Positions 1-42,438 of a stretch of DNA of 42,438 bases are shown piece by piece. Every line of letters begins with the position of its first letter. Within the stretch, counting starts at the first letter, position 1. The DNA is from Patescibacteria group bacterium. Its GTDB lineage: Bacteria > Patescibacteriota > Microgenomatia > UBA8517. The stretch is taken from contig JAHJHG010000001.1 in the NCBI GenBank assembly GCA_018823885.1, forward strand, positions 1 to 42,438, in the 5' to 3' direction. Both the position numbers and the translations under genes were made by a program. Below the pieces are notes generated by a model. The model had not been told where the DNA came from. It saw only the letters and a program-made list of their open reading frames with translations, and did no database searches.

Positions 1-702
1 GACAAACTCGCTTGATATAAAAGGAAAAGTCAAAGAGGCGGACGAGCTGTCGAGGTTTCTTTTTTGGGAAAGAAGATTTTCTCCTCTCGGAAGGACCGAT
101 TGAAGGGCTTCAAGCTGCTGAAAACTGGCCGTTTTGGTGTAGAAAAGCTTTGTAGCCAGAGTTGTTTCTAAAAGAGTGGTAATTTTTTCAAGCTCAATGA
201 GAGTATCGGCAATTGCGGCTATGTAAATTGACACCTGGAAAAGCTTCTCTTGACCTCTTAAAATAGCTTCCTTAAGCTCCACGGCCGACCTTAAAGGGTC
301 TGTCAGCTCAGAACCGATGATTTTCCCCTGTTGCTGCATGCTGCGCCTGGTTGACTCAAGTTCGGTTATCTTCCGGTTCAGCTTGGGAAGGGCCAAGAGA
401 GCGTCAATCTGTTCTATATGGTAAGAGATATCGATGTTGTGATTAAAATTGATAAGCATGTTAAGCCAGCCGGTTGAGGCAACGTAAGGGTAGCCGGAGA
501 TAAAAAGCGTTCTTATATACTTACTACCCATCCTGATGTAATTGGGGTATTCTTTTATTCCGGAATAGGAGATAAGGTCAATCAAATCCTGCTCTCCAAA
601 TTCAAACTCTCTAACCTTGCTGAAAGGCCCGTTTTTACGACCGTTTATCTTGCTAAAGAGTACTTTTTTAATCTTTCTAAAATTTTGTTTTCCGTTAAGC
701 AT
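1..702 (-). CDS. VirB4/TraC-like T4SS ATPase, N-terminal part (truncated by window edge)
   Basis: Open minus-strand frame from ATG at 702 (MLNGKQNFRKIKKVLFSKINGRKNGPF...) to the window edge, directly after the PrgI and TraC-like ORFs. Confidence 0.6.
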   Translation of the reverse strand, partial: MLNGKQNFRKIKKVLFSKINGRKNGPFSKVREFEFGEQDLIDLISYSGIKEYPNYIRMGSKYIRTLFISGYPYVASTGWLNMLINFNHNIDISYHIEQIDALLALPKLNRKITELESTRRSMQQQGKIIGSELTDPLRSAVELKEAILRGQEKLFQVSIYIAAIADTLIELEKITTLLETTLATKLFYTKTASFQQLEALQSVLPRGENLLSQKRNLDSSSASLTFPFISSEFV

Positions 703-1288
703 TTGTTAAAAACTCCATGGTTTTTTCCTTAAGCTGCTGGGTTTTATTTTGGGCAGGGTTGTAAAAACTGTAGAAAAGCTCGAGAACCTCAATTGAGTCA
801 AGATATTTTGTCTTCATACCCAGTCTTTCAAGTCCCTTAACGACGATATCTTGGTTAAGTTTTATCTGCTCCCTTACCAAACTGAATTCTCCTTTCCCGT
901 TTTCGGGGTCGTAGGGAATAACAACGTAAAAGCGCCGGGAGAGAATCTTATTTCCCGAAACCAGCTTTTTTACAAACCTGGAGTAGTTTTTGATTTGCTT
1001 GATATAAACTTTTTCTTTTTCGCTTTTGCTTTTTTCCGACAACCTACCCAGATAATCGTCGATGTCGATCTCCCTTATTCTTATCAAAATCTGGATGGGA
1101 TAAGGAAGGGAGTTCAGGAAATTCTGGAAGTTATCAATCAAAACGTCCTGCTCTTCGTCGCTTTTAAGTTCAAAGTTGACCGAAGAGGCTTCAAGTACGG
1201 TTCTGTATTTTCCTCCAGGCAAAACAAGAACTCCGTCTCTTACCTCTTTAATATCGATTTGCTTTCTTGACGAATGTTTCCTAATCAT
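695..1288 (-). CDS. TraC-like/VirB4 N-terminal-like conjugation protein
   Basis: 197 aa ORF overlapping its neighbours in a T4SS operon; motif style ...NFLNSLPYPIQILIRIREIDIDDYL... Confidence 0.65.
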   Translation of the reverse strand: MIRKHSSRKQIDIKEVRDGVLVLPGGKYRTVLEASSVNFELKSDEEQDVLIDNFQNFLNSLPYPIQILIRIREIDIDDYLGRLSEKSKSEKEKVYIKQIKNYSRFVKKLVSGNKILSRRFYVVIPYDPENGKGEFSLVREQIKLNQDIVVKGLERLGMKTKYLDSIEVLELFYSFYNPAQNKTQQLKEKTMEFLTNA

Positions 1289-1775
1289 AGACGGCTAAAT
1301 TCAATTTTCCTTTCTTGCCTAATTTAAAACCAAACTTTTTTTGTTTTTCCGAAAGGGGCGCAAGTATTTCCGAAGGCGCTTCTTTGCTTTCTTTTTTGTC
1401 TTTTGGTTTTTGTTTGGCCAAGCTAAGCGCGCTTTTATCTGATTTTTTGTTTCGTCTTTCAACATTTCTTAAGTACAATTCGTTTTTGTTGAAAACATAA
1501 ATTCTGGGTCGCATCCAGTATCTGATAAAGACAATCAGCCACTGAAGGACAATTCTCTCCTTTATTCTTATTGAAAGGCCTGCAAACAAGGCAAACTCAA
1601 AAATGATAAGAGGGATTTTGTAGGCGGTGAACTCCATTTTGTTCGGCAGAACCGTGTAGACGAAAGTCCCTATAAAAAGAGAGGCAAGCAAAAGAACTAT
1701 TTGGGTGAGATTCAAATTCCCCGCGATTTTATCCTCGACGGTCGTAATTTGAGCCGGTATAACGGTTGTCTTCAT
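1281..1775 (-). CDS. PrgI family membrane protein (T4SS)
   Basis: 164 aa; MKTTVIPAQITTVEDKIAGNLNLTQIVLLLASLFIG... is typical of the PrgI N-terminus with two TM segments. Confidence 0.8.
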   Translation of the reverse strand: MKTTVIPAQITTVEDKIAGNLNLTQIVLLLASLFIGTFVYTVLPNKMEFTAYKIPLIIFEFALFAGLSIRIKERIVLQWLIVFIRYWMRPRIYVFNKNELYLRNVERRNKKSDKSALSLAKQKPKDKKESKEAPSEILAPLSEKQKKFGFKLGKKGKLNLAVYD

Positions 1776-3073
1776 GCTTTAATCACCTTTCTGGCTTTTT
1801 TAACGGCCGATTTTTTGGCGGTTTCGGCGGTTGTGCTTTCCGTTTGTTTCGCGGTTAAGACATTTATTACTTGGCCGCCGAGTTTTGTAACAGCCGCCCT
1901 CCCCGAGTTGTAAAAGGTGAACTGGACCATCAGGCTTTGGGCTTTCAAAAGGGTAACAAAAAGACCGATCCCGACAAGGATGGGAATTATCGTCGTTGAA
2001 CCGGTTCCGACGTCTGTGGACAAAAAGGCCGAGGCAAGCTGGATAATAACAACGTGGACAAAGACGGAAAAGACGACGGCTAGATAGGTTTTGCTGGCAA
2101 TTTCTGAAAAGTCTGAAAACTTAGGAATCGCCCACAAAAGGAAAATCAGAGGGGAAATTGCCGCGCCAAAGGCGATAATAATAAGCCTCGAGATATAAAA
2201 AAGCAAAAGGACGGTAGCAAGGATGATAAACAAAACCATAAAAATAAGGGTGATTGTGGTTGTGCCTCCGATTGATAAATTAGCCGGGTCAAAGGCATTT
2301 AAAATCCAGGCGTCGTTTATCCCACCCGTTGATGACAAAACGGCGCTTACCAGAACGTTGCTTGTCCTGATTATCCAGTCAATAAAATAAATGGATACGT
2401 TGGCTCCAAGAAAGGCCAAGCCCAGTCTTGGCAGAATGTGTTTCAAATCAAGTTCTTCAAAACCGAAGGCCGAAGCGCTCATAAACTGAAGGCCCAAAAG
2501 AGCGACAACAACAACAAACAGGGCGTCGGCTATTCCTAAGATGACAAGCCAGAAGTTGAAAATGACCGAATTGGTAGAAACCAGGGGCGTTGTCGTCAGA
2601 AAACCAATGATTGCGTCGGTTATCGGCTTGGTTGCGCTTTGGATTATGCTTTGCAAAAATCCGGAAACCGCTTCCAAAAGAACCTGGGTCAGACCGCCGC
2701 TGGGGACTTCGGGTTCAATAGCCTGAAGCTGAATTTGGCTTTCAACCGCAGGGATATTCGGCGTGGTAAAGGCGTGGGATAAAAGAGAGGCAAATACGCT
2801 TGCCGAAAGAACAAGGGTAAGACCTATAAGTGCGTGTTTGATCGTTCTTTTGGCGTTTTCAAGGGCATCAGGCTTGCCGGTTGAGGTTATATAAAGATAG
2901 CCGCCTTTAATAAGAACAAAGACGGAAAAAACTGAGGCGATTATTGTTAGAACGGTTAAGAGTTCGGAAGAAAAGGCTTGTACCTGGGGGTTTGGGGTTT
3001 GAGCAAAGGATGGTGAAGGCAAGGCAAAGAATAGCAAAATACTTCCCAATATCGATAAAATAATTTTTATCAT
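1772..3073 (-). CDS. VirB6/TrbL-like polytopic T4SS membrane protein
   Basis: 433 aa with signal peptide and multiple TM stretches, overlapping PrgI (ATGA). Confidence 0.7.
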   Translation of the reverse strand: MIKIILSILGSILLFFALPSPSFAQTPNPQVQAFSSELLTVLTIIASVFSVFVLIKGGYLYITSTGKPDALENAKRTIKHALIGLTLVLSASVFASLLSHAFTTPNIPAVESQIQLQAIEPEVPSGGLTQVLLEAVSGFLQSIIQSATKPITDAIIGFLTTTPLVSTNSVIFNFWLVILGIADALFVVVVALLGLQFMSASAFGFEELDLKHILPRLGLAFLGANVSIYFIDWIIRTSNVLVSAVLSSTGGINDAWILNAFDPANLSIGGTTTITLIFMVLFIILATVLLLFYISRLIIIAFGAAISPLIFLLWAIPKFSDFSEIASKTYLAVVFSVFVHVVIIQLASAFLSTDVGTGSTTIIPILVGIGLFVTLLKAQSLMVQFTFYNSGRAAVTKLGGQVINVLTAKQTESTTAETAKKSAVKKARKVIKA

Positions 3074-3396
3074 CTGCCGAATGCACCTTGGGCAAGCTGT
3101 GCTACTACATTGCTTAAGACGTACGCTCCTATACTTATTGCCAAACCTAGAGCGGAATAAAATATGGTCTTTTTTGATTTTTCAAGGTTTTCCGGATTTC
3201 CCGAGCTTGTGATATAGCCAACCCCGCCCCAGACAAAGAAAAGTGCGGCCAAAATTCCTGCAAGCGTAACCAAAGTTTGAATTATGTTTTGCATGAAGTT
3301 TTCGACCTTGGCAACGTCGTCGGACTGGGCATATACGCTGGAAGCGGTAACTAAGGCAGTGATTAGAAGCGATTTAAATATTAAAAGTTTTCTCAT
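3070..3396 (-). CDS. VirB2/TrbC-like pilin
   Basis: 108 aa, signal peptide plus two TM helices, strong SD (AAGGAGGTG) upstream, operon position. Confidence 0.7.
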   Translation of the reverse strand: MRKLLIFKSLLITALVTASSVYAQSDDVAKVENFMQNIIQTLVTLAGILAALFFVWGGVGYITSSGNPENLEKSKKTIFYSALGLAISIGAYVLSNVVAQLAQGAFGR

Positions 3397-3453
3397 ATCC
3401 TCACCTCCTTAAAAAATAGGGCAGAGGTTATGAGCAGGAAACTTGACTTACAA

Positions 3454-3479
3454 AAAAACTGCCAACTAAGGCAGTTTTT
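3454..3479 (-). terminator. Hairpin AAAAACTGCC-AACTAA-GGCAGTTTTT in leader of the pilin operon
   Basis: Perfect 10-bp stem followed by a U-run on the minus strand. Confidence 0.6.
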
Positions 3480-3493
3480 AAATAACCAGCCGA

Positions 3494-3535
3494 ATTTAAC
3501 CAGAAAATAGGCATAATGTCAACTTAAAGTATAAT
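3494..3535. promoter_or_regulatory. Divergent promoters: minus TTGACA(3522-3517)-17-TTAAAT(3499-3494); plus TATAAT 3530-3535
   Basis: Consensus-like sigma70 hexamers between divergent genes. Confidence 0.55.
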
Positions 3536-3545
3536 TAATGTTGAA

Positions 3546-4805
3546 ATGGGACCCGTTTTAATCTTTGACAAGTCTTTTTTAGAAAGTTTGACCGTCAATG
3601 AATCGGTGTGGCTGGATCACTTTTTTCTGTGCAATATCACGCCCCTCTTTTATGTAGAAACACTTGCAGATCTGGAAAAAGACTACAAAAGTGGAAAAGT
3701 GCCAAGAGTTTCCCAAGAGATTGTTAAAGAAATTGCCAAGAAAACACCTATCATAAATCCATGTCCAAGCATTCATCATCACAGGATCGTAGTGGGCGAA
3801 TTGTTAGGCCAAGAAGTGGATGTTGTCCACAGGAGGATACAAAGAAGTGGCGGTAAATATGTTAAATATGCAGATGGCAGTATCGGAATAGATTTTAAAC
3901 AGTTCCCAGAGGAAGCGGCATTGCATCGATGGAAAGCAGGCCAGTTTGAAGAAATAGAAAGGGATATTGCCAAAGAATGGAGAGAGGCTTTGTCAGCTGT
4001 CAACTTTGATGAAACAGTAAGCCTAATTGACTCAAAAGTTCCCCAAAATGCGAAAATCCCTAATCTACAAGCTTTAAAAGACTTTGTAGATAATTTTGTA
4101 AAGGCAAGGTATAAACAGTTTATTTATTTTGCTCTTGAAATACTTGAGGTGTCAGAAAAGGCGCGCAAGCCGATAATTAAAAGGTGGCGAGAAAATAATT
4201 GGCAAACTTTTGAGGAATTTTCCCCATACGCCGCTCATGTTTTAAAAACAAACCTTTTCTTTTATATAGGAATAAGTAGAGGCTTAATAGGAAAGGAAAG
4301 GGCTTCTTCTAATATGGTAGATATTTCCTATCTTTACTATTTACCCTTTTGTCATGTTTTTGTTTCAAACGACAGGCTACATAAAAGGATAACTCCTTTA
4401 TTTGTGGAATCAGACCAAAGCTTCATAAAGGGTGAAGAATTAAAAGCCGCCCTCCGAAAAATTAACGGTTATTATGCCGGATTACCCCAAGAAGTTAAAA
4501 AATTGGGCCCGTTTGGCTTTGCTCACTATCCTCCCATAGAAATTGATAATTTAGTTGCAGACCTACACGATAAACACCTAAAACCTTGGAGAGAAAGAGC
4601 AAAGGAATCTACCCCAGGCCTTCCTAAGCAAGATCGTAGGCTTCTCAATAAACTTAAAAAAAGGAAAAGAACACAAACTGCATATACTGGACCGCCAATA
4701 AGCTCCGATGAAGTCGACAGTATGATAGTTAGCAGACGCGTCCCAGTTGTGCGAGGAGATTGGAATATGGTACCCCCAGAAGTTCTTGAAAAGAAAAGAG
4801 GGTGA
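3546..4805 (+). CDS. Hypothetical protein (419 aa), conserved-looking N-terminus DKSFLESLTVNESVWLDHFFLCNITPLFYVETLADLEK
   Basis: Long ORF with own promoter; no confident family. Confidence 0.75.
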   Translation: MGPVLIFDKSFLESLTVNESVWLDHFFLCNITPLFYVETLADLEKDYKSGKVPRVSQEIVKEIAKKTPIINPCPSIHHHRIVVGELLGQEVDVVHRRIQRSGGKYVKYADGSIGIDFKQFPEEAALHRWKAGQFEEIERDIAKEWREALSAVNFDETVSLIDSKVPQNAKIPNLQALKDFVDNFVKARYKQFIYFALEILEVSEKARKPIIKRWRENNWQTFEEFSPYAAHVLKTNLFFYIGISRGLIGKERASSNMVDISYLYYLPFCHVFVSNDRLHKRITPLFVESDQSFIKGEELKAALRKINGYYAGLPQEVKKLGPFGFAHYPPIEIDNLVADLHDKHLKPWRERAKESTPGLPKQDRRLLNKLKKRKRTQTAYTGPPISSDEVDSMIVSRRVPVVRGDWNMVPPEVLEKKRG

Positions 4806-5048
4806 CAAAGTTGTAACTTTCATATGTCTCCGACTATAGTAAATGCTAAAATGGGGCAAAGTGGATAACGAAGTGAAATTCATTATCACGAATGTACTTG
4901 GCAGACGGTTTTGAAAGACGAAATTTATAAAACGTACAGGAACACTATTAAAAAAGTTGAAAGTCCCACTTAAGACAGGTTTTAAGAATAGCTTCGACTG
5001 AGCCTTAATAGCATGGTAAACTAGAGTTATAGTGATAAAGTAAATTCT

Positions 5049-6935
5049 ATGCGGTTTATTGGTTGTAAAGAAAATTTAGTTGATTTTATAGAAACCTTTG
5101 TAAAAGAAAGGGATATCAATGGGCCTATTTTTTGTGATCTTTTTGCAGGTACGGGAAGTGTAGCAAAACATTTTAAAAAATTAGGTTACAAAATTATTTC
5201 TAATGATTTATTATACTTTTCTTATGTTTTACAAAAAGTTTATATTGAGCAAAACGAATACCCTAAATTTACAAAGCTCCTAAGACACTTGAAGATTAAC
5301 CCCGTAGAAGAAACTCTCTTTACAAGCGAAAGTTTGAACGCAAAGGAAATTGTTAAGTATCTAAACAATCTTGAGGGCTTAGAAGGATTTATCTTTAAGA
5401 ATTATTCTCCGGAGGGAACTGACGGCCAAACCCACGTACGTAAATATTTTACTGGGGTAAATGCAAAAAAAATAGACGCTATTAGAGAGAAAATTGAGGA
5501 GTGGAAGAAAGAAAGCTTAATAAATGAGCGGGAGTATTTTTTTCTTTTGGGTTCACTTATAGAAGCTGTTCCATTCGTTGCTAACATAAGTGGTACTTAC
5601 GCCGCGTTTCTGAAAGATTGGGATCCAAGGGTTTTCAAAACCTTAACGCTTGAGGTCCCAGAAATAATACCCAGTAGTGAAACTCACAAAGTTTTCAATA
5701 TCGATGGTGTAAAACTTTTAGACAAGATCAAAAAAATAGATATTTTATATCTTGATCCGCCGTACAACGAACGACAATATGCACCGAACTATCATATTTT
5801 AGAAACGATCGCTAGATGGGACAACCCACCTATTAAAGGTGTTACAGGTATGAGGTCATATGAGGAACAGAAGTCGGAGTTTTGTAATCTACGGAAGGGG
5901 CTCAAAGCTCTTGAAAATATTCTTAAAAAGAAGAATTTTAAACATTTAATTTTGAGTTATAACGATGAAGGGATTATGCCCGAAAAGGAGATATTAAAGT
6001 TATTTAACGAATATGGCAAAACTATGGTATCGGAACAGACTTACCAGCGTTTCAAGAGTAATAGCAATGGTAAACAAAAGAATGGAGTTAAAGAGAAGCT
6101 GTATTATGTCAAAAAAGTGAATAATAAAAATAAATTAAATGATTTAAGCGGCTCGGAATGGATTTATTTTTTAAACTCTGTTGATGTAACTCACTATTCT
6201 ACTAAGGGAGCCGATGGATTCGCTCACCATTTACGGAAAAAACACCCTTCCCCTAAACCACCACAGCTAATGAAAAAATTTGTAGATTTTTTCACTAAAG
6301 AAAATCAGGTTGTTCTTGATCCTTTTATGGGGGTAGGTGGCGCTTTAATTGCTTGCTCTTTATCGAACAGAAAAGGAATAGGGATAGATTTATCAAAAAA
6401 ATATATTGATCTGTATAAAAAGGTTTGCAAGGAACTGGGCGTTGCTGAGCAGACTGCAATTGTCGGTAACTCGTTACAACTGGAAAAATTACTTAAAAAG
6501 AACACAGTTGTAGATTTTATCCTTACCGATCCTCCTTATGGCGAAATGTTGAGTAATAAGAGAACCGGACAGAGAAGAAAGAAAACTGGTGTTGCCGAAG
6601 CAACTCCTTTTACCAGCCACGAGACAGATTTAGGCAATATGGATAGAGAAAATTTTCTGGAATCATTGAAAAACATTATTCAAAAATCTACGGAGTATCT
6701 TAAGCCAAAAGGTTGTATAGCGATTTTTGTTAAGGATTTACAACCAAAAAACGGAGAGCATAATATGTTGCACAGTTTTATAGCAGATAAGTTATTAGAG
6801 ATACCTGATTTATCGTTCAGGGGCTATAAAATTTGGTACGATGCAACTCAAAAACTTTACCCCTTTGGATACCCACATGCTTTTGTGGCTAATCAATTTC
6901 ATCAATTTATTATGATATTTCGAAAGGAAAAATAA
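5049..6935 (+). CDS. Fused two-domain DNA methyltransferase (D12-class adenine MTase + N6/N4 MTase)
   Basis: N-half DLFAGTGSVAKHF and DPPYNERQY; C-half DPFMGVGGALIAC and TDPPYGEM: two SAM-binding and two DPPY motifs in one ORF. Confidence 0.88.
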   Translation: MRFIGCKENLVDFIETFVKERDINGPIFCDLFAGTGSVAKHFKKLGYKIISNDLLYFSYVLQKVYIEQNEYPKFTKLLRHLKINPVEETLFTSESLNAKEIVKYLNNLEGLEGFIFKNYSPEGTDGQTHVRKYFTGVNAKKIDAIREKIEEWKKESLINEREYFFLLGSLIEAVPFVANISGTYAAFLKDWDPRVFKTLTLEVPEIIPSSETHKVFNIDGVKLLDKIKKIDILYLDPPYNERQYAPNYHILETIARWDNPPIKGVTGMRSYEEQKSEFCNLRKGLKALENILKKKNFKHLILSYNDEGIMPEKEILKLFNEYGKTMVSEQTYQRFKSNSNGKQKNGVKEKLYYVKKVNNKNKLNDLSGSEWIYFLNSVDVTHYSTKGADGFAHHLRKKHPSPKPPQLMKKFVDFFTKENQVVLDPFMGVGGALIACSLSNRKGIGIDLSKKYIDLYKKVCKELGVAEQTAIVGNSLQLEKLLKKNTVVDFILTDPPYGEMLSNKRTGQRRKKTGVAEATPFTSHETDLGNMDRENFLESLKNIIQKSTEYLKPKGCIAIFVKDLQPKNGEHNMLHSFIADKLLEIPDLSFRGYKIWYDATQKLYPFGYPHAFVANQFHQFIMIFRKEK

Positions 6936-6937
6936 GT

Positions 6938-8329
6938 ATGGAAAATAAGAATCTGTGGATCTTAACGGAAGAAAGACCAAAGAGGGAAGTTATCTCTGAT
7001 ATTTTATTAAAGTTTGCAAAAGACAATAAATTAGCTTGTTTTATTGACACTATAAGGATATTGCCAATTTTGGAAAATGGTAAGTTCTCATTTTTATATG
7101 AAGTTGTTGGTTTTCGCTGTAATAAAATTAAGAGAGTATTTATAAGGTCTGTTAGTGGCTTTTCTAGTTTTGTTGATTTTTTAGTTTTTCATCAGGAGAA
7201 ACAACCAACTCAAAATGACATTCCCCTCTATGCAATAGAAGAAACAAAAACCGACGACAGAGAAAGTCGGAATACGGGTGTTTATCAGCGCGCCTCAAAG
7301 TTTGTTTTTATTGACTACTATTACTCAAGTATTAAGAAAATAATGCTCTACAACTTGAAGATAGAGCAAAAGGTGGAGCCAACATCAACTTATATCTTTG
7401 GTACGAGATTGTTATTGACGCTTGGTGTAGAAATTTTGGGCAAGAAACTTGACGATAAAATTTTTAGACCGTTCACTTCAGTTGATGAAATTATTAAATT
7501 TAAAAGAGCAATGCGCAAGGCCCCAACGGGAAACGTCCCAATTCTGATTGAAAAATCGAATGGGAAAATCACAATTTCTGGCAGATTGTATAAATCAGGT
7601 CGTTTATCCCACGATCCAAACATTGGGGCTCTTAGCTTAATCAGTGCGGCCATTAGAAAATTAGGGTGGAAAGATGACATAGTGATAACTGAACATGGAC
7701 TAAACCAAAGCCATGTTACTGCTGGTAACAAATTCATTAAAATTGCCAACAGATTAAGCTTAAAAATCAACGGTCTTACAGTTCCCTCAATTAAAGAAAA
7801 AGATAATTATTGGAAATACGAAACAGAGGGTGAAAAACTTGGAACAATTTTTATTCACCTTGTTGTTGAAAATTTCACGGAGGGTTACTCAATATTTGAA
7901 AATCATGCCGGTTGTGAGAAAGGCTATTTCATAACCAAGGAGGGCAAGCCCATCCCATTGGAAAAATATTCCGATAGAGAAGCCTACAAAAAGGGTGATA
8001 AGAATAAAATAATCAGTATTCCTGACTTAATTTTAATAGATTTTGGAAGAACAGAGATTATCAACATTGAAGGTAAAAAATATCAATTTAGACGAAATGG
8101 AATTGAGGAGTTGAAGAATTTTGGCGATATAGAAGAAAATTACATTAAAAAATATTACCCAAAATTCAAAATCACCCGGACTGTTGTTTTGTATGGTAGT
8201 AAAGAAAACAAAATTGTCGAAATTGAAGTTGGCTTCCTTCTTAACGAAAATGGCGATCTTATATTGGGAATAAAAGCCCCGGATTTATTCAAAGAGGCAA
8301 TCAAAAATTTAATAGATTTTTGGTCATAA
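6938..8329 (+). CDS. Putative type II restriction endonuclease
   Basis: 463 aa, starts 3 nt after the MTase stop; YAIEETKTDDRESRNTGVYQRASKF looks like a PD-(D/E)XK-type catalytic region. Confidence 0.65.
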   Translation: MENKNLWILTEERPKREVISDILLKFAKDNKLACFIDTIRILPILENGKFSFLYEVVGFRCNKIKRVFIRSVSGFSSFVDFLVFHQEKQPTQNDIPLYAIEETKTDDRESRNTGVYQRASKFVFIDYYYSSIKKIMLYNLKIEQKVEPTSTYIFGTRLLLTLGVEILGKKLDDKIFRPFTSVDEIIKFKRAMRKAPTGNVPILIEKSNGKITISGRLYKSGRLSHDPNIGALSLISAAIRKLGWKDDIVITEHGLNQSHVTAGNKFIKIANRLSLKINGLTVPSIKEKDNYWKYETEGEKLGTIFIHLVVENFTEGYSIFENHAGCEKGYFITKEGKPIPLEKYSDREAYKKGDKNKIISIPDLILIDFGRTEIINIEGKKYQFRRNGIEELKNFGDIEENYIKKYYPKFKITRTVVLYGSKENKIVEIEVGFLLNENGDLILGIKAPDLFKEAIKNLIDFWS

Positions 8330-8409
8330 GTTATCAGCCTGTTCTGTACTCTCTGGCCTCACGCCAGAGGAAATTGAGATTGTTGAGAAAAATACAATAT
8401 GAATAAGCC

Positions 8410-8886
8410 ATGAAATATTTCGCATATGGATCGAATATGAACTTAAAAGATTTGGCCTCTTGGTGTGAAAGTAAAGGTTACGAACCAATAAAACCAAAGT
8501 CTTCCATTATCGGAGCCTTAAAAAGGTATAAACTATCCTTTAATTATTATTCAGAAGGAAGGAAAAGCAGCGCACTGAATGTTATGGATGATCCTTCAGA
8601 TTTTGTTTGTGGAGCAATTCTTGAGTTATCCAAAGATGATTACGATAAGATAAAGGAGAAAGAAGGCAGTACTCTTAAGCCCCCTAAGTATATTGAGATA
8701 GACGTACAAGTAAAAGTACCCGGAAGAATCATTAAGGCGAAAACTTTTAAAGCAAATAAACAGTTTGAACGTGATTTTGTACGCCCAACCAAAGAATATT
8801 TAGATATTGTTTTAAACGGAGCCTCTAAGCAAGGTTTGGATAGTGAATGCATTGAAAAAATTATTAATGCTTCGCGTGGGCTGTAA
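8410..8886 (+). CDS. Gamma-glutamylcyclotransferase/AIG2-like protein
   Basis: MKYFAYGSNMNLKDL... YGSNM motif. Confidence 0.8.
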   Translation: MKYFAYGSNMNLKDLASWCESKGYEPIKPKSSIIGALKRYKLSFNYYSEGRKSSALNVMDDPSDFVCGAILELSKDDYDKIKEKEGSTLKPPKYIEIDVQVKVPGRIIKAKTFKANKQFERDFVRPTKEYLDIVLNGASKQGLDSECIEKIINASRGL

Positions 8887-8943
8887 ATATTTCTTATCAA
8901 TTTGTAGTTTATCCCTGATTTACGTTATAATTCCAGCACAATC

Positions 8944-9810
8944 GTGAGTAAACTTTTTAAACCTGAAAAGCTAAAATTAAAAAATAACCCGGAATACAAT
9001 GAGGTGTGGATTCAGAAGTGTATTGCGGATGACCCATCCATTTTGAATCTTGGCGATTTAGTGTTAAGAGATAAAGAAAGGCCTCAGCCGAATGCCGGCA
9101 GACTGGATTTACTTCTCCAAGATCCTGATACCAACCGAAGGTATGAGGTAGAAATTCAACTTGGCAAAACTGATGAAAGCCACATTATTAGAACAATAGA
9201 ATATTGGGATATAGAGCGAAAAAGATACCCTCAATACGACCATTGTGCAGTTATAGTTGCGGAGGATATAACAAGTAGATTTTTAAACGTAATCAATCTT
9301 TTTAATGGGAACGTTCCCATAATAGCAATACAAATGAATGCATATAAATTTGACAAAAAGGTTGCTTTAATGTTCACAACAGTTTTGGATGAATTACCCT
9401 TAGGCTTGGTCGATGAGGACGAGGAAGTTCGTGAAGTAACCGACAGGAAATATTGGATAAATAGAGGGACTGAAGATACGGTGAAAATGGCCGACAAGAT
9501 GTTGGAGTTGATCAATGAATTCACCGAAGGTTTTGAGCTTAAATATAATAAGTTTTATATAGGATTAGCAAAGGATGGACAGCCAAATAACTTCGCCGTT
9601 TTCAGACCAAGAAAGAGTGGTTTAAATGTCGAAATAAAAATACCATTTTCCGACGAAATTCAAACGAAAATTGAAGAGGCAGGGCTAGATGACATGGGAT
9701 ATTTGAAAAAATGGAATGCTTACAGACTAAGGTTCTCAAAAGGGGGTGTTGAAAGCAATAAGAAGCTTTTATCTCATCTATTAAAGCAAGCATACGAGAA
9801 TTCAAAGTAA
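8944..9810 (+). CDS. PD-(D/E)XK nuclease-like protein
   Basis: 288 aa, GTG start; GRLDLLLQDPDTNRRYEVEIQLGKTDESHIIRTIEYW matches a D...E-x-Q core. Confidence 0.65.
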   Translation: MSKLFKPEKLKLKNNPEYNEVWIQKCIADDPSILNLGDLVLRDKERPQPNAGRLDLLLQDPDTNRRYEVEIQLGKTDESHIIRTIEYWDIERKRYPQYDHCAVIVAEDITSRFLNVINLFNGNVPIIAIQMNAYKFDKKVALMFTTVLDELPLGLVDEDEEVREVTDRKYWINRGTEDTVKMADKMLELINEFTEGFELKYNKFYIGLAKDGQPNNFAVFRPRKSGLNVEIKIPFSDEIQTKIEEAGLDDMGYLKKWNAYRLRFSKGGVESNKKLLSHLLKQAYENSK

Positions 9811-9874
9811 TTCACCCCCATAATTCTTCTATTTACCTACGTTGACTAATTTTGTGTGATAAAATTTAAACACT

Positions 9875-9892
9875 GCCCGCAAGGGCTTTTTT
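9875..9892 (+). terminator. GCCC-GCAA-GGGC-TTTTTT hairpin
   Basis: 4-bp GC stem, GNRA-type loop, U6 tract, ending 3 nt before an ATG. Confidence 0.55.
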
Positions 9893-9895
9893 ATT

Positions 9896-11308
9896 ATGAC
9901 ACAGCGAGTAAGCGAGTATCTTGGAGTTAATCCAGCAAAGTTTGAGAAGCGTGGAGTTTTTGACGCAGTTATTGGAGTTGATACGCGTCTTTTTCTTGAT
10001 CCCCACCTCTTACGAAGAACATCTGTACCGGAGTTTGAGGGTTCTCGTCGCCAAATCGAAAGTTACTTCGGGAATATTATGACTTTATTGAGAGCCTCTA
10101 GAGAGGAAGGAGATAGGCCATGGAAAGAGGCCCACAGGCGTTTAATTTTTCGAGAAACTAAGGGAGTATCTATAGGTTACGGTCTACACAGCAGTGATGG
10201 TTTGGGAATAGGTCCTAGATTGGCATATAGACTTCTTAATTCCGCTCAAGAAATCATCTCTCTCGGGATTAACGACCCTGAAATATTTGAGTTACTAGGT
10301 TTATTTGAAGAGGACTTTGGTGCCGATAGGTTAAGTGATATGACTATCTTTATTATTAGAGACAAAATATATTCTTATACAGAAAGAGTGGCTGGAGAGG
10401 TTGGGACAGGTCGTTTGGTAGATTTTGAAAAGAGAAATGTTAGCTATAAGTTACCACTACACCCCAACAGGCGAGGCCCTCTTCTTCTGCTACCAATGGA
10501 GCTTCTGCGTGATTTGCCCGTAGCTCTGACTTGGGAAGCTATAGATCACGTGGTTTCTACTAATCGAGAGTTGCGCGACAGAATCAACCAAATGATAGGT
10601 TCTGCTTGGAGGAATAAAATTACAAAGCAGCAGATTCGCAATCTTATATTCAGTAGTAAGGATAACATCGAGTCCATAATTAATGCTTACAAAGAGAGCA
10701 AAGCTCGTGAATATGATTTTGATACCGATCCTCAAGGAGAAGTGCTATGGTACTACCTTGGCCAGAAATTTGGTGCCCTTCACCCTCTAACCATAAAAGA
10801 AACATCCCCTTCTGATATTGACGAATTAGAGTCCATAGTTATTCAAATTATTAAACAGTTTAAGAAAAATATTGAAGACAATGGGCTAAACGAGCATTTG
10901 TATGCAGGAAGAAAACGAAGACACGAGAGATTTAGTCACCTTCTTTTCTTCAGTACAGCAGATACTTATTGCTTTGCAAATAATATAGATATAAATAGAG
11001 AGCCCAATGCTGGAAGTGGACCAGTAGATTTTAAACTAAGCCGAGGATATCGTTCCCGAATATTAGTTGAGGTAAAGTTATCTACAAATACACATATAAC
11101 AAGTGGTTTCGAAAAGCAATTGCCAGCTTACGCAAAAAGTGAAAGCACCGGAAGAACCATCTATCTCATTATTCGGGTTACAGATTCAGATAAACAAATT
11201 AAGAACATTTATAAACTTCAAAGAGAGCAACGTAAGAAGGGAAAACCTGCTCCGGCCATATGGGTTGTAGATGGCAGGTTGAAGCCGACGGCCAGTAAAC
11301 GAAAATAA
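9896..11308 (+). CDS. Hypothetical protein with C-terminal restriction-endonuclease-like domain
   Basis: 470 aa; GPVDFKLSRGYRSRILVEVKLSTNTHITSGFEKQLPAYAK = D...E-V-K core. Confidence 0.65.
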   Translation: MTQRVSEYLGVNPAKFEKRGVFDAVIGVDTRLFLDPHLLRRTSVPEFEGSRRQIESYFGNIMTLLRASREEGDRPWKEAHRRLIFRETKGVSIGYGLHSSDGLGIGPRLAYRLLNSAQEIISLGINDPEIFELLGLFEEDFGADRLSDMTIFIIRDKIYSYTERVAGEVGTGRLVDFEKRNVSYKLPLHPNRRGPLLLLPMELLRDLPVALTWEAIDHVVSTNRELRDRINQMIGSAWRNKITKQQIRNLIFSSKDNIESIINAYKESKAREYDFDTDPQGEVLWYYLGQKFGALHPLTIKETSPSDIDELESIVIQIIKQFKKNIEDNGLNEHLYAGRKRRHERFSHLLFFSTADTYCFANNIDINREPNAGSGPVDFKLSRGYRSRILVEVKLSTNTHITSGFEKQLPAYAKSESTGRTIYLIIRVTDSDKQIKNIYKLQREQRKKGKPAPAIWVVDGRLKPTASKRK

Positions 11309-11626
11309 ATGTTATTTAAAGATAATCCGAACATAGAATTGCCGCCTTTCTTGGGCGGATTTTTTTCCGGAATGGATCGCTTGTACATTCCCCACAACCT
11401 TTTGATTCTTAAAAAGATAGAAAGATTGGATAACGGCGATCTTGAGTTAACGGCTCAGGCAAAAGACGGCCATGAATTACGCGAAGGCGTCTTAAAGTTT
11501 AAAACAGAAGACCCAGGTAAAAAGGAAATACTTTATAAATGGCTTAACAAAAGACTTGGAGAAACAATCGACTTTATTTATAGAAGCCATTTTGATTTTG
11601 AGGTCAGGGAAATGGAAATCCGATAA
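11309..11626 (+). CDS. Hypothetical protein (105 aa)
   Basis: ORF immediately after the preceding stop codon. Confidence 0.55.
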   Translation: MLFKDNPNIELPPFLGGFFSGMDRLYIPHNLLILKKIERLDNGDLELTAQAKDGHELREGVLKFKTEDPGKKEILYKWLNKRLGETIDFIYRSHFDFEVREMEIR

Positions 11627-11787
11627 TGGTTGATATATCGAAAAACAGTTAAAAGAGTTTCAGTAAATTATAAAGACCAAAAGGGTTTCGACCCGCAGAC
11701 TCAGCAAACCATAGCATATGAAGAAAGTCCTACAAATTTTTGGCCTGAATTCTCTGAAAAAATCGGGGAAGTTTTGCCGGATATCTT

Positions 11788-12909
11788 TCATTTAGCCTTG
11801 TTGCTTATTGTAAAGGCTCTTTTGTCTTTTTTGCGGAGGATAATTAGGAATAGTGTTGTAAGTGCTAAAGCTCCAATTATCCCTACTACTCTTACATCCC
11901 TGAATGGACTGGTGGGTTTGATTTGGATGGTGAACTTGAACTCCTGGATAGTGTTCCCGGTGAGATTGACATTTTGTTCACCTTCCTGGCCATTATAGGC
12001 AATCAATATCTTGTGTTCTCCGGGCCCCACGTTACTGAAGGTTGCGATCCCCTCTTTATTGGTGGTTGCAGATTTTACCTCTGAATGAATCTCCACCTTG
12101 GCTCCTTCCACGGGATTGCTTTCATTGTCTATTACCTTGACCGTGACATCATACCCCTGTTTTTCTCCCTCCTCCTCTTTTTGACCAGGTAGGGTTAATT
12201 CCCAGCCTACAACTAAGTACCCAGGATTGGTAACCAGAGAGGGGTATTCGTCTTTATTCAGTTCTATGAGTTCCAAATATCTTGCACCATTTCCAAGAAC
12301 CTCCTCTGCAATGGAAAAAAGAGTATCCCCAGCTTGGACTGTGTAAACCCCAGTTTTCCTTTCCACGGTTTCCACATCCACAATTTCAGTGTCCAAGTCA
12401 GTATTAAACAAAGAAGGAGCCCCAAAATATTCTCTTCCATATGTCTTGGCCGAAATTTCACTACTCCAAGTTCCTGTTGCACATCCATTTCCCGCTCTAA
12501 CTCTAAAGTAATACCTTGTGTTTGGCAAAAGGGAACCAACTGTGTATGAATTTGTATCTTTATTTCCAAAACTGCTTACTCCAAAAGTGTATTTATTACT
12601 TTCTGTTCCGTATTCCAAAGCAAAATGATCAACAGGAGTCTGCCAGTTTGTAAATCTTAAGATTATTGAACTTTTTCCTTGTGCACTGGCCTGATATAAC
12701 CAGGGTGCTAGCCCGCTTGGAGTCGTGTCATTACAACTTGGCGCTCCGGCCGTAGAAGTTGTTGGTGTGTCTCCTCCGCCATAATTTCCATCTCCGTAGT
12801 TTCCTTCTCCGTAATTTGAAGCGGCAAGTACACTGCTGCTAAAGATTGAGAAAAAGAAAAATAGAGCGACTAGAAGAATACTAAAAAAACTTTTTACTTT
12901 AAAATGCAT
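11788..12909 (-). CDS. Secreted/anchored protein with FN3, LysM and carboxypeptidase-regulatory/Ig-like domains plus C-terminal TM
   Basis: Signal peptide; FN3-like NSYTVGSLLPNTRYYFRVRAGNGC; LysM-like YTVQAGDTLFSIAEEVLGNGARYLELIELN; DVTVKVIDNESNPVEGAKVEI. Confidence 0.8.
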   Translation of the reverse strand: MHFKVKSFFSILLVALFFFFSIFSSSVLAASNYGEGNYGDGNYGGGDTPTTSTAGAPSCNDTTPSGLAPWLYQASAQGKSSIILRFTNWQTPVDHFALEYGTESNKYTFGVSSFGNKDTNSYTVGSLLPNTRYYFRVRAGNGCATGTWSSEISAKTYGREYFGAPSLFNTDLDTEIVDVETVERKTGVYTVQAGDTLFSIAEEVLGNGARYLELIELNKDEYPSLVTNPGYLVVGWELTLPGQKEEEGEKQGYDVTVKVIDNESNPVEGAKVEIHSEVKSATTNKEGIATFSNVGPGEHKILIAYNGQEGEQNVNLTGNTIQEFKFTIQIKPTSPFRDVRVVGIIGALALTTLFLIILRKKDKRAFTISNKAK

Positions 12910-12976
12910 AGCTTAATACTACCAAATATTAATACTACTTGCGTTAGTTAGGTTGTAGATTTATATTATATCTAAT

Positions 12977-13159
12977 ATGTTTGGAATTGGCGTACAAGAG
13001 TTAGTAGTTGTTTTGGTTATTGTGCTAGTTCTTTTTGGAGGTAAAAAGCTTCCCGAACTTTCCAAAGGATTGGGAGAGGCTATTAAGAATATACGCATGG
13101 GGTTTGGCGATGATGAAAACAAAAAACAAGAAACTTCAAAAGAAAAGTCAAAAAAATAA
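12977..13159 (+). CDS. tatA: Twin-arginine translocase subunit TatA/TatE
   Basis: [43 protein letters not shown]. Confidence 0.9.
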
Positions 13160-13865
13160 TCCCCAAAAGAAGTTATTAATTAAAGATCATTTTAAAGAGT
13201 TGGTCAAAGGGTTTTATTGGTGGGTAGCTTTTTTTGTTTTAGGAAGTATTTTGGGGTATTTAAATTATGAAGTAATACTAGGTTGGTTAATACAGCCACT
13301 TAAAAAACCTTTATTTTACACTTCCCCAATTGGAGGCTTTGAAGCAGTTTTTGGAGTTTCTATACTACTTGGTTTTGTTGTTTCACTTCCAATCTTAGTT
13401 TTTCAAATAGTAAAGTTTATTGAGCCTGTGAGCAATAATCTTAAGGGCAAAAAGATTTTTGTTTACCTGTTTACTTCTTTTGTCCTTGCAGTTGTTGGAA
13501 TTTCAGTCTCATACTACTTAGTTTTTCCTGCATCTTTAAATTTTTTAAGTAAATTTGGGTCAGACCAGCTTGAACCTTTAATTTCAACCAAGGATTATTT
13601 TTCTTTTGTTACAAAATATTTACTTGGATTTGCTGTTCTTTTCCAGCTTCCTCTTGTTATTTACCTTGTTAGCTTATTTACCCCCATTACTCCTAAATTG
13701 CTTTTAAGTAAGTTTAAATATGTGTTTGCAGTTAGTTTTCTAGTTGCTGCAGTTTTAACCCCAACACCGGATTTTATTAACCAAACAATCATGGCCACTC
13801 CAATAATCCTTCTTTATCTAGTAACCATATTGATTTTGTATGTCAAAAAAAATATAGTTAAATAG
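13110..13865 (+). CDS. tatC: Twin-arginine translocase subunit TatC (start refined inside the longer ORF 13035-13865)
   Basis: [13 protein letters not shown]..., six-TM pattern; in-frame ATG at 13110 overlaps tatA 3' end. Confidence 0.85.
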
Positions 13866-13867
13866 CC

Positions 13868-14062
13868 ATGAATGGTTTCTTAAGAAAGTTTTCTTCAATT
13901 AAATTAACCAGAAAAGAGTTTTTGTTGTATATGGGAACATTATTTTTAGGAATTTTGGGTATTTCATCAATATTAAAATTAATATCAGAAGTTAATCCCA
14001 GTTTAAAGAATCAGAAATCAAACAAACAAACTAGTTTTGGAACAGGGGGGTATGGTGTATAG
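13868..14062 (+). CDS. Small membrane protein with Tat-like N-terminal signal (TRKEFLLYMG)
   Basis: 64 aa ORF directly after tatC; n-region, RK-F-L motif, hydrophobic h-region. Confidence 0.55.
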   Translation: MNGFLRKFSSIKLTRKEFLLYMGTLFLGILGISSILKLISEVNPSLKNQKSNKQTSFGTGGYGV

Positions 14063-14080
14063 GTTTAATTAACAAAAGTT

Positions 14081-15787
14081 ATGTCAAACAGATTACCAAC
14101 AGTAGGTGGAGATTCAGGAAATTGGGGAACGATTTTAAATTCGTTTCTTGAAGTTGCCCATAACAGCGACGGTACTTTGAAAGATATCGCTCGTGGCGCA
14201 GCTTTTGTCGTTACTGCGAGTGATGCCTCTACTTTGGCTAAGCAACAAGCTGATTACGTTTGCGATGGTACTGCCGATGAGGTGGAAATCCAGGCAGCCA
14301 TCGATGCGTTACCTGCCGGTGGGGGCACTATTTGCTTATTGGGGGGTAATTTCTATACATCTGACATTATAACCTTGCGTTCTAACCTATGCATCGACGG
14401 ACTGGGATCGTCTTGTATATCTGGAACCATTACTTCATCGGCCACGAATTGGGGAATATTTTATACAACCGCCGATCTGTCCTATTCCAAGATTAAAAAC
14501 TTACGCCTGATCCGCCTAAGTGGAGGAATGGGTGGCTGTGTTGCCTTCAATGGATCGTCTGCTTACGAGTACCGTGGTTGCGGTTTGTATTATTGCGACC
14601 TTTATTCAGAAAATGCGGGCTGTTTTCCGTATAGCTGCGGGGATGGTTTGGAAGTGCGTGGTTGCACATTTCGAGGCTCAGAACTAGTAGACGGGAATGC
14701 GGTAGAGATTGGATATGCCGGACTGCCCAAATTCTATAACTGCTCAATCATCGGTGGTTCAGCTCCAACGACAGCATACGGTTTGCTGTTTACAGATAAT
14801 GGTGGCGGTCTGTTTTCTAACTGTTACATTGAAGGCAAAAACTACGGGGCGATGGTGACAGCCAGTGGCAACCCGCGTTTTGTCGGTGGCGAGATTGTTG
14901 GAACCAACGGACCTGCCCTTACTATTTCAGCTGCATCAGCCCCAATATTCGAGGGTGTTTTTCTCCATCCCAAATTCTATGCGTCCAAATATACTTATGA
15001 AGCGACCGGGCAGATGACGCCTCCTGTTTCGGGGAAGGATTACCGTATTATGTCCATGCATGTCCGGAAAGATGTCTCCCAGGCTGGGATTACGCTGAAA
15101 ATAGGCACGACACCGGGGGGTAGTGAGATAGCCAGTGCTATTCCACTTTTCCCCACAGGTTACGAGGCTATTACCCCAAACTGGGCCACCAAAATAACTG
15201 CCGATTCACCTATCTACCTCACCCCGTCCGGAGCGGCCGCGGTAGCAAGCTTCCGGGTGATGTTCTCGGTCATACCGGACTTCGCTAACGCCACTGTTTA
15301 TACCACCACCGTTGGTCACGCACGCATCGTAAACTCCTATATTCTAGGCAGTCCAACCGGGACGTATCAGATAGGCAACTCGGTTCATATTTATAACACA
15401 GTTATTGAATGTCCGGACCCGACCCAATATTCTATCGATTTCAGTGCGCCTCAAGAACTTGTCGATGAGAACTGCACCCTTATCGGCGCGTGCCGGAATG
15501 TTACACCGGGGATGTTTACGGCGAATGATGCAACGCCTTCGGTCACCGGTAAGAGCTTATGGAAAACTGCCAACTCTTCAGGGACAACAATCACCACGTT
15601 CCATGGAGGGCATGTCGGCCAAAAGATCATCGTTCTTATCGGCGATGGTAACACGACAATCGATTTTACCGATACCACTCTTAAGGGCAATGCGGGTGTT
15701 GATTGGACGCCGGCCAGTGGTGATTATTTGGAAGCGGTATTTGATGGGACAAATTGGTATTGTGATGTGCACGATTGTACGGCATAA
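14081..15787 (+). CDS. Right-handed parallel beta-helix (pectate-lyase/tailspike-like) protein
   Basis: SNRLPTVGGDSGNWGTILNSFLEVAHNSDGTLK N-terminus then DEVEIQAAIDALPAGGGTICLLGGNFY and beta-helix rungs. Confidence 0.75.
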   Translation: MSNRLPTVGGDSGNWGTILNSFLEVAHNSDGTLKDIARGAAFVVTASDASTLAKQQADYVCDGTADEVEIQAAIDALPAGGGTICLLGGNFYTSDIITLRSNLCIDGLGSSCISGTITSSATNWGIFYTTADLSYSKIKNLRLIRLSGGMGGCVAFNGSSAYEYRGCGLYYCDLYSENAGCFPYSCGDGLEVRGCTFRGSELVDGNAVEIGYAGLPKFYNCSIIGGSAPTTAYGLLFTDNGGGLFSNCYIEGKNYGAMVTASGNPRFVGGEIVGTNGPALTISAASAPIFEGVFLHPKFYASKYTYEATGQMTPPVSGKDYRIMSMHVRKDVSQAGITLKIGTTPGGSEIASAIPLFPTGYEAITPNWATKITADSPIYLTPSGAAAVASFRVMFSVIPDFANATVYTTTVGHARIVNSYILGSPTGTYQIGNSVHIYNTVIECPDPTQYSIDFSAPQELVDENCTLIGACRNVTPGMFTANDATPSVTGKSLWKTANSSGTTITTFHGGHVGQKIIVLIGDGNTTIDFTDTTLKGNAGVDWTPASGDYLEAVFDGTNWYCDVHDCTA

Positions 15788-15858
15788 GAAGGCAGATAAA
15801 TATTTTCCAGTCGTTGACAAGTTTGGCTGGAAAAATTAAGATTAAAACAGTTAGAACA

Positions 15859-16896
15859 ATGAGAAAAATACTTCTTTATGTGACGTGTTTATTCTTAGCT
15901 TTATTTGGTCTTTATCAAATAGGAATGACTGTTTTTGCCGAACAATCGGGTTCTTCCCCCGAATCCGGCAGCGACTCGCGAATCAAAACCGCCTATGATT
16001 GGCTAGTGGCTAAGGGTACCAATTACGGTTCAACCGACGCGGCAGATTGGGATAGTGCAACAACATACGTCTGGGGTACAGATTGGAATAGAATCATGGA
16101 AGCCGCTGCCTGGGAGCCGGACGGCTCCGCTACAGCCGGAGATGTGCCCAGTGGTTTTACTTTTTATGCCGGTAATGGTAATCGCACCCAAAAAACCGGC
16201 ACTCTTTTTCAGAATCAGGCTCTAATGGACTATGACGATACTAACTGTGCCGGTAATAACGCCGAAAGCGCCACGCCTTGCGTGGCCGGCGACAGTGAAT
16301 ATACAGGTGAAGAAGGAACTTGGACATTAACGGCCAGCGGGGGTACTGCTGTGAGTGTAACTGATAATGCAGTTACGGTAACCTTGACTTCCAACAAAGT
16401 TTATAAAGACAATTGGACCAAACTTTATTGGACCGACGGCAACGCGGGAGGAGCGATTGTTGACAATGAATTTGCCTATGTTGACGGGGATGACCGGACA
16501 AATCCCACCGGCAACTCCTGTAATTTTAACTCCACCGGCACGGCTAATGCTTTTTGTGACAATCAGGATCCTTTATCTGCGTACGTTGAAGATAACGATG
16601 TCTCAGCTGCTGATTTTTGCTTAAACCTTCAGCTGGATGCCGACAATGCCGATCTGGATGATAACGGGGCTACCGGCGTCGAAACGGACTGGCGTTTACC
16701 CACTCAAAAAGAACTTATGCAAGCATACATTAACGGCGCTGCCAATAACCTGCCAACCCCTGTCGGGAATTATTTATCATCTACCGAGAGTAATAGTACC
16801 AAATCCTACGCATACTACATGGTCATGAGCACCGGCACAACAACCGTCCTTCTTAAGAATACTTCCGGCAATGTTCGCTGTGTCCGCAGAAATTAA
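15859..16896 (+). CDS. Secreted DUF1566 (Lcl C-terminal) domain protein
   Basis: Signal peptide from ATG 15859; TDWRLPTQKELMQAY...YLSSTESN...GNVRCVRRN. Confidence 0.75.
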   Translation: MRKILLYVTCLFLALFGLYQIGMTVFAEQSGSSPESGSDSRIKTAYDWLVAKGTNYGSTDAADWDSATTYVWGTDWNRIMEAAAWEPDGSATAGDVPSGFTFYAGNGNRTQKTGTLFQNQALMDYDDTNCAGNNAESATPCVAGDSEYTGEEGTWTLTASGGTAVSVTDNAVTVTLTSNKVYKDNWTKLYWTDGNAGGAIVDNEFAYVDGDDRTNPTGNSCNFNSTGTANAFCDNQDPLSAYVEDNDVSAADFCLNLQLDADNADLDDNGATGVETDWRLPTQKELMQAYINGAANNLPTPVGNYLSSTESNSTKSYAYYMVMSTGTTTVLLKNTSGNVRCVRRN

Positions 16897-17038
16897 TCCC
16901 ATCTCCGTGTCCTTACCGGATTGTACTTTCGCATTATTAATTAAATTATCCATTATTGGCGTTTACTTTCGCTTTACGCCTTGTCAGGAATGTGCAAATT
17001 GACTATTATTTATTAAAGCAAAGTCATAGGGTTCAGAT

Positions 17039-19144
17039 ATGAGATTAAGAAAGATTGTTCCTGCTTTTTTTCTGGGCATTTTTTTGTTAGCCCTATCGTC
17101 TGGGTTGGCGCAAGCTGCCGCAGTTTTCGTTACCGGCAAGGCAAAAGTCTTAAACACGGACAATAGTTATCTCGACTTCACCAACTATAACAGCAACGTC
17201 ACTGTTGATAACGCCACTGGTAATTTCTCCGGTTACGCCTTTTTGGAAGACTTGGGCTGGATCGCTTTTGGGACAACAGATAACTCGCTTGGGCCGGTGA
17301 ATGTCAACTTAACCAACGGGGCGGTTACGGGCAAGGCAAAATCGCTCAATACCAGCGCCTATGTTGACTTTACCAATTACAGTAGTAATGTTACTGCCAA
17401 CATTACTACTGGCGTTTTTACCGGCTACGTATTTTCTGAAGATATGGGCTGGCTTAACTTTTCCTATACCGGTGTTTCTGCTTCATCTACCCTTGATGCG
17501 GTAGCACCTTTGTCTTTTGACTTAGACAGCCCGGGAGACAACAATTACACTAATTCTGAAAGGCCGACTTTTAAGTGGAAATCAACCACCGATGCCACTT
17601 CGGGACTCTCTAGCTACAGTATTGAGGTGGACAATGGCGACACTGGCGATTTTTCTCTTGACAGCATTCCTGTTTCGCGAACAACAGACTATGAAACAAC
17701 AAAGTATCTTGCCCATTACGAGAATTTTTCGGATTCCGACTCATCCAATAACTACATTTCTGCCTATTCTAAGTCAACCACCGAATGGGGGGACAATAAT
17801 AACGACGGCAAGCTCAAAGAGGGAAAGCGAACATGGAAGGTAAAAGCTAAAGATGGTGTCGGTAACGAGCGGATTGAGTCCCGAACCCTTTTTGTCGACA
17901 GAACCGGACCTAGTGCGGCATTTATTCAAGTTAATAGTTCTCCCCTTGCTGATAACTTGGCGACGCTGGACACTACCCCCACAATTTTTGGGAGAGTGAC
18001 CGATCCTTTAGCCGGAGATAAGGCTGAAAATAAAGTGGCTTCGGGACCAAGAAGTGTTGAGATAAAACTCGAGAAAAAGAACTTTTCTGGTCTGTATGAT
18101 TTACACAGTTTAGTAACGGTTAACTTTACCGAAAGCTACTGGAGTAATACCGGAGCCAAGATTACCGATAATAATAAAAACACAGCTGATAAATATTCCA
18201 CTTTCTCTTTTACCCCAAGCGAAAGCCTAGGTCTAGGAACTTACAGAGTAACTATTACCGGTAAAGACAACGCTGGTAACACCGGGGCTTCAACCTCGTT
18301 TAGCTTAAGAATAACTACTTTGGCAAAGATTGTGCCTCCGGAAGAAAAAGAAGTCATCGAAGAAGTGAAGGAAAAGCCGGAGACAGTAGTTGAAGTACCG
18401 GCCGAGGAAGCTCAAGCTGTTCAAAATTTTATTTCTCAGGTCTTTGACAACCTTAGAAATATCTATTGGAATGTGGTTGACGCCACAAAAACAGACATTA
18501 GCTATATTGCCAGTTTATGGCAAGGTTATGCCGACTTTATGCACATTACAAATCAAAAAGCCCTGGCTTTTATCGGCAGACAGCTGATTGGTGCGGGACA
18601 GTTTATTGCTAACTCCTATAACGCTCTTGCCCAAAAAGCGCCTGGGGCAATGGGTAAAACCATGCTTGCATTCAGAAATGCTGTGCAAACTTCGGCAGAC
18701 GCCATAGCTTACGCTTTTAGATCCAACGCCGGCACCATAACTGACGCTACAAAAGGCGGTCGAGAGACGATTGTCTATTACTTGAGTCCAGCAGTTAGAT
18801 CAGTCGGCCAATTTGCCTATAGTCAGCAAGTAAAACTTTTATCTATTGCCGAGATCCTCTTTGATAAGAATCCGACGGTAATCTCTAACGTAAAGGTAGC
18901 TGAAGTTGGCAAAGATTATGCAGTTATCACCTGGGAAACCAATCACTATACTACAAACAATAAGATAAATTATGGAGAAACCTTATCATACGGGCAGGAC
19001 GTCCTCTCTCAAGAAAGAGCTCGTCATCATGAGTTCAAAATTATTGGTCTTGAGGGGAATAAAAAATACTTTTTTGAGGTCATGAGCCAAAACAAGAATT
19101 ATGTTTACGATGCTCACCACGAGTTTACAACACTGCCAGAATAA
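17039..19144 (+). CDS. Large secreted protein with Ig-like and C-terminal FN3-like domains
   Basis: 701 aa, signal peptide; two GKAKxLNT...VDFTNYxSNVT repeats; C-terminal VISNVKVAEVGKDYAVITWETN. Confidence 0.7.
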   Translation: MRLRKIVPAFFLGIFLLALSSGLAQAAAVFVTGKAKVLNTDNSYLDFTNYNSNVTVDNATGNFSGYAFLEDLGWIAFGTTDNSLGPVNVNLTNGAVTGKAKSLNTSAYVDFTNYSSNVTANITTGVFTGYVFSEDMGWLNFSYTGVSASSTLDAVAPLSFDLDSPGDNNYTNSERPTFKWKSTTDATSGLSSYSIEVDNGDTGDFSLDSIPVSRTTDYETTKYLAHYENFSDSDSSNNYISAYSKSTTEWGDNNNDGKLKEGKRTWKVKAKDGVGNERIESRTLFVDRTGPSAAFIQVNSSPLADNLATLDTTPTIFGRVTDPLAGDKAENKVASGPRSVEIKLEKKNFSGLYDLHSLVTVNFTESYWSNTGAKITDNNKNTADKYSTFSFTPSESLGLGTYRVTITGKDNAGNTGASTSFSLRITTLAKIVPPEEKEVIEEVKEKPETVVEVPAEEAQAVQNFISQVFDNLRNIYWNVVDATKTDISYIASLWQGYADFMHITNQKALAFIGRQLIGAGQFIANSYNALAQKAPGAMGKTMLAFRNAVQTSADAIAYAFRSNAGTITDATKGGRETIVYYLSPAVRSVGQFAYSQQVKLLSIAEILFDKNPTVISNVKVAEVGKDYAVITWETNHYTTNNKINYGETLSYGQDVLSQERARHHEFKIIGLEGNKKYFFEVMSQNKNYVYDAHHEFTTLPE

Positions 19145-19239
19145 AGTTTATGTTTAATCCAGCTAAAAATATGATATATGCAAAACAAATGTTTTTAAAG
19201 GCTCCTACTTTTTTTATTGATTTGGTGGTAAATTAATTG

Positions 19240-19454
19240 TTTATAATACTTATAGGTGAGTTAATTATCGCTTCACCTGGAAGATAATTCTTCTTGATTG
19301 ACGGAATTAAACATAAACTCTAAAATAATTTCTTAACTTCTAATTGCACATCTGCCTTTGCTCGTCAAGGGTTTCCGTTTCACTCCAATAAACTTCGCTT
19401 CGCTTCGCCCTTGACTTCACTTCGGCATCTGTGCGGTGACTCCAGTAAGGAGGC
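19240..19454 (+). other. Structured non-coding region with nested inverted repeats (candidate oriT or structured leader)
   Basis: TATAAT-like box; AGGTGA/TCACCT dyad 19254-19278; GTCAAGGG(19364)/CCCTTGAC(19408); GCACA..GCC(19346)/GGC..TGTGC(19424). Confidence 0.4.
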
Positions 19455-19694
19455 ATGGCCTCCAAAAATAAATTTATGAAGAAACTGATTCAGACGGCGA
19501 CATTCGGAGTTGAAGAGTTTGAGATGAAACCCGAGGCGAATTACAAACCCAGAATTTCCGCCGAGCACCTCTGTCTTTTGTGGGCGCTTAAAAGAAAAAC
19601 CAAAAAACCTATTACCAAATTGGTTGCTGAAGCACTGGACTCTTATTTAGAAAATGCGGATTGGAATTTTGGGAAAGGGGGTGAAAAAAGATAA
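19455..19694 (+). CDS. Hypothetical small protein (79 aa)
   Basis: ORF preceded by AAGGAGG. Confidence 0.6.
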   Translation: MASKNKFMKKLIQTATFGVEEFEMKPEANYKPRISAEHLCLLWALKRKTKKPITKLVAEALDSYLENADWNFGKGGEKR

Positions 19695-19990
19695 ACTTAC
19701 TGACAAAGAAAATCCGCCGTAAATTGCCGGAGGTATACTCCACCCAATACGGAAAAGATCCGAAAGTCTTTTGTAAATTTTTCCTGCCGATGACCGACTG
19801 GACCTGGTATGTTACCGAGTTTGACGGCAAAGATTTATTTTTCGGTTACGTTGTCGGAGATTACCGCGAGCTTGGCTATTTCAGACTTTCAGAGCTTGCC
19901 GGTATTGAGGGTCCTTACGGGTTAGGAGTAGAAAGAGATTTGTATTTTGACCCCCAACCTCTTTCCGAAATTAAAAAACTTCATGAATGA
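19691..19990 (+). CDS. DUF2958-like protein; non-ATG start likely upstream of the called TTG at 19724
   Basis: In-frame upstream codons extend to INLLTKKIRRKLPEVYSTQYGKDPKVFCKFF...; stop at 19682 limits extension. Confidence 0.6.
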   Translation: MNLLTKKIRRKLPEVYSTQYGKDPKVFCKFFLPMTDWTWYVTEFDGKDLFFGYVVGDYRELGYFRLSELAGIEGPYGLGVERDLYFDPQPLSEIKKLHE

Positions 19991-19996
19991 CAAACG

Positions 19997-20022
19997 GCCT
20001 GCTGCCGAAATTGGCAGCAGGC
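19997..20022. terminator. Bidirectional hairpin GCCTGCTGCC-GAAATT-GGCAGCAGGC
   Basis: 10-bp perfect stem between convergent genes. Confidence 0.8.
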
Positions 20023-20810
20023 TAATCTTCAATTTCTTCGACTTTTTGCCAGACTTCCTTTTTCATTCCTGATTTATTTATTTTCTTGGTTGTAGTTAAA
20101 AAGAATTGGATGCTGTCATCAAATTGCTCTTCCGCTGTTTCTTTTATGAACTTATTTAAAAATCCTAGCATTTGCTTGTTGGGGCAAACCAAAAGTATTG
20201 TGGGAAAAGGGTGTTTGGTAGTTTTCTCCCAGACATTGCTTTCATAATGATTAAAATATCTAAAAATACGATGCCGCAAGGCATAACGGGGAGTACCTTT
20301 TTGAAAAGCCTCCAAGAAATATCTTCTGGTTAGGCCTTTGTCTTCTTCGACGGCAAAATATAAGTCGGGCATGGGTTCGGGAAGATAATTATGTTCTGCC
20401 AGATCTGTTTTGGTAAAAAAGTGAAGTTTTGATTTATTTTCAGAAGCCAAGGAGTTTAAATGAAAATAGATATCGGCCAGGAAGAGATTGTGTTTAATAA
20501 AGGATTTTGAACGAAGTTTTTCTCTGTAAATACGGTTTAATAATGATTTGCTTATATCTTTTTGCTCTTTCAATACTTGTATAGCTTTGGTGTTAAGAAA
20601 ATATACAGCTGGTTTTGTGTTTTCCCCGAATTTCCGGGAGTAAATTCTGCCTATGAATCTCTTTTCAACCAAGTCTTTAAGCCAGGAATTAATTCTACTG
20701 TAGTCTTTGTGATTCAGGAAGTTTTGAATATGGTATCTATTTAGAAATCGAAATCTATATAGAAGAATGAGTATCTCAATTTGTTTAGAGGTTAGTGAAG
20801 GGAGTTTCAT
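20022..20810 (-). CDS. Replication-relaxation family protein (winged helix)
   Basis: LTSKQIEILILLYRFRFLNRYHIQNFLNHKDYSRINSWLKDLVEKRFIGR. Confidence 0.75.
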   Translation of the reverse strand: MKLPSLTSKQIEILILLYRFRFLNRYHIQNFLNHKDYSRINSWLKDLVEKRFIGRIYSRKFGENTKPAVYFLNTKAIQVLKEQKDISKSLLNRIYREKLRSKSFIKHNLFLADIYFHLNSLASENKSKLHFFTKTDLAEHNYLPEPMPDLYFAVEEDKGLTRRYFLEAFQKGTPRYALRHRIFRYFNHYESNVWEKTTKHPFPTILLVCPNKQMLGFLNKFIKETAEEQFDDSIQFFLTTTKKINKSGMKKEVWQKVEEIED

Positions 20811-20959
20811 ATTAATGTAGACAGAGGACAGGGGTATTTATCTTAAGGTCCTGCTATTCTACCATCCCTTCTCCTTCTTTAGAAGGGAAAAGAAGTAAAG
20901 GAATTTAGAAAGTTAGCCTTGAATTTAATCAATTTTTGCCCCAGAGCGCTAGGACAATT

Positions 20960-23575
20960 TTACGGAAGAATATCGCCAGGTTGAGACTCGGTTACAAGTT
21001 TGGGAATAAGTCTTTTATCGGACCTTACAGATGTGTTTTTCCGCTTAGTATAAGGGACCGTATAAAGCTTCCGAGAAAGCTCCTTTATCCTGCCTACCCT
21101 CTTTTCATCAATATTAATTTCCACAGGAGTCGTTATTCCGGAAAAAGGCTCTTCCGGGTCAAGGGCATTTATCTTTGCATAAAAATTAAATGACGGTAAA
21201 TTGGCTATCTCGCCCTGCTGGACGTAAGGAATAAACTGAGGAAGAATCAGTTTCTCATCCTCCGGGTTTGCGGTACGAAAACAAATAATAGTACCTACGT
21301 TTGCCAGGGTTACATTTATCAAGGATTTGTCTTGCAGCTGGGAGGTCGTCTGGTGGGCAAGGATTGCATTAAGCTTATACTTCCTTGCCTCCGAAAGAAT
21401 CTGGGCAAAGGCCGGTGTAGCAAAACTTTGAAACTCATCTACATAAAGATAAAAGTCTTTTCTTTTCTCGTCGGCAATCCTTGCTCTTTTAAGCGCCGCG
21501 AGCTGGATTTTTGTCATTATTAAAACTCCAAATACTTCTGAAGAATCTTCGCCTATTTTTCCTTTGGATATATCGCAAAGCAATATCTTTCCTGAAGAAA
21601 GAATTTCATCAAAATTAATGCTTGATTTTTCCTGATCCAAAATTCTTTTGGCAGTAGGGGAGAAAAGAAACCTTCCGATTTTATTGGTAATAGGAGAAAT
21701 CATTTTTACCTTTTGAAAATCGCCGGCTTTGGCAAATTCGTATCTCCAAAAGTCCCTCAAGTTTTCGTCTTCAAGAGTGCTGACCACTTTCTTGCGGTAT
21801 GGAGCGTTTATTAAAAGTTTATAAACTGTAAAGAGAGTGGGATTTTCCGTTGTAAAAGCGGTGTGAATTGTATTTCTTAAGATATATTCCATTCTGGGAC
21901 CGGAATACCTTTCGGAATAGATTTTGTGAAAAAGTGAAATAATACTTTCCGTTAAATACTCTTTTTCTCTTAAGGCGTCGTCTTCTTCTAAGTTGGGGGT
22001 AAGTTCAAGCAAATTCAACCCGACAGGGTGACTGACGTCATCGGGATTAAAGTAAATAACATCTTTTACTCTGTTATCAGGAATACAGGGAAGAATTTTA
22101 TCTATTAACTCTCCATGCGGGTCAAGAACACAAAGACCTTTCCCGTTTTTAATATCCTGGCTAATCATTGATAAAAGAAGCGTTGACTTGCCGGTGCCTG
22201 TTGCCCCCAGAATGTACATATGTCTTCTTCTTTCTTCCAGGCTTAAGCCTATCTTTGTTGTGCTGCCTCCGTAAGTATTTTTGGCAAAGATAACATCCAA
22301 ATTATTGGCTTTCTTTAAAGAAATGGGGGCCGGTAGTTGCTTGCTGTGCAATTTAATCAGGTCTTCCGTTTTGGTTGTGCTCGTAAAGGGAAGGTGGTAA
22401 ATATCGGAAACTTCCGAAGTCGACAGGACCGAGTTTCCGAAAAATCCCAAAAGCCTGTTTTCAAACATAAAAGCCTTCAGGCGCTTTACCAGACTTGACT
22501 TGGCATTCAGATACGGAACCAGAGACTGGTAGCCTAAATTATTGAAGGTGGAAAGAGCCGAGATAAAACCTCTTGCTCTTTTTTGCATTTTTTCCTTATT
22601 GCTGCCGACAACCAAAAGCCTGAGTGAGGCGGTAAAAAGCGGCTGATCCAGCTTCTCTTTAACCATTTCCTCCAGCTCTTCTTGATAGGCGTTGCTGGTT
22701 TTCTTGGCTTTGGCAAAAGGCAGTTTCAAAAAAGGACCTTCTTTACCTTCTGTTACTATAAATACCAGAAAACCAACGGGAAGAAGCACCAAATAGGCAA
22801 ACAAGTTAAAAATAAATTTTAGGGAGGAGAAAAGGGTTTTTCTGGACTTAAGTTCCCTCAAGCTGGTTACCAAATCGCTGTTTGTGAATATAAGGTTGGT
22901 AATTTCCTTAATATCGTTTACTACACTTTTCCCTGCCGGAGAGGCGACAATTTGGAATGACACAAGCTCATTTTTTGAGACTTTTGTCATACTTCCCGTT
23001 ATATAAGCAATGGGGTCGTGTTCTTCAAGAAGCCTTTGGTTTTTAAGGGGGTAGGCAAAGTGGTTTGAGAGCTTAAAATCAACTATCTTGGCCGTTTGCT
23101 TTGTCTTAAGATTTGCGGGGGCATAATCGCTGACCTTTCTGACGCTTAGACCCGACAGGTAAGAAAGAAGGGTTCTTTTTACAAGTTCCGAATCCTCTTC
23201 CGGTATGCGGATTAAATACCTTATGCCTTCTTTTTTGGTAGATACTATCTCAAAAGAATAGCTTTTGTGACTGTCAAAAAGCTTTTCAAGAAAAGTCTGA
23301 TGTTTTACCAAGCCGTGAATTAAGTTGAAAAGCTGCTGGGTGGAAAAAGAGCTTTGCAGGGTTTCCTGCAAGGGTTTAACCTCAAAAAGGACATATTTAT
23401 GCCCAACCCTTCTCCTAAGCAGTAAAAGCTTGCCTAGAGCGTACAGGAGAACCAGCAGAAGTAAACCTACAATAAGGCTGTAGGCTAAAACGGAGAATTT
23501 TTCTGGATGAAGAAGCAGAATGGATGGAAGTTTGATTTTGAAGATATCCGTTGTCAGTAAGCTAAAACTACTCAT
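20960..23575 (-). CDS. VirD4/TraD-like T4SS coupling ATPase
   Basis: Walker A ILGATGTGKSTLL, Walker B-like LCVLDPHGELIDKI, LYVDEFQSFATPAFAQILSEARKY, HQTTSQL. Confidence 0.85.
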   Translation of the reverse strand: MSSFSLLTTDIFKIKLPSILLLHPEKFSVLAYSLIVGLLLLVLLYALGKLLLLRRRVGHKYVLFEVKPLQETLQSSFSTQQLFNLIHGLVKHQTFLEKLFDSHKSYSFEIVSTKKEGIRYLIRIPEEDSELVKRTLLSYLSGLSVRKVSDYAPANLKTKQTAKIVDFKLSNHFAYPLKNQRLLEEHDPIAYITGSMTKVSKNELVSFQIVASPAGKSVVNDIKEITNLIFTNSDLVTSLRELKSRKTLFSSLKFIFNLFAYLVLLPVGFLVFIVTEGKEGPFLKLPFAKAKKTSNAYQEELEEMVKEKLDQPLFTASLRLLVVGSNKEKMQKRARGFISALSTFNNLGYQSLVPYLNAKSSLVKRLKAFMFENRLLGFFGNSVLSTSEVSDIYHLPFTSTTKTEDLIKLHSKQLPAPISLKKANNLDVIFAKNTYGGSTTKIGLSLEERRRHMYILGATGTGKSTLLLSMISQDIKNGKGLCVLDPHGELIDKILPCIPDNRVKDVIYFNPDDVSHPVGLNLLELTPNLEEDDALREKEYLTESIISLFHKIYSERYSGPRMEYILRNTIHTAFTTENPTLFTVYKLLINAPYRKKVVSTLEDENLRDFWRYEFAKAGDFQKVKMISPITNKIGRFLFSPTAKRILDQEKSSINFDEILSSGKILLCDISKGKIGEDSSEVFGVLIMTKIQLAALKRARIADEKRKDFYLYVDEFQSFATPAFAQILSEARKYKLNAILAHQTTSQLQDKSLINVTLANVGTIICFRTANPEDEKLILPQFIPYVQQGEIANLPSFNFYAKINALDPEEPFSGITTPVEINIDEKRVGRIKELSRKLYTVPYTKRKNTSVRSDKRLIPKLVTESQPGDILP

Positions 23576-23675
23576 AATTGCCTTTTAAGGCAGTGTTCTG
23601 AGACAGGATTTAAATGGAGTATACCAGCAATAGCTATTTTACGATAATTCTAACAATATTCATGCTCAGTAAGAC

Positions 23676-23722
23676 TTGACAACTATCCCTAAAAGGTTAT
23701 ATACTATCACTATACGGATAGT
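23676..23722 (+). promoter_or_regulatory. Promoter TTGACA-18-TATACT overlapped by dyad ACTATC-N8-GATAGT
   Basis: Direct reading upstream of the recombinase operon. Confidence 0.6.
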
Positions 23723-23741
23723 AAGGATTGGATAATAGCCT

Positions 23742-23990
23742 ATGACAAGAATAAGACGAGAATTAAGACAATCCGTTAACTCAGTTTCTAAAATAGATAT
23801 TTCAGATAAAGACCTTCTGAGAGCGAAAAGGACCCTCGGGCAGTTGGCCTCCCACTTCACGGACGGAGAAATAAAAGACATAGTTACGGAGACGCACTTC
23901 TTGGTTGAAACCTGGTTGGACGATTTCGAAAGGGAAGCCTTTGACGGTAAAACGTTAAAAGAACTTCTTTACGAAAGAAACAGAACATGA
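23742..23990 (+). CDS. Hypothetical small protein co-transcribed with recombinase
   Basis: 82 aa; ATGA overlap with next ORF. Confidence 0.65.
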   Translation: MTRIRRELRQSVNSVSKIDISDKDLLRAKRTLGQLASHFTDGEIKDIVTETHFLVETWLDDFEREAFDGKTLKELLYERNRT

Positions 23991-25564
23991 TCAAAGAATC
24001 CGATAACACGACAAAGACAGATAAGAAAGCCATCCTTTATTTGAGAGTGTCAACCGAAGAGCAGGTCGACAATTTCTCCTTAAACACCCAAGAAGACATT
24101 TGCCGAAAAGAGGCGCAGCGCAAAGGCTACGAGGTGGTCGAGGTCTTCAAAGAAGAAGGCAAATCTGCCAAAAACATCTACGGAAGACCTGTGTTGACCG
24201 AAATGCTCGTTTATTGCAAGAAAAACAAAAAGGCAATTGACGCTCTCTTTATCTACCGGCTTGACCGCTTATCGAGACAGACCTCCGACTATTTAGCCAT
24301 CAGAAAAAGTCTTATTGAGTCTGAGATAAAACTAATTTCGGCCACCGAACCGACTGGAATTTCGCCGACTGAGACACTACTTGAAACAATACTTGCGAGT
24401 TTTGCCCAACACGACAACGACGTTAGAAGCGAGAGAACCAAAAACGGCTTAAGAGCCAGGTTTTTGTCCGGTCTTGTTAATGGTAAGCCACCTCTGGGCT
24501 ATATCATGCAAGAAAGCCGAGCGGTAAAAGATCCAAAAACATGGGATAAAGTCAAAGAAGCCTGGGATCTCATGGCGACGGGCACCAAAAGCCTGCGTGA
24601 AATGGCAAAAATTATGAATAAGTGGGGCTTGAGTGCTAACCACGGAAAAAGTACATATAAGTTAAGGCCCCAGACCGTCCAGAGAATATTCAGACTCAAG
24701 TTCTATGCGGGCGTATTAACCTCAAACGTCTATCCGGAAGAGGTGAAAGGTCAACACGGCCCGATGATCACAGAAGAGCAGTTTTACAAAGTCCAAAGTA
24801 TTCTTGACGGCCGATGCGTGAATAAAGTGCCGACGCCGAAAAGAGCCCACCTAAATACGGACTTTCCCTTAAGAAGGGTAGTCAAATGCGCTAAATGCGG
24901 CGTCGGTCTAACCGCCGGCTGGAGCAAGGGTAGAAGCGCCCGATACCCTTATTATCGCTGTGCCGGCAAGTGCAACAACACCTCAATCAGGGCAGGGGAG
25001 TTAGATAGCGCCATGATCCAACTGCTTAAAGAAATAACTCCCAAAGAAGAATGTCTCGAGCTTTTTACGCAATACATTAAAGAGGAATACAACGAGCGCC
25101 TGGCCGATCTAAGAAAGAGGAAAAACGAAGCCGATGAAGAAATCCAAAAGCTTTTGGATATAAGAAAAGTGTTGGTTGAAAAGAACTTGCTCGGTATTTA
25201 TACGGACGAGATCTTCAAAGAGCAAAACGCGACGCTGGAAAAAAAGATCGCCAAAGCCCAGGTGGCCAAGGCCGATTCGACGCTGGAAAAATACGACATT
25301 AACAAACTTACGGCTTTTATGAAAGGATTGCTTACGGATTTGGGGAAAACGTATAAAAGATCAACCACTACCCAGGCTAAAGCGCTAATTGGTTCAATCT
25401 TCCCTTCCGGGCTGGCCTGGAACTACAATGGTGGATTGAACCACCAGATTAACCCGATATATCGGACAATTCTTGACTTTGACGGGAGGGGAGTCCCTTC
25501 TGGGGTGACTGACGGGGATCGAACCCGCAACCTTCTGTTCCACAAACAGACGCTCTGCCATTGA
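23987..25564 (+). CDS. Large serine recombinase (resolvase/recombinase/zinc-ribbon domains)
   Basis: AILYLRVSTEEQVDNFSLNTQ...; LDRLSRQTSDYLAIR; zinc ribbon VVKCAKCGVGLTAGWSKGRSARYPYYRCAGKC; coiled-coil C-term. Confidence 0.92.
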   Translation: MIKESDNTTKTDKKAILYLRVSTEEQVDNFSLNTQEDICRKEAQRKGYEVVEVFKEEGKSAKNIYGRPVLTEMLVYCKKNKKAIDALFIYRLDRLSRQTSDYLAIRKSLIESEIKLISATEPTGISPTETLLETILASFAQHDNDVRSERTKNGLRARFLSGLVNGKPPLGYIMQESRAVKDPKTWDKVKEAWDLMATGTKSLREMAKIMNKWGLSANHGKSTYKLRPQTVQRIFRLKFYAGVLTSNVYPEEVKGQHGPMITEEQFYKVQSILDGRCVNKVPTPKRAHLNTDFPLRRVVKCAKCGVGLTAGWSKGRSARYPYYRCAGKCNNTSIRAGELDSAMIQLLKEITPKEECLELFTQYIKEEYNERLADLRKRKNEADEEIQKLLDIRKVLVEKNLLGIYTDEIFKEQNATLEKKIAKAQVAKADSTLEKYDINKLTAFMKGLLTDLGKTYKRSTTTQAKALIGSIFPSGLAWNYNGGLNHQINPIYRTILDFDGRGVPSGVTDGDRTRNLLFHKQTLCH

Positions 25565-25576
25565 GCTACAGCCACC
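25501..25576 (-). tRNA. tRNA-His (GTG), CCA encoded
   Basis: GGTGGCTGTAGCTCAATGGCAGAGCGTCTGTTTGTGGAACAGAAGGTTGCGGGTTCGATCCCCGTCAGTCACCCCA cloverleaf on minus strand. Confidence 0.93.
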
Positions 25577-25590
25577 ATATATTACTTTGA

Positions 25591-25663
25591 GCGGGAGAAG
25601 GGTCTCGAACCCTCGACCTTCAGTTTGGAAAACTGATGCTCTAACCAACTGAGCTACTCCCGC
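25591..25663 (-). tRNA. tRNA-Gly (TCC)
   Basis: Cloverleaf; anticodon loop TTTCCAA. Confidence 0.92.
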
Positions 25664-25668
25664 TTGTG

Positions 25669-25741
25669 TCGGAGTGCCCGGACTCGAACCGGGGGCCTCC
25701 TCGTCCCAAACGAGGCGCGCTACCAACTGCGCCACACTCCG
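25669..25741 (-). tRNA. tRNA-Pro (TGG)
   Basis: CGGAGTG...; anticodon loop TTTGGGA. Confidence 0.92.
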
Positions 25742-25746
25742 CCGTG

Positions 25747-25831
25747 TGCCGAGAGAGGGACTCGAACCCTCACGGCCCTATTGGGCCACAGGATTTTAAG
25801 TCCTGCGCGTATACCATTCCGCCACCTCGGC
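25747..25831 (-). tRNA. tRNA-Leu (TAA)
   Basis: Long variable arm; anticodon loop CTTAAAA. Confidence 0.92.
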
Positions 25832-25955
25832 ATATTTACCCCCATTCTACTCTCCTGGGAATAGGTATATTTTACTATTTTGAGTCATACCTAGCAAATT
25901 TGATATTAGAAATTGACAACCTAGAGAGTATCTCGTAACCTTTAAACTAGAGGGG

Positions 25956-26351
25956 GTGATTATTTTGGAAAACCGCTTACTATACATTTTCTTCTGGCCG
26001 TTGCTTCTTTTTTTAGCCGCAAGTATTTTTACTGCCGATGTCGTTCTTGGCACTTATAGGTTTTCAACCTTTGAGGCCGCAGTTTACGCAGGTTTTTGGA
26101 TTACTTTCTTGGCTTGGGTTGTATGGGATTTTATCCAAACAAGAGGTGTAAGCTTAAGTAATAGGGTATTTGGTGTAACCATTCTCTGGCTTGCAAATTC
26201 AGCCGCTGTATGGATGGTTGCTAGATTTGCGCACTTAACCGGTTTGGGCATTTCCAGTTACCGATGGGCATTGCTTTTAGGCCTTATTGTTGCTCTTGCT
26301 CAGGGAACTGTTTGGGCCAATGCCAAAAAGACAAAGAAGAGAAAGAGGTAG
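25956..26351 (+). CDS. Hypothetical membrane protein
   Basis: 131 aa, GTG/TTG start, several TM segments. Confidence 0.65.
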   Translation: MIILENRLLYIFFWPLLLFLAASIFTADVVLGTYRFSTFEAAVYAGFWITFLAWVVWDFIQTRGVSLSNRVFGVTILWLANSAAVWMVARFAHLTGLGISSYRWALLLGLIVALAQGTVWANAKKTKKRKR

Positions 26352-26372
26352 CCAGATCGCCAATCTTAAAGG

Positions 26373-27317
26373 ATGGATACTGCCACTGAAACACAAGAAA
26401 AACGTGTCGATACATCTTTCACATCGAAAACCAAAGCCCCTGAAATAAAAAGTGTTGAAGATATTGACAATGTTTGTCGAGATATTGTTGAAAACTTACC
26501 CCGAAGGGATTATGGACAAATTTCGGAAGAATATCTTAATCTCATAGAGGAAAAAAGGAGTCAATACAAAACACTACGTTCTTTCTATGCCAACGAAAGA
26601 GCTGGAAAACGAATCTCTAAAAAGAAAGAGGACGATCTACGAGAAGTTGGTCTTACTACCGAAAATATTCCTGAAGAAAACGCCATTGTATCTTCTATTT
26701 TACTTGATTCGCTGTCTTTAACCTATCAACTCATTCATCAGACTGATCCCCAGCAAGGAATTGATAATACCAAACCTCGAGAGCTTGAATATGTTACTCT
26801 CTGCGCAAAAGCAAATATTGTCTTTACAAATTTCTTTATCGATCTGCATAAAAGGTTTGGGGCCAGTAATAAACAAGTAGAAAACATATTTGGAATAATT
26901 TTTGATCAATCACCGCTTGGAACTGATTTAAAAGAACGTGGACTGAAAGGCTTTAGAGAAGGTATGCTTGCCGCTATCAAGGGTTATCTTTATTTAGCCA
27001 AACTCAAACCCGGTTGGAAAATAGAAACCCCGGAAGTAGTACTAGACAGGGATCACGGTATTGATTTGGTGGCTACTTCCAGTAACTCTAAAGAAATACA
27101 CTACTATCAAATAAAGGGAGCAAGAGGACAAGAAGTGCAAGTTGAAGATGTTACCAGTAGTCAGAAAATGGAAAAGGTAAGAAATAGGCTGGTTCTTTCT
27201 TCCAAAAGAAGCAGTCGCAATGATCTTCGTTCTCTGGGAAACATATTTGATTATGCCAGGAATTTGAGAACGCAAGGTAAAGAAGTTAATGCCTTTTGGA
27301 TGCAGGTGCCGATATAG
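26373..27317 (+). CDS. Hypothetical protein with C-terminal PD-(D/E)XK-like core
   Basis: DRDHGIDLVATSSNSKEIHYYQIKGARGQEVQVEDV: D...Q-x-K pattern. Confidence 0.6.
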   Translation: MDTATETQEKRVDTSFTSKTKAPEIKSVEDIDNVCRDIVENLPRRDYGQISEEYLNLIEEKRSQYKTLRSFYANERAGKRISKKKEDDLREVGLTTENIPEENAIVSSILLDSLSLTYQLIHQTDPQQGIDNTKPRELEYVTLCAKANIVFTNFFIDLHKRFGASNKQVENIFGIIFDQSPLGTDLKERGLKGFREGMLAAIKGYLYLAKLKPGWKIETPEVVLDRDHGIDLVATSSNSKEIHYYQIKGARGQEVQVEDVTSSQKMEKVRNRLVLSSKRSSRNDLRSLGNIFDYARNLRTQGKEVNAFWMQVPI

Positions 27318-27337
27318 AAGGTTTTTGAATTTTTCAG

Positions 27338-27409
27338 TGCGCCTGGGAGGAATCGAACCTCCACATCTCGTTCCGAAGACGAGTGCCCTATCCGTTAGAC
27401 TACAGGCGC
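27338..27409 (-). tRNA. tRNA-Arg (TCG)
   Basis: Cloverleaf; anticodon loop CTTCGGA. Confidence 0.9.
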
Positions 27410-27482
27410 AAATACTTTAGACTTCGTTCGCCTAAACTAGTAGAATTATACCGTAATTAGGTTATATTTTCAGCTTTTCACA

Positions 27483-28565
27483 ATGACAGACATAACAGAA
27501 CAAATATCTAATATAGAAAAGGAAATTAGAGAAACCCCATATCACAAAGGGACAGAGCATTATATTGGCAAGCTAAGAGCCAAGCTGGCAAGACTGCGGG
27601 AAAAACAGCTGGAAGAGACTTTTAAAAGCAAAGGAAGTGGTGGGGGAGGCTATGCAGTTAGAAAACAAGGTGATGCTACGGTTGTTCTTGTTGGCCCTCC
27701 TTCGGCTGGAAAATCAACCTTGTTAAATAAGGTGACCAATGCTCAATCAAAAATAGCCGCATACGAATTTACAACCCTCACTGTTATTCCCGGAATGCTT
27801 GATTATAAAGATGCCAAAATTCAAATCCTGGATGTTCCAGGGCTTATTGAAGGAGCTGAAATAGGTAAGGGTAGGGGTAGGGAAGTTCTTTCAGTTGTTA
27901 GAGGGGCTGATTTACTCATTTTGATAAGTGATATTCAAAGGCCCGGAGTTTTTAAAAATATAGAAACAGCTTTGTATGATTCTGGAATAAGGATTAACAC
28001 CTCGCCTCCTGAAGTTAATATAGAAAAAAAGCTAAAGGGGGGAATAATTATTCACTCAAATATCAAACAAAACATTAGCAAAGAAACTATAAAAGAAATG
28101 GCAAGTTCCTTTAGAATTTCGAATGGGGAAATTGTAGTTAAAGAAAAACTCACTATGGAGAGGTTAATCGATGCCTTTTCTAGAAACAGAACATATATTC
28201 CAGCTATTTATGTCATTAACAAATCTGATATGGACAAGAATATAGGGAAAAAGAAATTAGAGAATGTTGATATTGTTATCAGTTCCAAGGAAGGAATTAA
28301 CATAGATAAATTTAAAGAGTTGATGTGGGAAAAACTAGAATTAGTAAAAATATACCTGATTAGAGAAAAGGAAGAGCCAAGTACAAATAATCCACTCATC
28401 ATGAAAAAAGGACAAACATTGGGTGAAGTTGCCAAAAAAATAGGAGAAGAGTTTGCGGAGGACAAAGAAAGAGCCATTATTTGGGGAAGTGGCTCTAAGT
28501 TTCCAGGCCAGGAGATTTCCCTTTCAACCGAGATCAAAGAGGGAATGATGGTCAGATTCATTTGA
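27483..28565 (+). CDS. OBG/DRG-type GTPase with C-terminal TGS domain
   Basis: VVLVGPPSAGKSTLLNKVT; DVPGLIEGAEIGKGRGREVLSVVRGAD; NKSDM; C-terminal TGS region. Confidence 0.88.
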   Translation: MTDITEQISNIEKEIRETPYHKGTEHYIGKLRAKLARLREKQLEETFKSKGSGGGGYAVRKQGDATVVLVGPPSAGKSTLLNKVTNAQSKIAAYEFTTLTVIPGMLDYKDAKIQILDVPGLIEGAEIGKGRGREVLSVVRGADLLILISDIQRPGVFKNIETALYDSGIRINTSPPEVNIEKKLKGGIIIHSNIKQNISKETIKEMASSFRISNGEIVVKEKLTMERLIDAFSRNRTYIPAIYVINKSDMDKNIGKKKLENVDIVISSKEGINIDKFKELMWEKLELVKIYLIREKEEPSTNNPLIMKKGQTLGEVAKKIGEEFAEDKERAIIWGSGSKFPGQEISLSTEIKEGMMVRFI

Positions 28566-28627
28566 AGTGTAGATTATTTCAATAAATTTGAGTATTTTGA
28601 TATAATTGGTAGCTTCTACCTTTTTAC

Positions 28628-28712
28628 GCCAGAGTGCTGGAATTGGTAGACAGGCACGGTTCAGAACCGTGTGCTCTTTAAGGGCGTGGGAGTTCAAATC
28701 TCCCCTCTGGCA
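28628..28712 (+). tRNA. tRNA-Leu (CAG)
   Basis: Cloverleaf with long variable arm; loop TTCAGAA. Confidence 0.9.
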
Positions 28713-28725
28713 CTCGACGATATAT

Positions 28726-28809
28726 GCCGGGATGCTGAAATTGGTATACAGGCTACGTTGAGGACGTAGTGTCCGTAAGGATGTGGGAGTTCGAGTCTCC
28801 CTCCCGGCA
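28726..28809 (+). tRNA. tRNA-Leu (GAG)
   Basis: Cloverleaf with long variable arm; loop TTGAGGA. Confidence 0.9.
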
Positions 28810-28820
28810 CACAATCACCA

Positions 28821-28894
28821 GGTCGCTTAGCTCAGTTGGTTAGAGCGTTCGGTTTACATCCGAAAGGCCAGGGGTTCGAGTCCCTTAGCGACCA
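28821..28894 (+). tRNA. tRNA-Val (TAC)
   Basis: Cloverleaf; loop TTTACAT. Confidence 0.9.
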
Positions 28895-28925
28895 CATCTT
28901 GCAGAAATGTATATAATAGTGTTGA

Positions 28926-28998
28926 GCCGAGGTAGCCAAGTTGGTCACGGCGGGCGTCTGAAGAACGTCAGATACAAGTTCGATTCTTGTCCTCGGCA
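28926..28998 (+). tRNA. tRNA-Phe (GAA), atypical body
   Basis: GCCGAGG/CCTCGGC acceptor, loop CTGAAGA; unusual D-arm GCC-AAGTTGGTCAC-GGC. Confidence 0.75.
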
Positions 28999-29004
28999 CA
29001 ATAC

Positions 29005-29077
29005 GCGGGAGTAGCTCAGTTGGTAGAGCGTTTCGTTGCCAACGAAAAGGTCGCGGGTTCGAATCCCGTCTCCCGCT
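29005..29077 (+). tRNA. tRNA-Gly (GCC)
   Basis: Cloverleaf; loop TTGCCAA. Confidence 0.92.
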
Positions 29078-29110
29078 CAAAATAGATTGACATAACGGTC
29101 AGGTAAAAGA

Positions 29111-29266
29111 ATGGAAAATACAGAAAAACCAAGTTCAGAACCTTTAAATGAGCGTGAAAAGAAAGAACTGGAGACAATTTCCGAAGTGATTGAAAAAGCT
29201 GTATATGAAAATGATAGCAAAATTGCTTCATATTTGAGAAATCAACTTATTGATGCTGCAATATAG
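29111..29266 (+). CDS. Small ORF (51 aa), MENTEKPSSEPLNEREKKELETISEVIEKAVYENDSKIASYLRNQLIDAAI
   Basis: ORF below the track length cut-off, between tRNAs; charged helical composition. Confidence 0.35.
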   Translation: MENTEKPSSEPLNEREKKELETISEVIEKAVYENDSKIASYLRNQLIDAAI

Positions 29267-29361
29267 GCGTTATCTCTAAAGAAGTTGCTATTAAAGGCTC
29301 TCTTCCAACACCAACAATGGAAGTAAAGAGAGATAGGATAAAAATAGATAAATAAATATTA

Positions 29362-29435
29362 GCCCTCGTAGCTCATTTGGATAGAGCGACTCCCTTCTAA
29401 GGAGTAGGTAGGAGGTTCGAATCCTCCCGGGGGCA
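29362..29435 (+). tRNA. tRNA-Arg (TCT)
   Basis: Cloverleaf; loop CTTCTAA. Confidence 0.9.
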
Positions 29436-29450
29436 CCCTTTTTACTCAAT

Positions 29451-29522
29451 GGCCCCGTAGCTCAGCGGTAGAGCAGTCGCCTCTTAAGCGATTGGCCGAA
29501 GGTTCGAATCCTTCCGGGGTCA
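29451..29522 (+). tRNA. tRNA-Lys (CTT)
   Basis: Cloverleaf; loop CTCTTAA. Confidence 0.9.
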
Positions 29523-29577
29523 CTAAGAATCTTGACTTCTTCTTCTGATTTATGTCATTCTGAGCATAGGTAGAATA

Positions 29578-30234
29578 ATGTATCTACCCACTATGGAACC
29601 GTCAATAATCCAAGAAGAATCTTCATTTTCATTCTGGAAAGGATTGATTTTTGCAAGCCTTTTCTTCTTTGTTACTCCAATCGCCTTGGCTACAAGTTTA
29701 TTTTCGCTTGCATCTTTATCTAAGGCAGAAAAACCTGAAAATCTCATACTGGAAACGGATTTTAATTTAATTTCTGCTCCTAAGTCAGGTGCCAAAGTCT
29801 TTGCTTCACTTCCTTCTTCTTTTCCCGCTGTGTCTGGTGTTGTCTCTGCATCAGATGCCAGACCGGAGCTAATTAGACAATACCTAGCAAGCTATAATTC
29901 TCCGCTAGAACCCTACGCCGAATATCTTGTTGAGACCGCTGACCTTTACGATCTTGATTACAGGTTATTAACTGGTATCGCTCAGCAAGAATCAAATTTA
30001 TGTAAAAAAATTCCACCTTTAAGTTATAACTGTTGGGGATGGGGAATTCACAGTACAGGATCGCTTGGATTTGACTCTTTCGAAGAGGGTATTGCCGTGG
30101 TTTCTCAGGGAATAAAAGAAAATTATATAGATAAAGGCTATACGACCATTGAAGATATTATGTCCAAATATACACCTCTCTCAAAAGGTTCGTGGGCCTT
30201 CGGGGTCAACAAGTTTATAGGGGACATTTACTAG
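29578..30234 (+). CDS. Membrane-anchored lysozyme/transglycosylase-like cell wall hydrolase (paralogue 1)
   Basis: N-terminal TM; YDLDYRLLTGIAQQESNLCKKIPPLSYNCWGWGIHS...; paralogous to 31228-31755. Confidence 0.7.
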   Translation: MYLPTMEPSIIQEESSFSFWKGLIFASLFFFVTPIALATSLFSLASLSKAEKPENLILETDFNLISAPKSGAKVFASLPSSFPAVSGVVSASDARPELIRQYLASYNSPLEPYAEYLVETADLYDLDYRLLTGIAQQESNLCKKIPPLSYNCWGWGIHSTGSLGFDSFEEGIAVVSQGIKENYIDKGYTTIEDIMSKYTPLSKGSWAFGVNKFIGDIY

Positions 30235-30283
30235 CTTTTGACTACCTAACGAATTCACATTATCCTTACAACTGAATAAAACT

Positions 30284-31042
30284 ATGCCAGCCGCATACGA
30301 CACATACGATTATCCTTCCTACTGGGAAGGACGTGACTATGAACATGGTTCCGAAGTAATTGCGATAAAGGGTTTTCTCGAAAAAATACCAAAAATCAGC
30401 AAGATTTTGGAAATTGGATCTGGGTATGGAAGATTAGCTCCTTCATATCTTTTTCGCGCCAAAAAAACAATTCTTACGGATCCTTCTTCTGTATTACTTA
30501 AATTAGCCAAGGAAAACCTACAGGGCGAGAACATTAAATTTATACATACGGGAATTGAAAATTTACCTAATAAAATAAGAGGTAAATCTGTGGATGTGGC
30601 CATTCTAGTTCGCGTCCTTCATCATTTAGATGATACCGACAAGGCTTTTGCAATCATTCATAAACTCCTGAAAGATAAAGGATATTTAATCTTAGAATTT
30701 GCCAATAAATGCCATTTTAAAGCTACATTCTTAGAGTTTCTCCATGGTAATTTCACTTTTAGCCTTGAAATATTTCCTAAAGATCACAGAACAAAAAAGT
30801 CAAAAAGAAAAGGCACTATCCCATTTTTGAATTTTCATCCAGACATAATCAAAAGAAAACTGGAAGAAGCCGGATTTAACATAATCGAAACAAGGTCCGT
30901 ATCGAACTTTAGAACCTCTTTCCTTAAAAATATTTTGCCAACGGGCCTCCTTCTTTCCATTGAGAAATTTCTCCAACCACTCCTTGCCAAGATTAATTTC
31001 GGGCCCTCCATTTTTATTTTAGTACAAAAGCAAACAGACTAA
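30284..31042 (+). CDS. SAM-dependent methyltransferase
   Basis: ILEIGSGYGRLAPSYL motif I; VRVLHHLDDTDKAF. Confidence 0.82.
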   Translation: MPAAYDTYDYPSYWEGRDYEHGSEVIAIKGFLEKIPKISKILEIGSGYGRLAPSYLFRAKKTILTDPSSVLLKLAKENLQGENIKFIHTGIENLPNKIRGKSVDVAILVRVLHHLDDTDKAFAIIHKLLKDKGYLILEFANKCHFKATFLEFLHGNFTFSLEIFPKDHRTKKSKRKGTIPFLNFHPDIIKRKLEEAGFNIIETRSVSNFRTSFLKNILPTGLLLSIEKFLQPLLAKINFGPSIFILVQKQTD

Positions 31043-31103
31043 ATCCCCCATAATTGCTGTTAATCGAACAGTTTTCTCCCCAAACGATATCGTTCTCTAA
31101 AAC

Positions 31104-31227
31104 TTGACATAACCTGTAGTAATTTGTTATAGTATTTCTACGTTTCGAGGCAAAGCTCTTCCATGAGTCTGAGCGTTGAAATTTTTTGGGGGTACCAGAC
31201 GGTACCCCCTTTTCGTGTAGAAATACC
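31104..31227 (+). promoter_or_regulatory. Promoter TTGACA-18-TATAGT followed by a two-hairpin 5' leader (candidate riboswitch/attenuator)
   Basis: CAAaGCTC-TTCCATGAGTCT-GAGCgTTG stem; GGGGGTACC-AGAC-GGTACCCCC-TTTT hairpin just upstream of ATG 31228. Confidence 0.55.
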
Positions 31228-31755
31228 ATGAACAAAATACAAAAAATCATATTAATCGTATTTGTGTTTGCCTTTATATCTACAGCTGAAGTTTCGGCTG
31301 ATGTTGTTGTAGCTGGAAGCTCAGCACAGCTTGTAGGAAGAACAATGGTTGAGTCTGATTTTAGAGAAGAAATTCTTCGTAATTACTTAGAGGGGCACAA
31401 TTCGCCCTTGAGTGATTATTCTGACGTTTTTATTAACTTAGCCGACAAGTATAGGCTTGATTGGAGATTAGTGCCTGCAATTACAGGTGTTGAATCAACA
31501 TTCGGTAAACGAATCCCTGTAGATTCTTACAATGCCTATGGCTGGGCTAATGGAGCCTATTCTTTTGAATCGTGGGATGAATCTATTGAAACTGTTTCAA
31601 AAGCTCTTAGGAATAACTATATTGACAGGGGAGCCGTATCTATTAATGATATTGCAAGAATTTATGCACCCCCAAGTGTGACTTGGGCTAGAAATGTTAA
31701 ATTCTTTATGAATAAAATTGACCCATTGCCGGTTTCCTTCTCGCTAGGAGGCTAA
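31228..31755 (+). CDS. Secreted lysozyme/transglycosylase-like cell wall hydrolase (paralogue 2)
   Basis: Signal peptide MNKIQKIILIVFVFAFISTAEVSADV; WRLVPAITGVESTFGKRIPVDSYNAYGWANGAYSFESWDESI. Confidence 0.72.
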   Translation: MNKIQKIILIVFVFAFISTAEVSADVVVAGSSAQLVGRTMVESDFREEILRNYLEGHNSPLSDYSDVFINLADKYRLDWRLVPAITGVESTFGKRIPVDSYNAYGWANGAYSFESWDESIETVSKALRNNYIDRGAVSINDIARIYAPPSVTWARNVKFFMNKIDPLPVSFSLGG

Positions 31756-31793
31756 GGTTGTGGGTGATATAATAGTAATCCACAACTATATAG

Positions 31794-31879
31794 GCCGGGG
31801 TGGCGGAACTGGCAGACGCGCAGGATTTAGGATCCTGTGAGGGTTACACCTCGTGGAGGTTCGAGTCCTCTCCCCGGCA
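31794..31879 (+). tRNA. tRNA-Leu (TAG)
   Basis: Cloverleaf with long variable arm; loop TTTAGGA. Confidence 0.92.
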
Positions 31880-31908
31880 CAACCCATATATTAGCTTTAC
31901 TTCTTTAA

Positions 31909-31952
31909 AGAGTTCGATTCCTTCCGCCCCTGCATTTTTCTCAGCCTCAAGG
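31909..31952 (+). repeat. Degenerate relative of the cassette repeat (or tRNA 3'-end fragment)
   Basis: AGAGTTCGATTCCTTCCGCCCCTGCATTTTTCTCAGCCTCAAG vs AGAGGTTCCTGACAAAGTTTACTAGCCCCTGCAATTTAGCCTCAAG. Confidence 0.4.
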
Positions 31953-31999
31953 AACTGTATCAAACTATTCCTAGCCCTGAAGAGAATTGAACTTTGAAG

Positions 32000-32722
32000 C
32001 TATTTTTCAGCTATCACAGCCACACGTGATGGACAACAAGCATATTTAAGATAATTTTCCAAGTCTGCCTTTTTCGCCCTCATAGGAACCGTTGGTTCTT
32101 CAAGAGATTTAATTGTAAAACCAGCCTTTATGGTGTCATTAACAATATCCGTAACTGGCCTAAGGTAAAGTGGTGAAGTTGTGCCCCAAGGTGTATGGGA
32201 AACAATCCAATCTCTTTTGAAATATTCAGCGAGATTGTGTCTCGCTTGACGAACTGGGTGAGAAATAACAAAAAACAAAATCCCTTTCTTTTTCAATAAC
32301 TTATAAAAGTTTTTTAGTGTTTTCTTAAAATCCTCCTCACCTAAATAGTGAAGTACGTGAGTGCATACAATTACATCAAATTTGTCTTTTACTTTAAGTG
32401 ATGTCAAATCAGACCTGATTGTTTTGACCTGGGGAACATTCTTACTTGCAATAGCTAACATTTCACTGCTTATATCTACACCAAGAATGTTTTCCTTAGG
32501 GACTTTTTTATCAAGCAGATATTTAAGTGTTCGCCCCATTCCGCACCCAGCGTCAAGAACTTTGGGATTTTTTACCGAAACCATAGCCATAACATTATCC
32601 ATTAGAGGTTTTTCCAAATAGAGCCAGCTGAAAGAACTGTTGGCAAAATCAGAATATTCCACAGCTTGGTCTTTGTATAATTTTTCAATATCCGAAGGCT
32701 TGAATTTCAGTTTCTGACTCAT
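32000..32722 (-). CDS. SAM-dependent class I methyltransferase
   Basis: VLDAGCGMGRTLKYLL; DVIVCTHVLHYL. Confidence 0.85.
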   Translation of the reverse strand: MSQKLKFKPSDIEKLYKDQAVEYSDFANSSFSWLYLEKPLMDNVMAMVSVKNPKVLDAGCGMGRTLKYLLDKKVPKENILGVDISSEMLAIASKNVPQVKTIRSDLTSLKVKDKFDVIVCTHVLHYLGEEDFKKTLKNFYKLLKKKGILFFVISHPVRQARHNLAEYFKRDWIVSHTPWGTTSPLYLRPVTDIVNDTIKAGFTIKSLEEPTVPMRAKKADLENYLKYACCPSRVAVIAEK

Positions 32723-32828
32723 ATTACCAGTATTATATTTCCTTAGACTTTTTTAAGCAAAAGCTATTTGAGGGTTAAAAAACTGCTGAAGTCTATCCAA
32801 GTCAAATGAGTTTAACTGACTCCAAATA

Positions 32829-32857
32829 GTTCGTAGTTTGACCACTAAGGCCTGCAA
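32829..32857 (+). repeat. Array-boundary site R0 (right half conserved)
   Basis: GTTCGTAGTTTGACCACTAAGGCCTGCAA followed by TTTAGCCTCAA, identical to R2/R5 right flank. Confidence 0.65.
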
Positions 32858-32912
32858 TTTAGCCTCAATGTTATTGAAATTTCCTCGCTGAATTGATACA
32901 TTACATTGCGTC

Positions 32913-33347
32913 ATGACAGAAAGAAAAGAACATGTTCCCACAGGCGTAATCGTCAGAGCAATCATTGCAAATAAACAAGGAGATATATTGCTTGTTAAAA
33001 GGGCGCCAAATACATTGGATGGAGATAAGTGGTGTATCCCAGGTGGAAAGCCTAACCCAATGGAAGAATCTGTTCCAGCAATTGAAAGAGAAATTAGAGA
33101 GGAGCTGGGTGTAGATTTTTCTCTTGTATATTATTATCGAAAAGTTCACACCCCAGAAATTATCAAAGGAAAAAGATGGACTTCCCTCTATTTTGTGGGG
33201 GAGTTAAACGAGCTTCCAAAACATATTGATGAAGCGGAAAATTCCGAAGTTGCTTTCTTTGCTAAATCCGAACTTCAAGAAATAAACATTGCCTTTGACC
33301 ATAGAGAAATCCTTGAACAATTTTTTGTGGATTTCGTGCGAAGATAG
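32913..33347 (+). CDS. NUDIX hydrolase
   Basis: GGKPNPMEESVPAIEREIREELGVD NUDIX-box-like. Confidence 0.88.
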   Translation: MTERKEHVPTGVIVRAIIANKQGDILLVKRAPNTLDGDKWCIPGGKPNPMEESVPAIEREIREELGVDFSLVYYYRKVHTPEIIKGKRWTSLYFVGELNELPKHIDEAENSEVAFFAKSELQEINIAFDHREILEQFFVDFVRR

Positions 33348-33349
33348 AA

Positions 33350-33379
33350 GTTCCTGACAAAGTTTACTAGCCCCTGCAA
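33350..33379 (+). repeat. Cassette repeat R1
   Basis: GTTCCTGACAAAGTTTACTAGCCCCTGCAA exact core. Confidence 0.95.
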
Positions 33380-33399
33380 AATGCCGAAGAATTGGGATA

Positions 33400-33993
33400 T
33401 TATTTTTCCAGTCTATTTACAATTTCTCTAATAGCCAATATGGTGTTTTCATCTGTAATAAGCTCATTGGCATCTGCTATGGATTTCCAATCCGTCTGAT
33501 AAAATTCTTTACTGAGCAATTCCTCGTCGGGTTCAAACTCAACCTTATTAACAGGAACAAAATACCATATGTCATAATGAAGTGTGCATTGCTGCCTACC
33601 TGGATTTTCAACATCAGTTATTGTTAGAAGCGAGGAACCACCGACTTCATCAGCCGTCATTTCTATGCCCCATTCTTCTCCCATTTCCCTTTCAAGAGCT
33701 TCTTGGGGTGATTCACCTTCATCTATGTGACCACCATTAAATAGCCAAAGCCCTGATTTTTTGTGGTGACCTATAAAAACCTCCTTTAATTTAGGATCAT
33801 ATGCTGCAAAATAAACACAAAAATGGTTGTAGGGGTTTTCAGCCTGTGTAAAATTACCTTGCTCAAGTCTTCTGATGAATCTAATCGCATTCTCTTCCTG
33901 GCCATCAAAGTCGACCTTACCAACGGGTCTTCTTTCGTAAAATTCTGCAACTGAATCACGAATACCCTGTATAAGTTTTTCAGACATGAACAT
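33400..33993 (-). CDS. NUDIX hydrolase
   Basis: GGHIDEGESPQEALEREMGEEWGIE NUDIX box. Confidence 0.88.
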   Translation of the reverse strand: MFMSEKLIQGIRDSVAEFYERRPVGKVDFDGQEENAIRFIRRLEQGNFTQAENPYNHFCVYFAAYDPKLKEVFIGHHKKSGLWLFNGGHIDEGESPQEALEREMGEEWGIEMTADEVGGSSLLTITDVENPGRQQCTLHYDIWYFVPVNKVEFEPDEELLSKEFYQTDWKSIADANELITDENTILAIREIVNRLEK

Positions 33994-34030
33994 ATTCTAC
34001 AATATTTTGAGAATAATCATATCTGAAGTA

Positions 34031-34060
34031 GTTCCTGACAAAGTTTACTGGCCCCTGCAA
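34031..34060 (+). repeat. Cassette repeat R2
   Basis: Core with one change (ACTGGCC). Confidence 0.95.
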
Positions 34061-34071
34061 TTTAGCCTCAA

Positions 34072-34569
34072 CTACTCTATTGGGCTTATTATGAAGTTGT
34101 GAACAAAAACTAATTCTCCTTTGTAATAGATATGCTCTTTTCCTACCGTTACTGGAATACTTTCCTCTCTGTCAATTACATTATATTTATACTGCCAATC
34201 TCCTTCTGCTTCTGGCTGGAAATTTCCCTGTAATCTTATTTTATCCCCATTTTCTAATATATTCTTTTTAAGAAAACTGATTACATCTTTCTTTGTTAAT
34301 CCGAAATCTTTAAGTGCTTCTTCAGATATTGTTCCTCCCGCATACACTCGCGTAAATCTTTTTCCATCAACCTCAACCAGTTCTTGTCCTCCTCCAACTC
34401 TATCGGCCATCCACTCATCATGATATGTATTTCCATCTTTTGTTTCGTAATGGCTTGATTCAAGTGTAAATCCTCCTCTAGCAACGCTTTTTCTAGTTGT
34501 TTCTCCTCCAAACCCTTCTTGTAAGCCTCTTGTTAACATTTCTTTTTTATCCATGCCTATATTATACAC
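34072..34569 (-). CDS. Hypothetical protein (165 aa)
   Basis: Single ORF filling the R2-R3 interval. Confidence 0.65.
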   Translation of the reverse strand: MYNIGMDKKEMLTRGLQEGFGGETTRKSVARGGFTLESSHYETKDGNTYHDEWMADRVGGGQELVEVDGKRFTRVYAGGTISEEALKDFGLTKKDVISFLKKNILENGDKIRLQGNFQPEAEGDWQYKYNVIDREESIPVTVGKEHIYYKGELVFVHNFIISPIE

Positions 34570-34597
34570 AAGCTCTCAGTAATTCGTGTTGAAAGAA

Positions 34598-34627
34598 GTT
34601 CCTGACAAAGTTTACTAGCCCCTGCAA
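34598..34627 (+). repeat. Cassette repeat R3
   Basis: Exact core. Confidence 0.95.
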
Positions 34628-34652
34628 AATACCGAAAGATTAAGGAAAAATC

Positions 34653-35219
34653 CTAACCGCCAATCGCTGTTTTCAATTCCGAGTAAAACTCTATCAACAG
34701 TTGATTTGCTTTATCCCAATGATTCTCCACTTCGTCTTCAGGAGTTCCTGATTTTTCAGCTAGGTCATGTTCTCTTGTAGCTTCTGCTTTCAGCTTGCCT
34801 GCTTTTGTCATCTTTTCCACTCCTATTCCAAACTGTGTTGCATATAATTTTGCGAATGTTTCAGCAAGCCGTGTTTTATCGGGATTTTCTTCTAACTCAT
34901 CGTGTAATTTCCACCATCCAACTTCAAGCTTGGCCACTTCTTTTGGGTCAAAACCTAAGCCTGTTTTATCCTTAATTTTTTGATAATAAGAAGTTGTTAC
35001 TTCAACCGCTTTGTCCCATTCTCTCGTGTCGTGATAATTAACGCCTTGAACAAGACTTTTTAAAGCCTCTTGTGCTTCTTCAGGAGCAAAACCGTATAAA
35101 GCAACATTGTGCTCAATAAGAAGTTGTGCCATCCTTGGCTTATCTTTATCGTTGTGTGCTTTCCACCATCCAACCTCCAAATCGCCTAGTTTAACTGGAT
35201 TTAATTCAATATTTCCCAT
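34653..35219 (-). CDS. Hypothetical protein with internal two-fold LEVGWWKxH repeat
   Basis: Single ORF in R3-R4 interval; duplicated LEVGWWK motif. Confidence 0.65.
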   Translation of the reverse strand: MGNIELNPVKLGDLEVGWWKAHNDKDKPRMAQLLIEHNVALYGFAPEEAQEALKSLVQGVNYHDTREWDKAVEVTTSYYQKIKDKTGLGFDPKEVAKLEVGWWKLHDELEENPDKTRLAETFAKLYATQFGIGVEKMTKAGKLKAEATREHDLAEKSGTPEDEVENHWDKANQLLIEFYSELKTAIGG

Positions 35220-35288
35220 AAGCTAGCTCATTCTATCATCATTTTAAGCAAAACTATGTCCAGGGTCATATTTTTTGTAAATAAAGAA

Positions 35289-35318
35289 GTTCCTGACAAA
35301 GTTTACTAGCCCCTGCAA
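35289..35318 (+). repeat. Cassette repeat R4
   Basis: Exact core. Confidence 0.95.
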
Positions 35319-35344
35319 TTCAGCTTCAGATGATATACTTCGTT

Positions 35345-35758
35345 ATGGACGTTTTTGAAAAGGTAAAAAAACTCAATCTTCCAAAGGATAAATACACAGT
35401 TTTTGGAGGTGGTGTGTTGGAAGCTTTAGGAATCAGAAAAAGTGGCGATGTTGATTTGGTTGTTACCAAAGACATTTACGACAAACTAAAAGAAAACAGG
35501 TGGAAGGAAATGATACGACCTGATGGGACTAAAAGTTTAAAAGAAAACAACTTTGACATCGCAACAAACCTAAACTGCGAAGGCTATAAAGCTTCCACAA
35601 AATATTTACTAGAAAAATCCTCTCTCATTAAGGGGGTTCCTTTTGTGAACCTAGAAGAAATAATCAAATTTAAGAAATGCCGAAATAGTAAAAAAGATAA
35701 AAACGATATTAAATTGATAAAACAACACCTTCAATCTCAAACCCATAGAGGTTCCTGA
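35345..35758 (+). CDS. Nucleotidyltransferase-like protein
   Basis: YTVFGGGVLEALGIRKSGDVDLVV: GG...D-x-D pattern; in-frame ATG 35345 preferred over 35330. Confidence 0.65.
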   Translation: MDVFEKVKKLNLPKDKYTVFGGGVLEALGIRKSGDVDLVVTKDIYDKLKENRWKEMIRPDGTKSLKENNFDIATNLNCEGYKASTKYLLEKSSLIKGVPFVNLEEIIKFKKCRNSKKDKNDIKLIKQHLQSQTHRGS

Positions 35759-35780
35759 CAAAGTTTACTAGCCCCTGCAA
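35751..35780 (+). repeat. Cassette repeat R5 (overlaps the upstream stop codon region)
   Basis: Exact core. Confidence 0.95.
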
Positions 35781-35809
35781 TTTAGCCTCAAGTGGTATAA
35801 TACTCTCGT

Positions 35810-36244
35810 ATGGAAAAGCCCGTACAGAACACCGCAATTGTTGAACTACATATTCCCGATTTTAAGAAAGCTAAAAGTTTTTACAGGAAGTTGGGATTTA
35901 AAGTAGCCTGGGAAAGAAAGCCTGAAGGTAAAAAGGGATATTTAGTTCTAAAAAAAGAAAACAATATACTTTGCTTCTGGCCTGGTAATAAGGAAGTTTA
36001 TGAACATGGCTATTTTAAAAAGTTTCCAAAAAATTCAAAACGTGGTTATGCAGTAGAAATTGTAATTATGGTAGAAAAACCGGAAAAATATTATAAAAAA
36101 ATAAAGAAATTTGCAAAAGTTGTTGACAAATTAGAAAAACGCCCTTGGGGCCTAAAGGACTTCAGAATTGAAGACCCTTTTGGTTACTACATTAGAATCA
36201 CAACCCCGCATAACACGCTTGACTCAAAATACGCTGTTCCCTAA
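35810..36244 (+). CDS. VOC/glyoxalase-like protein
   Basis: AIVELHIPDFKKAKSFYRKLGFKVAWERK...; FRIEDPFGYYIRI. Confidence 0.82.
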   Translation: MEKPVQNTAIVELHIPDFKKAKSFYRKLGFKVAWERKPEGKKGYLVLKKENNILCFWPGNKEVYEHGYFKKFPKNSKRGYAVEIVIMVEKPEKYYKKIKKFAKVVDKLEKRPWGLKDFRIEDPFGYYIRITTPHNTLDSKYAVP

Positions 36245-36248
36245 AGTA

Positions 36249-36278
36249 GTTCCTGACAAAGTTTACTAGCCCCTGCAA
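36249..36278 (+). repeat. Cassette repeat R6
   Basis: Exact core. Confidence 0.95.
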
Positions 36279-36308
36279 AATAGGCTTAAAATGATCTATA
36301 CTTCAAAT

Positions 36309-36629
36309 ATGTCGCTTTCAGAGCATCAAAAAATCTCAGATGATTGGATTAAAAAATTCACAGGTGGCTATTTTAAACCGCATGAAATACTTGCACGCTT
36401 AATGGAAGAAGTGGGAAAACTGGCAAGAGAAATTAACCACAAATTTGGCCCTAAAAAGAAAAAGTCTTCTGAGAAGAAAAACGAAATTGGTGATGAAATT
36501 GCTGATATTATTTTTACGCTTTTGTGTCTCGCCAACTCCCTTAATATTGACCTGGATAAATCATTTACCAAAATGATAAAAAAAATTAACACAAGAGACA
36601 AAAATCGTTATAAGCAAAGTAGTTCCTGA
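36309..36629 (+). CDS. MazG-like nucleotide pyrophosphohydrolase
   Basis: LARLMEEVGKLAREINHKFG...EIGDEIADIIFTLLCLANSLNIDL; ATG 36309 preferred over 36291. Confidence 0.8.
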   Translation: MSLSEHQKISDDWIKKFTGGYFKPHEILARLMEEVGKLAREINHKFGPKKKKSSEKKNEIGDEIADIIFTLLCLANSLNIDLDKSFTKMIKKINTRDKNRYKQSSS

Positions 36630-36651
36630 CAAAGTTTACTAGCCCCTGCAA
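36622..36651 (+). repeat. Cassette repeat R7 (overlaps upstream stop)
   Basis: Exact core. Confidence 0.95.
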
Positions 36652-36667
36652 TTTAGCTTCAAATAAT

Positions 36668-36997
36668 CTATTTGTCAGAAGACCAAACAAGGAAGAGCCT
36701 CTTCTTGAAACCACCACGCTCCTTTCTCTTTTTTATTTGGTATTTTTCAATTTTTTTAAAGCTAATTTTGTAATACGAAGCGATAGATTTAAGCACTTCT
36801 AAAACATCAGATAGCTCATTTACCAAATCTTTTCGTGGAGCCTTTAATAACTCTTTTGATTCCTCTAATAGTTTTTTTCTTAATTCCTTTTCAAACTCCC
36901 CTTTCAAAAGAATTCTTGTTTTAAACTCTCCACCTTTTGAATTAATAATTTCGGGAATTTTATCTCTAATAAGTTTCCTGTAGTAAATCTTTTTCAT
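36668..36997 (-). CDS. MazG/phosphoribosyl-ATP pyrophosphohydrolase-like protein
   Basis: YRKLIRDKIPEIINSKGGEFKTRIL...ELSDVLEVLKSIASYY. Confidence 0.8.
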   Translation of the reverse strand: MKKIYYRKLIRDKIPEIINSKGGEFKTRILLKGEFEKELRKKLLEESKELLKAPRKDLVNELSDVLEVLKSIASYYKISFKKIEKYQIKKRKERGGFKKRLFLVWSSDK

Positions 36998-37028
36998 TCA
37001 CCTGTATTCTACCAAAACTTAAAAAGAA

Positions 37029-37050
37029 GTTCCTGACAAAGTTTACTAGC
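37029..37050 (+). repeat. Array-boundary site R8 (left half conserved)
   Basis: GTTCCTGACAAAGTTTACTAGC then diverges to TTTCGTCAAACCCTC. Confidence 0.85.
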
Positions 37051-37203
37051 TTTCGTCAAACCCTCTAAGTTAGCACGGAACTAGGTCGTCAAACTCATCG
37101 TAATTGAGTTTCTGTAATGGACTTTTTACATCGTTTAATAAATATACTTTTTCTCAAAACTATCTTGAATCACTCATCTTTTTGATATAATCTTAGAATT
37201 CAT

Positions 37204-37479
37204 ATGAAGGTTATTAAGATAGGCGCAGAATGGTGTTCAGGATGCGTTGTCATGAAACCTCGATGGGCTGAAATCGAAAAGGCTCAACCATGGCTTAAAA
37301 CAGAGTATTTGGATTTTGACCAAGACAAACAAAAACTTAAAAAATACAACGCTGAAAATGAGAAAAAATTACCCGTCTTTATATTCTTAGACAAAAAAGG
37401 CACGGAGTTTTTAAGGCTTCATGGGGAGCCCTCAGTTAAAAAGCTTCTGGAAATAATCCTTGAGAACAAAAATAATTAA
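37204..37479 (+). CDS. Thioredoxin-like protein (CSGC)
   Basis: IGAEWCSGCVVMKPRWAEIEK...LPVFIFLDKKG. Confidence 0.8.
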   Translation: MKVIKIGAEWCSGCVVMKPRWAEIEKAQPWLKTEYLDFDQDKQKLKKYNAENEKKLPVFIFLDKKGTEFLRLHGEPSVKKLLEIILENKNN

Positions 37480-38228
37480 TGGAATCCCTTACTTTACCCA
37501 TCCTCGGTACAATACAAACAGCAAATCTTTCCCTTCCTGTTCTTTCTGTAGTAATCGGTCTTGTTGACGGATTCAATCCATGCGCGATGTGGACGCTCCT
37601 TTTCCTTATAAGTCTACTGTTGGGCATGAAGGATAGAAGAAGAATGTGGATTTTAGGAACAACCTTTATTATCACTTCCGCTTTCGTATATTTCCTTTTT
37701 CTAACAGCCTGGCTTAACTTCTTCCTTATCCTAGGCTTTGTATTCTGGGTAAGAATTGCTATTGGTTTAGTTGCTCTCGGGGCAGGTATCTATAATCTAC
37801 GTGATTACTATATAAATAGAGATGGTGCCTGCAAAGTAACTGGTGATGAAAAAAGAAAAAAGACGTTTGATAAGCTAAAAAACATTACTCACGAAAAAAA
37901 GTTTATCCTCGCCTTCGGTGGAATAATTCTTCTTGCCTTCGCTGTCAATCTCGTTGAACTAGTATGTTCAGCCGGCCTTCCGGCTGTTTATACTCAAATA
38001 TTAAGTATTAATGATTTGCCCAGTGGGCAATATTATCTCTATATCCTGATCTATATTTTCTTTTTCATGATCGATGACCTCTTTGTCTTTGCTATCGCCA
38101 TGATCACTCTTCATGCCGTTGGAGTCCAAAGCAAGTATGCCAGACTCTCTCGTTTAATCGGAGGAATATTAATGTTAATAATCGGGGGGCTTCTTCTGTT
38201 TAAGCCGGAAATTTTGATGTTTGGCTAA
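37479..38228 (+). CDS. DsbD/CcdA-like membrane thiol transporter
   Basis: Polytopic; GFNPCAMWTLLFL and VELVCSAGLPAVY cysteine motifs; overlaps thioredoxin stop. Confidence 0.65.
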   Translation: MESLTLPILGTIQTANLSLPVLSVVIGLVDGFNPCAMWTLLFLISLLLGMKDRRRMWILGTTFIITSAFVYFLFLTAWLNFFLILGFVFWVRIAIGLVALGAGIYNLRDYYINRDGACKVTGDEKRKKTFDKLKNITHEKKFILAFGGIILLAFAVNLVELVCSAGLPAVYTQILSINDLPSGQYYLYILIYIFFFMIDDLFVFAIAMITLHAVGVQSKYARLSRLIGGILMLIIGGLLLFKPEILMFG

Positions 38229-38265
38229 ACCTTTTTCACTTGCTAAACTAATTATATAAACTGCC

Positions 38266-39000
38266 ATGAAATTAAAAGATAAAGTAGCAATAATCACGGG
38301 CTCAACAAAAGGCATGGGTAAGGCTATCGCCCTTTTGTTTGCCAAGGAAGGCGCTAAAGTTGTCGTTAACTCCAGGTCGGCGGAAGAAGAAAATTCAACA
38401 AGAAAATTAATCGAGAAAGATGGGGGTAGTGCCATCTTCATTCAGGCTGATATATCTAACCCTAAAGATGTCAAAGACATGTTTCAGGAAACAGTAGAAA
38501 CTTTTGGAACGGTTGACATTCTGGCAAACAATGCTGGTGTTCACAAGCCTAAAGAGTTTTTCGACTTGACTAAGGAAGATTGGGAAAAAGTATTCAGTGT
38601 TAATCTGATTGGCATGTTTCTTTGCAGTCAGCAGGCAGCGAAAATTATGGTTGATCACAAGTGCGGACGCATCATCAACACAGCCTCAGTTCGAGGGCTC
38701 CCGCATTGCGGAAGAGATGGAAACATGGACTATTCGGCTTCAAAGGCAGGGGTTATTAGTTTTACCAAGAGCTTAGCTAAAAAACTTGCTCCAAATATTC
38801 AAGTCAATGCTATCGCCCCTGGTCCTACCGATACGGACATGAACAATTGGACCAAAGAGGATCTCAAGCTTACCTATGCAGGCAGACTTCTTGAGCCCGA
38901 GGAAATTGCAAAGGTAACCCTCTTTCTTGCCTCAGAAGCACCTCCCAGCCTAACCGGTGAAGTTATTGTTGTCGATGGAGGATATAGCCTGAAACAGTAA
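38266..39000 (+). CDS. SDR family oxidoreductase
   Basis: AIITGSTKGMGKAIA; NNAG; YSASKAG. Confidence 0.9.
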   Translation: MKLKDKVAIITGSTKGMGKAIALLFAKEGAKVVVNSRSAEEENSTRKLIEKDGGSAIFIQADISNPKDVKDMFQETVETFGTVDILANNAGVHKPKEFFDLTKEDWEKVFSVNLIGMFLCSQQAAKIMVDHKCGRIINTASVRGLPHCGRDGNMDYSASKAGVISFTKSLAKKLAPNIQVNAIAPGPTDTDMNNWTKEDLKLTYAGRLLEPEEIAKVTLFLASEAPPSLTGEVIVVDGGYSLKQ

Positions 39001-39030
39001 ATATACCGTATTAGCACTACAGCTTAAGCA

Positions 39031-39246
39031 ATGACTAATAAGCCTATCCATATTCACAAAAATATTGTTGACAGAAATCTAAATATATTTCTTTTATTTC
39101 TTCCAGCCTTTATTTTCGTTTTATTCTTGACTATTATGTTCTCTTTCTACAAAATAGGTCAGCACCCAAGGGAGGATAACGAAACTATCTTGGGAGAAAA
39201 GGAAAATATTGACGACATGATTAAGTTAAATAACCCCTCAAAATGA
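39031..39246 (+). CDS. Hypothetical single-TM protein
   Basis: 71 aa; overlaps next ORF. Confidence 0.5.
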   Translation: MTNKPIHIHKNIVDRNLNIFLLFLPAFIFVLFLTIMFSFYKIGQHPREDNETILGEKENIDDMIKLNNPSK

Positions 39247-39749
39247 AACAAATTATTCTTCCAATAATTGGTGTTGTTTTCTTTATCGTTCTGGTCGGAC
39301 TTTTAACTCAAAAGGTTCAAGATGGCAAATTTACATTTCCAGTTAAAAATAGTGCCGAAGTTTCGCAAAGAAGTGAAATAAAAATTAACGATATAACCAT
39401 ACCGGTAGAGATTGCCAATACTGATATTCTGAGACGAAAGGGTTTGTCTAATCAAGATAGCTTACCCGAGGGACAGGGAATGTTTTTTGTGTTTACCCAA
39501 AAAGATGTTAAGCCACCCTTTTGGATGAAAGACATGAAATTTGCCATTGATATTATTTGGATCAATGACGATGAAATAGTGCAAATTGATAAGAATGTTC
39601 AACCACCCGCACCTGGAACAACCGATGATAAACTTCTCCTCTACATGCCTGCTCAACCAATTGATTATGTACTAGAAGTAGCGGCAGGTTTTTCAGACAA
39701 TAATAATATTTTAGTGGGAAATGTGATAGATATATCTTCGATTCAATAA
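39243..39749 (+). CDS. DUF192 family protein
   Basis: GMFFVFTQKDVKPPFWMKDMKFAIDIIWIN. Confidence 0.85.
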   Translation: MKQIILPIIGVVFFIVLVGLLTQKVQDGKFTFPVKNSAEVSQRSEIKINDITIPVEIANTDILRRKGLSNQDSLPEGQGMFFVFTQKDVKPPFWMKDMKFAIDIIWINDDEIVQIDKNVQPPAPGTTDDKLLLYMPAQPIDYVLEVAAGFSDNNNILVGNVIDISSIQ

Positions 39750-39753
39750 ATCT

Positions 39754-41019
39754 TCAATGATTATTGATAAACTCCTCTAACTCTTTTACTCCACCAAAGG
39801 CAATTCTATCTGGAACTGCTCCTTTGGCATTGACCATTCTCGCTGGAATAATAATAAAATCGCCCCAATATTCATTGACCCTGTCAATTGCCTTCACCAA
39901 GCTTTCCTTTTTAATAACATCTTCAAAAAGCTCGAGCTGGCTAAAATCAGACTTTAATAGATTAAAGCAGGAAACAGCCAGTTCTCTTACTGGTTTTTTG
40001 TAAGGAGCAGAGCACATTATTTTAAACGCTTTTTTATAAATATCTCTTGAATCAAAGAGTACTTTTGGAAAAGAGATTCCCTTATGCCAAAAAGACCAAT
40101 CACGATAAACAATCGAAACATGAATACCACGGGCCTTGTAATCAGCCCGTCTTAATCTTGATCCCATTTTTTCGACCAGTTTGGAAAGAATAGGGGAAAG
40201 CTCTTCGGGAGTAATTAAAGGTTTTGGAAGGGCATAGGAATTACCGTAACTTTTTCTACCAAACTCAAAATCATCAATCTCCCACCCACGGAGTCTTAAA
40301 TACCAATAATATCCATTAATGGAACTAAAGGCTGCCTTTAATGTTCTTATGTCAGCCTTATAGAAATCAGTAACACTATATATACCTGCATAGGCAAGCC
40401 TTGCCGCATTTCTTGCCTTTATCCCAGATAAATCCGTAAGGGTTATCTTTGAATATATTTCTAAAAAATTGCTTTTATTTATTTCATCTAAACCATCCGG
40501 CTTTCTCAAGTTGCTTGCCAACTTAGCCAAGAAACGATTCGGGGCAATACCAACTGAAACCGTCAACCATTCTCCGATTTCATCTTTTATCCTTTGTTTT
40601 ATCTGTTCCGCAATTTGACGCATGCTATTTTTCGCCAATATTGGATAGCCATCAAAACTCAGAACAAATTCATCAATACTTTTAGGAGTGAAGTCATTTG
40701 TGTAATCTCGAAGTATTTTTCTTAAAGAGACATGAACATTTCTGTACTTTTCCGGATCGGTTGGCAAAACTATTAAACCAGGATAAAGAAGCTTCCCATC
40801 TCTGACTCTCATTCCTGTTTTTATTCCATGCTCTTTTGCTTCCACCGAAGGAGCAAGAATACAGCCAGAAGGTGTTGTGTAGGCCGCAATAGCAATCGGT
40901 TTTCCTCTCAGTAAAGGATTTGCTTGCTGTTCAACGGTAGCAAAACAAGAATTCAAATCAATATGCATCATTGTTGAAGATTTGGGATTAAAGTCTAAAT
41001 TAGTCGGGTAAACCATCAC
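39754..41019 (-). CDS. Y-family DNA polymerase (DinB/UmuC-like)
   Basis: MMHIDLNSCFATVEQQANPLLRGKPIAI; SIDEFVLSF; SVGIAPNRFLAKLAS. Confidence 0.88.
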   Translation of the reverse strand: MMVYPTNLDFNPKSSTMMHIDLNSCFATVEQQANPLLRGKPIAIAAYTTPSGCILAPSVEAKEHGIKTGMRVRDGKLLYPGLIVLPTDPEKYRNVHVSLRKILRDYTNDFTPKSIDEFVLSFDGYPILAKNSMRQIAEQIKQRIKDEIGEWLTVSVGIAPNRFLAKLASNLRKPDGLDEINKSNFLEIYSKITLTDLSGIKARNAARLAYAGIYSVTDFYKADIRTLKAAFSSINGYYWYLRLRGWEIDDFEFGRKSYGNSYALPKPLITPEELSPILSKLVEKMGSRLRRADYKARGIHVSIVYRDWSFWHKGISFPKVLFDSRDIYKKAFKIMCSAPYKKPVRELAVSCFNLLKSDFSQLELFEDVIKKESLVKAIDRVNEYWGDFIIIPARMVNAKGAVPDRIAFGGVKELEEFINNH

Positions 41020-41275
41020 TTATTTCCTCCAATTTCCAATGCAGACTCTCCGTATTTAACACAAGACGAAAAAAAAGGTTTTTGCTGGTAACCGAAAAAA
41101 CATGATAAAGGATGCGGCCCTGTCGATAAGTATGGTGTAGGCCAATTTTAACAACAGGATAAAGCCTCCCGCTCCAAACAATCCACTTAGGAAAGATTTT
41201 TCTTTTCTTGCTGTCAAAAGTAAAACTTACTGAAACCGGCGCAGATATTTTTTGAATCATTATTGCCATTCCCAA
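41000..41275 (-). CDS. Small hypothetical protein coupled to Y-family polymerase
   Basis: 91 aa; overlaps polymerase start by 20 nt. Confidence 0.6.
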   Translation of the reverse strand: MGMAIMIQKISAPVSVSFTFDSKKRKIFPKWIVWSGRLYPVVKIGLHHTYRQGRILYHVFSVTSKNLFFRLVLNTESLHWKLEEISDGLPD

Positions 41276-41382
41276 AGATTACCCGAAGATACTCTATCTA
41301 ATTTATAGACCGAATAAAACCCGAGGTCAATAGGTATTCTTGCTAAAAACATTCTAAAAATCTAAACTAAATTAGAGCTTAA

Positions 41383-41622
41383 ATGAAAACCGCTGATAGA
41401 AAGAAAGTCCTCGCCCATCTATTTGAATTCTTCGTCCTTGGTGTTTGCATGGGAGTAGTCGAAGATATAATTGCTATTCATTTTGCCACTGATACCATTA
41501 TCACCTTACAGACATTTAAAGTTGCTGTTCTTGTTGCTGTTCCTTTTGCCATCATCGCTGAAATTTTAGTTGACCTTAAAGTTTTTAGAAAAGTTTTCTT
41601 TAAAAATGAGCAAACTCGCTAA
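41383..41622 (+). CDS. Small two-TM membrane protein
   Basis: 79 aa; overlaps next ORF. Confidence 0.55.
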   Translation: MKTADRKKVLAHLFEFFVLGVCMGVVEDIIAIHFATDTIITLQTFKVAVLVAVPFAIIAEILVDLKVFRKVFFKNEQTR

Positions 41623-42438
41623 ACTGGCTAAGAAAGATTTGCCAAAACCTCTTCCTTTAAAAAAACTCCTTGGTCCTAGTTTTATTCTTCTTGGATTAGG
41701 ATTGGGGAGTGGTGAATTAATTCTTTGGCCTTACCTCGCCTCAAATTATGGCCTCGGAATTATGTGGGGGGCGCTTCTCGGAATTACTTTTCAATTTTTC
41801 ATCAACATGGAAATTGAACGATATGCTTTAATTACTGGTGAAAGCATATTTGTAGGACTGGCTAGAAAGCTCAAAAAAATCTCTCCACTCTGGTTTATCT
41901 TATCAACACTAATTCCTTGGATGTGGCCCGGAATTATTGCTTCCGCGGCAACCTTGCTTGCTCATGTTTTTGGAATTAATTATTCTCCCATACTGCCAAT
42001 CGGGCTTCTTGTTTTAATCGGAGTCGTTTTAACCTTAGGTCCAGTGATTTATAAAACTCAGGAAGTTTTCCAAAGAACGCTTATTATGATCGGGGTGCCT
42101 TTTATCCTTGCCCTTGTATTTTTGTTTGCCAAAACTCCTGATTGGCAAAACTTGGCTGTTGGTTTAATCGGTAAAGGTAACGGATTTTGGTTCCTACCGG
42201 CCGGAATATCCTTAGCGACCTTCTTAGGTGCCTTTGCTTATGCTGGAGCGGGAGGGAATCTTAATTTAGCCCAAAGTTATTATATAAAAGAAAAAGGGTA
42301 TGGGATGGGGAAGTTTTCAGGAAGAATTACAAGCATCTTCACTGGAAAGAAAGAAAAAATTACCTTGGAAGGAACAACTTTTGATTGCACACCCGAAAAC
42401 CTAAAACGTTTTAAGCTTTGGTGGAAAAGAATAAACAT
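41606..42438 (+). CDS. Nramp-like metal transporter (truncated at window end)
   Basis: Open frame MSKLAKLAKKDLPKPLPLKKLLGPSFILLGLGLGSGELILWPYLAS... Confidence 0.75.
   Translation, partial: MSKLAKLAKKDLPKPLPLKKLLGPSFILLGLGLGSGELILWPYLASNYGLGIMWGALLGITFQFFINMEIERYALITGESIFVGLARKLKKISPLWFILSTLIPWMWPGIIASAATLLAHVFGINYSPILPIGLLVLIGVVLTLGPVIYKTQEVFQRTLIMIGVPFILALVFLFAKTPDWQNLAVGLIGKGNGFWFLPAGISLATFLGAFAYAGAGGNLNLAQSYYIKEKGYGMGKFSGRITSIFTGKKEKITLEGTTFDCTPENLKRFKLWWKRIN

Follow-up and report, generated by a model that had tools for sequence, protein, structure and literature searches.

The closest described systems to the locus analysed here are autonomous bacterial small RNA genes, attenuation leaders and one class of riboswitch, which it resembles in different ways. 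Autonomous small RNA genes have the same anatomy (a promoter, a structured RNA and an intrinsic terminator), are present in single copy and show a conserved, covarying structure. In attenuation leaders with a promoter-proximal intrinsic terminator, this terminator likewise lies a few bases before the downstream start codon, and the c-di-AMP riboswitch ydaO-yuaA (RF00379) is also located upstream of a wall hydrolase gene. In CPR, regulation is almost unexplored and, according to a recent review, the mechanisms governing differentiation remain completely unknown (PMC11665869). Our search of the open literature returned nothing joining Woesebacteria and small RNA, or Microgenomates and SRP RNA, and a looser search of the same scope returned no regulatory RNA reported for this lineage. 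The RNA described here is a previously uncatalogued RNA of Woesebacteria and their kin, usually found just before a cell-wall hydrolase gene, and it is probably not a riboswitch but an independent RNA gene.

The window, that is, the whole stretch of 42,438 nucleotides that was analysed, comes from a genome of 756 kb (98% complete); judged by hydB, its nearest named relatives are Candidatus Woesebacteria. The features of the locus are the following:

29578-30234, forward strand: hydA, a paralogue of hydB, syntenic
30284-31042, forward strand: class I SAM methyltransferase gene, upstream of the RNA and syntenic in most of the window's family (f1)
31104-31133, forward strand: promoter TTGACA-18-TATAGT with an extended TG, 11/12 consensus matches
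31113-31120, forward strand: box CCTGTAGT (consensus CCTATAGT), candidate operator in the promoter spacer, beginning 15 nt before the -10
31140, forward strand: putative transcription start, an invariant A located 6-8 nt past the -10 in 61/61 homologues
31142-31182, forward strand: hairpin 1, the conserved core (covariance models R1 and R2)
31188-31213, forward strand: hairpin 2 (31188-31209) followed by UUUU, a 9-bp intrinsic terminator
31228-31755, forward strand: hydB, coding for a secreted glucosaminidase-like peptidoglycan hydrolase of 175 aa (weak profile matches; orthologues found)
31794-31879, forward strand: tRNA-Leu(UAG), located 3′ of the RNA with or without hydB

The assignment of hydB derives from matches to Pfam Glucosaminidase (E=0.002) and to an NCBIfam peptidoglycan hydrolase (E=4e-4), both under the curated cut-offs, and its ATG at 31228 lies 14 nt past the U tract of the terminator. 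The tRNA-Leu(UAG) gene has its own extended -10, TGATATAAT, at 31765-31773, and the loci inspected likewise show a -10 belonging to the tRNA gene (TATAAT). This gene thus does not require the RNA as a leader, and the possibility was discarded. Additionally, tRNA genes are clustered near the locus, as 12 of the window's 13 lie at 25504-25831, 27338-27409 and 28628-29522. Upstream of hydA, in the window (29510-29578) and in relatives, there is what appears to be a conserved promoter whose -10 is atypical (TTGACW, approximately 17-18 nt, then roughly TRTGKCATYCTGA). A pairing of UCAGAAU, in the 3′ arm of the RNA, with AUUCUGA before hydA was also considered and rejected, as the latter stretch looks like the -10 region of hydA (TGGCATTCTGA) and would be outside its transcript.

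The promoter of the RNA, with TTGACA at 31104-31109, an 18-nt spacer and TATAGT at 31128-31133, is the best among 12 candidates in 3 kb. An initial annotation of this DNA had placed the promoter, the 9-bp hairpin with its TTTT and the ATG correctly. As sequence matches, promoters with at least 10 of the 12 consensus bases are located directly before the hairpins in all 61 homologues. The spacer box is similarly conserved: at least 6 of its 8 bases are matched in 59 of the 61 homologues, compared with 7% of shuffled spacers, and its 15-nt distance to the -10 is kept whether the spacer has 17 or 18 nt. In the copies of families f19 and f31, a second box is found approximately 23 nt further upstream. 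In the 19 genomes searched, the full promoter pattern, box included, was matched only at this RNA; when written with a 3-nt gap it matched the window alone, since the gap is 2 nt in most relatives. These features suggest a dedicated regulator, for which the box would be a candidate operator. Two other elements noted initially did not hold. The perfect palindrome AACGATATCGTT (31083-31094) is explained by chance, as the window contains 15 perfect 12-nt palindromes and this one is present in no homologous locus. The pairing of TTTCTACG with CGTGTAGAAA, by inspection, is not conserved in homologues and, because the -10 is at 31128-31133 and the putative +1 is the invariant A31140, most of TTTCTACG would lie upstream of the transcript.

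The predicted RNA (31140-31213, 74 nt) folds at -34.5 kcal/mol (z = -6.1), and no shuffled sequence was equally stable. In hairpin 1, the outer stem is formed by GUUUCGA (31142-31148) and UUGAAAU (31176-31182), followed by a G.G mismatch (31149/31175), two further pairs (G31150-C31174 and C31151-G31173) and an inner stem that varies. The initial annotation had recognised this hairpin, which is real and conserved, but had formed it by pairing CAAAGCUC with GAGCGUUG rather than by the stem given here. The invariant elements are the +1 A, one U-A and one A-U stem pair and the G-C pair beside the G.G mismatch (G.U in some families); an internal AGGC/GCGU motif is invariant in the copies of the first alignment (n=27). 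In the window's family, hairpin 1 is followed by a separate terminator, hairpin 2, which is conserved in position and free in sequence, while in f8, f19, f25, f31, Gottesmanbacteria and Shapirobacteria the U tract comes straight after hairpin 1. A terminator is detectable, or a direct U tract present, in 58 of the 61 aligned copies (again as sequence matches). In these other families the core is a bare hairpin that starts at the putative +1; in f8, f31 and Shapirobacteria this near-simple hairpin is the sole structure. By inspection, no conserved alternative pairing was apparent in the element. Some additional variations were observed. Behind hairpin 2, three loci (L042, L030 and L035, of genomes G006, G008 and G007) carry an extra terminator hairpin of the type GACTCTTG..CAAGAGTC with a U tract, and the addition of terminators before hydB seems to be unconstrained. 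In L070, L071, L072, L079, L092 and L091, AGGA is found in the 3′ arm of the hairpin, approximately 9-10 nt before the hydB AUG, and the hairpin would there hide a possible ribosome-binding sequence as well. A small reading frame right behind the U tract in f19 and f31 was dismissed, since on reading it was inconsistent between relatives.

The structure of hairpin 1 is under selection, as its covariation exceeds both chance and the slid controls. Across 61 copies, 94.3% of the cells are paired (at most 47% in slid controls), changes in both partners occur at 10 of the 14 pairs, and the covariation reaches 0.546, compared with 0.257 for shuffled alignments and at most 0.188 with the partner slid; these values come from an alignment fitted to the structure, which favours pairing. 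We argue that this fitting is not the cause of the covariation, given the slid controls and the fact that the hairpin is visible by eye in every family. The initial annotation had proposed a structured leader and had named covariation in homologues as its test; the proposal of structure is thus borne out.

Regarding the distribution of the RNA, DNA similarity revealed pieces of the promoter, of hairpin 1 or of the terminator in relatives, and the regions upstream of hydB orthologues have the same architecture. The first covariance model, built from 27 copies, recovered more members across the class and was followed by the second, R2. With R2, one clear copy was found in each of 43 of the 50 genomes of f1, one genome having an additional weak second match (E=0.13). 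Copies are also present in families f8, f10, f19, f25 and f31 of the same CPR class and in one Gottesmanbacteria and one Shapirobacteria locus, and all 14 matches in a phylum-wide sample of 380 genomes fall within this class. Five f1 genomes without the RNA (G002, G010, G013, G038 and G046) have no hydA match either, and may lack the entire locus or have it unassembled, most of the genomes being assembled from metagenomes.

An indication of the nature of this RNA comes from loci where the hydrolase gene is absent. Among the 45 readable f1 loci, 22 lack hydB between the RNA and tRNA-Leu(UAG) (G018 and G035 being scored by hand as hydB-bearing), and the RNA gene is kept in all of them, as an R2-detected RNA with its promoter in 20 and as a diverged hairpin RNA in 2. 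The latter (G042, locus L126, and G043, locus L127) keep a related promoter and terminator around a core hairpin of very different sequence that has lost the AGGC/GCGU motif. Taken alone, the hydB-less copies are as good as all copies, with 92% of the cells paired and a covariation of 0.58; a clade made up of seven hydB-less genomes has 92 of its 98 cells paired, and 6 of the 14 pairs show double changes. In f19, two genomes of one genus also differ, L076 being without hydB near the RNA and L074 with it. By parsimony, the loss of hydB requires 6 changes, of which strongly supported branches force only 1 on a tree made from one protein of approximately 250 aa, and the number of losses behind the hydB-less loci may be small. 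Outside these loci, the association between the RNA and hydB is very tight, also in different genomic contexts (f8 and Shapirobacteria), as would be expected of a cis element. An RNA maintained without hydB is expected of a small RNA gene, but not of a cis riboswitch. As in autonomous genes, the RNA has its own promoter and terminator and is retained independently of any one downstream gene.

In the explanation that we favour, to which we would give a slightly better than even chance, the element is an autonomous, single-copy small RNA gene of the CPR class of Woesebacteria, whose terminator would throttle read-through into hydB where this gene is present. A sigma-70-type RNA polymerase would start at A31140, from the promoter marked by the CCTATAGT box, to which a regulator would probably be bound. 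The transcript would fold into hairpin 1 at once and would be released at the intrinsic terminator, which in the window lies after hairpin 2 (at approximately 31213) and in other families would be hairpin 1 itself. The predicted product has approximately 74 nt in the window and 43-50 nt elsewhere, with an overall range of approximately 43-80 nt; it would be the conserved entity, probably acting as a small RNA in trans or through a protein. Where hydB is present, this gene would most likely be expressed by partial read-through, at a low level and from the promoter of the RNA. As only 14 nt (in the window) or 0 nt (in f8 and Shapirobacteria) separate the U tract from the start codon, hydB would most simply be transcribed through the terminator, and the tight linkage to hydB observed elsewhere would be explained if this gene lives on read-through from the promoter of the RNA. 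The more specific proposal, that this is a class-specific regulatory CPR small RNA, formed by a self-terminating hairpin at +1 with its own CCTATAGT operator, combining an action in trans with read-through metering of a wall hydrolase, is offered tentatively, and we would not expect it to hold in full.

The position of the element before hydB may also be read as cis-acting attenuation, in which the promoter-proximal terminator would be relieved by a protein or by changed conditions, switching hydB on, with additional sequestration of AGGA in the 3′ arm where the AUG abuts the terminator. Such a model agrees with the fact that, hydB-less loci aside, almost every copy is immediately followed by hydB, with the AUG straight after the U tract, GGAUUUUUUUUAUG, in L070, L071, L072 and L079 (f8) and in L091 (Shapirobacteria), or 1 nt later in L092 (f8), and with the short gap in the window, which leaves hydB hardly any room for a promoter of its own. 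Nevertheless, we consider it unlikely, as 20 hydB-less loci, besides the 2 diverged ones, retain the RNA along with its covariation, a core hairpin at the putative +1 leaves no upstream RNA for a competing antiterminator, and the f1 terminator varies freely in sequence, with no evident conserved complement shared with hairpin 1. The initial annotation had instead suggested a riboswitch of the hydrolase, for instance of the c-di-AMP type, a ligand-binding leader that would control hydB; its leader position, its terminator and the AGGC/GCGU motif invariant in 27 copies would fit such a role. However, a scan of the leader against the 4227 Rfam families at E values up to 10 produced chance-level matches only and no riboswitch (the best was a Burkholderia sRNA, scoring 21.7 bits where the gathering score is 46), and no Rfam riboswitch, ydaO-yuaA included, was found in the loci of six relatives. 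Moreover, f8, f31 and Shapirobacteria have little more than a plain hairpin, the core of the other families, which begins at the putative +1, has no RNA ahead of it for an exchange between aptamer and antiterminator, and any cis-riboswitch reading is weakened because 22 of the 45 family loci lack hydB yet keep the RNA gene, with compensatory changes inside a hydB-less clade. We therefore regard a riboswitch as very improbable.

A mere terminator between the methyltransferase gene and its downstream neighbours would account for an element right after that gene in the window, but hardly for a conserved promoter directly before the hairpin in every homologue, as the initial annotation's refuting alternative of an upstream gene's terminator would also have to do, nor for the copies in which the methyltransferase gene is absent or non-adjacent (f8; G016, G017, G027 and G035); as the main function it is refuted, and we give this reading almost no credence. 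A divergent housekeeping RNA, such as SRP RNA, is suggested by the single copy and conservation of the element, together with the failure to detect RF00169 in 24 genomes and RF01854 in 16. Yet the RNA matches neither model, and the SRP54 M domain, which binds SRP RNA, was undetected in the window genome, so that this candidate was rejected as extremely unlikely. The arrangement of symmetric loop and tetraloop typical of SRP domain IV is also absent from this RNA. As a separate observation, SRP RNA is undetected in the window genome (G000) and relatives, and the M domain (PF02978) missing from the window genome is present in 14 of 14 control genomes; a loss or an extreme divergence of the SRP in this lineage is possible. 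Across the whole window, no Rfam family except tRNA reached its threshold, with neither a riboswitch nor 6S among the matches. 6S RNA, a long hairpin of approximately 180 nt with a central promoter-like bubble, was discarded for an RNA of this small size with no large bubble.

A conserved RNA with a rare promoter beside wall hydrolases in many genera is a concrete handle on CPR regulation, as it offers a defined RNA, a candidate operator with which to seek a binding protein, and a natural comparison between loci that have the hydrolase and loci that lack it. Compared with the known systems, the element is far too small for the ydaO-yuaA riboswitch, whose Rfam model it does not match. It differs from attenuation leaders in that no competing antiterminator is seen and the element outlives the gene. 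Its anatomy is that of an autonomous small RNA gene, but, unlike those described, it has no entry in Rfam, its core hairpin lies at the putative +1 and it usually abuts one protein gene.
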